A stretch of DNA of 64,000 nucleotides from Phreatobacter stygius. GTDB lineage: Bacteria; Pseudomonadota; Alphaproteobacteria; Rhizobiales; Phreatobacteraceae. Made by a program: the position numbers and the translations under genes. Below, piece after piece: positions 1-64,000 of the stretch; the stretch's first letter is position 1; every line of letters begins with the position of its first letter. The stretch spans positions 3,671,001 to 3,735,000 of the forward strand of contig NZ_CP039690.1 of NCBI RefSeq assembly GCF_005144885.1. The letters are read 5' to 3'. The notes under the pieces were generated by a model. The model was not told where the DNA came from, did no database searches, and saw only the letters and a list, made by a program, of their open reading frames with translations.

Positions 1-1
1 C

Positions 2-1012
2 CATATCGGCGTGCCGCTGACGCTCGCCCGCATGCCGGCGACCAGCCAGTTCGGCGTCTTCGAGATCGGCATGAACCATTCCGGCGAGATCACGCCGCTG
101 ACCCGCATGGTCCGGCCGGATGTCGCCGTGGTCACCACGATCGAGGCGGTGCATCTGGAAAATCTTGGCTCGATCGAGGCGATCGTCGACGCCAAGGCCG
201 AAATCTTCGCCGGCGTCGAGCATGGCGGGGCCGCCGTGCTGCCGCGCGACAGCCGCTTCTTCGACCGGCTGGCGCGCGCCGCCCGGGCCGCCGGCATCGA
301 CACCATCCTGTCTTTCGGCGAGCACGAAGAGGCCGACGTCCGGCTGCTGCGCGTCTCGCTTTCGGCCCAGTGCTCGACCGTCCATGCCCGGGTCATGGGC
401 CAGGAGGTCACCTATAAGCTGGGCTCGCCCGGCCGGCATCTGGCGATGAATTCGCTGGCCGTGCTGGCGGCCGCCAAGCTCGCCGGCGCCGATCTGGCGA
501 TCGCCGCGATCGCGCTCTCCGACATGCGGGCCGTCTCGGGCCGCGGCGAGCGTTCGCAGCGCCGGTTGCCCCATGGCAGCTTCACGCTTCTGGACGAGAG
601 CTACAACGCCAATCCGGTGTCGATGCGCGCCGCCTTCGCGGTGCTCGGCGCGGTCAAGCCGGCCCCGAAGGGCCGCCGCATCGCCGTGCTCGGCGACATG
701 CTGGAGCTCGGCGCCGAGGGCGAGGCCCTGCATGCCGGCCTCGTCGGGCCGCTCGCCGACGCCCATGTCGATCTGGTCTTCTGCGCGGGACCGCTGATGG
801 AAAATCTCTGGAAGGCCTTGCCAGTCGGCCGTCGGGGTGCTTATGCCCCGACCGCCGCCGAACTGGAGTCTGAGGTGATCCGCACGCTCAGGTCTGGCGA
901 CATCGTCATGGTCAAGGGGTCGCGCGGCAGCCGCATGGCGCCGCTGGTCGAGACCCTGAAAGCCAAGTTTCCCGCCGAGGTCACCGACGACGCCCATCTC
1001 GGCGCGGCCTGA
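2..1012 (+). CDS. murF: UDP-N-acetylmuramoyl-tripeptide--D-alanyl-D-alanine ligase, 5' truncated by window edge
   Basis: MurF adds D-Ala-D-Ala to UDP-MurNAc-tripeptide in the cytoplasm, the last soluble step of peptidoglycan precursor synthesis. The reading frame is open from base 2 with no start, and 336 residues are visible. MurF proteins are usually about 450-480 residues, so the N-terminal domain and the P-loop are missing at the window edge. What remains starts in the central Mur-ligase domain (FGVFEIGMNHSGEI) and includes the conserved ESYNANP stretch and the C-terminal ligase domain (RIAVLGDMLELG, VKGSRGSRM). mraY starts 21 bases after the stop, the usual dcw-cluster order. Identification is secure; the start lies outside the window. 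Confidence 0.96.
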   Translation, partial: HIGVPLTLARMPATSQFGVFEIGMNHSGEITPLTRMVRPDVAVVTTIEAVHLENLGSIEAIVDAKAEIFAGVEHGGAAVLPRDSRFFDRLARAARAAGIDTILSFGEHEEADVRLLRVSLSAQCSTVHARVMGQEVTYKLGSPGRHLAMNSLAVLAAAKLAGADLAIAAIALSDMRAVSGRGERSQRRLPHGSFTLLDESYNANPVSMRAAFAVLGAVKPAPKGRRIAVLGDMLELGAEGEALHAGLVGPLADAHVDLVFCAGPLMENLWKALPVGRRGAYAPTAAELESEVIRTLRSGDIVMVKGSRGSRMAPLVETLKAKFPAEVTDDAHLGAA

Positions 1013-1033
1013 GATACGAGAGATACCCGAGAG

Positions 1034-2116
1034 ATGTTCGCTTTCCTCGCCGAATTCACCAGCGTCTTCGGACCGCTCAACATCTTTCGCTACATCACCT
1101 TCCGTACCGGCGGGGCGATCGTCACCGCGCTGATCTTCGTCTTTCTGTTCGGACCGGGCCTGATCCAGCTGCTGCGCCTGAAACAGGGCAAGGGCCAGCC
1201 GATCCGCAGCGACGGCCCGGAAAGCCACATGGCCAAGAAGGGCACGCCCACCATGGGCGGGCTGATGATCCTGTCGGGCCTGGTCATATCGACCTTGCTC
1301 TGGGCCAATCTCCGCAGCCCCTATGTCTGGATCCTGCTGTTCGTCATGCTCGGCTTCGGCGCCATCGGCTTCTATGACGACTATCTTAAGGTGACCAAGC
1401 AGACCCATGCCGGCTTCTCGTCGCGCGCCCGCCTGGCGCTCGAATTTGTCATTGCCGGCCTGGCCGTCACCGCCGTGGTCTTCGTCACCCGCGAGCCGCT
1501 CAACACCTCGATCTTCTTCCCGTTCATCAAGGACCTGTCGATCAATATCGGCTTCCTGATGATCGCCTTCGGCGCCTTGGTCATCGTCGGCTCCGGCAAT
1601 GCGGTGAACCTGACCGACGGCCTCGACGGGCTGGCCATCGTGCCTGTGATGATCGCCGGCGGCACGTTCGGCATCATTGCCTATCTCTCGGGCAATGCCT
1701 TTTTCGCCAATTACCTGCAGATCACCCATGTGCCGGGCACCGGCGAGATCGTGGTGGTGATCGGGGCGCTGATCGGCGCAGGCCTCGGCTTCCTCTGGTT
1801 CAACGCGCCACCGGCACAGATCTTCATGGGCGATACCGGATCGCTGGCGCTCGGCGGCCTGATCGGCACCATTGCGGTCGCCACCAAGCATGAGATCGTG
1901 CTGGCCGTGGTCGGCGGCCTGTTCGTGCTCGAAGCCGTCTCGGTCATCGTCCAGGTCGCCTCGTTCAAGCTGACCGGCAAGCGCGTCTTCCGGATGGCGC
2001 CGATCCACCACCATTTCGAGAAGAAGGGCTGGTCCGAGCCGCAGGTCGTCGTACGCTTCTGGATCATCGCCTTCGTGCTGGCGCTGGCGGGCCTGTCGAC
2101 CCTGAAGCTTCGGTGA
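1034..2116 (+). CDS. mraY: Phospho-N-acetylmuramoyl-pentapeptide-transferase
   Basis: MraY is a polytopic inner-membrane enzyme that transfers phospho-MurNAc-pentapeptide to undecaprenyl phosphate, giving lipid I. The 360-residue protein has the family's normal length and about ten hydrophobic segments. Seen motifs are the cytoplasmic-loop signature FYDDYLK, the NLTDGLDGL loop carrying catalytic aspartates, and the C-terminal [15 protein letters not shown]. The ATG lies just after a purine-rich GAGAG. The stop overlaps the start of murD by four bases, pointing to translational coupling inside the mur-fts operon. Confidence 0.98.
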
Positions 2117-3528
2117 GTGGGATGATCCCGGTCAGCCTGTTCAAGGATGCCACGGTTGCCGTCTTCGGACTCGGCGGCTCGGGGCTCGCCACCTGCGCCG
2201 CGCTGAAGGCGGGCGGTGCACGGGTCATGGCCTGGGACGACAATCCGGCATCGGTCGCCAAGGCCGAGGCTGCCGGCTATGAGACCGCCGATCTCAACAC
2301 GCTGGACTGGACGGGCCTTGCCGCCTTCGTGCTGACGCCCGGCGTGCCGCTGACCCATCCGGCGCCGCATTGGACGGTCGGCAAGGCGGCCCTGGCCGGC
2401 GTCGCCATCATTGGCGACATCGAATTGTTCTGCCGCGAGCGTGACGCCCATGCTCCCGCTGCCGGCTTCGTCGCCATTACCGGCACCAATGGCAAGTCGA
2501 CCACCACGGCGCTGATCAGCCACATCCTGGCGAAATCCGGCCACGACGCGCAGATGGGCGGCAATATTGGCACCGCCATCCTGTCGCTGGAGCCGCCGGG
2601 CACCGGCCGGACCCATGTCATCGAATGCTCGTCGTTTCAGATCGACCTGACCCCGTCGATCGATCCGAGCGTCGGAATCTGCCTCAACGTCACCCCCGAC
2701 CACCTGGACCGTCACGGCACGCTCGACGGCTATGCGGCGGTGAAGGAGCGGCTGATCGCCGGCGTGCCGGCCGATGGCACCGCGGTGATCGGCATCGACG
2801 ACAAGCACTGCCAGGCCATGGCCGATCGCGCCGAGCGCGCCGGCCGGCGGGTCGTCCGCCTGTCGATCCGCAATCCGGTTTCGGACGGGCTCTGCCTCGA
2901 CGGCGCCGACATCGTGCGGATCAAGGCCGGTGCGGCGGTCTTCCGTTTCTCGATCGCCGGCGTCGGGTCGCTGCGCGGTTCACACAATGCCCAGAACGCC
3001 ATGGCGGCCTATGCCGCCTGCGAGGCGCTCGGCCTGTCGCCCGAGGCGATCGTCGCGGCGATGCGGAGTTTTCCCGGCCTCGCCCATCGGCTGGAACAGG
3101 TCGGCCGCATCGGCAAGGTGCTGTTCGTCAATGATTCCAAGGCGACCAATGCCGATTCGACCGAGAAGGCGCTGGCGGCCTTCTCCCGCATCTACTGGAT
3201 CGCCGGCGGCAAACCGAAAGAGGGCGGCATAACCCCGCTCGCCCGCTATTTCCCGCGTATCGCCAAGACCTACCTGATCGGGGCGGCCGCCGAGGAATTT
3301 GCGGCGACGCTCGGCTCCAGCCCCCACGTCATAGCCGGCACGCTCGACCAGGCGGTCGCCATGGCCGCTGCCGATGCCGCCGCCGACGGCGCGCCGGATC
3401 CGGTCGTGCTGCTGTCGCCGGCCTGCGCCAGCTACGACCAGTTCCCCAATTTCGAAATCCGCGGCAAGGCTTTCCGCGATCTGGTCCTGGCCTTGCCCGG
3501 GCTCGAGCCGATCGGCCCGGACGCCTGA
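2113..3528 (+). CDS. murD: UDP-N-acetylmuramoyl-L-alanine--D-glutamate ligase
   Basis: MurD is the ATP-dependent cytoplasmic ligase adding D-Glu to UDP-MurNAc-L-Ala. The 471-residue product has the three Mur-ligase domains: an N-terminal nucleotide-binding fold ([11 protein letters not shown]), a central ATPase with P-loop [11 protein letters not shown] near residue 123, the [10 protein letters not shown] element, and a C-terminal domain with NDSKATN and [19 protein letters not shown]. The GTG start at 2113 overlaps the mraY stop; an in-frame ATG at 2122 is an alternative. A 125-base gap follows before ftsW, one of the few real gaps in the cluster. Confidence 0.97.
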
Positions 3529-3564
3529 AACATTCGGCCAAGCCGGGCAGGAAGCGCTCTAGGG

Positions 3565-3579
3565 TTAACGAGCCGTTGA
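3565..3579 (+). promoter_or_regulatory. CtrA-like site upstream of ftsW
   Basis: The sequence TTAA-CGAGCCG-TTGA matches the alphaproteobacterial CtrA consensus TTAA-N7-TTAA with one mismatch. It lies in the 125-bp gap between murD and ftsW, about 75 bases before the ftsW start. CtrA regulates division genes in Caulobacter and relatives, so the position makes sense, but short AT motifs can arise by chance and this is inference. Confidence 0.4.
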
Positions 3580-3653
3580 GGTGCACCCCTTAATCTCGCT
3601 GCAAAGAGCCGGCTTTGCCGGATGACGACGCATGGGTTCGATGGAGAACACGC

Positions 3654-4799
3654 ATGATCTCCCGCGCTGAACGCACGGCCTTCGGCGAATGGTGGTGGAC
3701 CGTCGACCGGCTGCTGCTGTCCGCCCTGTTCGGCCTGATGCTGACGGGCATCGTGCTGTCGCTTGCCGCGTCGCCGGCGGTGGCCCATCGCATCGGCCTC
3801 GATACGTTTCATTTCGTCAACCGGCAGGTCTTCTTCCTGATCCCGGCGACCATCGTGCTGATTGTGACCTCGTTCCTGCCGCCGCGCTGGATCCGGCGGC
3901 TCGCCTTCGTTGCTTTCATCGGCGCCTTGATCATGGTCGTCGCGACCCTGTTCATCGGCACCGAGATCAAGGGCGCGCGGCGTTGGCTGAACCTTGCAGG
4001 CATTGGCCTGCAGCCCTCGGAATTCCTCAAGCCCGCCTTTGTCGTCCTGGCCGCGTGGTTGTTCGCCGAAAGCGCCAAGCGTCCGGAAATGCCGGCCAAT
4101 ATCCTGGCCATCCTCTTGCTCATGGCCACCGTGACGCCGCTGGTGATGCAGCCCGACGTCGGCCAGACCACCCTGATCACCGTCGTCTGGGCCGCCCTGT
4201 TCTTCATGGCCGGCATGCGCTGGCTCTGGGTCTTCGGCCTTGCCGGTGTCGGCGCAGCCGGCCTGATCGGCGCCTATTACACCTTTGGCCACGTCCGGCG
4301 CCGCGTCGACAAGTTCCTCGAACCCGGCACCGCCGACACCTTCCAGGTCGATGTCGCCATCGATGCCTTCCAGCAAGGCGGCTGGTTCGGCAAGGGACCG
4401 GGCGAGGGCACGGTCAAGCGGATCATCCCGGACAGCCATACCGACTTCATCTTCGCGGTGGCGGCCGAAGAGTTCGGGGTGATCCTGTGCCTGGTCATCG
4501 TCGCCCTGTTCGCCTTCATCGTGCTGCGCTCGCTCAATCATGCCTACAAAGACGAGGACCCGTTCTGCCGCTTCGCGGTGGCAGGCCTTGCCATGCTGTT
4601 CGGCCTGCAGAGCTGCATCAATCTGATGGTCAACCTGCATCTGATCCCGCCCAAGGGCATGACCTTGCCTTTCGTTTCCTACGGCGGTTCGTCGCTGATC
4701 GCGCTCGCCTTCGGCATGGGCATGCTGATCGCCTTGACACGCCGCCGGCCGAGGGCCGAAACGCTGGCCGAATTGAGCCATTACCAAGCCAGGGCCTGA
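3654..4799 (+). CDS. ftsW: SEDS-family septal peptidoglycan polymerase FtsW
   Basis: FtsW is the SEDS glycosyltransferase that works with a class B PBP to polymerise septal peptidoglycan from lipid II. The 381-residue polytopic protein shows the SEDS signature: GARRWLNLAGIGLQPSEFLK near residues 107-126, QPDVGQTTL, and the C-terminal VNLHLIPPKGMTLPFVSYGG. I chose the ATG at 3654 (MISRAERTAFGEWWW), which fits the family N terminus and has a GGAG a few bases upstream. An upstream TTG in the same frame would add 13 unsupported residues. murG follows after one base. Confidence 0.97.
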   Translation: MISRAERTAFGEWWWTVDRLLLSALFGLMLTGIVLSLAASPAVAHRIGLDTFHFVNRQVFFLIPATIVLIVTSFLPPRWIRRLAFVAFIGALIMVVATLFIGTEIKGARRWLNLAGIGLQPSEFLKPAFVVLAAWLFAESAKRPEMPANILAILLLMATVTPLVMQPDVGQTTLITVVWAALFFMAGMRWLWVFGLAGVGAAGLIGAYYTFGHVRRRVDKFLEPGTADTFQVDVAIDAFQQGGWFGKGPGEGTVKRIIPDSHTDFIFAVAAEEFGVILCLVIVALFAFIVLRSLNHAYKDEDPFCRFAVAGLAMLFGLQSCINLMVNLHLIPPKGMTLPFVSYGGSSLIALAFGMGMLIALTRRRPRAETLAELSHYQARA

Positions 4800-4800
4800 G

Positions 4801-5919
4801 ATGAGCCAACCCCTCGTGCTGGTCTGCGCCGGCGGAACCGGCGGCCACCTGTTTCCCGCCGAGGCGCTCAGCGTCGCGCTTCAAGCGCGCGGCTGCCTGG
4901 TCGATCTCGTCACCGACGAACGCGCCGAGAAATATGGCAGCGCCTTCCCGGCGCGCGCCACCCATATCATCGCATCGGCGACGGTCACCTCGAAGAACCC
5001 CCTGGCCTTGGCAAAAACCGCGCTGACGCTCGGGCGCGGCTATCTGCACGCCCGCAAGGTGATCCGGGTGCTGAGGCCGAAGGCGGTGGTCGGCTTCGGC
5101 GGCTATCCGACCTTGCCGCCGATGTTCGCCGCGGCCCAGCTCGGTGTCCCCACCATCATCCATGACCAGAATGCCGTGATGGGCCGGGCGAACCGCCAGT
5201 TGAGCGGTAAGGCGACCGCCATCGCCACCAGCTTTCCTGGCGTGCTCGACAAGGACCCCGCCTTGCGTGCCAAGGCGACCTTCACCGGCAATCCGGTGCG
5301 CCCCATGGTCATAACCGCCGCCGCCTTGCCATACGATCCGCCGGTTGCCGGCGGTCCGTTCCGGCTCTGCGTCTTCGGCGGCAGCCAGGGCGCCCGGGTG
5401 ATGAGCGAGATCTTGCCGCCGGCGCTGGAAAAGCTCGGTCCGGCCGAGCGTGACAGGCTGCTGGTCGTGCAACAGGCGCGCGGCGAGGACGAGGCGAACG
5501 TCAAGGCGGCCTATCAGCGCCTCGGCATCGATGCCGAGGTGGCGCCTTTCTTCGTCGACCTGCCGGGCTGGCTGGCCAGATCACATCTTGTCGTTGCCCG
5601 CTCCGGCGCCTCGACGGTCGCCGAACTGGCGGTCATCGGCCGCCCCTCGATCCTGGTGCCCTTGCCCCATGCGCTCGACCAGGACCAGTTGATGAATGCC
5701 GCGACACTGGCCTCCGCCATGGCCGCAACCGTTGTCCGGCAGGCCGATTTCACCCCCGACTGGCTCGCCGGCGAATTGACCAGGCTCATGGCCGATCCCT
5801 CGCCGCTGATCGCCGCCGCCGCGGCGGCAAAAGCGCAGGGCCATGCCGATGCGGCCGACCGTCTGGCCGACCTTGTTCTTAAAACCGCCGGAATTACCCC
5901 GGCAGGACCTGCCTCATGA
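4801..5919 (+). CDS. murG: UDP-N-acetylglucosamine--N-acetylmuramyl-(pentapeptide) pyrophosphoryl-undecaprenol GlcNAc transferase
   Basis: MurG is the peripheral membrane GT-B glycosyltransferase converting lipid I to lipid II. Family signatures are the N-terminal glycine-rich loop [38 protein letters not shown], and in the C-terminal UDP-GlcNAc domain [13 protein letters not shown] and [11 protein letters not shown] followed by [10 protein letters not shown]. The length of 372 residues is normal. It starts one base after ftsW stops and its last four bases overlap the murC start (ATGA), so the three genes are tightly coupled. Confidence 0.98.
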
Positions 5920-7328
5920 AACTTCCCCGCGACATCGGACCCATCCACTTCATCGGCATTGGCGGCATCGGCATGTCCGGCATCGCCGAAGTGCTGCTCA
6001 ATCTCGGCTACAAGGTCCAGGGCTCGGACGCCGCCGAGGGCTATACGATCAAGCGATTGAAGGATCGCGGCGCCGTCGTATCGATCGGCCATGCCACCGA
6101 AAATCTCGGCGAGGCCGAGGTCGTGGTGGTCTCGACCGCCATCAGGAAGGACAATCCCGAGCTGGTAGCCGCCCGCGAAAGGCGCATTCCGGTGGTCCGC
6201 CGGGCCGAGATGCTGGCCGAGCTGATGCGGCTCAAGTCCTGCGTCGCCATCGCCGGCACCCATGGCAAGACCACCACCACCTCGATGGTCTCGACCTTGC
6301 TCGATGCCGGCGGCTTCGATCCGACCATCGTCAATGGCGGCATCATCAACGCGCTCGGCACCAATGCCCGCCTCGGTGCCGGCAATTGGATGGTGGTCGA
6401 GGCCGACGAATCCGACGGTTCGTTCCTGAAACTGCCGGCCGATGTCGCCATCGTCACCAATATCGACCCGGAACACCTCGACCACTACGGCGATTTCGAC
6501 GCCGTGAAGGCGGCCTTCCGCGCCTTCGTCGAGAACATCCCGTTCTACGGCTTCGCGGTCATGTGCATCGACCATCCGGTGGTCCAGGACATGGTCGGCT
6601 CGATCGCCGACCGGCGCGTCATCACCTATGGCGAGAACCCGCAGGCCGACGTGCGCATCATCGACATCGACCTGACCGGCGGCCGCTGCCGCTTCAAGGT
6701 GCAGTTCCGTGATCGCGCCGGCGCGGTCGTCGACGAGATCGACGATCTCGTGCTGCCCATGCCGGGCAAGCACAATGCGCTGAACGCCACGTCGGCGATC
6801 GCGGTGGCCCGGGAGCTCGGCATGGCCGGGCCGCAGATCCGCAAGGCGCTGGCCGGCTTCGGCGGCGTCAAGCGACGCTTCACGCGCACCGGCGAATGGA
6901 ACGGCGCGACCATCTTCGACGATTACGGCCACCACCCGGTGGAGATCGCCGCAGTGCTCAAGGCGGCGCGTGCCTCCACCGACACCCACGTCATCGCGGT
7001 GGTCCAGCCGCATCGCTACACCCGGCTCGCCTCGCTGTTCAACGAGTTCTGCACCTGCTTCAACGATGCCGATACGGTCATTGTCGCCGATGTCTATGCC
7101 GCGGGTGAGCAACCGATCCCCGGCGCCTCGCGTGATGACCTCGTGTCGGGCCTGAAGACGCGCGGCCACAAATCGGTCGTCGCGCTCGACGGCGCCCATC
7201 AGCTCGCCGGCATTGTCGCCGGCCTCGCCAAGCCCGGCGACTACGTCATCTGTCTCGGCGCCGGCAACATCACCCAATGGGCCTATGCCCTGCCGGGCGA
7301 GCTCGCCAAGCTCGCCAGCTCCGGGTGA
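5916..7328 (+). CDS. murC: UDP-N-acetylmuramate--L-alanine ligase
   Basis: MurC attaches L-Ala to UDP-MurNAc, the first amino-acid addition to the peptidoglycan precursor. The 470-residue protein has the N-terminal Rossmann motif [18 protein letters not shown], the P-loop [11 protein letters not shown] near residue 114, [21 protein letters not shown], and the C-terminal [11 protein letters not shown] and QPHRYTR. It overlaps murG by four bases, and murB begins four bases after its stop. Confidence 0.98.
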
Positions 7329-7332
7329 CCGG

Positions 7333-8262
7333 ATGGCTTTCGAGGACCTGACCCCGATCGTTCGCGCGCTGGTGCCCGGCCTGCAGGGCCAGGTCACCGC
7401 CAATGCCTCGATGAAGCCGTTCTCCTGGTTCCGCACCGGCGGGCCGGCGCAGCTGCTGTTCGAGCCGGCGGGCGAGCTGGATCTGGTGCAATTTCTTCGC
7501 CACATCCCGCTCGACTGGCCGGTGATGGTCGTCGGTCTCGGCTCGAACCTGCTGGTCCGCGACGGCGGCGTGCCCGGTGTCGTTATCAAACTCGGAAAAT
7601 CATTCGGCGAAATCGAACTGTTGCCGGGCCACCTCATACGTGCAGGTGCGGCTGCGCCTGACGTCAAGGTTGCGCGCGCGGCGGCCGAGGCCGGCATTGC
7701 CGGCTTCGCCTTCCTGCGCGGCATCCCGGGCGCCATCGGCGGGGCGCTCCGGATGAACGGCGGCGCCTATGGCGGCGAGGTGACCGATATCCTGGTCGAG
7801 GCGCGCGCCATCCTGCGTTCCGGCACGACCCAGACCTTCGACCATGCCGCCATGGGTTTCGGCTATCGCCGCTGCGCCGCGCCCGACGACGCCATCTTCG
7901 TCTCGGCCCTGTTCCGGGGATCGGCCGGCGAGCCGCCCGTCCTGCTCGCCGCCATGGACGAGATCACCCGGCAGCGCTCGGCCACCCAGCCGGTCAATAC
8001 CCGCACCGGCGGCTCGACCTTCCGCAATCCCGACGGTCATTCCGCCTGGAAGCTGGTCGACCAGGCCGGTTGCCGCGGCTTCAGGGTCGGCGGTGCCCAG
8101 GTTTCCGAACTGCACACCAATTTCCTGATCGCCGCGCCGGAGGCCACTTCCGCCGATATCGAGGCCTTGGGCGAGGCGGTCCGCCAGCGTGTCAGGGACA
8201 CGAGCGGCATCGAACTGCATTGGGAAATCAAGCGGGTCGGCCTCGGCGCGCCGGCCGAGTAG
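7333..8262 (+). CDS. murB: UDP-N-acetylmuramate dehydrogenase
   Basis: MurB is the FAD- and NADPH-dependent reductase turning UDP-GlcNAc-enolpyruvate into UDP-MurNAc. The 309-residue protein shows the type II MurB features SWFRTGGPA, VGLGSNLLVRDGG for FAD binding, GIPGAIGGALRMNGGAYG, the active-site region GYRRCAAP, and a C-terminal GSTFRNP with HTNFLI. The ATG at 7333 follows the murC stop with a GGTGACCGG-type spacing and matches the expected N terminus; the open frame extends further upstream, but that stretch lies inside murC. Confidence 0.97.
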   Translation: MAFEDLTPIVRALVPGLQGQVTANASMKPFSWFRTGGPAQLLFEPAGELDLVQFLRHIPLDWPVMVVGLGSNLLVRDGGVPGVVIKLGKSFGEIELLPGHLIRAGAAAPDVKVARAAAEAGIAGFAFLRGIPGAIGGALRMNGGAYGGEVTDILVEARAILRSGTTQTFDHAAMGFGYRRCAAPDDAIFVSALFRGSAGEPPVLLAAMDEITRQRSATQPVNTRTGGSTFRNPDGHSAWKLVDQAGCRGFRVGGAQVSELHTNFLIAAPEATSADIEALGEAVRQRVRDTSGIELHWEIKRVGLGAPAE

Positions 8263-8324
8263 CGGCATTGGACAACGACCAGGTCGCCGTCCCGACGGCC
8301 GACCGATCAGCGAGGATCAAGAGC

Positions 8325-9248
8325 ATGACCAAACCTCACGTCGCGGTCCTGATGGGCGGCTGGTCCGCCGAGCGTGAGGTGTCGCTCAGGTCCGGCAAGG
8401 CCTGTGCCGATGCGCTCGAATCAGTTGGCTATCCGGTCACGCGAATCGATGTCGGCCGCGATATTGCGCTGCGCCTGGCCGATCTGAAGCCGGATGTGGT
8501 CCTCAACGTCACGCATGGCAGGCCCGGCGAAGACGGAACGCTCTCGGCGATCCTCGAGGTGATGCGCATCCCCTACAGCCATTCCGGCGTCATGTCGTCG
8601 GCGCTCGCCATGGACAAGGCCATGGCCAAGCGGGTCCTGTCGGCGTCCGGCATCGCCGTGCCGGGAGGCTTGCGCGTCCATCGCCTGGAAGCGGCGCGCG
8701 AGCACCTGATTGCCCGGCCTTATGTCGTGAAACCCAATGCCGAGGGCTCTTCCATCGGCGTGTTCATCGTCACCGCCGAGCACGAGCATCCGCCGCAGGA
8801 GCTGAATTCGGCCGAATGGGGGCTCGATGAAACCGTGCTGGTCGAGCCTTTCATCGCCGGCCGCGAGCTGACCTGCGCCGTCATGGGCGACCGGGCGCTG
8901 GCGGTGATCGAGATCGTACAGGACAACCGGTTCTACGACTATGAGGCGAAATATGCGCCCGGGGGGTCGAGGCACCTGATTCCTGCGCCGCTTAAACCAA
9001 ATATTTACTCTGAGGTCCAAAGACTGTCCCTCGCAGCGCATCATGCGCTCGGCTGTAAAGGGGTCAGCCGTGCGGACTTCAGATACGATGACACGCCCGG
9101 TGGAACCGGGGATCTCGTCTGTCTCGAAGTCAACACGCAGCCCGGGATGACCGGGACTTCGCTCGTCCCTGACATGGCCGCTCACGAAGGCATTTCGTTC
9201 GCAGAGCTGGTCGAATGGATGGTGTTGGACGCTTCGCTAGATCGCTGA
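8325..9248 (+). CDS. ddl: D-alanine--D-alanine ligase
   Basis: This ATP-grasp enzyme makes the D-Ala-D-Ala dipeptide used by MurF. The 307-residue protein has the N-terminal VLMGGWSAEREVSL, the HGRPGEDGTLSAIL loop, the ATP-grasp segment PYVVKPNAEGSSIGV, and the metal-binding C-terminal EVNTQPGMTGTSLVPDMA. The ATG at 8325 gives the family N terminus MTKPHVAVLMGG, whereas upstream in-frame codons lie in the murB tail and the 62-bp spacer. Its 3' end overlaps the ftsQ start by 34 bases. This is the usual alphaproteobacterial position for ddlB. Confidence 0.96.
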   Translation: MTKPHVAVLMGGWSAEREVSLRSGKACADALESVGYPVTRIDVGRDIALRLADLKPDVVLNVTHGRPGEDGTLSAILEVMRIPYSHSGVMSSALAMDKAMAKRVLSASGIAVPGGLRVHRLEAAREHLIARPYVVKPNAEGSSIGVFIVTAEHEHPPQELNSAEWGLDETVLVEPFIAGRELTCAVMGDRALAVIEIVQDNRFYDYEAKYAPGGSRHLIPAPLKPNIYSEVQRLSLAAHHALGCKGVSRADFRYDDTPGGTGDLVCLEVNTQPGMTGTSLVPDMAAHEGISFAELVEWMVLDASLDR

Positions 9249-10231
9249 TCGCACGACTCGATAGGGTCGGTGCGGACGCGCTTCTGCTTGCGCATCGCAG
9301 CCTGCTCGCCCGCCATCGCCGCAGCATGGCGGCACAGCAGGCGGCTTCGGCCGAGCCCTATGCGCGTCCGAGCGCCTGGGATTTCTGGCTGCGCCGCCTT
9401 TCGGTCCGCATCGCCAATCTGCATATCCCGCGTCATGCCGGTGCCTATGCCACCGCGCTGCTCTTGGCGGCGACCGGCCTTTACGGCGTCCAGCGCGGCG
9501 GTCACTGGCCGGCGCTCAACGGTGCCATGCTCGCCTTCGGCGACGAGATGGCCAATGCCACCGGCCTGCAGGTGCGGGCCGTGCGCCTCACCGGCAATAC
9601 CAAACTGAGCCAACCGGAAATCCTCGAGGCCGCCGGCATCAGCCCGACCACCTCCGTTCTGTTCTTCGATCCGGCCGCGGCGCGCACCCGCCTGACGGCC
9701 AACCCCTGGATCGCGGAAGCCACAGTGCAGAAGCTCTATCCCGATCAGTTGCTGGTCGAAATCGTCGAACGCGAAGCCTTCGCGCTGTGGCAGCGCGACG
9801 GCAAGATCGCGGTTATCGCCGGCGACGGCACTGTGATCGTCGACCAGCTCGACAGCCGGTTCCAGCATCTGCCGCTGGTCGTCGGGCGCGGCGCCGAAAA
9901 GCGCGTGCGCGAGATCGTCGGGCTGATGAACGGCCGGCCGGCGATCGCCTCGAACGTCCGTGCCGCCGTGCTGGTCGCCGAGCGGCGCTGGACCCTGGTG
10001 TTGAAGAACGGCATCGACGTTCGCCTGCCCGACACCGATGTCGATCAGGCGCTCGCGACGCTTACGCGCCTCGACGCCGAGAAGAAACTGATGACCCGCG
10101 ACGTCTCGATGATCGACCTGCGCGTTCCCGGCCGTGTCACGGTGCGCCTGTCGGAGGAGGCTTTCCGCGCCCATGAGGCGGCCCTGAAGGAGCGCCAGCG
10201 CGCCCGCCGCCGGACGGGGACAGCCACATGA
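9215..10231 (+). CDS. ftsQ: Cell division protein FtsQ
   Basis: FtsQ is a single-pass, mostly periplasmic protein linking early and late divisome components. The 338-residue protein has a cytoplasmic N-terminal tail rich in Arg, a membrane segment around residues 72-90 (HAGAYATALLLAATGLYG), a POTRA domain around residues 110-185 (VRAVRLTGNTKLSQPEIL) and the beta domain with EREAFALWQRDGKIAVI. The ATG lies inside the 3' end of ddl, and the stop overlaps ftsA by four bases. Confidence 0.94.
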   Translation: MDGVGRFARSLIARLDRVGADALLLAHRSLLARHRRSMAAQQAASAEPYARPSAWDFWLRRLSVRIANLHIPRHAGAYATALLLAATGLYGVQRGGHWPALNGAMLAFGDEMANATGLQVRAVRLTGNTKLSQPEILEAAGISPTTSVLFFDPAAARTRLTANPWIAEATVQKLYPDQLLVEIVEREAFALWQRDGKIAVIAGDGTVIVDQLDSRFQHLPLVVGRGAEKRVREIVGLMNGRPAIASNVRAAVLVAERRWTLVLKNGIDVRLPDTDVDQALATLTRLDAEKKLMTRDVSMIDLRVPGRVTVRLSEEAFRAHEAALKERQRARRRTGTAT

Positions 10232-11553
10232 CCTCCCCGTTCAAATATGGCCTGACCCCGAAGATGCGGCCGATCTCGCCGCGTCGTTCGGCTATTCTCT
10301 GCGTGCTCGATATCGGCACCTCGAAGATCGTCTGCATGATCGCCCGGCTCCGGCCGCGCGAGGGTTCGGACATCCTGCCGAACCGCACCCACAAGGCCGA
10401 GGTGCTCGGCATCGGGCATACCCGTGCCCGCGGCATGAAATCCGGCAGCGTCGCCGACATGGCCAAGGCCGAAGCCTCGATCCGCCAGGCGGTCGATGCC
10501 GCTGAACGAATGGCCGAGGTCCAGGTCGACCGTGTCATCGTCACCGTCTCGGCCGGTCGCATCGGCTCCGAGCAATATGAGGCGCGGGTCACCTGCGCGG
10601 CGCCGCGCGTGCAGGACCACGACCTGCACCGGGTGCTGGAGGCCGCCTCCGACCATTCGGTTCGCCAGGGCCGCGCCGTGCTGCATTCCATGCCGATCGG
10701 CTTCCGGCTCGACGATACCCGCGGCATCAAGGATCCGCGCGGCATGCTCGGCTCGGGCCTCGGCGTCGACATGCATGTCGCGACCTGCGACGTCGCTTCG
10801 GCGCGCAACCTGATGCTTTGCGTCGAGCGCTGCCACCTGACCGTCGAGGCCATGGTCGCGGCCCCCTTCGCGTCCGGCCTGTCGGTGCTGACCGATGACG
10901 AGGCCGAGCTCGGCACGGTGTGCATCGACATGGGCGCGGGCACGACGACGCTGGCGGTCTTCGCCGGCAGCCATTTCGTCCATGCCGACGCGGTCGCCAT
11001 CGGCTCGCATCACGTCACCATGGACATCGCCCGCGGGCTGTCGGCCCGGCTCAGCGACGCCGAGCGGATCAAGGTGCTGAACGGTGCCTGCTTCGCCGCC
11101 AAGTCGGACGAGCGCGACATCATCAACGTGCCCTTGATTTCCGAGGACGAGCGCGACCTGCCGAATCAGGTCACCCGTGCCCAGGTCATTCGCATCATCC
11201 GTCCGCGCGTCGACGAGATTCTGGAGATGGTGCGCGACCGGCTGACCGCCTCGGGCGCCGCGGCGGAGGCCGGCCGGCGCATCGTGCTCACCGGCGGCGG
11301 CTCGCAATTGCCGGGTCTGGCCGATCTCGCCGCCCAGGTTCTCGGCCGTCAGGTGCGGGTTGCCCGCCCGGTCGGCATTACCGGACTTCCCGACAGCGCC
11401 AAGGGCCCGCCCTTTGCCGCCGCGGTCGGCCTTACCGTCTATCCGCAGATCGCGGGAATCGAGCATTTCGAACCGCAGCGGCGCTTCTTCGCCGCGACCG
11501 GTACGGACGGCTACTTCTCGCGCGTCGGTAAGTGGATACGGGACAGTTTTTGA
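10228..11553 (+). CDS. ftsA: Cell division protein FtsA
   Basis: FtsA is an actin-fold ATPase anchoring FtsZ to the inner membrane. The 441-residue protein has phosphate-1 motif LDIGTSKIVCMIA, the 1C-domain region, phosphate-2 DMGAGTTTLAVF, the adenosine motif LTGGGSQLPGL, and a C-terminal amphipathic helix (FSRVGKWIRDSF) typical of the membrane-targeting sequence. It overlaps ftsQ by four bases; ftsZ follows after a 122-bp gap that could hold its own promoter. Confidence 0.97.
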   Translation: MTSPFKYGLTPKMRPISPRRSAILCVLDIGTSKIVCMIARLRPREGSDILPNRTHKAEVLGIGHTRARGMKSGSVADMAKAEASIRQAVDAAERMAEVQVDRVIVTVSAGRIGSEQYEARVTCAAPRVQDHDLHRVLEAASDHSVRQGRAVLHSMPIGFRLDDTRGIKDPRGMLGSGLGVDMHVATCDVASARNLMLCVERCHLTVEAMVAAPFASGLSVLTDDEAELGTVCIDMGAGTTTLAVFAGSHFVHADAVAIGSHHVTMDIARGLSARLSDAERIKVLNGACFAAKSDERDIINVPLISEDERDLPNQVTRAQVIRIIRPRVDEILEMVRDRLTASGAAAEAGRRIVLTGGGSQLPGLADLAAQVLGRQVRVARPVGITGLPDSAKGPPFAAAVGLTVYPQIAGIEHFEPQRRFFAATGTDGYFSRVGKWIRDSF

Positions 11554-11656
11554 ACGATCCGGCCGGCGGAGATGCTGGCTGGAAAAAAAGATCGCTGACC
11601 GGGTGCCACCGGCCGCGAAACCTGAGTTAGAAACGCGACGTGGCTGTCGCGTGAGT

Positions 11657-11661
11657 GATTC
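11657..11661 (+). promoter_or_regulatory. GANTC (CcrM) site just upstream of ftsZ
   Basis: A single GATTC pentamer sits 15 bases before the chosen ftsZ start, in the ftsA-ftsZ gap. GANTC is the CcrM methylation target in Hyphomicrobiales and Caulobacterales, and methylation of a GANTC site affects ftsZ transcription in Caulobacter. The occurrence is seen directly; function is inferred. Confidence 0.3.
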
Positions 11662-11675
11662 GAACGAGGCTCATG

Positions 11676-13376
11676 ATGACGATCAACCTGAAGATGCCCG
11701 ATATCCGGGAACTCAAGCCCCGGATCACCGTGTTCGGGGTGGGCGGCGCCGGCGGCAACGCCGTCAACAACATGATCGAGGGCGGTCTGCTCGGTTGTGA
11801 CTTCGTCGTCGCCAATACCGATGCCCAGGCGCTGCTGTCGGCCAAGGCCGATCGCATCATCCAGATGGGCATCGCGGTCACCTCGGGCCTCGGCGCCGGG
11901 TCGCACCCGGAAGTTGGTGCGGCCGCGGCCGAAGAGGTGCTGGACGAGATCCGTGACCAGCTCGCCGGCTCCCACATGGCCTTCATCACCGCCGGCATGG
12001 GCGGCGGCACCGGCACGGGTGCGGCACCGGTCATCGCGCGGGTCGCCCGCGAGCTTGGCATACTGACTGTCGGCGTGGTCACCAAGCCCTTCCACTTCGA
12101 GGGCGTGCGCCGCATGAAGACGGCCGAATCCGGCATCATCGAGCTGCAGAAGTCGGTCGACACCCTGATCGTCATCCCGAACCAGAACCTGTTCCGGGTG
12201 GCCAACGAGAAGACCACCTTCACCGACGCCTTCGCCATGGCCGATCAGGTGCTCTATTCGGGCGTCGCCTGCATCACCGACCTGATGGTCAAGGAAGGCC
12301 TGATCAATCTCGACTTCGCCGACGTGCGCGCCGTCATGCGCGACATGGGCAAGGCGATGATGGGCACCGGCGAGGCGACCGGCGAACGGCGCGCCATCAC
12401 GGCGGCCGAGGGTGCCATCGCCAATCCGCTGCTCGACGACGTGTCGATGCGCGGCGCGCGCGGCCTGCTGATCTCGATCACCGGCGGCAACGACCTGACC
12501 CTGTTCGAGGTCGACGAAGCGGCGACCCGCATCCGCGAGGAAGTCGATCCGGAGGCCAATATCATCCTGGGCGCCACTTTCGACGCGGCGCTGGACGGGA
12601 CGATCCGGGTCTCGGTGGTGGCCACCGGCATCGATCATATCCCCAACCAGAACGTCGGCGGCTCGACCATTGCCGAGCTGACCGCCAAGCTGAAGCAGAA
12701 CACCCAGAAGCTCGCCTCGATGGCGCCGGCGCAAGCCCCGGTCATCGAGACCCGCTCGATGCAGGAGCCCCAGCCGGTCGAGACGCAGCTGCGTCACGCG
12801 CCGGTCATGGAGGCGCCGGTCGCCCCGCCGCAGCCGGTGATCACCGCAAGCGAGGTGACGTTGCAGCCGGTGCCGGCCAAGCCTTCGCTGTTCCGCGAAG
12901 CGCCGGTCGAACTCGACGCGCCGCGCCTGCCGCCGCGCGACGAGCCGATGCCGGCCCGCGATTTCATCCCGCCGGCGGCCGAGAAGCCGATGCGCGCCGT
13001 GCGCATGCCGAGCGTCGATGAACTGCCGCGGCCGGGCCAGCAGCAGGTCCGCGCCGCTCAGGCCGCCGCGGCGGCACCTCCGGCCGACAATCCGGTGGAG
13101 CGCAAGCGCACGTCGCTGATGGACAAGCTCGCCGCGATCGGCTTCACCCGCCGCGCCGACGAGCATGAGGCCCCGGCGGCGCCCCAGCCGCGCATGGCCC
13201 CGCCGCTGGCGCCGGCGCGTCCGGCTCCGCAGGCCCAGCGCCCGGCCGCGCCCGCACCGCAGATCCGCCGCGAGCCGGCGGGTCTCGATATCCACGGCCG
13301 CCCGGCCGCGCCGCAGGCGCGTGCCGAGGAGGACCACCTGGATATTCCGGCCTTCCTGCGGCGTCAGGCGAACTGA
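11676..13376 (+). CDS. ftsZ: Cell division protein FtsZ
   Basis: FtsZ is the tubulin-like GTPase forming the Z ring. The 566-residue protein has GTP-binding [15 protein letters not shown], the tubulin signature [15 protein letters not shown]-type region ANTDAQAL, and the synergy region [10 protein letters not shown]. After about residue 320 comes a roughly 230-residue Pro/Ala/Gln-rich linker typical of alphaproteobacteria. The last residues [12 protein letters not shown] form the conserved C-terminal peptide that binds FtsA and other partners. ATG codons at 11673 and 11676 are both possible; GAGG at 11666-11669 spaces better for 11676. A GTG further upstream is less likely. Confidence 0.97.
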
Positions 13377-13422
13377 GCGCTATCCACAACCCGAATTGTT
13401 ACGAAATCTTGCAGACGATCAA

Positions 13423-13458
13423 CTTACCCGGGCCCCAGTGCCCGGGTAAGCTTTTGTT
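13423..13458 (+). terminator. Rho-independent terminator after ftsZ
   Basis: A perfect 11-bp stem (CTTACCCGGGC paired with GCCCGGGTAAG) with a 6-base loop is followed directly by CTTTTGTT. It lies 46 bases after the ftsZ stop, so it probably ends the long mur-fts transcript. The structure is seen directly. Confidence 0.85.
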
Positions 13459-13484
13459 AAGTCACGCTTTTTATAGTGTTAACG

Positions 13485-13611
13485 GACTCGCGAGAATGCG
13501 ACCGAAATTTGGTAACAGTCGGACACAAACCGTGACTTGGCACCCCTGGGGGCGCTGTTTATGGTCCGGCCCGTTCGAGCCTGTGATGAATCACCGTAGC
13601 GATTCTGATTC
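13485..13611 (+). promoter_or_regulatory. Cluster of four GANTC sites upstream of lpxC
   Basis: The 361-bp ftsZ-lpxC gap contains, after the terminator, GACTC at 13485, GAATC at 13588, GATTC at 13601 and GATTC at 13607. Four CcrM-type sites in 127 bp is more than expected by chance in DNA of this composition. No clear -35/-10 pair could be assigned. Together these suggest an lpxC promoter that may sense DNA methylation state, which is inference. Confidence 0.35.
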
Positions 13612-13737
13612 GCCGCGAAACCTCCGAAGCCCGCCAATGGGGATTTGGACACCAGGTTCGAGGGGTCATGAAGGGGGCCACCCCGTTTGCAAGTGGATCA
13701 ATTGGTCCGCCTGTGCGGGTGGCTAGAGACGGTCGAA

Positions 13738-14670
13738 ATGAAGACTGCACGGCAGACAACGCTTCGCGAGCAAGTCCAACTTGATGGAATCGGTGTCCAT
13801 TCCGGTGCTGCGGTTTCGGTAACCCTGCATCCGGCCGAGGCTGGTACCGGCATCGCCTTCCTTCGTTCCGACCAGGATCATCTCGAACTTCCAGCCGTTT
13901 TCCGCAACGTCTCCTCCGCTGACCTGTCGACGGTCATTGGCCATCCCGAGCGTGGTGGCGTGGCCACCGTCGAGCACCTGATGGCGGCGTTCGCCGGCCT
14001 CGGTGTCGACAATTGTGTCGTCGAGGTCGACGGTCCGGAAATGCCGATCCTGGACGGCTCGGCCGGTCCCTTCGTCGCGGCGATCGACCAGGTTGGCCTG
14101 GCGACATTGCCGGCTTCGCGCCGCGCCATCAAGATCCTCAAGACCGTGGTGGTCGAGACCGACCGCGGCGTGGTCGAGCTGCACCCGCATGACCGCGGCA
14201 TGCGGATGGAAGTCGAGATCGACTTCGCCAATCCGCTGGTCGGCCGCCAGGTCTATGGCGTCGATATCGATCCGACCGTGTTCCGGCGCGACATCGCCCG
14301 GGCGCGCACCTTCGGCTTCATGCAGGATGTCTCCAAGCTGTGGGCCGCGAATCGGGCGCTCGGTGCTTCGCTGGAGAACACCATCGTGGTCGGCGACGAC
14401 CGCATCCTCAATCCGGAAGGCTTGCGCTTCCGCGACGAATTCGTCCGCCACAAGCTGCTCGACGCGATCGGCGACCTGTCGCTCGCCGGTGCCCCGATCA
14501 TCGGTCGCTTCCGCTCCTATCGTGGCGGTCACCGCATGAACGTCGCACTGTTGCAGACATTGTTCGCCGATCCGAGCGCTTATGAGATGGTCGAATCGGT
14601 GGTTCGGCGCGAGCGCGGCCATGCCGATCTCGGTGTCGCGATGCCGGCCTATGGGCCCGACGCCAACTGA
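13738..14670 (+). CDS. lpxC: UDP-3-O-acyl-N-acetylglucosamine deacetylase
   Basis: LpxC is the zinc amidase catalysing the committed step of lipid A synthesis. The 310-residue protein shows TLREQVQLDGIGVHSG at the N terminus, the zinc ligand in VEHLMAAFAGLGVDN, the DGSAGPFV loop, TFGFMQDV, and the H-x3-D zinc motif in FVRHKLLDAIGDL. The ATG at 13738 (MKTARQTTL) gives the family start; an in-frame TTG upstream is not needed. It has its own intergenic region after the ftsZ terminator, the common position next to the dcw cluster. Confidence 0.97.
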   Translation: MKTARQTTLREQVQLDGIGVHSGAAVSVTLHPAEAGTGIAFLRSDQDHLELPAVFRNVSSADLSTVIGHPERGGVATVEHLMAAFAGLGVDNCVVEVDGPEMPILDGSAGPFVAAIDQVGLATLPASRRAIKILKTVVVETDRGVVELHPHDRGMRMEVEIDFANPLVGRQVYGVDIDPTVFRRDIARARTFGFMQDVSKLWAANRALGASLENTIVVGDDRILNPEGLRFRDEFVRHKLLDAIGDLSLAGAPIIGRFRSYRGGHRMNVALLQTLFADPSAYEMVESVVRRERGHADLGVAMPAYGPDAN

Positions 14671-14801
14671 GCGTCGGCGCGCCGCAATCTGGCCTCAACC
14701 CCATGATCAGAAGCTTGCGGCGGGGCAGTGGCCCCGCTGTTTAATTTGAGGTATGAGCCTTGCCGGGCTGTGGGGGCCGCAGGGAAGACCGGGGAAGGTT
14801 C

Positions 14802-15677
14802 GTGAGCTTGGTAAAGCGTCCGTTTGATCGACTGCCGCGCCGCACTTTCGTGCTGGCGACGGTACTGGCTGCGACCTTCCCGCTCGGCGCTTGCGCCAAT
14901 GCGCCGTCGTTCGGAAATCTGTTCGCCGGTCCGGATCCGACCAATCTGCCGGACGAGCCGGCCGAGAAGCTCTACAATGAGGGCCTGGCGCTGCAGAACC
15001 GGCGCGACTGGCGCCGCGCCGCGCTGAAATTCATGGAGATCGACCGCACCCATCCCTATACGGAATGGGCCAAGCGGGCCCTGGTCATGGCGGCCTATTC
15101 TTATTACGAGGCCCAGGACTACGAAGAGACGATCAACCAGGCGCGCCGCTATATCCAGCTGCATCCGGGCTCGTCGGACGCGGCTTATGCCCAATATCTG
15201 ATGGGCGCGGCGCAATATGACCAGATCCCGGACGTCAACCGCGACCAGGGCCGTACCGAGCGCGCGTTGGTCGTGCTGGAAGAGGTCACCCGCAAGTGGC
15301 CGCAGTCGGAATATGCCACCGCCGCCCGCCGCAAGATCGAGGTCGCCCGCGACCAGCTCGCCGGCCGCGAAATGATGGTCGGCCGCTACTATCTGGAGCG
15401 CCGTCAGTTCGCCGGCGCGATCAACCGCTACCGCACCGTGGTCTCGCAGTTCCAGACCACCCGCCACGTCGAGGAGGCGCTGGCCCGCCTCACCGAGTGC
15501 TACATGTCGCTCGGCATCGTCAATGAAGCACAGACGGCGGCCGCGGTTCTCGGGCACAATTTCCCCGACAGCCAGTGGTACAAGGACAGTTACGCGCTGA
15601 TCGCGACCCAGGGACTGGCGCCGCGCGAGGACACCGGCTCGTGGATCAGCCGCGCCTTCCGTCGTGTCACCGGCTGA
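14802..15677 (+). CDS. bamD: Outer membrane protein assembly factor BamD (lipoprotein)
   Basis: BamD is an essential lipoprotein of the BAM complex that inserts beta-barrel proteins in the outer membrane. The 291-residue product has an Arg-rich N terminus, a hydrophobic stretch and lipobox LGAC near residue 29. TPR-like repeats follow, with the BamD features KLYNEGLALQNRRDWRRAA, HPYTEWAKRALVMAAYSYY, and a third repeat with REMMVGRYYLERRQFAGAI. The GTG at 14802 is chosen because GGGGAAGG lies about four bases upstream and the resulting signal peptide is of normal length; an upstream start adds a charged extension. Confidence 0.93.
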   Translation: MSLVKRPFDRLPRRTFVLATVLAATFPLGACANAPSFGNLFAGPDPTNLPDEPAEKLYNEGLALQNRRDWRRAALKFMEIDRTHPYTEWAKRALVMAAYSYYEAQDYEETINQARRYIQLHPGSSDAAYAQYLMGAAQYDQIPDVNRDQGRTERALVVLEEVTRKWPQSEYATAARRKIEVARDQLAGREMMVGRYYLERRQFAGAINRYRTVVSQFQTTRHVEEALARLTECYMSLGIVNEAQTAAAVLGHNFPDSQWYKDSYALIATQGLAPREDTGSWISRAFRRVTG

Positions 15678-15683
15678 CGCCCT

Positions 15684-15705
15684 TCCGTTCGCGCTCCGTT
15701 CGCGC
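15684..15705 (+). repeat. Two-copy 11-bp tandem repeat after bamD
   Basis: The 11-mer TCCGTTCGCGC occurs twice head to tail, starting seven bases after the bamD stop. It looks like a simple replication duplication; no function is proposed. Confidence 0.6.
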
Positions 15706-15719
15706 TAAGCCGTAGCCTA

Positions 15720-16005
15720 GGGTCCGGACTCAATAAGGATGGGCTCACGATGAGGCCAAAATGGCCGAGGGCCAGGAGAAGCGCACAGCCCGATGTTTCC
15801 ATCGGGCAAGGGCTTCGCACAGCCATCGGCCATTTTCGCCTCACCGCGAAGCGGCGCGGTCCTTTTGGCCGGCTGGTACGTCGTCTCGCCCCGGCAAACC
15901 AATTGGTTTGCCTTGAGCAAGCCGAGAGGCTTGCGTCGGCAAGCCTCCTGCCATCCGGCCAAAAATCCTCGCGTCGTGAGCTCCATCCTTATTGAGTTCG
16001 GACCC
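15720..16005. mobile_element. 286-bp MITE-like structured element with about 33-bp terminal inverted repeats and TA flanks
   Basis: The ends (15720-15752 and the complement of 15972-16005) start GGGTCC and match with two substitutions and a one-base indel. TA lies directly outside both ends (15718-15719 and 16006-16007), as in Tc1/mariner/IS630-type target duplication. Inside are two long imperfect hairpin arms: 15751-15770 with 15824-15843, and 15863-15876 with 15951-15964. Smaller perfect hairpins sit at 15789-15806, 15893-15912 (20-bp palindrome) and 15917-15934, the last with a competing pairing to 15939-15945. Several short open frames cross it, but none resembles a protein and no transposase is present. 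It ends 31 bases before recN. A non-autonomous element or a large BIME-like repeat is the best reading. Confidence 0.75.
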
Positions 16006-16036
16006 TAAGGTTTCGGCAGGGAAACGCGGACCGCTC

Positions 16037-17692
16037 ATGCTTGCCCAGCTTTCGATCCGCGACATCGTCCTGATCGACAGGCTCGATCTGACCTTTGCCG
16101 AAGGCTTGTCGGTTCTGACCGGCGAGACCGGCGCCGGCAAATCGATCCTGCTCGATGCGACATCGCTGGCGCTTGGCGCGCGCGGCGACGCGGCGCTGGT
16201 CCGCAACGGCCAGACCCAGGGCCAGGTGACCGCGGTGTTCGACGTGCCGGCGGCCCATCCGGCGCGCCGGATCGCGGCCGACGCCGATATCGACACCGAT
16301 GGTGATCTGATTCTGCGCCGCGTGCAGCTTGCCGACGGACGCACCCGCGCCTTCGTCAACGATCAGGCGGTCAGCGTCCAGGTGCTGCGCGCCATTGGCG
16401 CGTCGCTGGTCGAGATCCACGGCCAGCACGCCGACCGGGCGCTGGTCGAGCCGGAAGCCCATCGTGCGCTGGTCGACGCCTATGGCAGCCTGCTGCCCGA
16501 TGCCGAAGGCGTGCGCACCGCCTGGAAGGGCTGGCGCGAGGCCCGCCGGACCGTCGAGGCGGCCCAGGCGCGCCTTGCCAAGGCCCGGGCCGACGGCGAC
16601 TTCCTGCGCCATGCGGTCGACGAACTGACCAAGCTCAAGCCGGAGACCGGCGAGGAGACCCAGCTTGCCGAACGCCGGCAGGCGATGATGCAGTGGGAAA
16701 AGATTGCGTCCGACCTGGCCGACGCCGCCGATGTGCTGGCTGGCCCGGGTTCGGCGGTTCCCTCGCTTGCCGCGGCCTGGCGCCGGCTCGAGCGGCGGGC
16801 CCAGCAGGCTCCCGCCATGATCGAGCCGATCGTCAGGGCCTTCGGTGAGGCGCTGGACCGGATCGAGGATGCTCGCTCGGCGGTCGAGGCGGCCCAGCGA
16901 GAGGCCGACTTCGACCCGCGTGAACTGGAGCGCATCGAGGAGCGGTTGTTCGCGTTGCGCGCCGTCTCGCGCAAATATGCCGTGCCGGTCGATGGCCTTG
17001 CCGCGCTTGCCGAGCGCTATCAGGCCGATGTCGCGGCGCTGGATGCCGGCGAAGGCCATCTGGTGGCGCTGGAGAAGGCCGCGCGCGAAGGCGAAGCCGC
17101 CTACCGCAAGGCCGCCGAGGCGCTGTCGGCCAAGCGCAAGGCGACCGCGATCAGGCTGGACAATGCCGTCAATGGCGAACTCGGTCCGCTGAAGCTCGAT
17201 CGCGCCCGCTTCATCACCGAGATGAACCATGACGGCGAAGGTCCCGAGGGGATCGACCGGGCTGAATTCTGGGTTCAGACCAATCCGGGCACCCGTCCCG
17301 GGCCGATGATGAAGGTGGCTTCGGGCGGCGAACTGTCGCGTTTCATGCTGGCGCTGAAAGTCGTGCTGGCCGACCAGGGGTCGGCGCCAACGCTGGTCTT
17401 CGACGAAATCGATACCGGTGTCGGCGGCGCGGTGGCGGACGCCATCGGCCAGCGCCTGTCGCGGCTCGCCTTGCGCGTCCAGGTGCTTTCGGTCACCCAC
17501 GCGCCGCAGGTTGCCGCCAAGGCGACACGGCATTACCTGATCGCCAAGGAGGCGGCCGGCGAACGGGTCGCGACCCGCGTCAAGCCGCTCGGCTTCGAAC
17601 TCCGGCGCGAGGAGCTCGCGCGCATGCTGGCTGGCGAAACCATTACCGACGAGGCACGGGCGGCGGCCGAGCGGCTGCTGACGGTCGGCTGA
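16037..17692 (+). CDS. recN: DNA repair protein RecN
   Basis: RecN is an SMC-like ATPase acting in recombinational repair of double-strand breaks. The 551-residue protein has the N-terminal Walker A TGETGAGKSIL and Q-loop region VEIHGQHADRALVE. A coiled-coil-rich middle spans roughly residues 155-370. At the C terminus are the ABC signature SGGELSRFMLALKVVL and Walker B LVFDEIDTGVGG, then SVTHAPQVAA. The ATG at 16037 gives the typical MLAQLSIRDIVLID start. The inverted-repeat element ends 31 bases upstream, so the recN promoter either overlaps it or lies before it. The last base of the stop is shared with the next gene. Confidence 0.96.
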   Translation: MLAQLSIRDIVLIDRLDLTFAEGLSVLTGETGAGKSILLDATSLALGARGDAALVRNGQTQGQVTAVFDVPAAHPARRIAADADIDTDGDLILRRVQLADGRTRAFVNDQAVSVQVLRAIGASLVEIHGQHADRALVEPEAHRALVDAYGSLLPDAEGVRTAWKGWREARRTVEAAQARLAKARADGDFLRHAVDELTKLKPETGEETQLAERRQAMMQWEKIASDLADAADVLAGPGSAVPSLAAAWRRLERRAQQAPAMIEPIVRAFGEALDRIEDARSAVEAAQREADFDPRELERIEERLFALRAVSRKYAVPVDGLAALAERYQADVAALDAGEGHLVALEKAAREGEAAYRKAAEALSAKRKATAIRLDNAVNGELGPLKLDRARFITEMNHDGEGPEGIDRAEFWVQTNPGTRPGPMMKVASGGELSRFMLALKVVLADQGSAPTLVFDEIDTGVGGAVADAIGQRLSRLALRVQVLSVTHAPQVAAKATRHYLIAKEAAGERVATRVKPLGFELRREELARMLAGETITDEARAAAERLLTVG

Positions 17693-18387
17693 TGGGGTGC
17701 CGCGCGCGCGGCCGGCTGTTGGGCGCGGCATTGGCCGTGCTGGGTGCGACGCAGGGCCCGGCCTGGGCTCAGGGGGCCGATCCGCTCGGCCAATGCGCCA
17801 CCAGTGCCGGCGTTGCAGTGCGCGCGGCCGGTTCGACCTTGTGCTTTTCCGGCGAGATCACCCGTGCCAGTGCCGAGCGCGCCATGGCGCTGCTTGCGGC
17901 CGACCGGTCGATCGCGACCATGGTGATCACCTCCAATGGTGGCGAGGTGACCGTCTCGCTGCGTTTGGCGCGGGCCATCCGCGCGCGCGGCCTGACGCTG
18001 GTCGTGCAGCGCCAATGCGTCTCCTCCTGCGCCAATTTCCTGTTCACCGCGGCGCGCCGCAAAGTGGTCGCCCCGCGCTCCCTCGTGGTCTTCCACGGCG
18101 GCATCGCGCCGGCGGCCTTTGGCGGTCTGTTCGGCGGTGGCGGCGAGGAGCGCGAACTGCTGGCCCAGACCGAAGGGTTCTTTCGCGAGATCGGCGTCAA
18201 TGGCGCGATCACCTATGACCAACCGCCGCTCAGGGGGTCTCGCGACGGTGCCGACGAATGGGCGGCGAGCCCGGCGGCGCTCGCCCGCCATGGCGTTCGC
18301 GGCATCGTCTCGATGTGGTGGCCGGACCGCGCCAGCGTGATTGCCGAGGGCAGGGCGCAAGGCATGAATCTTGGTATCCTGGATTGA
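17692..18387 (+). CDS. Secreted ClpP/crotonase-like protein (COG3904-type predicted periplasmic protein)
   Basis: The 231-residue product starts with an apparent signal peptide (RGRLLGAALAVLGATQGPAWAQG). A ClpP/crotonase-like fold is suggested by a beta-strand then ITSNGGEVTVSLRLARAI, followed by QRQCVSSCANFLFTAA near residues 103-118, where the Ser in SSCANF would be the nucleophile as in ClpP-like serine proteases. A conserved GIAP/HGG stretch follows. These proteins are annotated only as predicted periplasmic proteins and no substrate is known. Its ATG overlaps the recN stop (TGATG), so it is probably cotranscribed with recN. Family placement is fairly sure, protease activity is not. Confidence 0.7.
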   Translation: MGCRARGRLLGAALAVLGATQGPAWAQGADPLGQCATSAGVAVRAAGSTLCFSGEITRASAERAMALLAADRSIATMVITSNGGEVTVSLRLARAIRARGLTLVVQRQCVSSCANFLFTAARRKVVAPRSLVVFHGGIAPAAFGGLFGGGGEERELLAQTEGFFREIGVNGAITYDQPPLRGSRDGADEWAASPAALARHGVRGIVSMWWPDRASVIAEGRAQGMNLGILD

Positions 18388-18392
18388 GCTGA

Positions 18393-20876
<2,484 letters not shown>

Positions 20877-20999
20877 CGCGACCCGCCGTCTTCGGCCCGG
20901 CCGCCGTCAGCGCTTGGGTTGCGCCTTTTCGCGCAGGTACCCGCGGTCGCGATGGTTAAGCCTTGGTGAGCCGAGCCATGCAAAGCCGGCAGGGCTGAT

Positions 21000-21038
21000 G
21001 GTGCAGTGCACAATCTTGCGAATCTGCTGCACTGCACC
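21000..21038 (+). promoter_or_regulatory. Perfect 10-bp inverted repeat upstream of the DUF1127 gene
   Basis: GGTGCAGTGC at 21000-21009 is repeated in inverted form as GCACTGCACC at 21029-21038, separated by 19 bases, 67 bases before the DUF1127 start. It could be an operator or an RNA hairpin in the leader. TGC-rich palindromes are used by PhaR-type regulators in related bacteria, but that link is only a guess. Confidence 0.45.
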
Positions 21039-21105
21039 AAAATAGGGATAGTCGAAAGGGAGGAAGCCTCGAGGTCGTCCACTCGCTTTCAGAGGAGAGA
21101 AGACC

Positions 21106-21342
21106 ATGGCCACCATCACACTCGACAAGCTTGGCACCGACGCCGCCCCGGCTCCGACCAGGCGCAGCTTGAAATCATTCCTGCGTGCCGGCTACGAGGC
21201 ATTTGTCGAGGCGCAGCAATTGCGCGCCCAGACCTATGTCAACGGCTACCTGGCGCATCTGTCGGACGAGGAACTTGCCGGTCTCGGCATGACCCGTACC
21301 CAGATGATCCGCCGCACGCGCAGCATGATGTCCAGCTTCTGA
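21106..21342 (+). CDS. DUF1127-family small protein
   Basis: A 78-residue basic protein with no signal peptide. The C-terminal half (AYLAHLSDEELAGLGMTR-like stretch, here GYLAHLSDEELAGLGMTRTQ) is the DUF1127 signature; members are small Arg-rich proteins that in some alphaproteobacteria take part in RNA turnover or phosphate/carbon metabolism. A strong AGAGGAGAGAAG ribosome site precedes the ATG. It stands alone after ligA with its own 229-bp upstream region carrying an inverted repeat. Molecular function here is unknown. Confidence 0.8.
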   Translation: MATITLDKLGTDAAPAPTRRSLKSFLRAGYEAFVEAQQLRAQTYVNGYLAHLSDEELAGLGMTRTQMIRRTRSMMSSF

Positions 21343-21428
21343 CATCGACCATGCGGCGGTCCCGCTCGCGGGGCCGCATCATCCTGTTTGAACCCCGCGG
21401 TCATTGACCCGGGGTCTCGGAGTTTCCC

Positions 21429-21593
21429 ATGTTGATCGCGGTGATTGCCCATCTGCTGCGCGAGCGCGACCCGAGGCGCGCCGCAGCGCGTGCCTTGCGT
21501 GCCGATCGCGCGGCCGTGCCGGTCGACGAGCTCGGGCGCGCCGGCATCCTGCGGACGCTTGCCGGTTCGTTCACGCTGCCGTTCAACCGCTGA
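21429..21593 (+). CDS. Possible 54-residue small protein
   Basis: An ATG with CGGAG about seven bases upstream opens a short frame encoding a 54-residue Arg/Ala-rich peptide beginning MLIAVIAHLLRERDP. It lies 87 bases after the DUF1127 gene on the same strand, and its end overlaps the convergent thioesterase gene by 11 bases. I recognise no family. Codon usage looks compatible with coding, but high-GC DNA yields such frames easily. Confidence 0.4.
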   Translation: MLIAVIAHLLRERDPRRAAARALRADRAAVPVDELGRAGILRTLAGSFTLPFNR

Positions 21594-22101
21594 CGGCAGC
21601 CGCCTTTCGCGGGATGCCGATGGTCCGGCCGACGCCCTCGGGCGTGCCGCGCCCGGCGGTCTGCTGTTTCCAGATCCCGAGCTTGGTCATGACGTCGTCC
21701 GGAAACGGCGCGACCTTGCGTGTCGTCATGTCGACATGCAGCGAGATGGATTCCATGGTGGCCGACAGCCAGCGCCCGTCGGCATGCACCAGTTCCATCC
21801 AGTAGTGGATGCGCTTGGCGTCGAAATCGAGCACTTGCAGCCTGACCTGGACCGGATCGGTCAGGTGCAGTTCGCGCAGATAGCGCACGTGAAGCTCGGC
21901 GGCGAAGAAGCCGAGCTGCCGCTCCCTGACATAGGATTCGGCCAGCCCCTGGCTTTCGAACAAGAGGTCGATGCCCTCGTCGAACAGCTTGACGTAAAAC
22001 GCCACGTTGAGATGGCCGTTATAGTCGATCCAATCCGGCCGGATCGCCAGGCGCGGCGTGATGGGGAGTCCGGTTTCCGGGCAGAGGTCGATCGTGGTCA
22101 T
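21583..22101 (-). CDS. Thioesterase family protein (hot-dog fold, 4HBT type)
   Basis: A 172-residue cytoplasmic protein with the hot-dog thioesterase features RPDWIDYNGHLNVAFYVKLFDEG at residues 21-43, where the Asp and the N-G-H-L-N segment form the active-site region, and a central strand AAELHVRYLRELHLTDPV. It resembles the carnitine-dehydrogenase-associated/betainyl-CoA thioesterase group and YbgC-like acyl-CoA thioesterases. No carnitine genes are adjacent, so the substrate is open. It faces the FAD-linked oxidase gene divergently across a 169-bp gap. Confidence 0.82.
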   Translation of the reverse strand: MTTIDLCPETGLPITPRLAIRPDWIDYNGHLNVAFYVKLFDEGIDLLFESQGLAESYVRERQLGFFAAELHVRYLRELHLTDPVQVRLQVLDFDAKRIHYWMELVHADGRWLSATMESISLHVDMTTRKVAPFPDDVMTKLGIWKQQTAGRGTPEGVGRTIGIPRKAAAVSG

Positions 22102-22270
22102 GATATCGGATTAAGCGAGCCGCGCGCCGCCGGCAATCCCGTCGAACGACAGCCATCCGCGCGCTGCCGGCGCTTCCGCGCCGCCGGCCGCCCGGCTAAG
22201 CTCGCCGCTTGCCCAAGACGAGAGCGCTCGAGACAAGAGCGCTTGAGCGCAAGGTCCCGAGGAGCATTCG

Positions 22271-23677
22271 ATGTCCGCGTCCGCCAGAACCCGCCCGTCT
22301 CCCGAGGTCCTGAGCGCCGTCACGGCCGAATTGCAGGCGCTGTTCGGCAATCGCGCGGTGACCTCGGAAGCGGTACGCCAGCAGCATGGCCACACGCTCA
22401 CCGTCATCGCCAACCAGCCGCCCGACATCGTGGTCTTCCCCCAGGACGTCGACGATTGCGTCGCGGTGATGAAACTGGCCGCGAAACATGATGTGCCGGT
22501 CATTCCGTTCGGCACCGGCACCTCGCTCGAGGGCCATGTCAACGCGCCTCATGGCGGCATTTCGGTCGATACCTCGCTGATGAAGGCGATCATCGAAGTT
22601 CATGCCGAGGATCTCGACGTGGTGGTCGAGCCGGGGGTCACGCGCAAGCAGCTCAACGAATATCTGCGCGACATGGGACTGTTCTTCCCGATCGATCCGG
22701 GCGCCGACGCGTCGATCGGCGGCATGGCGTCGACCCGCGCTTCCGGCACCAACGCGGTGCGCTACGGCACGATGAAGGACAATGTCATCGCGCTGGAGGT
22801 GGTGCTGCCGAATGGCGAGGTGATCGAGACGTCGCGGCGCGCCAAGAAGAGCTCGGCCGGTTATGACCTCACCCATCTGTTCGTCGGCTCCGAAGGCACG
22901 CTCGGCCTGATCACCAAGGTCACGCTGAAGCTGCACGGCATTCCCGAGGCGATTTCGGCTGCGGTCTGCTCGTTCCCGTCAGTCAAGGCCGCGGCCGATA
23001 CCACCATCGCGGCGATCCAGTCCGGCATTCCGCTGGCCCGCATCGAGTTGCTCGACGAGGTCCAGGTCAGGGCGGTCAATGTCTATTCCAAGCTGGCGCT
23101 GCCCGAGAGCCCGCTGCTGCTGCTGGAATTCCACGGCACCGACGCCGGCGTCGCCGAGCAGGTCGAGCGGTTCCGCGCGATTGCCGACGATTTCGGCGGC
23201 GGCAATTTCGAATGGGCCGTCAAGGCCGAAGACCGCACCCGGCTGTGGCAGGCGCGCCATGACGCTTATTGGGCAGCCCTGGCGCTCCGGCCCGGCACCA
23301 AGAGCCAGTCGTCCGATGTCTGTGTGCCGCTGTCCAGGCTCGCCGAATGTATCGACGAGACCAAGAAGGACATCGTCGAGACCGGCCTGGTCGCGCCGAT
23401 CGTCGGTCACGTTGGCGACGGCAATTTCCACGTCCTGCCGCTGATGGACGAAAATGATCCGGCCGACGTCGCACGCGTCACGGCCTTCATGGGCCGGATC
23501 GTCGATCGCGCGCTCGCCATGGGCGGCACCTGCACCGGTGAACATGGCGTCGGGCAGGGCAAGATGAAATATCTGAAGGCGGAGCACGGCGCCGCCGCGC
23601 TGGCGCTGATGGGGGCCTTGAAGCGCGCGGTCGATCCGGCCGGCATCATGAACCCGGGCAAGATCGTCGCCGGTTGA
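22271..23677 (+). CDS. FAD-linked oxidase, D-lactate dehydrogenase (cytochrome)/GlcD type
   Basis: A 468-residue flavoprotein of the vanillyl-alcohol-oxidase superfamily. The N-terminal FAD-binding domain has the PFGTGTSLEGHV motif, EPGVTRKQLNEYL, IDPGADASIGGMASTRASGTNAVRYG and VGSEGTLGLIT. The C-terminal substrate domain ends with IVGHVGDGNFHVLPL and CTGEHGVGQGKMKYL, as in D-lactate dehydrogenases and glycolate oxidase subunit D. GlcE/GlcF partners are absent, which favours a stand-alone D-lactate or D-2-hydroxyacid dehydrogenase feeding electrons to cytochrome or quinone. The ATG has GAGGAG upstream. Confidence 0.88.
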   Translation: MSASARTRPSPEVLSAVTAELQALFGNRAVTSEAVRQQHGHTLTVIANQPPDIVVFPQDVDDCVAVMKLAAKHDVPVIPFGTGTSLEGHVNAPHGGISVDTSLMKAIIEVHAEDLDVVVEPGVTRKQLNEYLRDMGLFFPIDPGADASIGGMASTRASGTNAVRYGTMKDNVIALEVVLPNGEVIETSRRAKKSSAGYDLTHLFVGSEGTLGLITKVTLKLHGIPEAISAAVCSFPSVKAAADTTIAAIQSGIPLARIELLDEVQVRAVNVYSKLALPESPLLLLEFHGTDAGVAEQVERFRAIADDFGGGNFEWAVKAEDRTRLWQARHDAYWAALALRPGTKSQSSDVCVPLSRLAECIDETKKDIVETGLVAPIVGHVGDGNFHVLPLMDENDPADVARVTAFMGRIVDRALAMGGTCTGEHGVGQGKMKYLKAEHGAAALALMGALKRAVDPAGIMNPGKIVAG

Positions 23678-23757
23678 CCTGGCGGGCCTTGCGCGAGAGG
23701 CCCGGCACGCGAGGCCTGACTGGCTCGCGCGCCGAACGTCATGTCAGGGGGAAACCC

Positions 23758-24063
23758 TCAGAAGGTGCAACCCATCGGCGCCATGGCCTGCTTCATCTGC
23801 TCGGCCTGCATGGTGCAGGCCTGCTGCAGCTGGGCGCGCGTCTGCGGATTGGCGGCGAGCGCCTTCCACTGGCTGCGCATCTGGGCGATCTGCTGGGTGA
23901 GGACGGGGCGCTGCGCGGCCGGGGCCCTGGTGGTCACGCAGGTCTCGTAGCTGGTGATGAACCGGTCGCACTCGGGCACCCCGACATCATCGGCGGCGCG
24001 TGCATTGACGTTGGAAAAGACAAGAAGGCCGGCTGCAAGGCCAAAAATAACACGGGAGATCAT
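23758..24063 (-). CDS. Small secreted four-cysteine protein (paralogue of the gene at 26629-26937)
   Basis: A 101-residue protein with a signal peptide (first about 23 residues, ending ARA). The mature part has a CX9C pattern starting at PECDRFITSYETCV, a Gln/Arg-rich helix (NPQTRAQLQQ), then two more cysteines 16 residues apart, ending GCTF. All four cysteines are conserved in the second copy 2.6 kb away, so two disulfide bonds linking helices are likely. I do not recognise a named family. It stands alone; its role is unknown. Confidence 0.75.
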   Translation of the reverse strand: MISRVIFGLAAGLLVFSNVNARAADDVGVPECDRFITSYETCVTTRAPAAQRPVLTQQIAQMRSQWKALAANPQTRAQLQQACTMQAEQMKQAMAPMGCTF

Positions 24064-24308
24064 TGGGATTGCTCCAGATGAGGATCGTCAAGGCGAAGGT
24101 TGATTAAAATGATTTCAAAGAGTTTGGCCCTTCACCATTGCTGTTGACGGAATTCTACTCTCTGGCTGTGTTCTCATTCACGCCACCAGAGCAGCATTCT
24201 CTCCGCTGACCTGGTCAGAAGAGAACGAATCCGTCGCGGCCGTTATGACGTAGGAGAGATGACAAGGCAACGACGGGTTGTCGCCGCGCCCCGGAGTCGC
24301 GCGGCCAC

Positions 24309-25244
24309 CTAGAGCCGCTCGGCCTTCAGTTCGGCCGCCAGGAAATCGATGAACAGCCGGCTCTTGGCAAGCGGCAGCCGGCTGGCCGGCCACACCACGT
24401 GAATGGGAGCCCGCGGCGGTTCGAAGGCTTCCAGGACAATGTCGACCACACCCTGATCGACCAGGTCGCGGATCTGCCAGAGCGGGGTGAAGCCGATGCC
24501 GAGCCCGAGCGCCACGGCCTGATAGGTCGCCGCGGTGCTGTCGGCGCGAAAACGGCCGGTGACTTTGACCGCCCTGTGCCGGCCGTCGATGAGGAACGGC
24601 CATGTGTCGGCATCGGCACCGGCGGTGCGGACGATGCAGCAATGCCCGGCCAGCGCGTCGGGGTGATCCGGCCGGCCCTGCCTGGCGAAATAGGACGGCG
24701 CGCCGAAGACCACCCGGCGAAGCGCGCCGAGGCGTTTCGCCATCAGGTCGGTGTCGGGCAATTCGCCGATGCGCACCGCCAGGTCGAGGTTGTCGTCCTG
24801 CAGGTCGGCGAAGCGGTCCGAGAGCTTCAGCGAGATCTCGATTCGCGGGTGGCGTTCCATGAACCGGGCAATGATCGGCACGAGTTGCGCCGGGCCGAAC
24901 AGAACCGGCGCGCCGATCGTCAAATGCCCCGACGGTTCGGCGCTGCGGCTGGCGGCTTCGAGCCGCGCGCCGACGATCTCGTCGAAGGCCGGCTTGACCC
25001 GCCGATGGAAGGCGAGCCCGGCATCGGTTGGATGGGACTGCCGGGTGGTGCGCCGGATGAGCTCGACGCCAATGCTCTGCTCCAGGGTCGCCAGCGACCG
25101 GCTGACCGCCTGCAGGGACCGGCCTAGCCGGCGCGCCGCGGCCGTCAGGCTGCCCGCTTCGACGACAGCCAGGAAGGCTTCGAGGTCATCGATCTTGTCC
25201 AGAACATCCTCCCGAATATCGAGAGAATATATCACAAATTTCAA
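24309..25244 (-). CDS. LysR-family transcriptional regulator
   Basis: The N-terminal winged helix-turn-helix (IDDLEAFLAVVEAGSLTAAA then RRLGRSLQAVSRSLATLEQ) and a C-terminal LysR substrate-binding domain (GHLTIGAPVLFGPAQLVPII onward) are clear. It is divergently oriented to the NmrA-like gene, which it probably regulates through the 99-bp gap. The start is uncertain: in-frame TTG at 25244 and GTG at 25235 have poor ribosome sites, while GGGAGG lies five bases before a CTG at 25202 that would give the typical DKIDDLEAF N terminus and a 297-residue protein. Confidence 0.85.
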   Translation of the reverse strand: MKFVIYSLDIREDVLDKIDDLEAFLAVVEAGSLTAAARRLGRSLQAVSRSLATLEQSIGVELIRRTTRQSHPTDAGLAFHRRVKPAFDEIVGARLEAASRSAEPSGHLTIGAPVLFGPAQLVPIIARFMERHPRIEISLKLSDRFADLQDDNLDLAVRIGELPDTDLMAKRLGALRRVVFGAPSYFARQGRPDHPDALAGHCCIVRTAGADADTWPFLIDGRHRAVKVTGRFRADSTAATYQAVALGLGIGFTPLWQIRDLVDQGVVDIVLEAFEPPRAPIHVVWPASRLPLAKSRLFIDFLAAELKAERL

Positions 25245-25343
25245 ATCTACCGCCGATTTTCAGGGGTCACTATTTCAAGCCTCGATGCGAGCGGGACCGC
25301 CCTGACCGGCTCCAGCCATCGCCAGAAACGAGGATCAAGACCC

Positions 25344-26216
25344 ATGTCGACACATCATCCGACCGTCCTGGTCGTCGGCGCCGCCGGCCGCTTCGCCGGC
25401 CTCGTCGTGCCGGAACTGGTCCGGCGCGGCGCCACTGTTCGCGGCCTCGTCCGCAACCAAGCCGCCGCGGCCATGGCGCGCGGCCGGGGTGCGGCCGAGA
25501 TCGCCATCGGCGATCTGCGCGATCCGGAAAGCCTGGATCGGGCGCTGGCCGGCGTCGACGGTGTTTTCCATATTGGCCCGGCTTTCGCGCCTGACGAGAC
25601 CGGGATGGGTCTCAACACGGTGGCGGCGGCCAAACGCGCGGGGGTGCGGACCTTCGTGTTCTCGTCCGTGATCCAGCCGACCTTCACGCCGCTCGCCAAC
25701 CATGCCAGCAAGATCCCGGTGGAAGCGGCGCTCTTCGCCTCGGGCCTGCGCTACACCATTCTGCATCCGACCAATTTCATGCAGAACATCGGCGCGGCCT
25801 GGCCCGGCGTCCTGGCCCAGGGGGTCTTTGCCGAACCCTTCCCGAAGACCGCCCGGGTTGCGCGCGTCGACTATCGCGACGTCGCCGAGGTCGCGGCGAT
25901 CGCCCTGACCGAGGATCGTCTGGCTTATGGCTCATTCGATCTCTGTGCCGAGGGCATGCCGAACCGCGAGGACATCGTCGCCATCATGAGCGATGTGCTC
26001 GGGCGGCCGATCACGGCCGGCGAGCCGAGCTTCGCGGATTGGGCGGCGCGCGCCAGCCTGCCGCTCGACGCCGACCAAAAGCGGCTGCTGGCGCTGGTCC
26101 ATGGCCATTACGCGGCCCACGGCTCCGGCGGCAATAGCCTGACGCTGCGCGCCCTTCTCGGCCGCGAGCCGCGGTCGCTGCGCCGCTACATCGAAGAGCT
26201 CGCCGCTCGAGCCTGA
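25344..26216 (+). CDS. NmrA-like NAD(P)-binding protein (atypical SDR)
   Basis: A 290-residue Rossmann-fold protein with the N-terminal dinucleotide motif VLVVGAAGRFAGLVVPEL and the NmrA/atypical-SDR layout: RGLVRN, GDLRDPESLDRALAGVDGVF, SVIQPTFTPLANHASKIPVE and the TILHPTNFMQN segment. No YxxxK catalytic pair is seen where classical SDRs have it, as usual for NmrA-like sensors and quinone-reductase-like proteins. It is read away from a LysR gene. It may reduce small quinones or sense redox state; substrate unknown. Confidence 0.8.
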   Translation: MSTHHPTVLVVGAAGRFAGLVVPELVRRGATVRGLVRNQAAAAMARGRGAAEIAIGDLRDPESLDRALAGVDGVFHIGPAFAPDETGMGLNTVAAAKRAGVRTFVFSSVIQPTFTPLANHASKIPVEAALFASGLRYTILHPTNFMQNIGAAWPGVLAQGVFAEPFPKTARVARVDYRDVAEVAAIALTEDRLAYGSFDLCAEGMPNREDIVAIMSDVLGRPITAGEPSFADWAARASLPLDADQKRLLALVHGHYAAHGSGGNSLTLRALLGREPRSLRRYIEELAARA

Positions 26217-26298
26217 GGCACGCGCAACCCCGTTCGCATGACCGCCCACCAGGACCGGCCGAACCGCCGGACGTCAGCCCATCGCTACGAGGTCCACA

Positions 26299-26571
26299 AT
26301 GACATCCGTTCCAAATTCCGCCGGCTGGAAGCTTCCCGCCCGCTATGCCGCCGTGGCCATGCCGCTGATCCTGTCGGTCTTCATGTCGGCCGTGGTCTCG
26401 GCCATTGCGACCTTGAAGAGCATCGGCCTGGTCGAGGGCATCGCCTGGATCTGGCTCAGGGCCTGGTCGGTATCCTGGCTTGTCGCCTTTCCGACACTGA
26501 TCGTCGCCCTGCCGGTCGTTCGCCGGATCGTCGCGGCGATCGTTCAGCCGCCGGCAAGTGGCCGCCGATAG
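26299..26571 (+). CDS. DUF2798 small membrane protein
   Basis: A 90-residue protein with two hydrophobic segments (about residues 17-40 and 50-72). The pattern of a PxRYAAVAMPLILSVFMS-like first helix and a WxxSWLVAFPTLIVALPVVRR second helix matches the DUF2798 family. It follows the NmrA-like gene by 82 bases on the same strand and may be cotranscribed. Function of the family is unknown. Confidence 0.78.
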   Translation: MTSVPNSAGWKLPARYAAVAMPLILSVFMSAVVSAIATLKSIGLVEGIAWIWLRAWSVSWLVAFPTLIVALPVVRRIVAAIVQPPASGRR

Positions 26572-26628
26572 GCGCGACGCGGTGCGGCGAGGGGCGGGCG
26601 GCGGGCCGGGACCCGGCCCGCCGCCACG

Positions 26629-26937
26629 CTATTGGAACGTGCAGCCGAACGGCTCCAGCCCGCGCCGCATCTGGGCGCCCTGGGTGCGGCAGACCTGCTC
26701 GAGCTGCGCCCGCGTCTGCGGGTTCTCGGCCAGCGATTTCCAGCTGGCCCGCAATTGCGCCACCTGCTGGGTAAAGGTGACGCGATGGTCCGCCGGCACT
26801 TTGGTGGTGACGCAAGCCTCATAGCTGGTGATGAACTGGTCGCAATCGGGGATGCCGATCGTCTCGGTCGAGCGGGCGGCGCCGGAAACGTGCACGAGCA
26901 CGCCGACAGCGAGCGCGAGGGCCAGACGGGATACCAT
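26629..26937 (-). CDS. Small secreted four-cysteine protein (paralogue of the gene at 23758-24063)
   Basis: A 102-residue protein with a signal peptide (first about 22 residues). The mature part shares the other copy's backbone: I/VPDCDQFITSYEACVTT with a CX9C pair, a TQQVAQLRASWKSLAENPQT helix and two further cysteines ending GCTFQ. By eye more than half of the mature residues are identical. It has its own AGGAG ribosome site, and a 373-bp gap separates it from the divergent TRAP binding-protein gene. Function unknown. Confidence 0.75.
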   Translation of the reverse strand: MVSRLALALAVGVLVHVSGAARSTETIGIPDCDQFITSYEACVTTKVPADHRVTFTQQVAQLRASWKSLAENPQTRAQLEQVCRTQGAQMRRGLEPFGCTFQ

Positions 26938-27310
26938 GCGGGTATTCTCCTGGGGGCAGGCAATGACACTTCAAGACGGTGGCGCAGCCTGATCGAGGGC
27001 CCCGCCGATTGCCGGCGAAATTGCCCGCTGCGCATTTCCGCAGGATGTCGTCGCGCGGTTCGGCCGGGGGCCTTTGTTTCGTCGGAGACGATTTGAGAAA
27101 CATTTGAAGCGTCGCGGCGGCCGCCGTGACACGGAGGCGAAACCGAGGGCGCATAGGCTCGCCGCCGCGCGCTCGGGAGGGCCTGGCATCGGCACGGCTT
27201 CCCGGCGGCTTCCGCGCGGGCAGCGCGGTAGCGAAGGACCTGCGTTCTGTGGCATGCTCGCCACGGTTTGCGGCAGTCCCGGTCGCCACCACCGAGGTGG
27301 AGAGGATCAC
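26938..27310. other. Divergent intergenic region without a gene
   Basis: This 373-bp gap separates the divergent four-cysteine gene and the TRAP binding-protein gene and must hold both promoters. It contains a 12-bp GC palindrome (CGGCGGCCGCCG) and GGTGGAGAGG before the next start. I could not assign -35/-10 boxes with confidence, and no open frame in it looks coding. Confidence 0.5.
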
Positions 27311-28315
27311 ATGGTCGAAAGGCGCGAACGCAGGAACCGCCGCGCGGTTCTGACGATGATCGCGTTCGGAGCCGCCGTCCTGGCGGCGGCCGCCCCGTCG
27401 GCCGTGGCGCGCGAGTTCCGCGTCGCCGATACCCAGGCCGCCGACTATCCGACCGTCCAGGCGCTCGAACGCATGGGTCAACTGGTGCGCGAGCGCACCC
27501 AGGGCCGCCACAGTCTCAGGATCTTCCATTCGCGCCAGCTCGGCGAGGAAAAGGAAACGATCGAGCAGACCCGCATTGGCGCCATCGATATCAACCGCAC
27601 CAATGTCGCGCCGCTGGCGAGCTTCATCCCCGAGGCGAATGTGCTGGCGCTGCCCTTCCTGTTCCGCTCGGTCGAGCATCTTCACCGCGTGCTCGACGGA
27701 CCGATCGGCGAGGAAATCCTCGCCCGCTTCGAGGTTCACGGCCTGGTTGGCCTGACCTTTTATGATTCCGGCGCCCGCTCGATCTACAATTCCGTGCGGC
27801 CGATCCGGACCGTCGACGATCTGAAGGGCCTGCGCATCCGGGTGCAGCAGTCCGAGATGATGGTCGAGATGATGCGGGCGCTCGGCGCCGAGCCGGTGGC
27901 TTTGCCTTATGGCCAGGTCAATGTCGGCCTGTCGACCGGGCTGATCCAGGGCGCCGAGAACAACTGGCCTTCTTATGTCACGACAGATCATTTCCGCAGC
28001 GCCCGCTATCTGACGCTGACCGAGCACACCATGAGCCCGGAGGTGCTGGTTGTCTCCAAGCGGGTCTGGGAGGGCCTGTCGGCCGAGGACAAGGCGATCT
28101 TCCGGGACGCCGCGCGTGAATCGTCGCGCTCGATGCGCGAGCAATGGCTGAAACTCGAACAGACCTCGCGCCGGGAAGCCGAGGTGGCCGGCGTCAATGT
28201 CGTCACGCTCGCCGACCGCAGCGGCTTTGAACGGGCGGTTTCTGGCCTTGTCGGGCGTTTTGCCGGCGAACCCGGGCTTGCGGCGCTGGTCGAGCGGATC
28301 CGCCAGGCGCAATGA
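27311..28315 (+). CDS. TRAP-type C4-dicarboxylate-like solute-binding protein (DctP family)
   Basis: A 334-residue periplasmic binding protein with a signal peptide (first about 33 residues, ending AVARE). DctP-family features include the early ADTQAADYPTVQALERMGQLV, SRQLGEEKETIEQTRIGAID, FYDSGARSIYN, RIRVQQSEMMVEMMRALGAEPV, and GLIQGAENNWPSY with the conserved Asn/Glu region. The ATG at 27311 has GAGAGG upstream. No DctQ/DctM permease gene is next to it. Instead it overlaps a histidine kinase gene by four bases, so it is more likely the periplasmic sensor of that signalling system than a transporter part, though it could serve a remote permease. Confidence 0.88.
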   Translation: MVERRERRNRRAVLTMIAFGAAVLAAAAPSAVAREFRVADTQAADYPTVQALERMGQLVRERTQGRHSLRIFHSRQLGEEKETIEQTRIGAIDINRTNVAPLASFIPEANVLALPFLFRSVEHLHRVLDGPIGEEILARFEVHGLVGLTFYDSGARSIYNSVRPIRTVDDLKGLRIRVQQSEMMVEMMRALGAEPVALPYGQVNVGLSTGLIQGAENNWPSYVTTDHFRSARYLTLTEHTMSPEVLVVSKRVWEGLSAEDKAIFRDAARESSRSMREQWLKLEQTSRREAEVAGVNVVTLADRSGFERAVSGLVGRFAGEPGLAALVERIRQAQ

Positions 28316-30354
28316 TGGACGCGACCACGGCAAGGCGGGTTGTGGTCCGTCCCGCCATCCGGTCGTTGCGGGGACGCCTGGATGCGGCCTCGCAGACGCT
28401 TCGGCATATTCCGGTGCGCTGGCGCATCGCCACCGTCGTCATCCTCAACCTCGCCTTCATTGGCCTCCTGCTGCTGCTGATCGGCTCGGGCGCCGGAGCG
28501 ATCCGCTCGGCCTGGAACGAATTGCAGGATGCCCGGCGCATCGATCGCCTGCTCGCCTCGATCGAAAACGAGGCCGGCCGCCTGCAGACCCTGATCCACC
28601 GCTATTTCGCGCTGCCCAACGACGTCGTGCTGAACGACATCGAGGCGCGCCGCAAGGCGCTGCTGGCCAAGCTCGCCCTGGAGAAGGAGATCGATCTGGC
28701 GCTGCAGAACCCGGCGCGCTCGGTCACCAGCGTCACCGAACGGTTCATGCTCGGCTTCGATGAATTGCGCAGCGTGCGCGAGACCATCTCGTCGATCTAT
28801 GAGAACGAGATCCGCAAGCCGGCGAGCGAATTGTCCCAGCTCTACGCCGTGGTCGAGGCGGCCATGAGCAACCGCGCCTCGCTGATCGCACCCTCGCTCG
28901 GCAAGTCGCGCGAGGCCTTTTCGGTCTTCCTGGTGGCGATCAACGACTATTACCTGACCCAGTCGGTGCAGGCCCAGCGCGAGGCCTCCTCGAGCATCGA
29001 AGTGATCCAGGCGACAGCGCCGGTCATGATCGATCTCGCCGAGACCGAGTTCCAGAAGGCGGCGGTGCAGACCCTGCGCGAGCGGACCGACGCCCTGCGC
29101 GCCGGCTTCGGCCGCCTGGTCACCGTGCTCGGCATGCAGAACCGGCTGCTGCAGGTCGAGATCGACGGCAATCAGGCGGTCATGGCAACCGTCATCCAGG
29201 AGGTCGCCGAACGCGTCCGCTCCCACGAGGATGCGGCGCAGGAGCGCCTCGACCGCACCCTGCGCTCGGTCTTTGTCCAGGCGGTCGGCGTTGCCGGCCT
29301 GTTCCTTCTGTTCGTCGCGGCGATCTGGGCCTTGATCGCGCGCTCGATCCGGGTGCCGCTCGACGACCTCGCCGGCAGCATGGCCAATATCGTGCGTGGC
29401 GATCTCGCCCGCCCGCCCGCCGGCCTGATGGCCGGCGATGATATCGGCCGCATGGCGCGCGCCGTCGAGGTGTTCCGCCAGAACGCCATCGAGAAGCAGC
29501 GCGCCGAACTGGACCTGGTGGCCGCCAAGGACCGGGCCGAGACCGCGCTCGCCCATTTGCGCGAGACCCAGGAGAGCCTGATCGAGGCCGAGAAGCTTGC
29601 GGCTCTCGGCGGCCTGGTCGCCGGCGTCGCCCATGAGGTGAACAACCCGATCGGCATCAGCCTGACGGTCGCCTCCACGCTGGCCCGCCGGATCGACGAT
29701 TTCGGCCGGGATGTCGAGCGTGGTGAGCTGCGCCGGTCGAAACTGACCGAATTTGTCGAAGGCAGCCGCGAAGCGGCGGCGCAGCTGTCGATGAACCTGC
29801 AGCGCGCCGGCGAGATGGTGCAGGCGTTCAAGCAGGTGGCGGTCGACCGCAGCCATGCCGAGCGGCGCTCCTTCGATCTCGCCGAGGCCACCGACCAGAT
29901 CGTCGCCAGCCTGCGGCCGACGCTCAAGCGCGGCGGCGTCAGGCTGAATGTCTCGGTGCCCGAGGGCATCGTGCTCGACAGCTATCCCGGCCCTTATGGC
30001 CAGGTGGTCACCAATCTCTTCATCAACGCCCTGACCCACGCCTTTCCGGAGGGCCGCAAGGGCACGTTCCGCATCGTCGCCGAGGCTGCCGCCGGCGACA
30101 CCGTGGTCGTCACCTTCCAGGACGACGGCGCCGGCATGACGGAAGCCGTCCAGCGTCAGGCCTTCGATCCGTTCTTCACCACCAGGCGTGGCGAAGGCGG
30201 CACCGGCCTTGGTCTCAACATCGTCTTCAACATCGTGACGCGCCGCCTCGGCGGCCGCATCACGCTGTCTTCGGTGCCCGAGCGCGGCACCACCTTCCGT
30301 ATGGTCCTGCCGCTCAGCGCGCCGCAGGAGCCCGCCGAACGTCCCCCGGCCTGA
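28312..30354 (+). CDS. Membrane sensor histidine kinase with large periplasmic domain and HAMP
   Basis: A 680-residue kinase. TM1 is near residues 38-60, followed by a mainly helical periplasmic domain of about 260 residues and TM2 near 321-343. Then come a HAMP-like segment (ARSIRVPLDDLAGSMANIVR), a coiled linker, a phosphoacceptor motif GVAHEVNNPIGI with His near residue 440, and a HATPase with NLFINALTHAF, DDGAGM and GGTGLGLNIV. It overlaps the binding-protein gene upstream (ATGA) and the next gene (TGATG), so all are coupled. The helical input domain may contact the TRAP-type binding protein, as in other binding-protein-linked kinases; that partner choice is inferred. Confidence 0.9.
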   Translation: MMDATTARRVVVRPAIRSLRGRLDAASQTLRHIPVRWRIATVVILNLAFIGLLLLLIGSGAGAIRSAWNELQDARRIDRLLASIENEAGRLQTLIHRYFALPNDVVLNDIEARRKALLAKLALEKEIDLALQNPARSVTSVTERFMLGFDELRSVRETISSIYENEIRKPASELSQLYAVVEAAMSNRASLIAPSLGKSREAFSVFLVAINDYYLTQSVQAQREASSSIEVIQATAPVMIDLAETEFQKAAVQTLRERTDALRAGFGRLVTVLGMQNRLLQVEIDGNQAVMATVIQEVAERVRSHEDAAQERLDRTLRSVFVQAVGVAGLFLLFVAAIWALIARSIRVPLDDLAGSMANIVRGDLARPPAGLMAGDDIGRMARAVEVFRQNAIEKQRAELDLVAAKDRAETALAHLRETQESLIEAEKLAALGGLVAGVAHEVNNPIGISLTVASTLARRIDDFGRDVERGELRRSKLTEFVEGSREAAAQLSMNLQRAGEMVQAFKQVAVDRSHAERRSFDLAEATDQIVASLRPTLKRGGVRLNVSVPEGIVLDSYPGPYGQVVTNLFINALTHAFPEGRKGTFRIVAEAAAGDTVVVTFQDDGAGMTEAVQRQAFDPFFTTRRGEGGTGLGLNIVFNIVTRRLGGRITLSSVPERGTTFRMVLPLSAPQEPAERPPA

Positions 30355-32132
30355 TGCCGTCCGATCCGAGTGCCCTCATGAACGACAAAGACCGCGACGA
30401 CGATCTGATCCATGTGGTTGAGGATGGACCGAAGGCGCCGCTGCGCGAGCAGCACCGCTGGAAGGTGGCGATCATCGACGATGATCCGGCGGTTCATTCC
30501 GGCACGCGCTACGCGCTCTACGATTATGAGCTGGCCGGCGCCGGCCTCGAGCTTCTGTCCGCCTATTCGGCCGCCGAGGGCAGGGCGCTGCTCGCGGCCC
30601 ATCCGGACATGGCGGTGGTGCTGCTCGACGTCGTGATGGAAAGCGACGGCGCCGGCCTGGAACTGGTCCAGCAGATCCGCAACGTGCTCAAGAACGACAC
30701 GGTCAGGATCATCCTGCGCACCGGCCAGCCGGGCCAGGCGCCCGAGCGCCAGGTGATCGTCGATTATGACATCAACGACTACAAGGCGAAGACCGAGCTG
30801 ACCGCCGACAAGCTGTTCACCGCGCTGACCGCCGCGATCCGCAGCTACCAGCAATTGATGCGGCTGGTCGAAACCCGCCGCGGCCTCGAACTGATCGTCG
30901 ACGCGGCGTCCGAACTGTTCGACCTGAAATCCATGCGCAAGCTCGCCGAGGGCGTGCTGACCCAGATCGCCGGGCTGATCCAGGCTCATTGCGAGGGCAT
31001 ATTGGTGCTGCGCGAGGACCAGCGCGACGGTTATGCCATCCTCGCCGGATCGGGTGTCTATGCCGGCGTCGTCGGCACCGGCGAGAGCGGTCTCGACAAG
31101 ACCATGGCCGATCTCGTCGGCTCGGCCTTCGAGCAGCGCTGCCACACCTTCCGGGGTGAACAGACCATGCTCTACATCAAGACCGCCAGCGCCCGCGAGG
31201 TGGTGGTCGCCCTCCGCTCCGACCGGCCGCTGTCGGAGACCGACCGCACTTTGGTCGCGGTGTTCTGCGGCCGGCTGTCGACCGCCTTCGACAATGTCAT
31301 TCTCTACGAGCAGCTGCAGGCGGCCAACGAGACGCTGGAGCAGCGGGTGGGCGAGCGGACGCGCCAATTGACCGGCGCCAATGAGCGGCTGACCGCGCAA
31401 TGGACCCGGCTGAAGCGCACCAACGACCACAAGGCCGAGGTGCTGGGCACGGTCGCCCATGACCTCAAGAACCCGCTGGGCGTCATTCTCGGCCGCTCCG
31501 AGATGATGCGCGAGCTGCTCGAGCTGGCGCCGCCCAATATCGAGCGCGCCAAGGCGCAGATCGAACAGGTGCGCTCCTCGGTCGCGCGCATGACCACCAT
31601 GGTCGACGGACTGATCAACGATGCCATGCTGGATGCCGAGGACATCGTGCTCAGGCTCGCCGATATCGACACGGTGACGGTGATCGCGGCGGTCATCGAC
31701 GCCAACCGGCCGCTCGCCGAGCGCAAGCAGCAGAACCTTGTCTATGACGGTCCGCGGACCCTCGCCGGCCGCGCCGACCCGGACCGGATCCGCGAGGCGA
31801 TCGACAATCTGGTCTCCAACGCGATCAAATATTCGCCGCCGGGCGGGCGCATCGCGGTGGCGCTGTCGACCGGCGAGAACGGTCATCGGGTGGCGGTGAC
31901 CGACAGTGGTCCGGGCCTGTCGCCGGAAGACCATGACCGCCTGTTCGGGCGGTTCCAGCGGCTCTCGGCCAAGCCGACCGCGGGCGAAAGCTCGACCGGC
32001 CTTGGCCTGTTCATTGCGCGCCGCATCGTCGAGCTGCATGGCGGGCGCATCACCGCGGCGAGCCACGGCCCGGGCGAGGGGGCCACTTTCAGCCTGACCT
32101 TGCCGCCGCCGTCGGCTGGAGTGCCGTCATGA
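30354..32132 (+). CDS. Soluble hybrid kinase: receiver - DUF3369 - histidine kinase
   Basis: A 592-residue cytoplasmic protein without membrane segments. The N-terminal receiver (residues about 37-165) has the acidic pair IIDDDP, phospho-acceptor LLDVVME and the lysine YKAKTEL. It is followed by a DUF3369 domain (ETRRGLELIVDAASELFDLK onward to about residue 320), a coiled linker (EQLQAANETLEQRVGERT), and a kinase with GTVAHDLKNPLGVIL (His near residue 368), NLVSNAIKYSPPGG, DSGPGLS and STGLGLFIAR. It probably receives phosphate from the membrane kinase and relays it to the next regulator. Start overlaps the upstream stop by one base; its stop overlaps the next ATG by four. Confidence 0.9.
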   Translation: MPSDPSALMNDKDRDDDLIHVVEDGPKAPLREQHRWKVAIIDDDPAVHSGTRYALYDYELAGAGLELLSAYSAAEGRALLAAHPDMAVVLLDVVMESDGAGLELVQQIRNVLKNDTVRIILRTGQPGQAPERQVIVDYDINDYKAKTELTADKLFTALTAAIRSYQQLMRLVETRRGLELIVDAASELFDLKSMRKLAEGVLTQIAGLIQAHCEGILVLREDQRDGYAILAGSGVYAGVVGTGESGLDKTMADLVGSAFEQRCHTFRGEQTMLYIKTASAREVVVALRSDRPLSETDRTLVAVFCGRLSTAFDNVILYEQLQAANETLEQRVGERTRQLTGANERLTAQWTRLKRTNDHKAEVLGTVAHDLKNPLGVILGRSEMMRELLELAPPNIERAKAQIEQVRSSVARMTTMVDGLINDAMLDAEDIVLRLADIDTVTVIAAVIDANRPLAERKQQNLVYDGPRTLAGRADPDRIREAIDNLVSNAIKYSPPGGRIAVALSTGENGHRVAVTDSGPGLSPEDHDRLFGRFQRLSAKPTAGESSTGLGLFIARRIVELHGGRITAASHGPGEGATFSLTLPPPSAGVPS

Positions 32133-32851
32133 CCGCCGCCAACCAGCACATCATGGTGGTCGACGACGAGCCGGCCGCCCGCGACATGGTCGGCGACTAT
32201 CTCAAGATGCACGGCTTCCAGGTGACGCTCTGCGACGGCGCGGCCTCGCTCCGGCGCGCCATTGCCGCCGGCCGGCCCGACCTGATCGTGCTCGACCTCA
32301 ACATGCCCGAAGAGGATGGCCTGTCGATCATCCGCGACCTCAAGCGTAATACGCCGGTGCCGGTGATCATGCTGACCGCGACGGCCAGCGCGGTCGACCG
32401 GATCGTCGGGCTGGAGCTCGGCGCCGACGACTATCTCGCCAAGCCCTGCGAATTGCGCGAGCTGCTCGCCCGCATCCGTTCGGTGCTGCGCCGGGCGGTG
32501 GCGTCGGCCGCCGGCGGCAAGCCGGAAACCAGGGAGCGTGTCCGCTTCGGCACCAAGTGGCTCGATCTCGCCGGCCATATGCTGCGCGACGACGATGGCG
32601 CCGAGCACACGCTGACCTCGTCCGAGTTCAATCTCCTGAAGGCCTTTGCCGAGAACCCGCGCCGGGTGCTGTCGCGCGACCGGCTGCTCGATCTGGCCGG
32701 CGCGCGCGACCCGGAGGCTTTCGACCGGGCGATCGATGTGCGCATCACCCGCATCCGCAAGAAGATCGAGCCGGATCCGGAAGTGCCGGCCTTCATCAAG
32801 ACGGTGCGCGGCGCCGGTTACATGTTCCTGCCCGATGGCGAGAAGCGCTGA
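32129..32851 (+). CDS. OmpR/PhoB-type response regulator
   Basis: A 240-residue DNA-binding regulator. The receiver has acidic residues Asp12-Asp13, phospho-acceptor Asp56 in LIVLDLNMPEEDG and Lys105 in YLAKPCEL. The C-terminal winged helix shows LTSSEFNLLKAFAENPRRVL, a recognition region RAIDVRITRIRKKIEPD and the closing TVRGAGYMF. It is the last gene of the four-gene signalling operon and the likely output. Target genes are not evident. Confidence 0.93.
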   Translation: MTAANQHIMVVDDEPAARDMVGDYLKMHGFQVTLCDGAASLRRAIAAGRPDLIVLDLNMPEEDGLSIIRDLKRNTPVPVIMLTATASAVDRIVGLELGADDYLAKPCELRELLARIRSVLRRAVASAAGGKPETRERVRFGTKWLDLAGHMLRDDDGAEHTLTSSEFNLLKAFAENPRRVLSRDRLLDLAGARDPEAFDRAIDVRITRIRKKIEPDPEVPAFIKTVRGAGYMFLPDGEKR

Positions 32852-33143
32852 GGCATCGGCTTGTCGCCCCGCATCGTCTCGCCCGATGGCCCGCTTCTGA
32901 AACAAATTCCGGCAGGCTGAAACGCCGGCCGAGAGCCCGCGACACGGCCGGGAAAGCCTTGAAACACTCTGTTTCGATCTGAAATGCGATCGTCTCGTCC
33001 AAGACACCGCTACGAAAACACCGCCTCCTAGAACCACATGCAACGCGATGACGCGGTCGGCGCCGGAAGGAATGAACCTTCTTCAAGCCCACCGCTACTC
33101 ACGTGGAGACCGGCCCGGAACGGGCCATGTGGGGGAGGCAGTC

Positions 33144-33524
33144 ATGACCCGGATGTCGAAGACCTTGGTTCTCAGCGCATTCGCCGCCATCGCTGTCGCC
33201 GCGGCCCTGGTGATCCCGCCGGCAAGCCGCGCGGCCGTTTCGCCGGCGCCCGGCCTGACCCACGCTTTCTCGTCGGCCGACATCGATCACGCTCACCGCG
33301 CGTTCGACGGCTTCAAGAACCAGCTCGACGGTGCGCCTCGCCCCGCCGCGACCCAGGGCCAGGCCGCCATGATCCAGGGCGACCGTGCCGACGCCGCCAG
33401 CCGGGGCGTCTGCGCCCAATATACCTGGCCGCATATTCCCCGGACCTGCCAGACCGCGGCCAATGGCCGGGAACTGCGTCAGATCCGCACCGTGACGGTC
33501 GACACTGTCGCCGCCACCCGCTGA
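33144..33524 (+). CDS. Secreted protein of unknown function
   Basis: A 126-residue protein with a signal peptide of about 30 residues (MTRMSKTLVLSAFAAIAVAA then ending SRA). The mature part contains two cysteines about 14 residues apart in RGVCAQYTWPHIPRTCQ, which could form a disulfide, and a C-terminal VTVDTVAATR. GGGGGAGG lies six bases before the ATG at 33144. It precedes the L,D-transpeptidase gene on the same strand, separated by an 18-bp repeat tract. No family recognised. Confidence 0.65.
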   Translation: MTRMSKTLVLSAFAAIAVAAALVIPPASRAAVSPAPGLTHAFSSADIDHAHRAFDGFKNQLDGAPRPAATQGQAAMIQGDRADAASRGVCAQYTWPHIPRTCQTAANGRELRQIRTVTVDTVAATR

Positions 33525-33527
33525 TAC

Positions 33528-33580
33528 CGATCGCAGTCGCGATCCCGATCGCAATCGCGATCCCTTCGCAGTCGCATCCC
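33528..33580 (+). repeat. 18-bp tandem repeat, two full copies plus a degenerate third
   Basis: The unit CGATCGCAGTCGCGATCC occurs at 33528-33545 and, with one change, at 33546-33563; a shortened third copy follows to 33580. It starts three bases after a stop codon. The unit is partly self-complementary (GATCGC/GCGATC), so it can form small hairpins. Confidence 0.75.
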
Positions 33581-33621
33581 AGCTCATCTTGACCGAACAC
33601 CGCGCTCCCAGGAGACCTCCG

Positions 33622-34212
33622 ATGCGCCGCCTTGCTCTCGCCGCCGCCCTGTCGCTCGCCGCTTTCGCCGGCACCTCGGCCCAGGCCGCCCCGAATTTCA
33701 TGATCGACCCCGATACCCGCCAGCCGATGATGACCGCGCCGCTGATGCAGCAGGCGCGCTCCCAGGCCCAGGCCATTCCGCGCGAGGTGGTGAGCTTCAC
33801 CGGGGCTTATGCGCCGGGCACGGTCGTGGTCGATACCAATTCCCGCCGCCTCTTTTACGTGCTGCCGGGCCGGCAGGCGATCAGCTACGGCATCGGCGTC
33901 GGCCGGCCGGGCTTCGAATGGGGCGGCAGCCAGCACATCACGCGCAAGCAGGAATGGCCGGATTGGCGCCCGCCGGTGCAGATGTTGCAGCGCCGGCCGG
34001 ACCTGCCGCGCTTCATGGCCGGTGGCCCGCAGAACCCGCTCGGCGCTCGCGCCATGTATCTCGGCTCGTCGCTCTACCGCATCCACGGCTCCAACGAGCC
34101 GCACACCATTGGCCAGGCCGTGTCCTCCGGCTGCATCCGCATGCTGAACGACGATGTCGTCGATCTGTACAACCGCGTCCAGGTCGGCACCCGCGTGGTC
34201 GTCCTGCGCTGA
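33622..34212 (+). CDS. L,D-transpeptidase (YkuD domain)
   Basis: A 196-residue secreted enzyme that makes 3-3 peptidoglycan crosslinks or attaches proteins to peptidoglycan. A signal peptide spans about residues 1-23 (LALAAALSLAAFAGTSAQA). The YkuD domain starts near VVDTNSRRLFYVLPGRQAISYG, and the catalytic motif is IHGSNEPHTIGQAVSSGCIR with the nucleophilic Cys near residue 171. The ATG at 33622 has AGGAG at 33610 upstream. A strong terminator follows 36 bases after the stop. Confidence 0.93.
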   Translation: MRRLALAAALSLAAFAGTSAQAAPNFMIDPDTRQPMMTAPLMQQARSQAQAIPREVVSFTGAYAPGTVVVDTNSRRLFYVLPGRQAISYGIGVGRPGFEWGGSQHITRKQEWPDWRPPVQMLQRRPDLPRFMAGGPQNPLGARAMYLGSSLYRIHGSNEPHTIGQAVSSGCIRMLNDDVVDLYNRVQVGTRVVVLR

Positions 34213-34248
34213 TTTCCTCCTCCGTGCATGCCCCGCATGACCTCCAAC

Positions 34249-34283
34249 TGCCCCGGTCGCCGTCAGGCGCCCGGGGCATTTTT
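34249..34283 (+). terminator. Rho-independent terminator after the L,D-transpeptidase gene
   Basis: An 8-bp outer stem (TGCCCCGG with CCGGGGCA) encloses a small inner GCC/GGC hairpin and is followed by TTTTT. This is a textbook intrinsic terminator placed just after the gene. Confidence 0.85.
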
Positions 34284-34393
34284 CTGTGCGCAGCGCTGCC
34301 TGATCATGGCTGGTTTCGACGCCTGTCGGGCCCCTGGCAGGACCCCTGCATCAACATCCTGATTTTTCGATGCGATTGTGCGTGCCGGAAGGG

Positions 34394-34422
34394 TGGACAG
34401 GACCGAAACGAGACCCTATAAC
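34394..34422 (+). promoter_or_regulatory. Sigma-70-type promoter of tRNA-Phe
   Basis: TGGACA at 34394-34399 and TATAAC at 34417-34422 are separated by 17 bases, close to the housekeeping consensus, and lie 50 bases before the tRNA 5' end. The match and position make this the likely tRNA promoter. Confidence 0.65.
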
Positions 34423-34471
34423 CCCGCTCGCTCGCGTCGCGCCGTCATCGAACGGTCGCGTTGCGTGCGGC

Positions 34472-34547
34472 GCCCGGGTAGCTCAGTTGGTAGAGCATGC
34501 GACTGAAAATCGCAGTGTCGGTGGTTCGATTCCGCCCCCGGGCACCA
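34472..34547 (+). tRNA. tRNA-Phe (GAA)
   Basis: A 76-base cloverleaf. The acceptor arm GCCCGGG pairs with CCCGGGC. A D-arm with AGCTCAGTTGGTAGAGC is present, the anticodon loop CTGAAAA sits on a TGCGA/TCGCA stem with anticodon GAA at 34505-34507, and the T-loop is GGTTCGATTCC. Discriminator A and an encoded CCA end the gene. No integrase gene or repeated tRNA 3' end was seen nearby, so it does not mark an island in this window. Confidence 0.97.
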
Positions 34548-34662
34548 CTCTAAATCAAGCACATAGCTGACTTTCCGCTGGACGACGTTGGAACGGGCGT
34601 TGGAAGTCTCGTCTCGTGGCGTCTCGGTGGTGCCAGCATCGGTGTGGATCAGGGCTGCCCGA

Positions 34663-35289
34663 TCATCGGCGCTGCTCCCAGTCTTGAACCGTCGATAGGG
34701 GAGCGCCGACCAAGGCGCCCGCTTGTTTCGCCAGAACGGCGATCGAATGCCCGACGACATGCGGCTCTCGGTCGAAATACCGTAATCCGATGCCGAAACG
34801 CGTAACCGCCCTCCACGATACGAGCCCCTCTAGCCGGAACCATAATGGGTTGCGCCAGTGAGGCGTTCGCAGGCCTATTTCTACGCGCTGAAGCACTCCC
34901 ATCTGGCCGTGGCGGAAATTCACAGTCTCGATCTCCGACCACGGGATCCACAGGTCCGAGAAACGGCGATCGAGCAGCCCGGCGCGCGTGATGCTGACAA
35001 CGCTGCCCTTTTGCCTGTTGTCGATGAGGCCGGACAATCCAACAATGAAGGACACGCAGCCGAGGAGAACGAACAGATAGTCTGCGGCCGGCAGTTTCGG
35101 AAATCGGCTGATTGCCCCGCCCGCCATGAGGCCGCCGAAGGCGACCAGAAACAGCGCGACAAGCGGAGCTTGCGGGGCCATTTTTGCCTCGATGGGAAGT
35201 TGGACGATCTCGGTTGGCGTGGTCGTTTTGGCCAATCCGTCCATCGCGCCCGGAATCGCGAGTTCATCGGCGCCGTCAATGCCGTCCAT
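34663..35289 (-). CDS. Two-TM membrane protein with PH-like C-terminal domain (STM3941-like)
   Basis: A 208-residue protein with two membrane segments (near residues 42-62 and 69-90). A cytoplasmic domain follows that begins QKGSVVSITRAGLLDRRFSD and contains LWIPWSEIETVNFRHGQMG, a pattern seen in STM3941-like proteins and bacterial PH domains. The ATG at 35289 (MDGIDGADEL) has GAGAGG nine bases upstream; a GTG at 35358 is a weaker alternative. It converges on tRNA-Phe. No function known. Confidence 0.65.
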   Translation of the reverse strand: MDGIDGADELAIPGAMDGLAKTTTPTEIVQLPIEAKMAPQAPLVALFLVAFGGLMAGGAISRFPKLPAADYLFVLLGCVSFIVGLSGLIDNRQKGSVVSITRAGLLDRRFSDLWIPWSEIETVNFRHGQMGVLQRVEIGLRTPHWRNPLWFRLEGLVSWRAVTRFGIGLRYFDREPHVVGHSIAVLAKQAGALVGAPLSTVQDWEQRR

Positions 35290-35662
35290 ACTTGGCAACC
35301 TCTCAGCCCTGAGGCTACCGGCCGGCCGTTCATATTCGGTGAAGTGAGGGAGTGGCACGAGACCGTCACGCAGAACACGGGTGCACCACCTCCCGTGAAA
35401 GCCGGGCTATTTGCGCCGGATCGAGATCATGACCGGTAAGTTGCGTGAGACCGTCACGCGCAATTTGACCCCGTATAGGAAGACGGAGCTGTCCGGGTTT
35501 CTCAGGGCGTCGATGATCTGATGACGCCCCGCCCTTCGGGTGGATCCAGGGTTGGCCGGGCCGGCCGCGTGCGTCAAACATCGAAGGTTCCGACGTGGCG
35601 GTCCCACGGAACCATTGTCGGCCCGCGGTGTTGTCCCGATGCTTCGGCAAGGAGGGGCAGAC
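35290..35662. other. Intergenic region, stress promoter at its right end
   Basis: The region upstream of two divergent genes contains a 13-bp direct repeat GAGACCGTCACGC at 35359-35371 and 35447-35459 and no convincing gene. Short antisense frames across it have no recognisable sequence. The only clear signal is the EcfG-like promoter at 35608-35632. Confidence 0.5.
35608..35632 (+). promoter_or_regulatory. EcfG-type general stress promoter for the GlsB-like gene
   Basis: GGAAC at 35608-35612 and GTT at 35630-35632 are separated by 17 bases, exactly the GGAAC-N16-C-GTT layout of EcfG/SigT/RpoE2 sigma factors except that the base before GTT is T. The GlsB start is 30 bases downstream. Strong positional and sequence fit. 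Confidence 0.65.
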
Positions 35663-35914
35663 ATGAATGAGACTCAGATCGGCTGGATCGCAGCCATTAT
35701 CGTTGGCGGCTTCGCCGGTTGGTTCGCTCAGATGTTCATGCGCGCCAATACCGGCATCCTGGGCAACGTCGTCCTTGGTGTCGTCGGCGCCGCGGTCGCC
35801 AGCGCCCTGCTGGGGCTGTTCGGCGTGTCGTTTGCCGGCACGCTCGGCTATCTGGTCGCCGGTTTCATTGGCGCCTGCATCCTGATCGGCGTCGGCCGGG
35901 CGGTGCGTGGATAG
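35663..35914 (+). CDS. GlsB/YeaQ/YmgE-family stress response membrane protein
   Basis: An 83-residue membrane protein with three hydrophobic segments. The Gly-rich pattern IGWIAAIIVGGFAGWFAQMFM, followed by GILGNVVLGVVGAAVASALL and GFIGACILIGVGRAVRG, is the transglycosylase-associated/GlsB family signature. GGAGGGGC precedes the ATG at 35663. The family is often induced by stress, matching the EcfG-like promoter directly upstream. Exact role unknown. Confidence 0.88.
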   Translation: MNETQIGWIAAIIVGGFAGWFAQMFMRANTGILGNVVLGVVGAAVASALLGLFGVSFAGTLGYLVAGFIGACILIGVGRAVRG

Positions 35915-35969
35915 CTGGATGGCCGGAGCCGGCGCTCCGGTGAGGCCGGAGGGAACGCCCGAAATCACG

Positions 35970-35999
35970 GCCCGCGTTGCCCGTCATGGCAATGCGGGC
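35970..35999. terminator. Hairpin between convergent genes
   Basis: A 12-bp stem with one G-T wobble (GCCCGCGTTGCC with GGCAATGCGGGC) and a 6-base loop lies between the GlsB-like gene (+) and the Lrp gene (-). There is no clear T tract on either side, so it may be a weak bidirectional terminator. Confidence 0.45.
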
Positions 36000-36025
36000 T
36001 TGTCGTGCGATCGACCGGCATGGGT

Positions 36026-36463
36026 CTAACGCCCGTCGAAATGGCTGCGCAGGACGAGATGAGTGGTCGCATCGGCGACACCCGAGGTCGAGGCGATCGC
36101 CTGACGAACCTGGTCGAGTGCGACGGTCGAGGCGCAGTCGACCGTCAGCATCAGGTCGATCGCGCCGGCGAGCGACTGGCAGGCGAGGATTTCCGGGATG
36201 CCGGCGAGCCGCGGTACGACATGGTCGCAATTGCGCCCCGGCGTGAAGCTGACCGCGATCAGCGCGCGCACCGGGGCCGCTTCGGCGGCCTGGCCGAGGC
36301 GCACGGTATAGCCGAGGATGACGCCGTCGCGTTCAAGACGGCGCAGCCGTTCCTGCGTCGCGCTGCGCGACAGCCCGACACGGCGGGCGAGCGCGACCAG
36401 ACTTTCGCGCGCATTGCGGCGCAGCGCGGCGATCAGCCCGCGATCCCGGTCGTCGAGCGGCAC
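36026..36463 (-). CDS. Lrp/AsnC-family transcriptional regulator
   Basis: A 145-residue regulator with the AsnC helix-turn-helix at residues about 8-58 (LDDRDRGLIAALRRNARESL, LARRVGLSRSATQERLRRLE) and the RAM effector domain (VRALIAVSFTPG onward, with CQSLAGAIDLMLTVD). The GTG at 36463 has AAGGA eight bases upstream and gives the normal family length; the frame extends further but without support. It is divergent from the isochorismatase-like gene, a likely target. Confidence 0.9.
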   Translation of the reverse strand: MPLDDRDRGLIAALRRNARESLVALARRVGLSRSATQERLRRLERDGVILGYTVRLGQAAEAAPVRALIAVSFTPGRNCDHVVPRLAGIPEILACQSLAGAIDLMLTVDCASTVALDQVRQAIASTSGVADATTHLVLRSHFDGR

Positions 36464-36567
36464 GGCGATTGTCCTTAGCGATGACCAAAGGACCGGCACT
36501 CTGGCGGAGGACACGACATCTTGTCGAGTGCGGCCGGCGCAATCGCCGGGCAAGCTCCCAGGGCCGA

Positions 36568-37149
36568 ATGAAGGGCTCGCCGATGCTGTCGGACCAGACC
36601 GCCGCACTGTTGCCGATCGACATGCAGAAGGCCTTCGACCAGCCGCCTTGGCCACCGCGCTGGAACCGCGAGCTCGACCGCAACGGCCACGCTTTGCTTG
36701 CCGCCTGGCGCCGGGCCGGCCGGCCGATCCTGCATGTCCGGCATGATTCGGTGCAGCCAGGGTCCAGCCTGCGCCCGGGCGAGCCCGGCCATGGTTGGCG
36801 CGAGGGCTTTGCGCCTCGAGGTGACGAACCCATGATCGCCAAGAGCGTCAATGCCGCCTTCATCGGCACCGATCTCGATTTGCGGCTGCGCCGGCTCGGC
36901 GTCACCACGATCGTGGCCTTCGGCCTTTCGACCGATATGTGCGTCTCGACCAGCATTCGCGTCGGCGCCAATCTCGGCTACCGGATGATCCTGGCGAGCG
37001 ACGCCTGCGACTGTTTCGATCTGCCTGATGGCCAGGGCGGCGTCATTCCGGCGGCGGCCATCCACGCCGCCCATGTCGCGACCTTGAGGTTCGAGTTCGC
37101 CACCGTCGCGACGACGGCCGAACTCCTCGCCGCGGCCGCCGCCGCTTGA
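36568..37149 (+). CDS. Isochorismatase-family cysteine hydrolase
   Basis: A 193-residue alpha/beta hydrolase. The catalytic triad is visible: Asp in LLPIDMQKAF, Lys in MIAKSVNAAFIGTDL and Cys in STDMCVSTSIRVG, followed by the family's closing AAAIHAAHVATLR. Members hydrolyse amides such as nicotinamide, or isochorismate; the substrate cannot be named. ATG at 36568 and 36583 are both possible, the second with a better AAGGG ribosome site. Divergent from the Lrp-type regulator by about 105 bp. Confidence 0.88.
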   Translation: MKGSPMLSDQTAALLPIDMQKAFDQPPWPPRWNRELDRNGHALLAAWRRAGRPILHVRHDSVQPGSSLRPGEPGHGWREGFAPRGDEPMIAKSVNAAFIGTDLDLRLRRLGVTTIVAFGLSTDMCVSTSIRVGANLGYRMILASDACDCFDLPDGQGGVIPAAAIHAAHVATLRFEFATVATTAELLAAAAAA

Positions 37150-37165
37150 AACCGGCCCATGACGA

Positions 37166-37194
37166 CGGAGGCCGCTCGCTGGGAGCGACCTCCG
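37166..37194 (+). terminator. Strong hairpin after the isochorismatase-like gene
   Basis: A 12-bp stem with one mismatch (CGGAGGCCGCTC with GAGCGACCTCCG) and a 5-base loop begins 17 bases after the stop. No T tract follows, so termination is plausible but not certain. Confidence 0.45.
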
Positions 37195-37336
37195 GGACGT
37201 CGTTCAGTTCGGCGTCGACCGAAACGTGCTTGTCAGCGGTCTCCGTCGAACACGGGTGACGCGGACCATATGAGGTAACCGCCAGGCGGGCGGCAGGGTT
37301 GCCGGCCGGAGTTCCTTTTGCGCTGGCGCCTGTCGC

Positions 37337-37525
37337 TCAGCAGTGCCCTGCCGCGCGCATTGCCAGGTCCCTGGCGAAATGAAGCTCGGCCGCGCGCTCG
37401 AGATGAAGGATGCTGCGGCAGAAGACCTTGGTCTCGGAGCCCCGCCCCGGACCGATCTCCTGGACGGCGACGATCTCGCCGGTCGCCCTCACCGTCACGA
37501 GGTCGCCGACGTCAAGCCTGTTCAT
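37337..37525 (-). CDS. Small protein of unknown function (62 residues)
   Basis: A 62-residue protein beginning MNRLDVGDLVTVRATGE, with a perfectly spaced GAGGAG before the ATG. The GDxVxV...GxxVxVxEI opening suggests a small SH3/KOW-like barrel, as in DUF2158-type proteins, but the match is weak. It follows the small membrane protein gene by 28 bases on the same strand and probably shares its transcript. Confidence 0.6.
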   Translation of the reverse strand: MNRLDVGDLVTVRATGEIVAVQEIGPGRGSETKVFCRSILHLERAAELHFARDLAMRAAGHC

Positions 37526-37553
37526 GACCGCTCCTCGCCGTCGTTCTCCGGCC

Positions 37554-37799
37554 TCACAACGCGCTCGTCCACAGCACGGTATAGAGGCCGAGGGCGACGA
37601 CCGCCGCTGCCAGGCTGACAATCAGCACGAACAAGACCGGAAAGCCGGCAGGGCCCTGCCGTGCCGTGTCGGTGGTGATGATCTGGGGACCGGGCGCGGC
37701 TTCCGACGGCGGCGTACGGATATTGTCGGGCTCGACGAAGCTGCTCTGCGAGCGCTGGTCTTTCGTCCTGTCCGGCGGTTTGCGCAGGATCGTGGTCAT
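37554..37799 (-). CDS. Small single-pass membrane protein (81 residues)
   Basis: An 81-residue protein with a hydrophilic N-terminal half (TILRKPPDRTKDQRSQSSF) and one hydrophobic segment near residues 53-76 (GFPVLFVLIVSLAAAVVALG). AGGAG lies seven bases before the ATG. No family recognised. A GGAAC-N18-GTT element lies about 25 bases upstream, suggesting stress control. Confidence 0.62.
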   Translation of the reverse strand: MTTILRKPPDRTKDQRSQSSFVEPDNIRTPPSEAAPGPQIITTDTARQGPAGFPVLFVLIVSLAAAVVALGLYTVLWTSAL

Positions 37800-37824
37800 G
37801 GGGGAACTCCTTCTGTGCAGGAGC

Positions 37825-37850
37825 AACCCGGCCCGTCGGGCAAGAGTTCC
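37825..37850 (-). promoter_or_regulatory. EcfG-like promoter upstream of the small membrane protein
   Basis: On the - strand GGAAC (complement of 37846-37850) and GTT (complement of 37825-37827) are separated by 18 bases, one more than the optimal EcfG spacing. The downstream start is at 37799. Confidence 0.45.
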
Positions 37851-37976
37851 GTAGCTTCGGGATTTGGCCGCCGGAAAGCGGCATCGCGACCCTCTGCCGC
37901 CTTGCCGGGCCCGGCCTTGGCAAGGCCGGTGGTGGTCGCGGGCACGCGTCCGCGGCACGGCAGCGTGCGTGTGGCC

Positions 37977-38001
37977 GGAACTCTGGCGCAAGAGCCGGGT
38001 T
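37977..38001 (+). promoter_or_regulatory. EcfG-type general stress promoter for the PEBP gene
   Basis: GGAAC at 37977-37981 and GTT at 37999-38001 are separated by 17 bases and lie 39 bases before the PEBP start. This fits the EcfG/SigT promoter layout and is back to back with the promoter on the other strand. Confidence 0.65.
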
Positions 38002-38040
38002 TTCCAAGACATTGCCACTGCCGGCGAGAGGAGGATTGCC

Positions 38041-38523
38041 ATGGCCTTCATGCTTGAAAGCCCCGCCTTCCCCAATGGTGGATCGATCCCGCGAAAATAT
38101 GCGCGAGAGGGCGCAAATCTCTCGCCACCGCTCAGGTGGAAGGAGGCGCCACCCGAGACGAGAAGTTTCGCGTTGATCGTCGAAGATCCCGATGCCCCCT
38201 CCGGCGTGTTCCGGCATTGGGCGATCTACAACATCGACCGCCAGCGCGATCAACTGCCCGAGGGCACGACGCGCGGAGCCAAGACCGAGAGCCTGGGGCA
38301 CGGCGTCAATGATTTCGGCAACGCCCACTATGACGGGCCGCAGCCGCCGCGCGGGCACGGCATTCACCACTACCATTTCCGCCTCGCGGCGCTCGATGTC
38401 GAGACGCTGAAACTCGGCGAGGGCGCCCGGGTCGACGCCGTCTGGGCGCGCGCCCGCCCGCATATCATCGCCGAGGCGGAACTGATCGGGACCTTCGAGA
38501 GCAGCCAGCCGAACGACAGGTGA
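38041..38523 (+). CDS. YbhB/YbcL-family (PEBP/Raf kinase inhibitor-like) protein
   Basis: A 160-residue cytoplasmic protein with PEBP motifs: ANLSPPLRWKEAPPETRSFA, the ligand-pocket DPDAPSGVFRHWAIYNID, and GPQPPRGHGIHHYHFRLAAL. GAGAGGAGG precedes the ATG at 38041. Bacterial members bind phosphate-like or anionic ligands and have no clear enzymatic role. The upstream EcfG-like promoter suggests induction in the general stress response. Confidence 0.9.
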   Translation: MAFMLESPAFPNGGSIPRKYAREGANLSPPLRWKEAPPETRSFALIVEDPDAPSGVFRHWAIYNIDRQRDQLPEGTTRGAKTESLGHGVNDFGNAHYDGPQPPRGHGIHHYHFRLAALDVETLKLGEGARVDAVWARARPHIIAEAELIGTFESSQPNDR

Positions 38524-38611
38524 CCCTGCAACCCGAACGCATCCGGCGGAGGAGGCATCGGCGGAACTGGCGCCGGACCGTCTGACCCCCCGGCGGGGGC
38601 CCTTGGGCCGC

Positions 38612-38640
38612 AAAAAAACCACCCCGGCCCTGCGGGGCCG
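38612..38640 (-). terminator. Terminator of the His-rich protein gene
   Basis: On the - strand a 5-bp core stem CCCCG/CGGGG, extendable to a GGCCC-type stem, is followed after two to three bases by seven T residues. It lies about 60 bases past the stop of the gene at 38698. Confidence 0.6.
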
Positions 38641-38697
38641 AGGCGGGTTGATTGTCGCGCCGTCCCGCCGTGTTGCGGCCCGGCCGGCGAAGCCGCG

Positions 38698-39102
38698 TTA
38701 TTCGCAGATGCGGACGTTGCGGCGCTCCGGCCCATAGGGGCCATCGACCCAGCGGCGCTCGATCCAGCATTCGCGCTGCGAAGCAGCGGCCGCAGCCGCG
38801 GCTCCGCCGAGAATCAGGGCTGCCGCTCCGGCGCCGATCAGGGCGCCGTTACCGCCATAGCCGCGTCCACGATGGTGGTGGTGGTGTCCGTGGCGATGCC
38901 GATAACCGCCATGGCGGTGACCGCTATGATGCCGGCGCTGCATTTCGACCGGCGATTGATCCTCGAGGACCGTGCCCACCGCGAAGCGCTCGCCCATTGG
39001 GGCGGCTTGGGCGGCGGACGACGGCAAAATCAATGCGGCACACAGCGCCAGGGCGCCTGCAGCGGCCGATAAAGTGAATCTCTTGTCCATTGCAACGTTC
39101 AC
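38698..39102 (-). CDS. Histidine-rich secreted protein of unknown function
   Basis: A 134-residue protein with a signal peptide (DKRFTLSAAAGALALCAALI, ending AAQA). A His/Arg/Gly-rich stretch of about 25 residues around positions 54-78 contains HGHHHHH. A glycine/alanine-rich hydrophobic segment follows (GALIGAGAAALILGGAAAAA), and the tail has two cysteines (ECWIERRWVDGPYGPERRN then VRICE). The GTG at 39102 has GGAGAG six bases upstream; the ATG four codons later lacks a spaced site. The His tract could bind metals; the rest resembles rhizobial small surface proteins. Confidence 0.65.
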   Translation of the reverse strand: MNVAMDKRFTLSAAAGALALCAALILPSSAAQAAPMGERFAVGTVLEDQSPVEMQRRHHSGHRHGGYRHRHGHHHHHRGRGYGGNGALIGAGAAALILGGAAAAAAASQRECWIERRWVDGPYGPERRNVRICE

Positions 39103-39351
39103 GGAACGCTCTCCTGAAACGGTACGAATCAAGTACCTTTGCACAAGGAAGCCAGATATTTCGTGGCTGGCGATCCTAGAGTTTGATCTCTTACGTAGCG
39201 AAAATCCAGAAAAATATTTGAAACAAAGGCACGCGGCCGCCGGTTAACGCTGATTGCGCAGCCTTGATACCAACCAGAGAAGAGCATGCGGCGAACGAGT
39301 AGGCTGTGCAAAACCGGCCTGCTTACCTGGGCTGTGCTTCGTATTGCCTGA

Positions 39352-40293
39352 TCAGCAGCCGGCGGCCCGGCCGTCGCTGCGGATCGTCTTGGCGATGGCT
39401 TTCTGCCGGTCGTTCTCCGCGCGCTGGCGGGCGATTTCTTCGGCCGGGATCCGCGCCGGATTCATGAAGTCACGTTTCCAGTCGGCGCTGGCGCTCCAGC
39501 GCTGCGGCGACTGCATGGTGGTGCGTGCGCCCGGCGCGGCTTCCAGCAGGTCGAGGGCGAGCGCAAGCGTCTGGCGTTGCGACACCGGGTTCTTCGGCCG
39601 GCCGGCGGAATTGCCGAGTGGAAAGTCGCTGAACAGGAAGCGCGGCACGCCGACGAATTCGACGATGTCCTTGGCGCATCCCATGACCACGGTGGCGATG
39701 CCGTTCGCCTCCAGATGTCGCGCCACCAGGCTGACGGTCTGGTGGCAGACCGGGCAGTTCGGCACCAGCACGACGGCATCCACGCCATCGGCCCGGCAGC
39801 GCTCGAGGATTTCGGGCGCGTCGGTCTCGATCGTGGTCTTCTGGCTGCGATTGGTCGGCGCGCCGTGAAACCGCGGTGCGAGCGCGCCAATGCGCCCCTC
39901 CGCCGCGAACTGCCGAAGCAGCGGCAGCGGGAACCAGCTGTTCGGATCCTCGGCCGTCGTGTGGGTCCGGTCATAGGCTATGTGGGAGATCCTGACGTCG
40001 TGATCCTCGTCCGACCGCCCGGAATAGGCCGCGTAGAACTTGGCCGAAGCGTTATAGGCCGCCCCGGGTCCCTGATCGCCCTTGTCGGCCTGATAGGGGG
40101 CCGCGGTCGTGACCAGGGCAACCCGGCTCTGCGTCAGCGGCTTCGCCAGCGGCTGGAACGGCACATGGTCGTAATGCGCCCAGCGATAGGGATTGCCGTA
40201 GCCAAGCGTCAGATAATAGTCGCGGGTCCGCTGCATATAGGCGATCGGCTGATCGTCGTCGGGCGCAAATCCGAGATTGTCGTCGGCCGTCAT
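39352..40293 (-). CDS. Glycine/sarcosine/betaine/D-proline reductase B-like protein, cysteine form
   Basis: A 313-residue protein of the GrdB/PrdB family, which in clostridia are selenoproteins of amino-acid reductases. The visible family features are PIAYMQRTRDYYLTLGYGNPYRWAHYD, ALVTTAAPY, the ISHIAYDRTHTT stretch, and the redox site VLVPNCPVCHQTVSLVARHL with Cys in place of selenocysteine in a CxxC arrangement. No GrdA or GrdC gene is present. Homologues occur in aerobic proteobacteria with unknown roles. It lies next to the LysR-regulated cluster on the opposite strand from the SDR/ligase genes. Confidence 0.75.
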   Translation of the reverse strand: MTADDNLGFAPDDDQPIAYMQRTRDYYLTLGYGNPYRWAHYDHVPFQPLAKPLTQSRVALVTTAAPYQADKGDQGPGAAYNASAKFYAAYSGRSDEDHDVRISHIAYDRTHTTAEDPNSWFPLPLLRQFAAEGRIGALAPRFHGAPTNRSQKTTIETDAPEILERCRADGVDAVVLVPNCPVCHQTVSLVARHLEANGIATVVMGCAKDIVEFVGVPRFLFSDFPLGNSAGRPKNPVSQRQTLALALDLLEAAPGARTTMQSPQRWSASADWKRDFMNPARIPAEEIARQRAENDRQKAIAKTIRSDGRAAGC

Positions 40294-40376
40294 GGATCAT
40301 CGCCTCCTTGGGCCGCCAATCATGCCATCGATGAGCTTGCCGGTGCGACAGGCAAATCAGCACGGCGGCCGCGCGG

Positions 40377-41336
40377 TCAGGAGCGGGGCAATGCCGCGCT
40401 CTCGGTGCCGGCCGGCGGCGGGCGGCCGGCGCGCCGGGCCAGCGCCCAGTCCGGCACCGAGGCGCGCAGGAATTCGACCAGCGCACGAACTGCCGGTGCC
40501 GGATGTGCGGTCGGTGTGGTCAAGAGCAGGATCCGGTCGCCCGGACCGATGACCTGATAGTCGGTCAGCAGCGCCATCAGCCTGCCGTCGCTTATCGCCG
40601 GATCGGCCATGTAGTCCGGCAGCATGCCGATCCCGGCGCCGGCCATCAGCGCGTCCTGAAGGAACAGGAAATCCTCGGCCTGCACCCGCGGCACCACCGA
40701 CAGGATGCGGTTGCGGCCGTTCCGCCTGAGCTGGATGACGTGGTCGCGGCCGGCCGGCGGCGGCGCGACGATGGCATGGCCGGCGAGATCGTCGGGGTTC
40801 GCAACCGGCAAGGCCTCGACAAGATCAGGCGCGGCGCAGAGCCGCCATTCGACCGGGCACAGTTCGCGCGCCACCACGGTATCCGGCGGATCCGACATGA
40901 TCCGGACGGCGACGTCGATATTGCCGGCGATGAGGTCGCCGACCCGGTTGGAGAAGCTGACCTGCAGCGTGATGTCCGGATAGCGCGCCAGGAAGTCGAT
41001 GAGGACCGGCGCCAGCACGAGGCGGCCGAGGCCGGTCGGCACGCTCAAGCGGACATGGCCGCGCGGATGTTTGGTATGCCCGGCCATGGCCGCCTGCACC
41101 GCGCTGGCATCCTCGCGGATCCGGATCGCATGCTCATAGGCCGTGCGGCCGGCATCGGTCAGGTCGACGCGCCGGGTGGTGCGGCGCAACAGTTGCGCGC
41201 CCATCTGCCGTTCCAGCACCTTCAAGCGCTGGCTGATGCTCGACCGCGACACGCCGAGGCGTTTCGCCGCCCGGCTCAGATTGGGGGTCTCGGCGATCTC
41301 GGCGAACAGCAGAAGCAGGTTGAGGTCGACAGCCAT
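40377..41336 (-). CDS. LysR-family transcriptional regulator
   Basis: A 319-residue LysR protein: HTH LLLFAEIAETPNLSRAAKRL then GVSRSSISQRLKVLERQMG, and a type 2 periplasmic-binding-like effector domain (GHVRLSVPTGLGRLVLAPVL onward). It is 83 bases downstream of the GrdB-like gene's start on the same strand and divergent from the SDR gene across 133 bp, so it probably controls the SDR-ligase-Bug genes, the GrdB-like gene, or both. Confidence 0.92.
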   Translation of the reverse strand: MAVDLNLLLLFAEIAETPNLSRAAKRLGVSRSSISQRLKVLERQMGAQLLRRTTRRVDLTDAGRTAYEHAIRIREDASAVQAAMAGHTKHPRGHVRLSVPTGLGRLVLAPVLIDFLARYPDITLQVSFSNRVGDLIAGNIDVAVRIMSDPPDTVVARELCPVEWRLCAAPDLVEALPVANPDDLAGHAIVAPPPAGRDHVIQLRRNGRNRILSVVPRVQAEDFLFLQDALMAGAGIGMLPDYMADPAISDGRLMALLTDYQVIGPGDRILLLTTPTAHPAPAVRALVEFLRASVPDWALARRAGRPPPAGTESAALPRS

Positions 41337-41348
41337 TGTCGGATTTCA

Positions 41349-41396
41349 ATTGTCCAGCTTTGCTTCACAGTGATGTCGAGCTTGCTCGGATTGTCC
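41349..41396 (+). promoter_or_regulatory. Paired ATTGTCC direct repeats in the LysR-SDR gap
   Basis: ATTGTCC occurs at 41349-41355 and again at 41390-41396, 41 bases apart start to start, about four helical turns. The pair lies between divergent LysR and SDR genes, where a LysR tetramer would bind. Seen directly; role inferred. Confidence 0.35.
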
Positions 41397-41469
41397 TGAG
41401 ATTATGCCGACGTAGAATGACGTCAACAACAAGCAAACGAGCCGAGCTCGACCAGGGAAGGAGACTGTC

Positions 41470-42375
41470 ATGTTCAGGCAAGATCTGTTCGCCGGCCAGC
41501 GCGTGCTGATCACCGGTGGTGGCACCGGTCTCGGCCGCGCCATGGCCGGGCGCCTGCTGGCGCTCGGCGCGGAAATCCACATTTGCGGCCGCCGCACCGC
41601 GGTTCTCGAAGAGACCGCCACGGCCCTGATGGCCGAGCATGGCGGCAAGGTCGCCTGGCATGCCGTCGATATCCGTGATCCCGACGCGGTGGACGCGATG
41701 GTCGAGCGGATCTGGACCGAGGCCGGGCCGCTGACGGCGCTGATCAACAATGCCGCCGGCAATTTCATCAGCCGGACCGAAGACCTGTCGCACCGTGGCT
41801 TCAACGCCATTGCCGACATCGTGTTTCGCGGCACCTTTTATGTCACCCAAGCCGTCGGCAAGCGCTGGATTGCCGGCGGCACCGGCGGCGCGGTGCTGTC
41901 GATCGTGGTGACCTGGATCTGGACCGGCTCGCCTTTCGTCGTTCCCTCGGCCATGTCGAAGGCCGGCATCGACGCCATGACCAAGTCGCTGGCGGTCGAA
42001 TGGGGCCGCTACGGCATTCGCCTGAACGCCATCGCGCCGGGCGTCATCCCGACCGAGGGCGCCATGAAGCGGCTGCGCCCGGCCGAAGCCGGCGAGGAGG
42101 ATGTGGCCCGGCGGAACCCGCTCGGGCGGGTCGGCACCGAGGCCGATCTCGGCGATCTCGCGGCTTTCCTGCTGGCACCGGGAAGCGGCTGGATCAACGG
42201 CCAGACCATTGCGCTCGACGGCGGCGACTGGCTCGCCAACCGCGCCTATTTCACCGACTATCTGGCCTGGGGTGATGCCGAGTGGCAGGCCGCGCGCGCG
42301 CGCATCACCGCCCAGAACACCACCGACAAGGCCGGCCGCGACGCGCCGGCGTCGTCGTCGGAGCCGCGGTCATGA
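41470..42375 (+). CDS. SDR oxidoreductase, 2,4-dienoyl-CoA reductase-like
   Basis: A 301-residue Rossmann-fold SDR with cofactor motif LITGGGTGLGRAMA, an Arg after strand 2 (GRR) favouring NADP, NNAAGNF, and the segment TGSPFVVPSAMSKAGIDAMT, where 2,4-dienoyl-CoA reductases keep Ser and Lys instead of the classical YxxxK. In that family a Tyr usually lies just before TGS; here the stretch is VVTWIWTGS, so a Trp replaces it. The tail LAAFLLAPGSGWINGQTIAL is also family-like. It overlaps the AMP-ligase gene by four bases. Confidence 0.85.
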   Translation: MFRQDLFAGQRVLITGGGTGLGRAMAGRLLALGAEIHICGRRTAVLEETATALMAEHGGKVAWHAVDIRDPDAVDAMVERIWTEAGPLTALINNAAGNFISRTEDLSHRGFNAIADIVFRGTFYVTQAVGKRWIAGGTGGAVLSIVVTWIWTGSPFVVPSAMSKAGIDAMTKSLAVEWGRYGIRLNAIAPGVIPTEGAMKRLRPAEAGEEDVARRNPLGRVGTEADLGDLAAFLLAPGSGWINGQTIALDGGDWLANRAYFTDYLAWGDAEWQAARARITAQNTTDKAGRDAPASSSEPRS

Positions 42376-43868
42376 CGGCCGCGCTGCGTTTCGGCGCCAC
42401 GGAACGGTCTGCGGCGGAGCTTGAGGATAGGGGCCGCCGGCTCGCCGGCGGCCTTGCCGCTCTCGGCCTGAAGGAGGGCGACGTGGTTGCCGTCCTCCTG
42501 CGCAATGATCCGGTCTATTTCGACGTGATCCATGCCTGCCGGATCGGCGGTTTCACCTATTGCCCGGTCAACTGGCATTTCACGCCGGCCGAGATCGGCT
42601 TCCTCGTCAGCGACAGCGGCGCCCGTGCGATCATCGGCCATGCCGACCTGCTGGCGGCCGCAGGCGAGGTCTTGCCGCAAGCTCTGCCGGTGCTCGCCGT
42701 GGGCGCAACCCTGGCCGCCGGCCTGCAGGATTATGAAGGCTGGCTCGCGGCCTCGGGGCGCTATGCCGGTCCCGTGGTCTCGCCGCGCGGCCACATGGCC
42801 TATACCTCGGGCACGACCGGCCGGCCGAAAGGCATCGTTCGCCAGGCCGTGCCGCTCGGCGAGGCCGAAGCGTCGCAGCAGCGCGCCAGGGCGGTGGCCG
42901 AAATCGCCTTCGGCATCAAGCCGGGCTGCCGGGCGCTGATCCCGGCGCCGCTCTATCACAGCGCGCCGAGCCTGATCGCCCAGATGGCGCTGCAGCAGGC
43001 CGAGCTGGTCGTGCTGACTCAGCGCTTCCGCGAAGAGGAGGTGTTGGAACTGATCGAAGAGCACCGGATCGACGTGGTCTATCTGGTGCCGACCATGTAT
43101 GTGCGCCTGTTGAAATTGCCGGCGGAGACGCGCGCCCGTCACGACCTGTCTTCGCTGCGCTTCGTCGCGTCCACCGGGGCGCCCTGCGCGCCCCAGGTGA
43201 AGCGGGCGATGATCGACTGGCTCGGACCGGTGATCCATGAGACCTATGCCTCGAGCGAGAGCGGCATGATCACGGTCATCGGCTCGCAAGAAGCGCTCGC
43301 CCGTCCGGGCAGCAGCGGTCGTCCGATCGGCGAGGCCAGGATCGCCATCCTGACCGAGGACGGCCGGGACTGCGCCACCGGTGAGATCGGACTGATCTAT
43401 GTCCGCCAGCCGGCCTATCCCGACTTCGTCTATCGCAACCAGCCCGACGCCCGCGGCAAGATCGACCGGGACGGCCTGATCACGCTCGGCGACATGGGTT
43501 ACCTCGACCCGGACGGTTATCTCTATGTCTGCGACCGCGCTTCCGACATGGTCATTTCGGGCGGGGTGAATATCTACCCGGCGGAGATCGAACACGCCCT
43601 GGTCCGCTTGCCCGGCGTGCTCGATTGCGCCGTCATCGGCATCCCGGATGACGAGTTCGGCGAGCAGTTGCTGGCCCTGGTGCTGCCCGAACCTGGCGCC
43701 ACGCCGGTTCCGGCCGAGCTTGCCGAGCGGCTACGCCAAACCATTGCCGGCTACAAGGTGCCTCGCCGCATCGAGATCGTCGACGCGTTGCCGCGCGACG
43801 ACAATGGCAAGATCGCCAAGCGCCGGCTGCGCGACGCCTATTGGGCCAAAAGCGGCCGCCAGATCTGA
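42372..43868 (+). CDS. AMP-dependent acyl-CoA synthetase/ligase
   Basis: A 498-residue ANL-superfamily enzyme that activates a carboxylate through an acyl-adenylate. Motifs: YTSGTTGRPKGIVR (ATP binding), HETYASSESGMITV (A5), the A7-A8 region LGDMGYLDPDGYLYVCDRAS then SGGVNIYPAEIE, and the A10 lysine in LPRDDNGKIAKRRL. It resembles the fatty/aryl-CoA ligase branch. The ATG at 42372 overlaps the SDR stop. With the SDR it suggests activation then reduction of an unsaturated acid; the substrate is unknown. Confidence 0.9.
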   Translation: MTAALRFGATERSAAELEDRGRRLAGGLAALGLKEGDVVAVLLRNDPVYFDVIHACRIGGFTYCPVNWHFTPAEIGFLVSDSGARAIIGHADLLAAAGEVLPQALPVLAVGATLAAGLQDYEGWLAASGRYAGPVVSPRGHMAYTSGTTGRPKGIVRQAVPLGEAEASQQRARAVAEIAFGIKPGCRALIPAPLYHSAPSLIAQMALQQAELVVLTQRFREEEVLELIEEHRIDVVYLVPTMYVRLLKLPAETRARHDLSSLRFVASTGAPCAPQVKRAMIDWLGPVIHETYASSESGMITVIGSQEALARPGSSGRPIGEARIAILTEDGRDCATGEIGLIYVRQPAYPDFVYRNQPDARGKIDRDGLITLGDMGYLDPDGYLYVCDRASDMVISGGVNIYPAEIEHALVRLPGVLDCAVIGIPDDEFGEQLLALVLPEPGATPVPAELAERLRQTIAGYKVPRRIEIVDALPRDDNGKIAKRRLRDAYWAKSGRQI

Positions 43869-43917
43869 GCCGCGCCCAGGTCTGAGCAGCGCCCAGGTCT
43901 GAGGGGCGCCCAGGCTT
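43867..43917 (+). repeat. Three tandem 17-bp repeats between the ligase and Bug-protein genes
   Basis: Units GAGCCGCGCCCAGGTCT (43867-43883), GAGCAGCGCCCAGGTCT (43884-43900) and GAGGGGCGCCCAGGCTT (43901-43917), followed by a partial GAGCAGCC. The first unit begins within the ligase stop codon TGA. Repeated TGA in the same phase would stop read-through; a variable-number repeat is possible. Confidence 0.8.
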
Positions 43918-43975
43918 GAGCAGCCTACGTCTCGATCCAGCCTTCAACGAACAACAATTCCAGGGAGGACTTCTG

Positions 43976-44956
43976 ATGGCACTGCGTTTCACCGGCCGGC
44001 TTTTCGGCCTTGCACTCGGCCTTGCCGGCGCCGGCGCCCCGGCGCATGCCGCGGACTATCCGACACGGCCGATCCGTTTCATCGTGCCCTATGCGGCCGG
44101 CGGTGCCAGCGACCAGCTGGCGCGCGGCCTTGGCGACATCCTGTCGAGGGATCTCGGCCAGCAATTGGTCATCGAGAACCGGCCGGGGGCCAATACCAGC
44201 CTGGGCGCCGAGGCGGTCAGCCGTTCGGAGCCCGACGGCCACACGCTGTTCCTGGCGAGCGGCGCCAACATGGTGCTCAATCCGCTGCTCTACCGCCGGC
44301 TGTCCTACAATCCCGACAAGGACCTGCGCCTGATCAGCCTGCTTGCCGAGGTGCCGCTGGTGGTCGTCGTCCATCCCTCGGTGCCGGCGAAGACGCTGGC
44401 TGAATTCGTCGCCCACGGACGGCTCCACGGCGACAAGCTGAATTATGCCTCGGTCGGCATCGGCAACCCGCTGCATCTGGCCGCGGAGCGGTTCAAGATG
44501 GCCTCGGGCGTGCGCATGACCCACGTGCCCTATCGCGGCAGCGCCCCGGCCCTGACCGACCTGGTCTCCGGCCAGGTGCAGGTGATGTTCGACACGATCT
44601 CGAGTTCGCTGCCACATATCCAGGCGGGTAATCTCAGGGCTCTCGCGGTGACCACGCCGGAACGCCTGGCGCAATTGCCCGACGTGCCGACGGTCGCCGA
44701 GAGCGGCTATCCGGGCTATCGCGCTTCCGTCTGGTTCGGGCTTGCCGCGCCGCGCCAGATCCCGGATCAGGTCGCCGCCCGGCTTGCCGCGGGGGTCGCC
44801 AAGGCGCTGACCGACGAGACGCTGCGCAAGGCGCTGGAGCCCTTCGGTTTCATCGTGCTGAAGGCGCAGACGCCCGACGAGATCGCCCGTTTTATCGCCG
44901 AGGAACGGACCCGCTGGGCCGAGACCATCGCGTCCAACAACATCACGCTGGATTAG
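43976..44956 (+). CDS. Bug-family (TctC-like) tripartite tricarboxylate transporter binding protein
   Basis: A 326-residue periplasmic binding protein. The signal peptide covers about residues 1-25 (LFGLALGLAGAGAPAHA), then DYPTRPIRFIVPYAAGGASD, the carboxylate-binding start of the family, IENRPGANTSLGAEAV, VPYRGSAPALTDLVSGQVQVMFD and VPTVAESGYPGY. AGGGAGG lies before the ATG at 43976. No TctA/TctB membrane genes are adjacent, as is common for orphan Bug proteins, so it may use a remote permease. Genomic link to the ligase suggests an organic acid ligand. Confidence 0.9.
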   Translation: MALRFTGRLFGLALGLAGAGAPAHAADYPTRPIRFIVPYAAGGASDQLARGLGDILSRDLGQQLVIENRPGANTSLGAEAVSRSEPDGHTLFLASGANMVLNPLLYRRLSYNPDKDLRLISLLAEVPLVVVVHPSVPAKTLAEFVAHGRLHGDKLNYASVGIGNPLHLAAERFKMASGVRMTHVPYRGSAPALTDLVSGQVQVMFDTISSSLPHIQAGNLRALAVTTPERLAQLPDVPTVAESGYPGYRASVWFGLAAPRQIPDQVAARLAAGVAKALTDETLRKALEPFGFIVLKAQTPDEIARFIAEERTRWAETIASNNITLD

Positions 44957-45296
44957 ACGGCGGCTGCCTTCGGCGGCCGTCGCAGGGCGAGAGACGCCGG
45001 GATCCCGACGATACTTCACGCCTTGCCGAGAGCGGGCTCGGATGCGGTCGGCAAGGCCGCGGGGCTCCGCCACAAAGCAGGATCCGTGTGCGCTGCCCAG
45101 CCCGGCCGGAGGGCCCGGTGCGGTCCGGCCGGCTGTCCCGACCCGTCGGGACAGCCGCGGCGCGCGGTTGAAACATCTCTTAACAACACCGGGCACCTCT
45201 TGGCGTTGATCGCCGTGTATCGCTTCAGGCGCGGCATCGACGATGTCTTGTTCGCCTTGGCGGGCGATCGGGAGACAAACCGCCGCCAGGAGCCCC
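44957..45296. other. Intergenic region with a perfect hairpin
   Basis: The 340-bp gap between the Bug protein gene and the DUF3313 lipoprotein gene contains a perfect 11-bp stem with a CCCG loop at 45131-45156 (GGCTGTCCCGA/TCGGGACAGCC), which may end transcription although no T tract follows. Nothing else convincing is seen. Confidence 0.5.
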
Positions 45297-46241
45297 ATGG
45301 TGAGTGCCGTTCGAGATTTGCGACAGAGCCCGTCCCGCCGCGATCCCGCGGTATCGTGGCCAGAGGCCCACAAGGAGCCGTCAGGCCTTCCGCCGGGCAT
45401 GCGCGTGCTGTTTGGCCTGCTGCTGCCGCTTGTCGCCGGATGTGCCTCGGTCCCGCTGCAGCGTGCCGGTTCGCTCTCGTCTTACGACCATATGGCGCCT
45501 CAGGACGGTTGGTTCACGCGGGCACAGGTGAGCGTGAGCCGGGACGATATCCTGGCCGCGAAGACGATACGCATCGTACCGACGACGTTTGTCGCCTCTG
45601 CCCTGCAGATACAACTGCCCGACACGCAACGCCGGCTGGTCGCCAATGCCGTCGATCGATCGCTCTGCATTGGCCTCAGCGACCGGTTTCAGATCGTCAC
45701 AGGGTCCCAGCCGGCGGACCTGGTGGTCCAGGCGTCCATCACATCCATCGTTCCGACCAATGAAGCTGCGGTTGTCGCGTCGAAGGCTCTCTCGGTCGCA
45801 ACCTCGGTGGCGACCCATGCCGCCTCGGTGTCGGTTCCGGTGCCGTCGGTGCGAATTCCGATCGGCCTCGGCGGGCTCGCGCTCGAGGCCGAGGCACGCG
45901 ACGGTGGCGGCACGCAGAAGGCCGCGATGATGTGGGCGCGCGGCGCCAATGCCTTCATCGGCCAACCGCGGGCCTCACCGGCCGGCGATGCCTATGATCT
46001 GGCCTCCGCATTCGGCGACGACTTCAGCAAGCTGCTCGTGACCGGCGCAAGCCCGTTCAAGACCATGCCGTCTCTGCCAGCCATGCACCGGGTCGGATCG
46101 ATGGTTGGCGCGGCGCCGAAGGAAAGTGCGTGCGACGCCTTCGGTCGCGGCGGTGTCGCCGGTCTGGCGGGGGCGGCCATCGGCCTGCCGCCGGAATGGA
46201 CCGACAATGGCGCGCGGACCGACACCTCGTCGGCGAGATGA
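45297..46241 (+). CDS. DUF3313-like lipoprotein
   Basis: The protein has a lipobox LVAGC at the end of the hydrophobic stretch VLFGLLLPLVAGCA, and the conserved DUF3313-type opening SLSSYDHMAPQDGWFTRAQVS with VVQASITSIVPTNEAA. The mature part ends with a Gly-rich tail. Two starts are possible: ATG at 45297 with AGGAG four bases upstream, giving a long N-terminal region (314 residues), or ATG at 45399, giving a normal lipoprotein signal (280 residues) but no clear ribosome site. Function unknown, probably outer-membrane anchored. Confidence 0.75.
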   Translation: MVSAVRDLRQSPSRRDPAVSWPEAHKEPSGLPPGMRVLFGLLLPLVAGCASVPLQRAGSLSSYDHMAPQDGWFTRAQVSVSRDDILAAKTIRIVPTTFVASALQIQLPDTQRRLVANAVDRSLCIGLSDRFQIVTGSQPADLVVQASITSIVPTNEAAVVASKALSVATSVATHAASVSVPVPSVRIPIGLGGLALEAEARDGGGTQKAAMMWARGANAFIGQPRASPAGDAYDLASAFGDDFSKLLVTGASPFKTMPSLPAMHRVGSMVGAAPKESACDAFGRGGVAGLAGAAIGLPPEWTDNGARTDTSSAR

Positions 46242-46265
46242 TCGGCGTGGGGACCGACGGCGGCC

Positions 46266-47594
46266 TCAGGCCGTCGAAGCCGGCAACATGATCCGAACGC
46301 GCAGGCCGTGCGGCAGCCGGTCGTGCAGGCGAATCTCGCCGCGATGCTTTCTGATGATGTCGCGCGCGATCGAAAGACCGAGACCGAAGCCGGCCTGTCC
46401 CGATCTCGTCCGGGCGGGATCGAGCTTGAAGAACGGCTCGAACACCTTGTCCCGGAGAGCCTCGGGGATCCCCGGGCCGTCATCGGTGATCTCGATGGTG
46501 ATCCGGCTGGCGTCCAGGCGCGCCAGACGGACCGACACCGCGGAGCCGTGCTTGATTCCATTGTCGACGAGATTGGTGATCGCCCGGCGGAACGCCGAGG
46601 GCTGGCAGGCAAAAGCAATCCGGTCGGGGCCGTAATAGGAAGCGCGATGGCCAAGATCGGCGAAATCGGAGCAGATCGTCTGCAACAGGCTCGGCAGGTC
46701 GACCGGCGACATGCCCTCCGCCTGCGCATCGTCGCGCAGATAGGCAAGGGTCTCGCCCAGCATGGTGTCGATGGCGGTGATCTCCCGGATCAAATTGTCC
46801 CTGGTAGCGTCGGTGTGCGGCAGTTCGGCGTAGAGGCGCAGCCTCGTCAATGGTGTGCGCAGGTCATGCGCGATCGCGGCCAGCATGCGCGTCCGGCTTT
46901 CGACCAGCGCCCTGATGCGCGTGCGCATTTCGTTGAGCGCCTGCGCCAGCTGGACGATCTCCCGCGGGCCGCGCTCGCCCAGCACCCGTGCATCGTTCGG
47001 CGACTGGCCGAACGTGCGTGCGACACTGGCAAAGGCGGACAAGGGCGACGTAATCCAGCGCGCCGCGTAGACCGACAGGACCGTCAGAAAAATCGCGACG
47101 ATGCCAAGGGCGGTCCCGGTCCTGAGGGTGACCACTGCGAACATTCCGCGCTCGGCCGGCAGCCGAAAGACCAGGCCGTTGGTTTCGTCGCGCCTGATCA
47201 GGAATGAATCGTCGTCGCCCGCCAGCGCGATCGCGTCCTGCAGCACGCCGCTGCCCGGAACATTGCCGAACCTGTTCAACCGGCTGATCAGGCGGGCGCG
47301 GCTGGCCTCGGCCGGTTGCGCCAGGAGTTCGGCAGGTGCGGCCTTGCGGACCTCGATGCCGGCACGCGCGCCGGCCGAGGCCAATTGGTCCAGCTCCTCC
47401 GGTGCGCCGGCATGGGCGAGTTGAACGATGGTGATGATTGGCACGATGGCGACGGATCGCGCCAGTCGCGGCGTTTCGGAACCCAGCAGTTGCAGCTGGA
47501 CCAGGCAGATCACCAGCACGGTCGCCATCGCCAGCGTCACGACGATCAGGCCGGTGATCTGGCTGCGGATGGTTTGTGGCAGGAGGTGCGTCAT
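46266..47594 (-). CDS. Membrane sensor histidine kinase (EnvZ/OmpR type)
   Basis: A 442-residue kinase with TM1 near residues 13-34, a periplasmic domain of about 130 residues, TM2 near 168-190, a HAMP segment, the phosphoacceptor motif MLAAIAHDLRTPLTRLRLYA with His near residue 241, and an ATPase with NLVDNGIKHGS, DDGPGIP and FGLGLSIARDI. The ATG overlaps the upstream regulator's stop (ATGA). It forms a two-component system with the gene at 47591-48364. Its stimulus is unknown. Confidence 0.93.
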   Translation of the reverse strand: MTHLLPQTIRSQITGLIVVTLAMATVLVICLVQLQLLGSETPRLARSVAIVPIITIVQLAHAGAPEELDQLASAGARAGIEVRKAAPAELLAQPAEASRARLISRLNRFGNVPGSGVLQDAIALAGDDDSFLIRRDETNGLVFRLPAERGMFAVVTLRTGTALGIVAIFLTVLSVYAARWITSPLSAFASVARTFGQSPNDARVLGERGPREIVQLAQALNEMRTRIRALVESRTRMLAAIAHDLRTPLTRLRLYAELPHTDATRDNLIREITAIDTMLGETLAYLRDDAQAEGMSPVDLPSLLQTICSDFADLGHRASYYGPDRIAFACQPSAFRRAITNLVDNGIKHGSAVSVRLARLDASRITIEITDDGPGIPEALRDKVFEPFFKLDPARTRSGQAGFGLGLSIARDIIRKHRGEIRLHDRLPHGLRVRIMLPASTA

Positions 47595-48364
47595 AGCGCC
47601 TCCACGCTGGGTGTGAACACATAGCCGCCCAGGCGCACGGTCTTGATCAAGGCGGGATCGCCGGCGCTCTGTTCGATCTTGCGGCGAAGCCGGCTGACAT
47701 GCACGTCGACGCTGCGCTCGATCGGCCCTGCCAGGCCGCCATAAGTCAGCTCCAGCAGCCGTTCGCGCGACAGCACCCGCCCCGGGTTGCGGCAGAATGC
47801 GAGCAGCAGGTCGAATTCGGCGCTGGTGAGCGATACTTTCACGCCGGTCGGGTCGGCCAGCTGCCGCGCGACGCAATCGATCCGCCAGCCGGCGAAGCCG
47901 AGCGCGCGCGCCGCCCTGGCCGGCCCATGCCGGTCGGCGTAGGAGCGCCGCAGCAGAGCGCGAATCCGGGCGACCAGCTCCTGTGGGTTGAACGGTTTGG
48001 TGACATAGTCGTCGGCGCCGATTTCGAAGCCGGCAATGCGGTCCATGTCCTCCTTGAGCGCGGTGAGCATGATGATCGGAATGCCGGACGCGCCGCGCAG
48101 CCGCTTGCAGATGCTCAGTCCGTCTTCGCCGGGCAACATGACGTCGAGCACGACGAGGTCGATCTCGTCGGCGGCGAAAGACCGGTCCATCTCGATCGCG
48201 GAGGCTGCCGCCGCCGCCCGGAACCCGCTGGCATGCAGCACATCGATCAGCATGCGTGAGATTTCGGCATCGTCCTCGACGAGCAGGACGCTGGCCGGTC
48301 GGCCCGGCGGCACGAACCGGGACGCTGTCACCTCAGACAGATTCGAGCGACCGTCGCGAGCCAT
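47591..48364 (-). CDS. OmpR-family response regulator
   Basis: A 257-residue regulator with a 24-residue N-terminal extension before the receiver. The receiver has acidic Asp31-Asp32, phospho-acceptor Asp74 in LVVLDVMLPGEDG and a Lys in DYVTKPFNPQE. The winged-helix output domain shows LTSAEFDLLLAFCRNPGRVL, RSVDVHVSRLRRKIEQ and TVRLGGYVF. It lies 168 bp from the end of the liv operon on the same strand and is the first gene of the kinase pair. The extension is unusual but may be a start-choice artefact. Confidence 0.93.
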   Translation of the reverse strand: MARDGRSNLSEVTASRFVPPGRPASVLLVEDDAEISRMLIDVLHASGFRAAAAASAIEMDRSFAADEIDLVVLDVMLPGEDGLSICKRLRGASGIPIIMLTALKEDMDRIAGFEIGADDYVTKPFNPQELVARIRALLRRSYADRHGPARAARALGFAGWRIDCVARQLADPTGVKVSLTSAEFDLLLAFCRNPGRVLSRERLLELTYGGLAGPIERSVDVHVSRLRRKIEQSAGDPALIKTVRLGGYVFTPSVEAL

Positions 48365-48532
48365 GGTCCTTCATCCGCCGGACAGGATCTCGCGAATCAA
48401 TATGGCATTGTCGTGTTGCTGGGCGCCGCCGCGGCCCGGTGGGTCGGGCCTGCCGGGGACTTTTGGAAAAGGCTCCTCGAAATGGCTCGCCGCCGCCGTC
48501 CCGCAGCCGGCGCGGCGGGCTCGAAGCATTGG

Positions 48533-49531
48533 TCACAGCGGCCGGCGCAGCGCCTTGCTGATGACGCCGACAATGCCCTCGCGGAACAACAGCACGCAGA
48601 CCACGAAGATGAGGCCTTGGACAACGGTAACCCAGGCGCCGAGGCCGGAGAGGAAGTTCTGCATCGAGATGATGACAGCGGCCCCGACGATTGGACCGAA
48701 CACCGTTCCCATGCCGCCGACCAGGGTCATCAGCACCACCTCGCCCGACATCTGCCAGGCCACGTCGGTCAGCGAGGCGAGCTGGACGGCAATGGCCTTG
48801 GTCGCGCCGGCAAGGCCGGCGAGCGAGGCCGACAGCACGAAGACCGTGAGCTTGTATTGATTGACCCGATAGCCGAGCGAGATGGCGCGCGGCTCGTTGT
48901 CGCGGATCGCCTTCAGCACCTGGCCGAAGGGCGAGTGGATGACGCGGTAGATCAGCAGCACACCGACAATGAAGACGGTGGCGACCAGATAATACATCGC
49001 GAGGTCGGAGCCGACCGGGATGAGGCCGAACAGGTTGTTGCGTGGCACCGCCTGGATGCCGTCCTCGCCACCGGTGAAACGCGGCGTCTGCAGCGAAAAG
49101 AAGAACACCATCTGTGCCAGCGCCAGGGTGATCATGGCGAAGTAGATGCCCTGGCGGCGGATCGCCAGCGAGCCGAAGACGAAGCCGAGCGCGGCGCCGG
49201 ACGCGGTGCCGAGCAGGATCGACAGTTCCGGCGTCAGCCCCCAATGCTTCGCCGTATAGGCCGAGACGTAGCTCGCCAGGCCGAAATAGGCGGCATGGCC
49301 GAACGACAGCAGGCCGCCATAACCGAGCATCAGGTTGAAGGCACAGGCGAACAGCGCGAAACACAGCACCTTCATCAGGAAGAACGGATAGCCGATCACC
49401 GGAATGAAGGGCAGCACCGCCAGCGCCACCGCCAGGGCGATGAAGATCGCCCGGTGCAGCGCGCTCGCGCCTTTGGTTTCGGGCAGGGCGAGGCCGGCCG
49501 GAGCAGTTCCATAGGCGGCGGTATCGGCCAT
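48533..49531 (-). CDS. livM: Branched-chain amino acid ABC transporter permease LivM
   Basis: A 332-residue polytopic inner-membrane permease, one of two forming the channel of a HAAT-family importer. It has the LivM hallmark CFALFACAFNLMLGYGGLLSFGHAAYFG and the loop VLKAIRDNEPRAISLGY, which contacts the ATPase (EAA-like). The ATG at 49531 shares one base with the livH stop. Preceded in the operon by livG, livF, livK and livH. Substrate specificity, whether Leu/Ile/Val, amides or other solutes, cannot be read from the permease. Confidence 0.94.
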   Translation of the reverse strand: MADTAAYGTAPAGLALPETKGASALHRAIFIALAVALAVLPFIPVIGYPFFLMKVLCFALFACAFNLMLGYGGLLSFGHAAYFGLASYVSAYTAKHWGLTPELSILLGTASGAALGFVFGSLAIRRQGIYFAMITLALAQMVFFFSLQTPRFTGGEDGIQAVPRNNLFGLIPVGSDLAMYYLVATVFIVGVLLIYRVIHSPFGQVLKAIRDNEPRAISLGYRVNQYKLTVFVLSASLAGLAGATKAIAVQLASLTDVAWQMSGEVVLMTLVGGMGTVFGPIVGAAVIISMQNFLSGLGAWVTVVQGLIFVVCVLLFREGIVGVISKALRRPL

Positions 49532-50418
49532 CAGGCGGTCCTTCCAAACAAACCGGCTGGCTTCACCAGCAGCACGATCGCCATGATGATGAAGATCACG
49601 GTGGCCGAGGCTTCGGGGTAGAAGACCTTGGTCAGGCCTTCGATGATGCCGAGGCCAAAGCCGGTGACGATGGCGCCGAGGATCGAACCCATGCCGCCGA
49701 TGACCACCACGGCGAAGACGACGATGATGATATTCGCGCCCATGGTCGGGTTGACCGAATAGATCGGCGCGGCCAGCACGCCGGCGAAGGCGGCAAGGCC
49801 GACGCCGAAACCATAGGTCAGGGTGATCAGCAGCGGCACGTTGATGCCGAAGGCCTCGGTCAGCGCCGGGTTCTCGGTCGCCGCTCTCAGATAGGAGCCG
49901 AGCTTGGTCTTCTCGATGATGAACCAGGTGGCCAGGCAGACGACGACGGAGGCCACCACCACCCAGCCGCGATAGTTCGGCATGAACATGAAGCCGAGGT
50001 TCTGGCCGCCACGCAGCTCGGCCGGGATCTGGTAGGGCAGGCCCGACGAACCGAACTGGTTGCGGAACAGTCCCTCGATGATCAGGCCCAGGCCGAAGGT
50101 CAGCAGCAAGCCGTAGAGATGGTCGAGATGATACAGCCTGGCCAGAAACAGCCGCTCGATGACGACGCCGGTCACGCCGGCGATGATCGGGGCAAGCACC
50201 AGCGCCCACCAATAGCCGAGCCCGAGCCAGTTGAGCAGCATCCAGGCGACGAAGGCGCCCATCATGTACTGCGCGCCATGGGTGAAGTTGATGATGTTCA
50301 AAAGCCCGAAAATGACCGCGAGGCCAAGGCTCAGGATGGCGTAGAACGAGCCGTTGATCAGGCCGAGCAGAAGTTGCCCGAACAGGGCCTGGGGCGGCAC
50401 GCCGAGAAGCTCGAACAT
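49531..50418 (-). CDS. livH: Branched-chain amino acid ABC transporter permease LivH
   Basis: A 295-residue polytopic permease with LivH features: LLLGLINGSFYAILSLGLAV, IFGLLNIINFTHGAQYMMGA and the cytoplasmic-loop motif LGSYLRAATENPALTEAFGI. It lies between livK (66 bases upstream) and livM (one-base overlap), as a typical liv operon. Forms the membrane heterodimer with LivM. Confidence 0.94.
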   Translation of the reverse strand: MFELLGVPPQALFGQLLLGLINGSFYAILSLGLAVIFGLLNIINFTHGAQYMMGAFVAWMLLNWLGLGYWWALVLAPIIAGVTGVVIERLFLARLYHLDHLYGLLLTFGLGLIIEGLFRNQFGSSGLPYQIPAELRGGQNLGFMFMPNYRGWVVVASVVVCLATWFIIEKTKLGSYLRAATENPALTEAFGINVPLLITLTYGFGVGLAAFAGVLAAPIYSVNPTMGANIIIVVFAVVVIGGMGSILGAIVTGFGLGIIEGLTKVFYPEASATVIFIIMAIVLLVKPAGLFGRTA

Positions 50419-50484
50419 GAGGCGTCGATCCTGGTGAGGGGCGGGAGCGCCGGCAAGCCGGCGCTCCCGTTGGGCGGGGTCAGG

Positions 50485-51696
50485 TCAGGCGCGCACCAGC
50501 GGGCAATTGCCCTCGCCAACGGGGCGGAAGGCCTGCTCGGCGGACAGCGTCGAGATCTGCTTGTAATAGTCCCATGGACCTTTCGAATCCGCGGGCTTCT
50601 TGACCTCGAACAGGAAGACCGGATGCATCTTGCGGCCGTCCGGGCGGATGCTGCCCGTGCCGAACAGCGGATCCTCGGTCGCATTGGCCTTCATCCAGGC
50701 CATGTTGCCGGCCGCCTCGCGCGACTTGGTCGCCGCGGCCGCCTTCAGGTAGTGCAGGACCGCCGAATAGACGCCGGCCTGAACCATGGTCGGCATGTTG
50801 CCGCCGCGCAGCGCGGCGAACCGCTTCGACCAGGCGCGGGTGCCGTCGTTGAGGTCCCAGTAGAACGACTCGGTCAGCACCAGGCCCTGGGCCGTCTGCA
50901 GGCCGAGGGCATGGACGTCGGTGATGAAGATGAGCAACCCGGCAAGCTTCTGGCCGGCCTGGGTGATGCCGAATTCGGCTGCCTGCTTGATCGAGTTGAT
51001 GGTGTCGCCGCCGGCATTGGCAAGGCCGATCACCTTGGCCTTGGAGGCCTGCGCCTGCAGCAGGAAGGACGAGAAGTCGGTGCCGGGGAACGGCGTCCTG
51101 ACGGCGCCGAGCACGCGGCCGCCGGCCTTCTGGACCACCGCGGCAGTGTCGCGCTCCAGTGCATGGCCGAAGGCGTAGTCGGCGGTCATGAAGAACCAGG
51201 TGTCGCCGCCGGCACGCACCATGGCGCCGCCGGTGCTCTGGGCCAGCGCATAGGTGTCATAGGTCCAGTGCACCGTATTGGGCGAGCATTGCGGGCCGGT
51301 CAGGTCCGAGGTCGCGGCGCCCGAATTCAGCAGGATCCGGTTCTTCTCGCGGGTGATCTGGTTGACCGCCAGCGCGACCGACGAGGTCGGCACGTCGGCG
51401 ATCACGTCGACGGCGTCATTGTCGTACCATTGCCGGGCGATATTGGCGCCGACATCCGGCTTGTTCTGGTGATCGGCGGAGACGATCTGCACCTGCAGAC
51501 CCTTGGCGGCCGCACCGAAATCCTCGACCGCCAGGCGGGCGGCGACCACCGAGCCCTCGCCGGTCAGGTCGGCATAGAGCCCCGACCGGTCGTTCAGCAC
51601 GCCGATCTTGATTGGCACCGGCTGTTGCGCCTGGGCCATGGCCTTCATGGAGAAGCCGGTCGCGAGCGCGCCGGCGAGCAAAGAGCGTCGATCCAT
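50485..51696 (-). CDS. livK: Branched-chain amino acid-type ABC transporter binding protein LivK
   Basis: A 403-residue periplasmic binding protein of the type I fold. It opens MDRRSLLAGALATGFSMKAM, a Tat-like signal with RRSLL, and the mature part starts PVPIKIGVLNDRSGLYADLT, with the ligand-binding SGAATSDLTGPQCSPN and YAFGHALERDTAAVVQ. The ATG at 51696 has GGAGGA upstream; an in-frame ATG seven codons earlier is less likely. Position within the liv operon supports the assignment; the ligand may be an amino acid, amide or aromatic compound. Confidence 0.9.
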   Translation of the reverse strand: MDRRSLLAGALATGFSMKAMAQAQQPVPIKIGVLNDRSGLYADLTGEGSVVAARLAVEDFGAAAKGLQVQIVSADHQNKPDVGANIARQWYDNDAVDVIADVPTSSVALAVNQITREKNRILLNSGAATSDLTGPQCSPNTVHWTYDTYALAQSTGGAMVRAGGDTWFFMTADYAFGHALERDTAAVVQKAGGRVLGAVRTPFPGTDFSSFLLQAQASKAKVIGLANAGGDTINSIKQAAEFGITQAGQKLAGLLIFITDVHALGLQTAQGLVLTESFYWDLNDGTRAWSKRFAALRGGNMPTMVQAGVYSAVLHYLKAAAATKSREAAGNMAWMKANATEDPLFGTGSIRPDGRKMHPVFLFEVKKPADSKGPWDYYKQISTLSAEQAFRPVGEGNCPLVRA

Positions 51697-51739
51697 CGTG
51701 GGTTCCTCCGGGTCCAATGCGTTCTTGTTGCTTTTGCGC

Positions 51740-52495
51740 CTAGACGCCCAGGTGGGCGTGCAGCTTGGCGATGTTACGGTCCATGTCCGCGTTCGGGATC
51801 ATATCCACGACGCGGCCTTGATCCACCACATAGTGGCGGTCGGCAACGGTCTGGGCGAAGCGGAAATTCTGCTCGACCAGGACGATGGTGAAGCCATCGC
51901 GCTTGAGGCGGGCGATGGTGCGGCCGATCTGCTCGACGATGACCGGCGCCAGGCCTTCGGTCGGTTCGTCGAGCAGCAGCAGCTTGGCGCCGGTCCTGAG
52001 GATCCTGGCGATGGCGAGCATCTGCTGCTCGCCGCCCGACAGCTTGGTGCCCTGGCTGGTCAGCCGCTCGCGGATATTCGGGAACAGCTCATAGATCTGG
52101 TCGAGCGACAGCCCGCCGGGCCGGACCAACGGCGGCAGCAGCAGGTTCTCCTCGACCGACAGGGTCGAATAGATGCCACGCTCCTCCGGCACATAGCCGA
52201 TGCCGAGCCGGGCGATCGCGCGCGACGGGTAGCCGATCGTCTCCTCGCCCTGGAACCGGATCGAGCCCTGGCGCTTCTGCAGGATGCCGATGATCGATTT
52301 CATCGTGGTGGTCTTGCCGGCGCCGTTGCGGCCGAGCAGGGTCACCACCTCGCCCTCCGCGACGTCGAAGCTGACGCCGTGCAGCACATGGGATTCACCG
52401 TACCAGCCGTGAAGGTCGTTCACCGCCAGCATCGGCTGGGCGGCGGTCGACGCGGCGCCGCGCGCGGCTGTGGTGTCGGCGGCTGTGTCAACCAT
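51740..52495 (-). CDS. livF: Branched-chain amino acid ABC transporter ATPase LivF
   Basis: A 251-residue ABC ATPase: Walker A GRNGAGKTTTMKS, LivF-specific GYVPEERGIYSTLSVEENL, signature LSGGEQQMLAIARIL and Walker B LLLLDEPTEGLAP. The N terminus has a 20-residue Ala/Thr-rich extension. The ATG at 52495 overlaps livG by eight bases with a GGGGGAG site upstream. Confidence 0.94.
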   Translation of the reverse strand: MVDTAADTTAARGAASTAAQPMLAVNDLHGWYGESHVLHGVSFDVAEGEVVTLLGRNGAGKTTTMKSIIGILQKRQGSIRFQGEETIGYPSRAIARLGIGYVPEERGIYSTLSVEENLLLPPLVRPGGLSLDQIYELFPNIRERLTSQGTKLSGGEQQMLAIARILRTGAKLLLLDEPTEGLAPVIVEQIGRTIARLKRDGFTIVLVEQNFRFAQTVADRHYVVDQGRVVDMIPNADMDRNIAKLHAHLGV

Positions 52496-53279
52496 GACCA
52501 ACTCCCCCGATATAGGCTTCGATGACGCGGGGATCCTTGGACACGGTGGCATAGTCTCCTTCGGCCAGCACCCGGCCGCGGGCGAGCACGGTGATCCGGT
52601 CGGACAGTTCCGCCACCACCGACAGGTTGTGCTCGACCATCAGGATGGTCCGGTTGGCCGAGACCTTGCGGATCAGCGCGGCGATTCGGTCGACGTCCTC
52701 GCGGCCCATGCCGGCCATCGGTTCGTCGAGCAGCAGCATTTCCGGGTCGAGCGCCAGCGTCGTCGCGATCTCCAGCGCGCGCTTGCGGCCATAGGCCAGT
52801 TCGCCGGCGGTCGCCTCGGCGAAATCGGCGAGGCCAACCGCCTCGACCAGCCGGAGCGCTTCGGCGTTGAGCGAGCTCAGCACCCGTTCCGAGACCCAGA
52901 AATCGAAGGAGTCGCCACGCTTGCGCTGCAGCGCGATGCGGACGTTCTCGGTCACCGTCAGATGTGGAAAGACCGCCGAAATCTGAAATGACCGGACCAG
53001 ACCGAGCCGGGCGATATCGGCCGGCTTCGAGGCCGTGATGTCACGGCCGTTATAGCTGATGCGCCCGCGCGTCGGGGTCAGGAACTTGGTCAGCAGGTTG
53101 AAACAGGTGGTCTTGCCGGCACCGTTCGGACCGATCAGCGCATGGATCGAGCCGCGCCGGACCGCAAGGTCGACTTCGCTGACCGCGGTGAAGCCCTTGA
53201 AGTCCTTGGTCAGACCCTCCGTCACCAGGATGTTGTCGTCGCTCGCTTCAACCATGCAAATCTGTTCTTCTTGACGCAT
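52488..53279 (-). CDS. livG: Branched-chain amino acid ABC transporter ATPase LivG
   Basis: A 263-residue ABC ATPase: Walker A GPNGAGKTTCFNLL, Q-loop then LVRSFQISAVFPHLTVTENV, signature LAYGRKRALEIATTLAL and Walker B MLLLDEPMAGMG. The signature helix reads LAYGR rather than LSGGQ, as is usual in LivG (LPYG-type). First gene of the liv operon. ATG at 53279 or the in-frame ATG at 53255 could be the start. Confidence 0.93.
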   Translation of the reverse strand: MRQEEQICMVEASDDNILVTEGLTKDFKGFTAVSEVDLAVRRGSIHALIGPNGAGKTTCFNLLTKFLTPTRGRISYNGRDITASKPADIARLGLVRSFQISAVFPHLTVTENVRIALQRKRGDSFDFWVSERVLSSLNAEALRLVEAVGLADFAEATAGELAYGRKRALEIATTLALDPEMLLLDEPMAGMGREDVDRIAALIRKVSANRTILMVEHNLSVVAELSDRITVLARGRVLAEGDYATVSKDPRVIEAYIGGVGHG

Positions 53280-53636
53280 TCCTCACCTGCCATTGCTGCA
53301 TGGCAGCAGGCGGCAGTCAACACGAAGGGCTTTTCCTTTTCCAGTCGGTCTTTAGAACGGTCCAGCGCGGGTCCGGCCGGACCCGCGCAAGCGGCACGGC
53401 AGGGTTGCACGCGGAGGCTGGAGGCCAGGCACAGCCTGCGACAGCGCCTTGCGGAACCGGCGATGGGCGGGCTCGCCAGCGGTGCGTTCGTGCCAAGCGG
53501 CCGAGATGATGATCGGCGCGATGGCCAGCGGCGACCGCAGCACGCGCACGGCAAATTGATCGGCGCGTTTGACGGCCGTAGCCGGAATCGCGGCGCGACG
53601 GCGCTCAGACCGTCGCGCCCGGCGCCATGGCGAGGC
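53280..53636. other. Intergenic region upstream of the liv operon with a 24-bp palindrome
   Basis: The 357-bp gap contains a perfect 24-bp palindrome at 53365-53388 (GCGCGGGTCCGG and its complement), which may end transcription of the isomerase/dpp operon arriving on the - strand, and presumably the liv promoter. No T tract follows the palindrome and no coding frame is convincing. Confidence 0.5.
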
Positions 53637-54557
53637 TTATTCCGCCGCTTGGGCGAGCTCGGCAGCGCCGAGCCTGGCGCAGAACGCCTTGGCGGTTTCC
53701 ACCGTATCGCGGGCTTCCGACCAGTAGCGATATTGCAGTTCGATATCGCCGACCACGCCGTCCGGGAAGCTGCACTCGGCGGCGATCTGGTCCCACGGGA
53801 TCGAGCCCCAGCCCATCGGCAGGTGCAGGTCGCCGGCGCCGAAGGCGAGATCCTCGGTCTGCGAATAGGTCCAGAAATCCTTGGGCCGTCCGAAACTGTC
53901 GTGCAGATGCAGGTGCTTGGAGAACGGCGTCAGCGCCTTGGCCTCGGTCACGAAGTCGACGCCGACCTGGCCGCAATGCTGATAGCCGTGGCTGAAGTCG
54001 AAGGTCGCCTGGATGAAGGGATGGTCGATCAGCGCGAGTTCGGCGGCGAGCCTTGATGGCAGCGCGGTATGGCGGCCGAAATCATAGGTGAAGATGTTTT
54101 CGACGCAGACCACGACATCGGCGGCTTCGGCTTCCGCGCCGAAGGCGGCCAGGATCTCGCGCTGGCGATCATAGGCAAGCTCCACGGCGCTGCCCTGCTG
54201 CGGCCGGCAGAAGCCGGAATGGATGATCAGGTGCACGGCGCCGAGCGCCTGGGCGATTTCGAGATTCGCCTTCAGCACGTCCTTGTGCAGGCCGATCACA
54301 TGCTGATCTTCCATCAGGTTGATGCCGAGATGGCCGTGCAGCGAATAGGCGACGCCGCGATTGGTGATGCGCTCCTTGAGATCGGCGAGGCGATCCCTGA
54401 GAATCCGTCCGCCGACCACGATATCGAGCTTGTGCAGCGGCAGCTCGACAAAATTGACGCCGAGCTGGCGGGCGTCGTCGATGGCGGCTCCGATATCCTT
54501 GAAGTTCGGGTCCTTCACATCGATCGACAGGCCAACGCCGAGGGTTTTCTCAGTCAT
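53637..54557 (-). CDS. Sugar phosphate isomerase/epimerase family TIM-barrel protein
   Basis: A 306-residue protein with the xylose-isomerase-like/AP-endonuclease 2 TIM-barrel pattern: GVNFVELPLHKLDIVVGG, AYSLHGHLGINLMED, VHLIIHSGFCRP, VVCVENIFTYDF, TFDFSHGYQHCGQVG, KHLHLHDSFG and GDIELQYRYW. The repeated His, Glu and Asp residues fit a divalent metal site. It is the last gene of a Dpp-type operon, 28 bases after the permease stop, suggesting that the transported compound is a sugar or sugar derivative. Exact reaction unknown. Confidence 0.82.
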   Translation of the reverse strand: MTEKTLGVGLSIDVKDPNFKDIGAAIDDARQLGVNFVELPLHKLDIVVGGRILRDRLADLKERITNRGVAYSLHGHLGINLMEDQHVIGLHKDVLKANLEIAQALGAVHLIIHSGFCRPQQGSAVELAYDRQREILAAFGAEAEAADVVVCVENIFTYDFGRHTALPSRLAAELALIDHPFIQATFDFSHGYQHCGQVGVDFVTEAKALTPFSKHLHLHDSFGRPKDFWTYSQTEDLAFGAGDLHLPMGWGSIPWDQIAAECSFPDGVVGDIELQYRYWSEARDTVETAKAFCARLGAAELAQAAE

Positions 54558-54585
54558 GGTCTTGGGTCCTTGGTTGGAAAAAGGG

Positions 54586-55509
54586 TCACTTGAGCGTCGG
54601 GTCGAGCCGGTCGCGCAGCCAGTCGCCAAGGATCGACACCGACAGCGTGGTCAGCACGATGACCGAGCAGGGCGCGATCAGGATCCACGGCGCGGTCTGG
54701 ATATATTCCCGGCCGTAGCCGACCATGTTGCCGAGCGAGGTCAAGGGCGGCTGGACGCCCAAGCCCAGGAACGACAGCCCGGATTCGAGCAGGATCACTT
54801 CCGGGAAGGTCAGCGTCATCGAGACGATCAGGGTCGAGGCAATGTTCGGCAGGATGTGCCGGCCATAGATGCGCCAGGGCGAGGCGCCGAGGTCGCGCAC
54901 GGCGGTGGCATAACCGTGTTCGTTGGCGGCAATGGCGAGGCCGCGCGCGATCCGGGCGATCCGCTCCCAGCCGTGGAAGCCCATCAGCACGGTGAACAGC
55001 ACGAGCGAATTGCCGAAGAAGGCGAGCACCGCCAGCGCGATGATCATGAACGGCATCGAGGCCTGGGCGTCGACGATCATCAGGATCAGTTGCTCGATGC
55101 GGCCACGGAAATAGGCGGCGAGGAAACCGAGCGTGACGCCGAGCACGGCCGAGATGATGGTCGCCATGAAGGCGAGCGACAGGCTCAGCCGGATCGAGAC
55201 GATGAGACGCGCCAGCACGTCGCGGCCGAGTTCGTCCGAGCCGAGCAGGTGGCGCCACGACCCGCCGGTCATGAAAACCGGCGGATTGAGCCGGCCGCGC
55301 AGGTCGAGAGCCTTGAAGTCATAAGGCTGCAGCACGTCGGCCAGGAGCGCGGTCAGCGCCATCAGCGCGATCCAGGCGAGTGCCAGGATGACCACCGGCG
55401 GGAACCGCTCGAACACATGGGCGAGCCGTCCCTTGGCCGACACGACCGCGCCGGTGCGCGCTTCGGTTTCGGTCTTGCGCAAGAGGTCTTCAGGCGTGCG
55501 CGCGTCCAT
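54586..55509 (-). CDS. Dpp/Opp-type ABC transporter permease (DppC-like)
   Basis: A 307-residue inner-membrane permease. The N-terminal cytoplasmic region precedes TM1 (FPPVVILALAWIALMALTAL), the OppC-type periplasmic loop has GSDELGRDVLARLIVSIRLS, and the EAA motif is VRDLGASPWRIYGRHILPNI. It overlaps the DppB-like gene by one base. It belongs to a five-gene dipeptide/nickel/oligosaccharide-type operon followed by a sugar isomerase. Confidence 0.92.
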   Translation of the reverse strand: MDARTPEDLLRKTETEARTGAVVSAKGRLAHVFERFPPVVILALAWIALMALTALLADVLQPYDFKALDLRGRLNPPVFMTGGSWRHLLGSDELGRDVLARLIVSIRLSLSLAFMATIISAVLGVTLGFLAAYFRGRIEQLILMIVDAQASMPFMIIALAVLAFFGNSLVLFTVLMGFHGWERIARIARGLAIAANEHGYATAVRDLGASPWRIYGRHILPNIASTLIVSMTLTFPEVILLESGLSFLGLGVQPPLTSLGNMVGYGREYIQTAPWILIAPCSVIVLTTLSVSILGDWLRDRLDPTLK

Positions 55510-56447
55510 CAGCCGCCTCCCGTCTTGGCCGAGGCGGTGCGGAGCCGGGGGTCGACCCAGCCATAAGCGAGATCGACGATCAGATTGGCCGCCACCATGG
55601 TGGCGCCGACCAGCAGCAGGATGCATTGCACCACCGCCAGGTCGCGGTTGGCGACCGAGGTGATCAGGAGCCGGCCGACGCCCGGCCAGGAAAACACGCT
55701 CTCGACCACCACCGCGCCGGCGACCAGCGAGCCGACCAGGAAGCCGACAATGGTGATGGTCGGGATCGCCGCATTGGGCAGGGCGTGACGGGCCACCACG
55801 TCGCGCCAGGTGACGCCCTTGGCGCTCGCCGTGCGGATATAAGGCTGGCCCAACACCTCGAGCATGGCCGAACGGGTGAAACGGGCGATCACGGCGGCGC
55901 CGACCAGGCTCAAGGTGGCGATCGGCAGGATGGCGTGGCGCCAGGTTTCCGATCCGCCCGAGGGCAGCCAGCCGAGCTTGACGGCAAAGATCAGCGCCAG
56001 CATCAGGCCGAGCACGAAGCTCGGCACGGTGAAACCGATCACCGAGACGGTCATGATGGCCCGGTCGATCCAGCTGTTGCGGTGAAGCGCTGCATAGATG
56101 CCGGCGGGAATGCCGATGGCGAGCTTCAAGAGGAAGGCCGGGATGGTCAGCGCCAGCGTCAGCGGCACGCGCTCGGCGACGATCGAGATCGCCGAACGGC
56201 CGTCGCGCATGGAGCGGCCGAGATTGCCTTCGAAGATCGCCCGGAAATATTCGAAATATTGCACCCAGAGCGGTTGGTCGAGGCCCCAGGCCTTGCGGAA
56301 GGCCGTGATCGCCTCGGGTGGCGCATCCGGCGTCAGGATGGTCAAGGCCGGATCGCCGGACATCCTGAGGATGACGAAGGCGATGGTGACGACGAAGACG
56401 AGCGTCAGCGCGGCACGGGCCAGCCGGGTCAAAAGGAAGCGGGTCAT
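55509..56447 (-). CDS. Dpp/Opp-type ABC transporter permease (DppB-like)
   Basis: A 312-residue polytopic permease with TM1 at the N terminus (LLTRLARAALTLVFVVTIAF), the region between ILTPDAPPEAI and GLDQPLWVQYFEYFRAIF typical of DppB, and the EAA loop IRTASAKGVTWRDVVARHAL. It partners the DppC-like permease. One base separates it from the upstream ATPase gene. Confidence 0.92.
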   Translation of the reverse strand: MTRFLLTRLARAALTLVFVVTIAFVILRMSGDPALTILTPDAPPEAITAFRKAWGLDQPLWVQYFEYFRAIFEGNLGRSMRDGRSAISIVAERVPLTLALTIPAFLLKLAIGIPAGIYAALHRNSWIDRAIMTVSVIGFTVPSFVLGLMLALIFAVKLGWLPSGGSETWRHAILPIATLSLVGAAVIARFTRSAMLEVLGQPYIRTASAKGVTWRDVVARHALPNAAIPTITIVGFLVGSLVAGAVVVESVFSWPGVGRLLITSVANRDLAVVQCILLLVGATMVAANLIVDLAYGWVDPRLRTASAKTGGG

Positions 56448-56448
56448 C

Positions 56449-57441
56449 TCAGGCGGCGGCTTTCATTTCGCCGTGCACGACATGGCAGGCGACCAGCCGC
56501 CCGTCGTCGCCCGGCTGCAATTGTGGTGTGACCTCGCCGCAGACCTTGATCGCGAAAGGGCAGCGCGGGTGAAAGGCGCAGCCGCGGGGCACGTCGACCG
56601 GGCTCGGCGGATCGCCTGTCAGGATCAGGCGCTCGCGCTGCTTGCGCCGCTTGGGCGTCGGTACCGCGGCGACCAGCGCGCGGGTATAGGGATGGGCCGG
56701 CCGGTGGAACAGCACGTCGGGCGCGCCGCGCTCGACGATCCGGCCGAGATACATCACCGCCACCTCGTGGCTGACCTGGCGCACCACTTTCAGGTCGTGC
56801 GAGATGAACAGATAGCCGACGCCGAGCCGTTCCTGCAGGTCCTGGAACAGGTTGACCACCTGGGCCGCGATCGACACGTCGAGGGCCGAAACCGGCTCGT
56901 CGCAGACCAGCAGTTTGGGTTCGAGCGACAAGGCGCGGGCAATCACCACGCGCTGGCGCTGGCCGCCGGAGATCTCGTGCGGGTAGCGCTCGGCCATGTC
57001 GGTCCGGAGCCCGACCGCGTCCATCAGCTCGCGCACCTTTTCGCGGCGCTCGGCCTTGGCGCCGCCGAGACCGTGGATGGCCATCGGCTCGCCGATCTGC
57101 TCGGCCAGCGTCAGCCGGCGGTCGAGGGCCGCCAGCGGATCCTGGTAGATCATCTGCATTTGCCGGCGCTGCGCCCGCCAGGTGCCGTTATGGACCGACC
57201 CCACGGCCTGGCCTTCGAAACGGATGCTGCCCGAGGTCGCCGGGATCATGCCGAGCACCAGCTTGGCGGTGGTCGACTTGCCGCAACCCGATTCGCCGAC
57301 GACGCCGAGCGTCCGGCCGGCCTTGACCTCGAACGAGACGCCGTCCACCGCCTTCAACGCGGCGGTGCGGCCGAACAGGCCGCCAGGCAGCCGGACGGTG
57401 AAGGCCCGCGTCAGGTCTGCGACTTCCAGAAGCGCGGTCAT
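56449..57441 (-). CDS. Dpp/Opp-type ABC transporter ATPase (DppF-like)
   Basis: A 330-residue ATPase: Walker [16 protein letters not shown]-loop QMIYQDPLAALD, signature ISGGQRQRVVIARAL and Walker B LLVCDEPVSALD. The C-terminal oligopeptide-transporter domain has Cys residues in GCAFHPRCPFAIKVC, which in DppD/F/OppD/F proteins bind an iron-sulfur cluster. The ATG overlaps the DppD-like gene by four bases. Confidence 0.93.
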   Translation of the reverse strand: MTALLEVADLTRAFTVRLPGGLFGRTAALKAVDGVSFEVKAGRTLGVVGESGCGKSTTAKLVLGMIPATSGSIRFEGQAVGSVHNGTWRAQRRQMQMIYQDPLAALDRRLTLAEQIGEPMAIHGLGGAKAERREKVRELMDAVGLRTDMAERYPHEISGGQRQRVVIARALSLEPKLLVCDEPVSALDVSIAAQVVNLFQDLQERLGVGYLFISHDLKVVRQVSHEVAVMYLGRIVERGAPDVLFHRPAHPYTRALVAAVPTPKRRKQRERLILTGDPPSPVDVPRGCAFHPRCPFAIKVCGEVTPQLQPGDDGRLVACHVVHGEMKAAA

Positions 57442-58454
57442 GCCGGGACCAGAACCCGTTCCGGCAGCGGTTCCGCCACGGGCTCGGCCGGGACGGCGAT
57501 CTCGACCGGACAGGCGATGCGGTGGTCGCCGGCGCCTGCCAGCACAGGCACCCGTTCCGAGCAGCCGGCTTCGGCAAAGGCGCAACGCGGCGCGAAGGCG
57601 CAGCCATGGGGCAATCTGCCCGGCGCCGGCACGGTGCCGGGAATGGCGGTCAGCCGGCGGCGCGGGCCGTCGAGATCGGGCAGGGCGGCGAGCAGGCCGC
57701 GGGTATAGGGATGGCCGGGTTCGTCGAACAAGGCGTCGACCGGCGCTTCCTCGACGATCCGGCCGGCATACATCACCACCACGCGGTCGCAGAGGTCGGC
57801 GACCACGCCGAGATCATGCGAGATCAGCACCAGGGCCATGCCGGTGTCGCGGCGGATCTCGTCGATCAGGTCGAGGATCTGCGCCTGGATGGTGGCATCG
57901 AGCGCCGTGGTCGGCTCGTCGGCAACCAGCAGGTCCGGATCGCCGGCCAGCGCCATGGCGATCATCACCCGCTGGTTCATGCCGCCGGACAATTCATGCG
58001 GATAGGCGTCGAGCCGGGTCGCCGCGGCGGGAATGCGGACCCGGTCGATCAGCCGCTTGGCTTCGGCCCGTGCGGCCTCGCCGGTCAGGCCCTTGTGCAG
58101 CGTCAGTGCCTCGCCGATCTGCGCGCCGATCCGGTGCACCGGATTGAGCGATGACGCCGGATCCTGGAAGATCATGGCGATGCGGCTGCCGCGCACCCGC
58201 GACAGCTCGGTCTCGGGCAGATCCAGGAGGTTTTGCCGGTCGAGCTCGACACGCCCGCCGACGCGCGCCCGGGGCCCGAGCAGTCTCAGCGCGGCGAGCC
58301 AGGTGATCGACTTGCCGCAGCCGGATTCACCAACGAGGCCGACAGCCTCACCACGGCGGACGGTGAGGTCGATGCCATGCAGCGCCCGGACGTGGCGGGC
58401 GCCCTGGTCGAAATCGACGGTGAGGCCGGAGAGCGAAACCAGGGGAGCGGTCAT
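57438..58454 (-). CDS. Dpp/Opp-type ABC transporter ATPase (DppD-like)
   Basis: A 338-residue ATPase: Walker [32 protein letters not shown], signature [15 protein letters not shown] and Walker [13 protein letters not shown], followed by the C-terminal domain with [15 protein letters not shown]. The signature has GGM instead of GGQ, a known variant in this subfamily. Two bases separate its ATG from the binding-protein stop. Confidence 0.93.
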
Positions 58455-58456
58455 GA

Positions 58457-60016
58457 TCAGGCTCCCACGGTCAGGTTGCCGGGACCGAAATCCATGCTTT
58501 CGACCGGATAGGGCGTCCAGTTCACCGATCGCTTCTTGGCGTAGAACATGACCAGGTCGTGCAGCGCGCAGCCCGGCGGATCCTCGGTCTCGTAAATGTC
58601 GAGCAGGCGGGCGAAGGCGCGCTTGCGTTCGGCCAGATCGAGGCTGGTTTCGAGCACCCGCGCCGTCTCGTTGAACGGGGCGTTGCTCCATTCCTTGCTG
58701 ACGTTCTGGACCGAGCCGGCGGCGCCGTAGAGCCGGGTCAACGATCCCACCGGGTCCTGGAACAGGATCGAGTTCGACCAGTCGCGAATGCCGCGCGGCG
58801 ACGCGGTGTCGAAGATCTGCTGCCAGTTCTCGCGCACCTGCAGGTCGACATTGATGCCGACCTGACGCCACATCTCGACCAGGATCTGGGCGGTCTGGAC
58901 CTGCTGGGTGTAATAGCTCGCATGGGTCCGGTAGGGGATCGGCTGGCCCTTGTAGCCGGCTTCGGCGAGCAGCTTCCTGGCGAGATCCGGATCATAGGCC
59001 GTGCCGGGGCGGGTGGGGTCGTTGAGCGCGCCGAAGGCCGGATGCATCTGGGTAGCGCGGGCAACGGTGCGGCCGGCATAGAGGCTGTCGACGATCGCCT
59101 TGCGGTCGATGGCGTGGGACAGCGCGCGGCGAACCCTCGGGTCGACCAGTTGCGGATGCGCCTTGTCGAACACCAGGGCGCGGAAATTCAGGATCGGTCC
59201 GCCGACGACATGGCGGTCGGTCATGGCCTCGACATTGCGCACCTGGTCGAGCGACACCTCGGTGACGATGTCGGCCTCGCCCGCGGCCAGCGCGTTCATC
59301 CGCGCGGCGAGTTCGGGCAGCACGCGGAACAGCACTTCGCCGACCGGCGGCTTGCCGCCGTGGTAGCCGGCATGGGCTTCCAGCAGGCAGCGTTCGTCGA
59401 TGCGGAACTCCTTGACCCGGAACGGTCCGGTGCCGACCGGGCTGCGCTCCCAGGCCTCGTAGCTCGCCGCGGCCAGGAAGGCCTTTTTCGAGATGACCTG
59501 GGCGCCCCAGCCGGCCAGCCGCTGCTCGAGCAGCGGATCGGTGGTGCGGGTGACCACCCGGACAGTGCGCCGGTCGATGGCCTCGACCCGGCTGATGGTG
59601 CCGACGAAGACATTGGCGATGGCACGTCCCGGCGCCCGCTCGCCGGTCATCCGCTCCGGCCCGAACGAGAAGGCGACATCCTCCGACGTCATGATCTCGC
59701 CGTCATGGAACCGGACGCCGTCCTTCAGCGTGAATTCCATCATCGACGGTGAGATCCGCCGGTGGCTTTCGGCGAGGCCGGGCACGACGGCGAGGCCGTT
59801 CTTGTAGTCGATGCCGAGCAAGCCCTCGAAGATATTGTAGCCGACACGCCAGGCGACGTTGGAGAACTCGCGCAGCGGCTCGAGCGAGCGCGGTGTGCCC
59901 TGGATGCCGACGGTGAGCCGGCGGGCGGGCTGGGCCACTGCCGGCAGGCCGGTCGCGGCCAATGCGGTCGAGGCCGCGAGGCCCTTGGTGAACGTCCGGC
60001 GCGTCGCTGATGTCAT
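58457..60016 (-). CDS. Dpp/Opp-type ABC transporter solute-binding protein (family 5)
   Basis: A 519-residue periplasmic protein, first gene of the operon. The Tat-like signal has TRRTF, and the mature part opens RRLTVGIQGTPRSLEPLREF. Family 5 motifs are YNIFEGLLGID, KDGVRFHDGEIMTSEDVAFSF, GTGPFRVKEF and RALSHAIDRKAIV. ATG at 60016 is chosen over an upstream start for the signal layout. Family 5 binding proteins take peptides, nickel, opines or oligosaccharides; the adjoining isomerase favours a sugar ligand, but this is inference. Confidence 0.92.
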   Translation of the reverse strand: MTSATRRTFTKGLAASTALAATGLPAVAQPARRLTVGIQGTPRSLEPLREFSNVAWRVGYNIFEGLLGIDYKNGLAVVPGLAESHRRISPSMMEFTLKDGVRFHDGEIMTSEDVAFSFGPERMTGERAPGRAIANVFVGTISRVEAIDRRTVRVVTRTTDPLLEQRLAGWGAQVISKKAFLAAASYEAWERSPVGTGPFRVKEFRIDERCLLEAHAGYHGGKPPVGEVLFRVLPELAARMNALAAGEADIVTEVSLDQVRNVEAMTDRHVVGGPILNFRALVFDKAHPQLVDPRVRRALSHAIDRKAIVDSLYAGRTVARATQMHPAFGALNDPTRPGTAYDPDLARKLLAEAGYKGQPIPYRTHASYYTQQVQTAQILVEMWRQVGINVDLQVRENWQQIFDTASPRGIRDWSNSILFQDPVGSLTRLYGAAGSVQNVSKEWSNAPFNETARVLETSLDLAERKRAFARLLDIYETEDPPGCALHDLVMFYAKKRSVNWTPYPVESMDFGPGNLTVGA

Positions 60017-60685
60017 GGGGTCTGTCCGACTGTGCAAGGCAAAGAAGCCGGACTGCATGGTGCGCCCGGCTCGTGACAGGGATGCGAAGGCGGTTGGAGC
60101 TTCAGTCGCTTAGCCGCCTAAGTTCTGGTGTCGCGGTGGGTGCGACCGGTGCCGCCGCCAGGGCAAGCACCATCGCGCCGGCACGCAACGTGTCGGCGAC
60201 TAGACCGCGCGAGCGTGTCAGGAGCGTCTCGCCGCGACGACAGTCCCGTGACAATCTCCAGGCGGTTGCGCCGTCGGATTCACACGTCTCGACAAGCTGT
60301 GATTTTCAGCGCGAGGTCGCAGGGTTTGCTCCCCTTCGGGATCTCGCACCGGAGCCACCGGCCTCACGGTCCCGGCCATGACGAATGGGATGGCGCGGTC
60401 GGACATCGGCGGTGAGGTCGGACAGGCCAATCCGGTCGCCCCGGCGACGCGGAAACACCGACGACCAGGTCGACGGCGCGCCGCTCTTCGCTTCGTCATG
60501 GCCGTGCGTGTCACGGCCATCCACGTCTTCCGCGGCCAAGGCCATGCGCGGATGGCCGACACAAGGCCGGCCATGACGGAAAGGGGTGGCTCACGCGCTA
60601 TCCGCGGTTCTCGTACGAAGCCTCGAAGGGCGGCGAATTCAGATCCCTTTGAGAGACGTGTGCAGCCCCTAAGCCGGCTCCCGCT
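60017..60685. other. 669-bp intergenic region without a gene
   Basis: This is the largest gene-free stretch. It lies between the metallophosphoesterase stop and the dpp-type binding-protein start, both on the - strand. It holds the promoter of the dpp-type operon, not resolved here, plus the palindromic repeat modules listed separately. Short frames across it look like noise. Confidence 0.6.
60494..60578. repeat. Inverted pair of 32-bp palindromic repeats (BIME-like)
   Basis: A module CGTCATGGCCG-N8/9-CGGCCATCC-N-CG lies at 60494-60525 and again in inverted orientation at 60547-60578. Each is itself near-palindromic, giving a hairpin. A partial third copy of the GGCCATGACG end occurs at 60374-60383. 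This resembles intergenic palindromic repeats widespread in Hyphomicrobiales genomes. They may end transcription or stabilise RNA between the two operons. Confidence 0.65.
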
Positions 60686-61555
60686 CTACTCCGCGGCCAG
60701 CCGCATCTTGGCGCCGGCGAGTTCGCGGAAATCGGGCAGCGGCGTCATCCAGCGCCGGGCGAGATCGGCGCGGTCGGTCGACCAGGTGAAGGGGTCGCGG
60801 CCATGGACCTGCCACAGCACCGTGTCGGAGAGCTCGAGCAGCGCGAAGGCCCCGGCTGCCTCGCCCTGGGTGGTGAAGGTCTCGGTCAGCGATTGCAGCG
60901 TGATATGGGCGATGCCGTCGACGGTCGTCAGCGTGTTCCAGTGGACGTGGCCGGAGATGCAGATCACCGGCACGCGGGCCTGGCGCAGCACCGCGCGGAT
61001 ACGATCGGCCGAGGGATAGGTGGCATAGTGCGGGTTGTTCTCGAACCAATAATTGCCGACCTGCGAATGGCCGGAGACCGGCACATGGCTGACGATCACC
61101 AACGGCCGGTCAGCGCTGCGCACCACGTCGGCGAGCCACAACAGGTCGGCCTCGACCAGGGCGAAGCCGCCGGGGCGGTGCAGCTTGGCATCCGCCCGCC
61201 AGATCGCCAGCCGCCAGTCGCCGAGATCAAGCGTCTCGTGATGGGCGCTGCGGCCGAGGATCCGGTCATTGTCGCCGACGGTCAGATAATCGCGGTCATG
61301 ATTGCCGTCGATGTGGAAGCGCGGAACCGCGATCGGCGCGAAGGCCTCGGCGACCTCCTGCTCCAGCACGAGGTCGCTGTCGCGCGCCTCGTCCGAAATG
61401 CGGTCGCCGAGGTCGAGCACCGCGTCGGGCCGGGTCTCTGCGACGAAACGGCGGAACTCCGCCATCAGGCCGAGCGCGGCCGGGCCGGCCTTGGTGAAGG
61501 ACGGCTTGCCGTGATGGATGTCGGTGACGAGGCAAAGGCGGACGGCGCGGGACAT
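60686..61555 (-). CDS. Calcineurin-like metallophosphoesterase
   Basis: A 289-residue cytoplasmic metallophosphoesterase. The five metal-binding motifs are visible: LVTDIHHG (D-x-H), LDLGDRISD (G-D), HIDGNHDRDYL (G-N-H-D), VSHVPVSGH and CISGHVHWNT (G-H-x-H). It resembles the CpdA/GpdQ-type phosphodiesterase group. It lies 70 bases after the Ugp-type binding protein gene in the same direction, suggesting that it hydrolyses the imported phosphodiester, for example a glycerophosphodiester; the substrate is not proven. Confidence 0.88.
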   Translation of the reverse strand: MSRAVRLCLVTDIHHGKPSFTKAGPAALGLMAEFRRFVAETRPDAVLDLGDRISDEARDSDLVLEQEVAEAFAPIAVPRFHIDGNHDRDYLTVGDNDRILGRSAHHETLDLGDWRLAIWRADAKLHRPGGFALVEADLLWLADVVRSADRPLVIVSHVPVSGHSQVGNYWFENNPHYATYPSADRIRAVLRQARVPVICISGHVHWNTLTTVDGIAHITLQSLTETFTTQGEAAGAFALLELSDTVLWQVHGRDPFTWSTDRADLARRWMTPLPDFRELAGAKMRLAAE

Positions 61556-61625
61556 GGCGGATCTCGGTGGAATGGGGAGGGACGTGCCCGCGCCTGTTGC
61601 GGCGCGGGCCTGTTCGTAGAGGTGC

Positions 61626-62918
61626 TTAGCCGGTGCGGCGCGGCAGCAGGCCCTGCACGGCAGTGGCCATCGAGGTCAGGGCCGCCTCGGGCTCGCGCGA
61701 CTTGTTGACCACGGTCTGGATGTGATCGTTGATCACGTCGGTGATGCGCAGCGCGTTCTGGCCCGGAAAGGCGTACCAGCCGGTGATCACGTCCTGCTGG
61801 CGGATCGCCACCATGTGGTTCGGATTGTCGCGATAGAACTTGCCGAGCAGGTCGTCGCGTTCCGCCGGCACGGTGGTGCCCGGCATGTAGCCGGTGGCAT
61901 TGACCATGGCGGTCGCACCGATCGGCCCGGTGGCGAATTTGATGAACTTCCAGGCGGCTTCCTGCTTGGCCCGGTCCTTGGTGAACATCATCGCGACATT
62001 GCCGCCGGCCGGCAGGCGCGGCGTTGCCGCCGACAGCGGGAAGCGGCCGCAGACCAGCTTGAACCGGCCGCCGATCTCGCGGTTGTAGCGGGCGAGCTGC
62101 GCCGTCGACTGCATGGAAATGCCGAGCCGGCCGGAGAAGAAGTCCTGGAAGGCGGTGGCCGACTGGATATCGGCCATCTTGCCGGCATCGACCATCTTGC
62201 GCAGCACCCGGATGGCTTTCTGGCCCGGCTCTTCGCTGAAGGCGACCCTGGTCTCCTCGGCGTTCAGCATGGTGCCGCCATGGGCGAGCACCAGCGCCTG
62301 CCACGACCAGTTGCCGGTAATCGTCCAGTCGAAGAACAGGCCGGCCCGGTTCTGACCGGGATTGGCAATGGCGCCGGCAAGCGCGATCAGCTCGTCCCAG
62401 GATGTCGGGAGCTGGTCCGGATTGCCGCCGGCCGCCGTCACCAGTTCGGTGTTGTAATAGAGGATCGGCGTCGACAGCGCGAAGCCGATGCCGGTCTGCT
62501 TGGCGCCGACCTGGCCGAGCGACAGGAGCGTCGGCGAGAAGCCGAGCGACGCGGTTTCCGGGTCGGCATCCATGAACGGCTTGAGGTTCACCGGAATGCC
62601 GCGCTCTTCCAGGGTGCGCTGGCGGTTCAGCCCGTGGAAGGCGATGTCGGGCAGCGTGCTGGTCACCACGTCGCGCAGGTTGCGCTGCAGGATTTCCTCA
62701 TAGCCGACCTCGGGCGCCCGCAGCGTGATCTTGATGGTCGGGTTCTTCGCCTGGAATTCGGCGGCGAGCTTTTCGATCAGGTCCTTGAACAGGACCGGGG
62801 TCGAATATTGGCAGGACAGCTCGATGGTGGCGCTCTGGGCGCGCAGGTAACCGGGCAGGGCAACCGAACCGGCGATGGCCGCCGTCGTGGTCATGAAGCT
62901 GCGGCGTGTCGTCGTCAT
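61626..62918 (-). CDS. Extracellular solute-binding protein (family 1, UgpB-like)
   Basis: A 430-residue periplasmic binding protein with a Tat-like signal (TTTRRSFMTTTAAIAGSVAL) and mature start SATIELSCQYSTPVLFKDLI. Family 1 features are EFQAKNPTIKITLRAPEVGYEEI, LPDIAFHG, PILYYNTELV, TSWDELIALAGAI and KQEAAWKFIKFATGP. It is downstream of two Ugp/Mal-type permease genes and upstream of the phosphoesterase, so a glycerol-3-phosphate or sugar-phosphate ligand is a reasonable inference. The ATPase gene is not in the window. Confidence 0.92.
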   Translation of the reverse strand: MTTTRRSFMTTTAAIAGSVALPGYLRAQSATIELSCQYSTPVLFKDLIEKLAAEFQAKNPTIKITLRAPEVGYEEILQRNLRDVVTSTLPDIAFHGLNRQRTLEERGIPVNLKPFMDADPETASLGFSPTLLSLGQVGAKQTGIGFALSTPILYYNTELVTAAGGNPDQLPTSWDELIALAGAIANPGQNRAGLFFDWTITGNWSWQALVLAHGGTMLNAEETRVAFSEEPGQKAIRVLRKMVDAGKMADIQSATAFQDFFSGRLGISMQSTAQLARYNREIGGRFKLVCGRFPLSAATPRLPAGGNVAMMFTKDRAKQEAAWKFIKFATGPIGATAMVNATGYMPGTTVPAERDDLLGKFYRDNPNHMVAIRQQDVITGWYAFPGQNALRITDVINDHIQTVVNKSREPEAALTSMATAVQGLLPRRTG

Positions 62919-62954
62919 GGCAAAGTCTCCTGGAGGGGACGGAAAGGCAGGGCG

Positions 62955-63800
62955 TCACTTCACCGCGGTCATGGTGACGCCGTCGATGAACCAGCGCTGG
63001 GCGGCGAGGAAGGCGATGACCAAGGGCGCGGTGATTGCGGTGGCGGCGGCCATCAGCGGGCCGTAATTGGTGCCGGCCTCGGCGTTGTTGAAGAACACGA
63101 CGCCGAGCGGCGGGGTCGCCAGGTGCTCGGATTGGATGACGATGAGCGGCCAGAAGAACTCGTTCCAGTTCCACACCAGCGACAAGACGCCGAAGGCGAT
63201 CACCGCCGGCACCGCGGTCGGCATCATGATGCGCCAGACGATGGCGAATTCGCCGAGGCCGTCGAGCCGGGCAGCGTTGATCAGGTCGTCAGGCACGGTC
63301 AGGAAGAACTGGCGCATCAGGAAGATGCCGAAGACCGAGATGGTCGAGGGCAGGATGATCGCGGCATAGCTGTCGAGCAGGCCGAACTTCCAGAACAGGA
63401 TGTAGAGCGGGATGGCCGTCACCTGGTGCGGGATCAGCAGGCCGAGCAGCACCATGAGGAACACCGTTTCCTTGCCGCGCCAGCGCAGCTTGGCCAGCGC
63501 ATAGGCGCAGGGCAGCGCCACGATGAGCTGACAGACGAAGATCGAGCCGGTGACGATGAAACCGTTCAGGATGAAGCGGGCGAGCGGCTGTTTGGTGAAG
63601 GCGGCCGAATAGTTTTCCCAGGCGTGCCAGACCTTCGGCAGCAGTGTGAATTCCGGCGAGAAGATCTCGCCCGAGGGTTTCAGGCTGACCGAGATCATCA
63701 GCACGAAGGGGGCCAGCATGATCAGCGCGCCAAGGCCGAGCAGCGCGTGCCGGAACAGGGCGAAGCCGATGCGGCCGGGTTCGAGGGTCTTGGTTCGCAT
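62955..63800 (-). CDS. Carbohydrate ABC transporter permease (UgpE/MalG-like)
   Basis: A 281-residue permease of the MalG/UgpE family. It shows ALLGLGALIMLAPFVLMISV as TM1, ALPCAYALAKLRWRGKE, LLIPHQVTAIPLYILFWKFG, a C-terminal part with VLSLVWNWNEFFWPL, and the EAA motif INAARLDGLGEFAIVWRIMM. The ATG lies eight bases after the upstream permease stop. It partners the UgpA-like permease cut by the window edge. Confidence 0.94.
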   Translation of the reverse strand: MRTKTLEPGRIGFALFRHALLGLGALIMLAPFVLMISVSLKPSGEIFSPEFTLLPKVWHAWENYSAAFTKQPLARFILNGFIVTGSIFVCQLIVALPCAYALAKLRWRGKETVFLMVLLGLLIPHQVTAIPLYILFWKFGLLDSYAAIILPSTISVFGIFLMRQFFLTVPDDLINAARLDGLGEFAIVWRIMMPTAVPAVIAFGVLSLVWNWNEFFWPLIVIQSEHLATPPLGVVFFNNAEAGTNYGPLMAAATAITAPLVIAFLAAQRWFIDGVTMTAVK

Positions 63801-63808
63801 GGCGGGCC

Positions 63809-64000
63809 TCAGCCGTAATGGGTGCGCCGCTCCTGCAGCTTCACCTGGACGAGGGTGATGAGCAGGACGAAGCCGAGAAAGACGACGGTGAGCGCCGCCG
63901 CATAGGCCGAGCGCAGGAAGGAGAAACCTTCCTGGTACATCTGGAACAGCAGCACGTTGGTCGCCTTGTTCGGCCCGCCGTCGGTCAAGACCGAGACCGT
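63809..64000 (-). CDS. Carbohydrate ABC transporter permease (UgpA/MalF-like), 5' truncated by window edge
   Basis: The last 63 residues of a MalF/UgpA-type permease are visible on the - strand. They include LTDGGPNKATNVLLFQMYQE, the conserved TxGGPxxxTxVL loop of these permeases, and a final membrane helix AYAAALTVVFLGFVLLITL followed by a basic tail. The start lies beyond base 64000. It is the upstream partner of the UgpE-like permease. Confidence 0.88.
   Translation of the reverse strand, partial: TVSVLTDGGPNKATNVLLFQMYQEGFSFLRSAYAAALTVVFLGFVLLITLVQVKLQERRTHYG

Follow-up and report, generated by a model that had tools for sequence, protein, structure and literature searches.

A TA-flanked element upstream of recN in Phreatobacter stygius is probably a resident copy of a MITE family with a conserved folded interior

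Results

An inverted-repeat element between a LexA-type box and recN

The window, by which we mean the whole 64,000-nucleotide stretch of Phreatobacter stygius contig NZ_CP039690.1 that was analysed, carries bamD and recN on the same strand with an inverted-repeat element between them (Table 1). The recN product is 59-60% identical, at 97-98% coverage, to the annotated recN products of Sinorhizobium meliloti and Rhizobium leguminosarum, and its ATG at 16037 follows the element's end (16005) by 31 bp, the spacing given in the initial annotation. A GTTC-N7-GTTC sequence, which we take to be the alphaproteobacterial LexA/SOS box, matches once in the window, where about 1.5 matches are expected by chance. 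The same box precedes recN in all ten relatives whose recN leader was readable, starting between -62 and -108 relative to the ATG.

Table 1. Features of the bamD-recN region (window coordinates)
Feature	Position	Strand	Evidence
bamD (YfiO family), upstream gene	14760..15677	+	PF13525, E 1.5e-47
GTTC-N7-GTTC, LexA-type box upstream of recN	15687..15701	+	motif search
Left TA, presumed target duplication	15718..15719		sequence; most related elements also have a bounding TA on at least one side
Left terminal inverted repeat, type A end, GGGTCCGGACTCAATAAGGATGG	15720..15750	+	inverted-repeat comparison
Arm Y, imperfect hairpin whose internal loop has AGGA facing GACG; + strand motif	15751..15847	+	model R2
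Mini-hairpin CCGC-GAA-GCGG, 4 bp, between the arms	15844..15854		folding
Arm X, imperfect hairpin whose internal loop has AGGA facing GACG; - strand motif	15851..15972	-	model R1
Palindromic insertion, 24 bp, nested in arm X	15893..15916		comparison of resident copies
Right terminal inverted repeat, type A end	15974..16005	-	inverted-repeat comparison
Right TA, presumed target duplication	16006..16007		sequence
recN, downstream gene	16037..17692	+	PF02463, E 6.7e-13

The limits first proposed for the element, 286 bp at 15720-16005 with TA on both sides, hold in the sequence. The inverted-repeat search paired 15718-15742 with 15983-16007 (25 bp including the TA, 96% complementary), and an exact 8-bp pair (15743-15750 with 15974-15981) adds to this, in agreement with the terminal repeat of about 33 bp originally described. 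Two inner inverted repeats were found, one of 38 nt at 79% (15745-15782 with 15812-15849) and one of 14 nt at 93% (15863-15876 with 15951-15964). The perfect short hairpins that had been noticed were located at 15788-15807, 15893-15912 and 15926-15947, and the trio of repeated segments at 15917-15923 (GCAAGCC), 15928-15934 (GGCTTGC) and 15939-15945 (GCAAGCC). The two long hairpin arms of the same description correspond to two conserved arms, here called Y and X.

Strong structure was evident on both strands: folded as RNA, 15700-16020 gave -204.3 kcal/mol on the + strand (z -14.0) and -208.4 kcal/mol on the - strand (z -16.7), and in each case none of 100 shuffled sequences was as stable. The window copy is predicted to fold as a closed domain. 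At 286 bp it is shorter than 500 bp, and the ORFs inside or nearly inside it encode 81-89 aa, below transposase size. A search of 15400-16400 against the 4227 families of Rfam 15 gave one hit, of E 0.82 and 13.4 bits where the gathering score is 37, and ten related loci gave nothing at E up to 1. The suggestion that the element brings a promoter or a terminator to recN found no support, as a simple consensus scan detected neither; given its place between the LexA-type box and recN, a transcribed structure is plausible.

The recN upstream comparison revealed leaders lacking the element in 10 of the 10 readable relatives, as expected of a mobile element; an eleventh (G007) had no bamD match. The leaders of the relatives are different from and shorter than that of the window. 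The locus does not provide a clean empty site, because the leaders differ and one relative (G006, L083) holds a 48-bp perfect hairpin, starting AGAGCACGTC, at the element's exact place in the bamD-recN gap. By eye, the ends of this hairpin are like the TAGAGC ends of some members elsewhere. All ten leaders (L083-L092) also have GAATC between the box and the ATG, presumably a GANTC site of the CcrM type, and in at least six of them it falls at or next to the apex of a predicted hairpin. In the window, the stretch from box to ATG has no GANTC save a GACTC supplied by the element's left end.

A mosaic copy of a multicopy, mobile family

A search of the genome identified six near-full-length dispersed copies including that of the window, so that the element is multicopy; the five others are 85-88% identical to the window copy. 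Besides these, the genome has a remnant of 88 bp as well as end fragments, single or in pairs. The resident copies have two kinds of end, GGGTCCGGACTCAATAAGG (type A) and GGTCGTGCACTCATAATGG (type B), around one common interior. At the sites that distinguish A from B, the left end, Y arm and right end of the window copy carry type-A letters (one site is neither), and its X arm has the 24-bp nested hairpin and one further site in common with type-B copies. The 24-bp insertion at 15893-15916 is common to three resident type-B copies and absent from both other full-length type-A copies. Judged by these letters, the window copy is a mosaic of the two resident subfamilies, with exchange between A and B copies indicated mainly by the 24-bp indel.

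The nested hairpin, GGCAAACCAATTGGTTTGCC, is similar to a short palindrome, GGCAAAGCAATTGCTTTGCC, and 13 places in G006 match this part (L043-L060; 9 of the 13 were read). It may be a small palindrome that is mobile by itself. A second hairpin, of type CATGCCGGAGGCGTGCTTCCAGCACG, was seen at varying positions in elements of genome G302 (L095, L096, L098, L104-L106, L108, L111 and L112) and also within L118 (G316); other short palindromes thus seem to jump into these elements. A further observation concerns the places occupied. In locus L002 of the P. stygius genome, at about position 1501, a copy has a Proton_antipo_M stop codon as its insertion site, in the TA of which it lies, and a TAG stop is re-created there because the element end begins with G. 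A copy other than that of the window lies between two Proton_antipo_M genes of equal strand.

Mobility, which the initial annotation had proposed, is supported by a collinear empty site: where the P. stygius genome has the copy at 7126709, the related genome G006 has a single TA (L131 compared with L182). Four sister sites align across the junction in G006 without the element, and L131 is the only clean one. At the site of L128 the TA is kept and the flanks have diverged, that of L130 has CG at the junction, and that of L129 has a gap there. Sites in G302 aligned in the same way gave no clear empty or occupied reading. The features of a non-autonomous, TA-flanked, multicopy MITE, namely small size, terminal repeats, TA and copies, are thus all present as suggested, and the window element is best read as a resident and probably immobile copy of a TA-inserting MITE family.

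The ends resemble those of IS5-family insertion sequences

The end pattern is present in 111 of the 397 genomes of the order, where not every occurrence is an element. Among the places listed, the fetched end pairs were spaced either by 175-302 bp, which are the elements, or by 836-852 bp. Those of the wider spacing (L133-L139, from five genomes) enclose IS5-family transposase ORFs in two frames; L133, the one analysed with Pfam, matched PF13340 and PF01609 with its two pieces. No arms were detected in the four of these seven insertion sequences scanned with both arm models. In five of the eight elements among L140-L148 the first 19-20 bases are identical to those of an IS5-family insertion sequence; the remaining three have a mismatch at base 5. 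The type A end of the window copy agrees with the insertion-sequence ends found at 11-15 of the first 20 bases, and the P. stygius genome has no insertion sequence or transposase between window-type end pairs at up to 3 mismatches; for both reasons the IS5-family partner of the window copy is one that we infer. Since the 836-852-bp elements share the end style, the window element is, on sequence grounds, most likely an IS5-type MITE whose type A ends lack an exact partner.

Ends vary within single genomes as well: G302 has five end types around one interior, and the two ends of each copy match each other. The sole DUF4096 match in the P. stygius genome (L093) sits between TAGGGCCTG-type ends that resemble those of L179 (G728). 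It was considered as a partner and rejected, its ends being related in style and neither type A nor type B (all by eye).

A conserved two-armed interior

The common fold consists of an end helix, an arm, a mini-hairpin of 3-4 bp and a second arm, with arms of about 100 nt. Among the folds listed, the elements L140-L148, which were found by the end pattern alone, and elements of other families fold like the window copy, and the conserved fold spans copies that are barely similar as DNA. In 73 of 86 arms from 43 elements, a GGA starts 55-59 bases (0-based) inward from the end. The arm loop has AGGA on its 5' side and GACG on its 3' side, beyond which lies another small loop; in arm Y of the window copy the A of GACG is missing. 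Two-armed elements contain one X and one Y arm, inverted, and the motif therefore lies on opposite strands in the two arms, on the strand that reads inward from each end. Model R1 scored arm X of the window, which is outside its training rows, at 71.4 bits (E 1.4e-20), and R2 scored arm Y, whose row is among its 23 training rows, at 82.9 bits (E 1.9e-20).

Paired changes were counted in two alignments. Alignment A3 holds 28 of 37 X arms and omits those that carry nested insertions, are long in the apical part or have a rearranged 3' side (the window copy, L130, L128, L129, L126, L127, L095, L108 and L146); A4 holds 22 of 30 Y arms plus that of the window, omitting L129, L096, L098, L105, L106, L111, L112 and L118. 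For X, 93.1% of 951 cells were paired and 27 of 34 pairs had changed on both sides, with 171 double-changed cells compared with 41.1 in shuffles (none of 500 as high). Shifting the X structure by 1-3 columns left at most 45.5% paired and 49 such cells. The Y arms behaved likewise, with 95.1% of 795 cells paired, 29 of 35 pairs changed on both sides and 139 double-changed cells against 32.6 after shuffling. Each letter of AGGA and GACG was kept in 90-100% of 30 X arms outside the training set.

Because repair of a palindrome also yields paired changes, G-T pairs, which a folded strand tolerates, were compared with A-C, which is the same pair read on the other strand. On the motif strand the ratio of G-T to A-C was 41:9 for X arms and 31:9 for Y arms. 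The 30 X arms outside the training set gave 43:14 (18 rows against 3, with 9 ties); from both X counts two pairs with G-T in the reference were left out. For 15 new Y arms the ratio was 26:8 (10 rows against 2); these were 15 of the 36 rows of alignment A7, the rest having been set aside as X arms, as complements or as a second element, and an earlier count of 17 new Y rows gave 30:9. As an internal control, the terminal repeats of 60 elements gave 40:49; the ends of some of these (L171, L124, L125, L143 and L166, for instance) are uncertain or shifted. The bias was weak in two subsets that do not follow the others, L140-L148 (16:11) and the single-arm elements of G656 (3:4). These counts are optimistic, in that rows are related and the class-wide arms came from a model that itself favours G-U pairs and the loop letters. 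Since G-T exceeds A-C in the arms and not in the terminal repeats, a folded single strand, RNA or DNA, is probably under selection.

Distribution of the arms and members with a single arm

Model R1, built from A3, recognises L145 (65.8 bits), L126 and L127, none of which is in A3. Used in a search of the class, which by inference is Alphaproteobacteria, at E up to 1e-4 with stricter filters, it matched 31 of 385 genomes including that of P. stygius, in 29 of 277 genera. The class assignment draws on plasmid records with a RecN match, of which the best 12 of 48 are from Sinorhizobium, Shinella, Rhizobium, Paracoccus and Sphingomonas, on the ligase matches listed, which agree with these, and on the type of box before recN. 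One locus was viewed in 29 of the 30 other carrier genomes, and 24 of the 29 had paired ends, as did L163. These ends differ widely (among them are TAGGGTCTGAACCCAATTC, TACCAAAGGTCCTTGATAATGG, TAGAGCGTTTTCAGGG and TAGGAGCCTGTCTGAGTAATGG), and most begin with TA on at least one side. In the sequences compared, the arms are more constant than the ends. DNA similarity to the window element was detected in 7 of the 397 genomes of the order, its own included, and such a search thus sees little of the family next to the end pattern (111 of 397) and the arm model (31 of 385). A locus from a gammaproteobacterial MAG (L039) was set aside, since by eye the 22-nt pattern alone matches. Six element or end queries against plasmid sequences returned one chance-like match of 18 nt, and exact patterns had no match in viral contigs.

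Members with a single arm between ends measure about 167-206 bp (e.g. L171, L158, L202-L205), and those of G656 have no evident fixed orientation to predicted neighbours. Two genomes of one genus, G535 and G633, contain seven arms without terminal repeats. In six of the seven (L195, L197-L201) the match ends at, in or no more than 1 base from the stop codon of an opposite-strand gene; L196 has no such stop codon. The neighbours contributing these stop codons are unrelated: an FtsH-type peptidase, an HNH nuclease, a redoxin, a short-chain dehydrogenase, AnmK and BipA. At L195 and L201 the gene on the far side shares the strand of the adjoining gene. The bare arms have a G-T to A-C ratio of 12:2. 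Because they lie antisense to genes and touch stop codons, we lean slightly towards single-stranded DNA over RNA as the folded strand.

Discussion

Several published repeats invite comparison. Bacterial MITEs, including those of the IS5 family, are described in passages of PMC10969869 as likewise short and non-coding, with terminal repeats, a short target duplication, insertion-sequence-like ends and a mostly intergenic location. Unlike them, as those passages present them, the present family keeps its interior fold in 29 of 277 genera while its ends vary. The nearest published repeat that we met is CIR of Caulobacter and other alphaproteobacteria (Chen and Shapiro, 2003, as cited in PMC2229807), which is intergenic and about 110 bp long. 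As outlined there, CIR likewise has TA termini and a predicted RNA with two long arms and a linker; it differs in being without terminal repeats, which are long in the present elements, and in carrying GANTC in its loop, whereas a GANTC anywhere from position 30 to position -30 occurs in 8 of 60 present elements. Measured against the definition in those passages, we do not assign the window element to CIR, given its 286 bp with terminal repeats and the GANTC count of the family. The pneumococcal RUP repeat (PMC2229807) likewise inserts at TA and has ends matching a resident element, IS630-Spn1; it is 107 bp long, its partner is of the IS630 type, and a two-arm passenger is not described in the passages on RUP. 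MITEPye1 of Paracoccus yeei (PMC11578231) is also an alphaproteobacterial MITE with terminal repeats and a stable predicted RNA fold, and is set apart by its length of 159 bp and its IS1182-like ends. The passages concerned in PMC4161386 and PMC5082802 describe other repeats. We met no description of the present family in a literature search that left subscription papers mostly, and ISfinder entirely, outside its scope, and the family is seemingly undescribed.

A resemblance of another kind is to integron attC sites, in which structure is kept with little sequence, one strand is folded, and the site lies antisense at the 3' end of a gene. By analogy, the bare arms of G535 and G633 recall attC in their antisense 3'-end placement. 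The attC sites have R and L boxes with a GTT/AAC core; unlike these, the arms have no GTT/AAC boxes that we could see by eye, and the adjoining genes are of the chromosomal housekeeping type.

We think it likely that the window element and its relatives are old MITEs moved by IS5-family enzymes, each carrying a conserved folded passenger between ends that differ. The window copy would be an old non-autonomous transposon of 286 bp plus its TA duplication, which an IS5-family transposase would move in trans via its ends. Its interior, with the inverted X and Y arms, the mini-hairpin and an AGGA / GACG loop at a near-fixed distance from the element end, would be a conserved passenger and not insertion-sequence debris. 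We propose that the fold stays under selection because the arm is recognised by a protein, of the host or a transposase, which would bind it as a folded single strand; the outer ends would follow whichever transposase is present. Given its place between the LexA-type box and the recN start, the element should be transcribed as a closed leader domain. A more specific form of this explanation, tentative and in our judgement rather unlikely, holds that the arm itself is a mobile hairpin module, acting as a folded strand that is probably DNA, occurring bare in antisense at stops, paired head-to-head in larger elements and supplied with varied ends for TA-specific transposases. If that were true, one passenger lineage would ride successive insertion-sequence families across Alphaproteobacteria.

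What the folded strand does may also be read at the level of RNA, a serious possibility that nonetheless falls short of probable. The arm RNA would act as a signal for processing, stability or antitermination and render insertion in operons and leaders harmless, and a two-armed element would work in both orientations because the 5' arm carries the AGGA / GACG motif in either RNA. The motif on the inward-reading strand of each end, the G-T (G-U) surplus on the motif strand, the predicted closed domain of the window copy between the LexA-type box and recN, and the copy between same-strand Proton_antipo_M genes all agree with this. The existence of single-arm elements, those of G656 without evident fixed orientation, does not, and neither does the antisense placement of the bare G535 and G633 arms in 6 of 7 cases or the lack of a match among 4227 Rfam families. 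Should the fold be under no selection at all, the family would consist of ordinary MITEs in which intrastrand template switching keeps the palindrome arms complementary, so that old copies merely look structured. Both ends do match exactly in many copies, and according to parts of PMC10969869 and PMC2229807 MITE transcripts commonly fold stably. We nevertheless find this improbable, since unpaired loop letters are fixed in place across arms of very different sequence, and strand-symmetric repair gives no G-T bias, whereas the arms are biased (weakly in subsets) and the terminal repeats, at 40:49, are not.

The parentage put forward in the initial annotation, a MITE of the IS630/Tc1-mariner type, would account for the TA duplication and the GGG-type ends. 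It is now disfavoured and appears quite improbable, as the insertion sequences found with this end style are of the IS5 family; the DUF4096 match of the P. stygius genome, too, lies between TAGGGCCTG-type ends like those of L179 (by eye). We give next to no credence to a cis-regulatory recN RNA that evolved in place. The leader position downstream of the LexA-type box is what such an RNA would have, but copies lie at unrelated loci and the recN leaders of 10 of 10 readable relatives contain none, which refutes it as an origin; later recruitment to such a role may have occurred.

MITEs are usually viewed as shrunken insertion sequences in which the ends count and the middle does not. Here the reverse is seen, with the middle conserved and the ends varying. 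Counting G-T and A-C separately on each strand, and using the terminal repeats as internal control, offers a simple computational test that separates a selected fold from palindrome repair. The family hints at a hitherto undescribed protein with a folded single strand as its target, and the idea of a passenger that outlives its transposases by changing its ends becomes testable.
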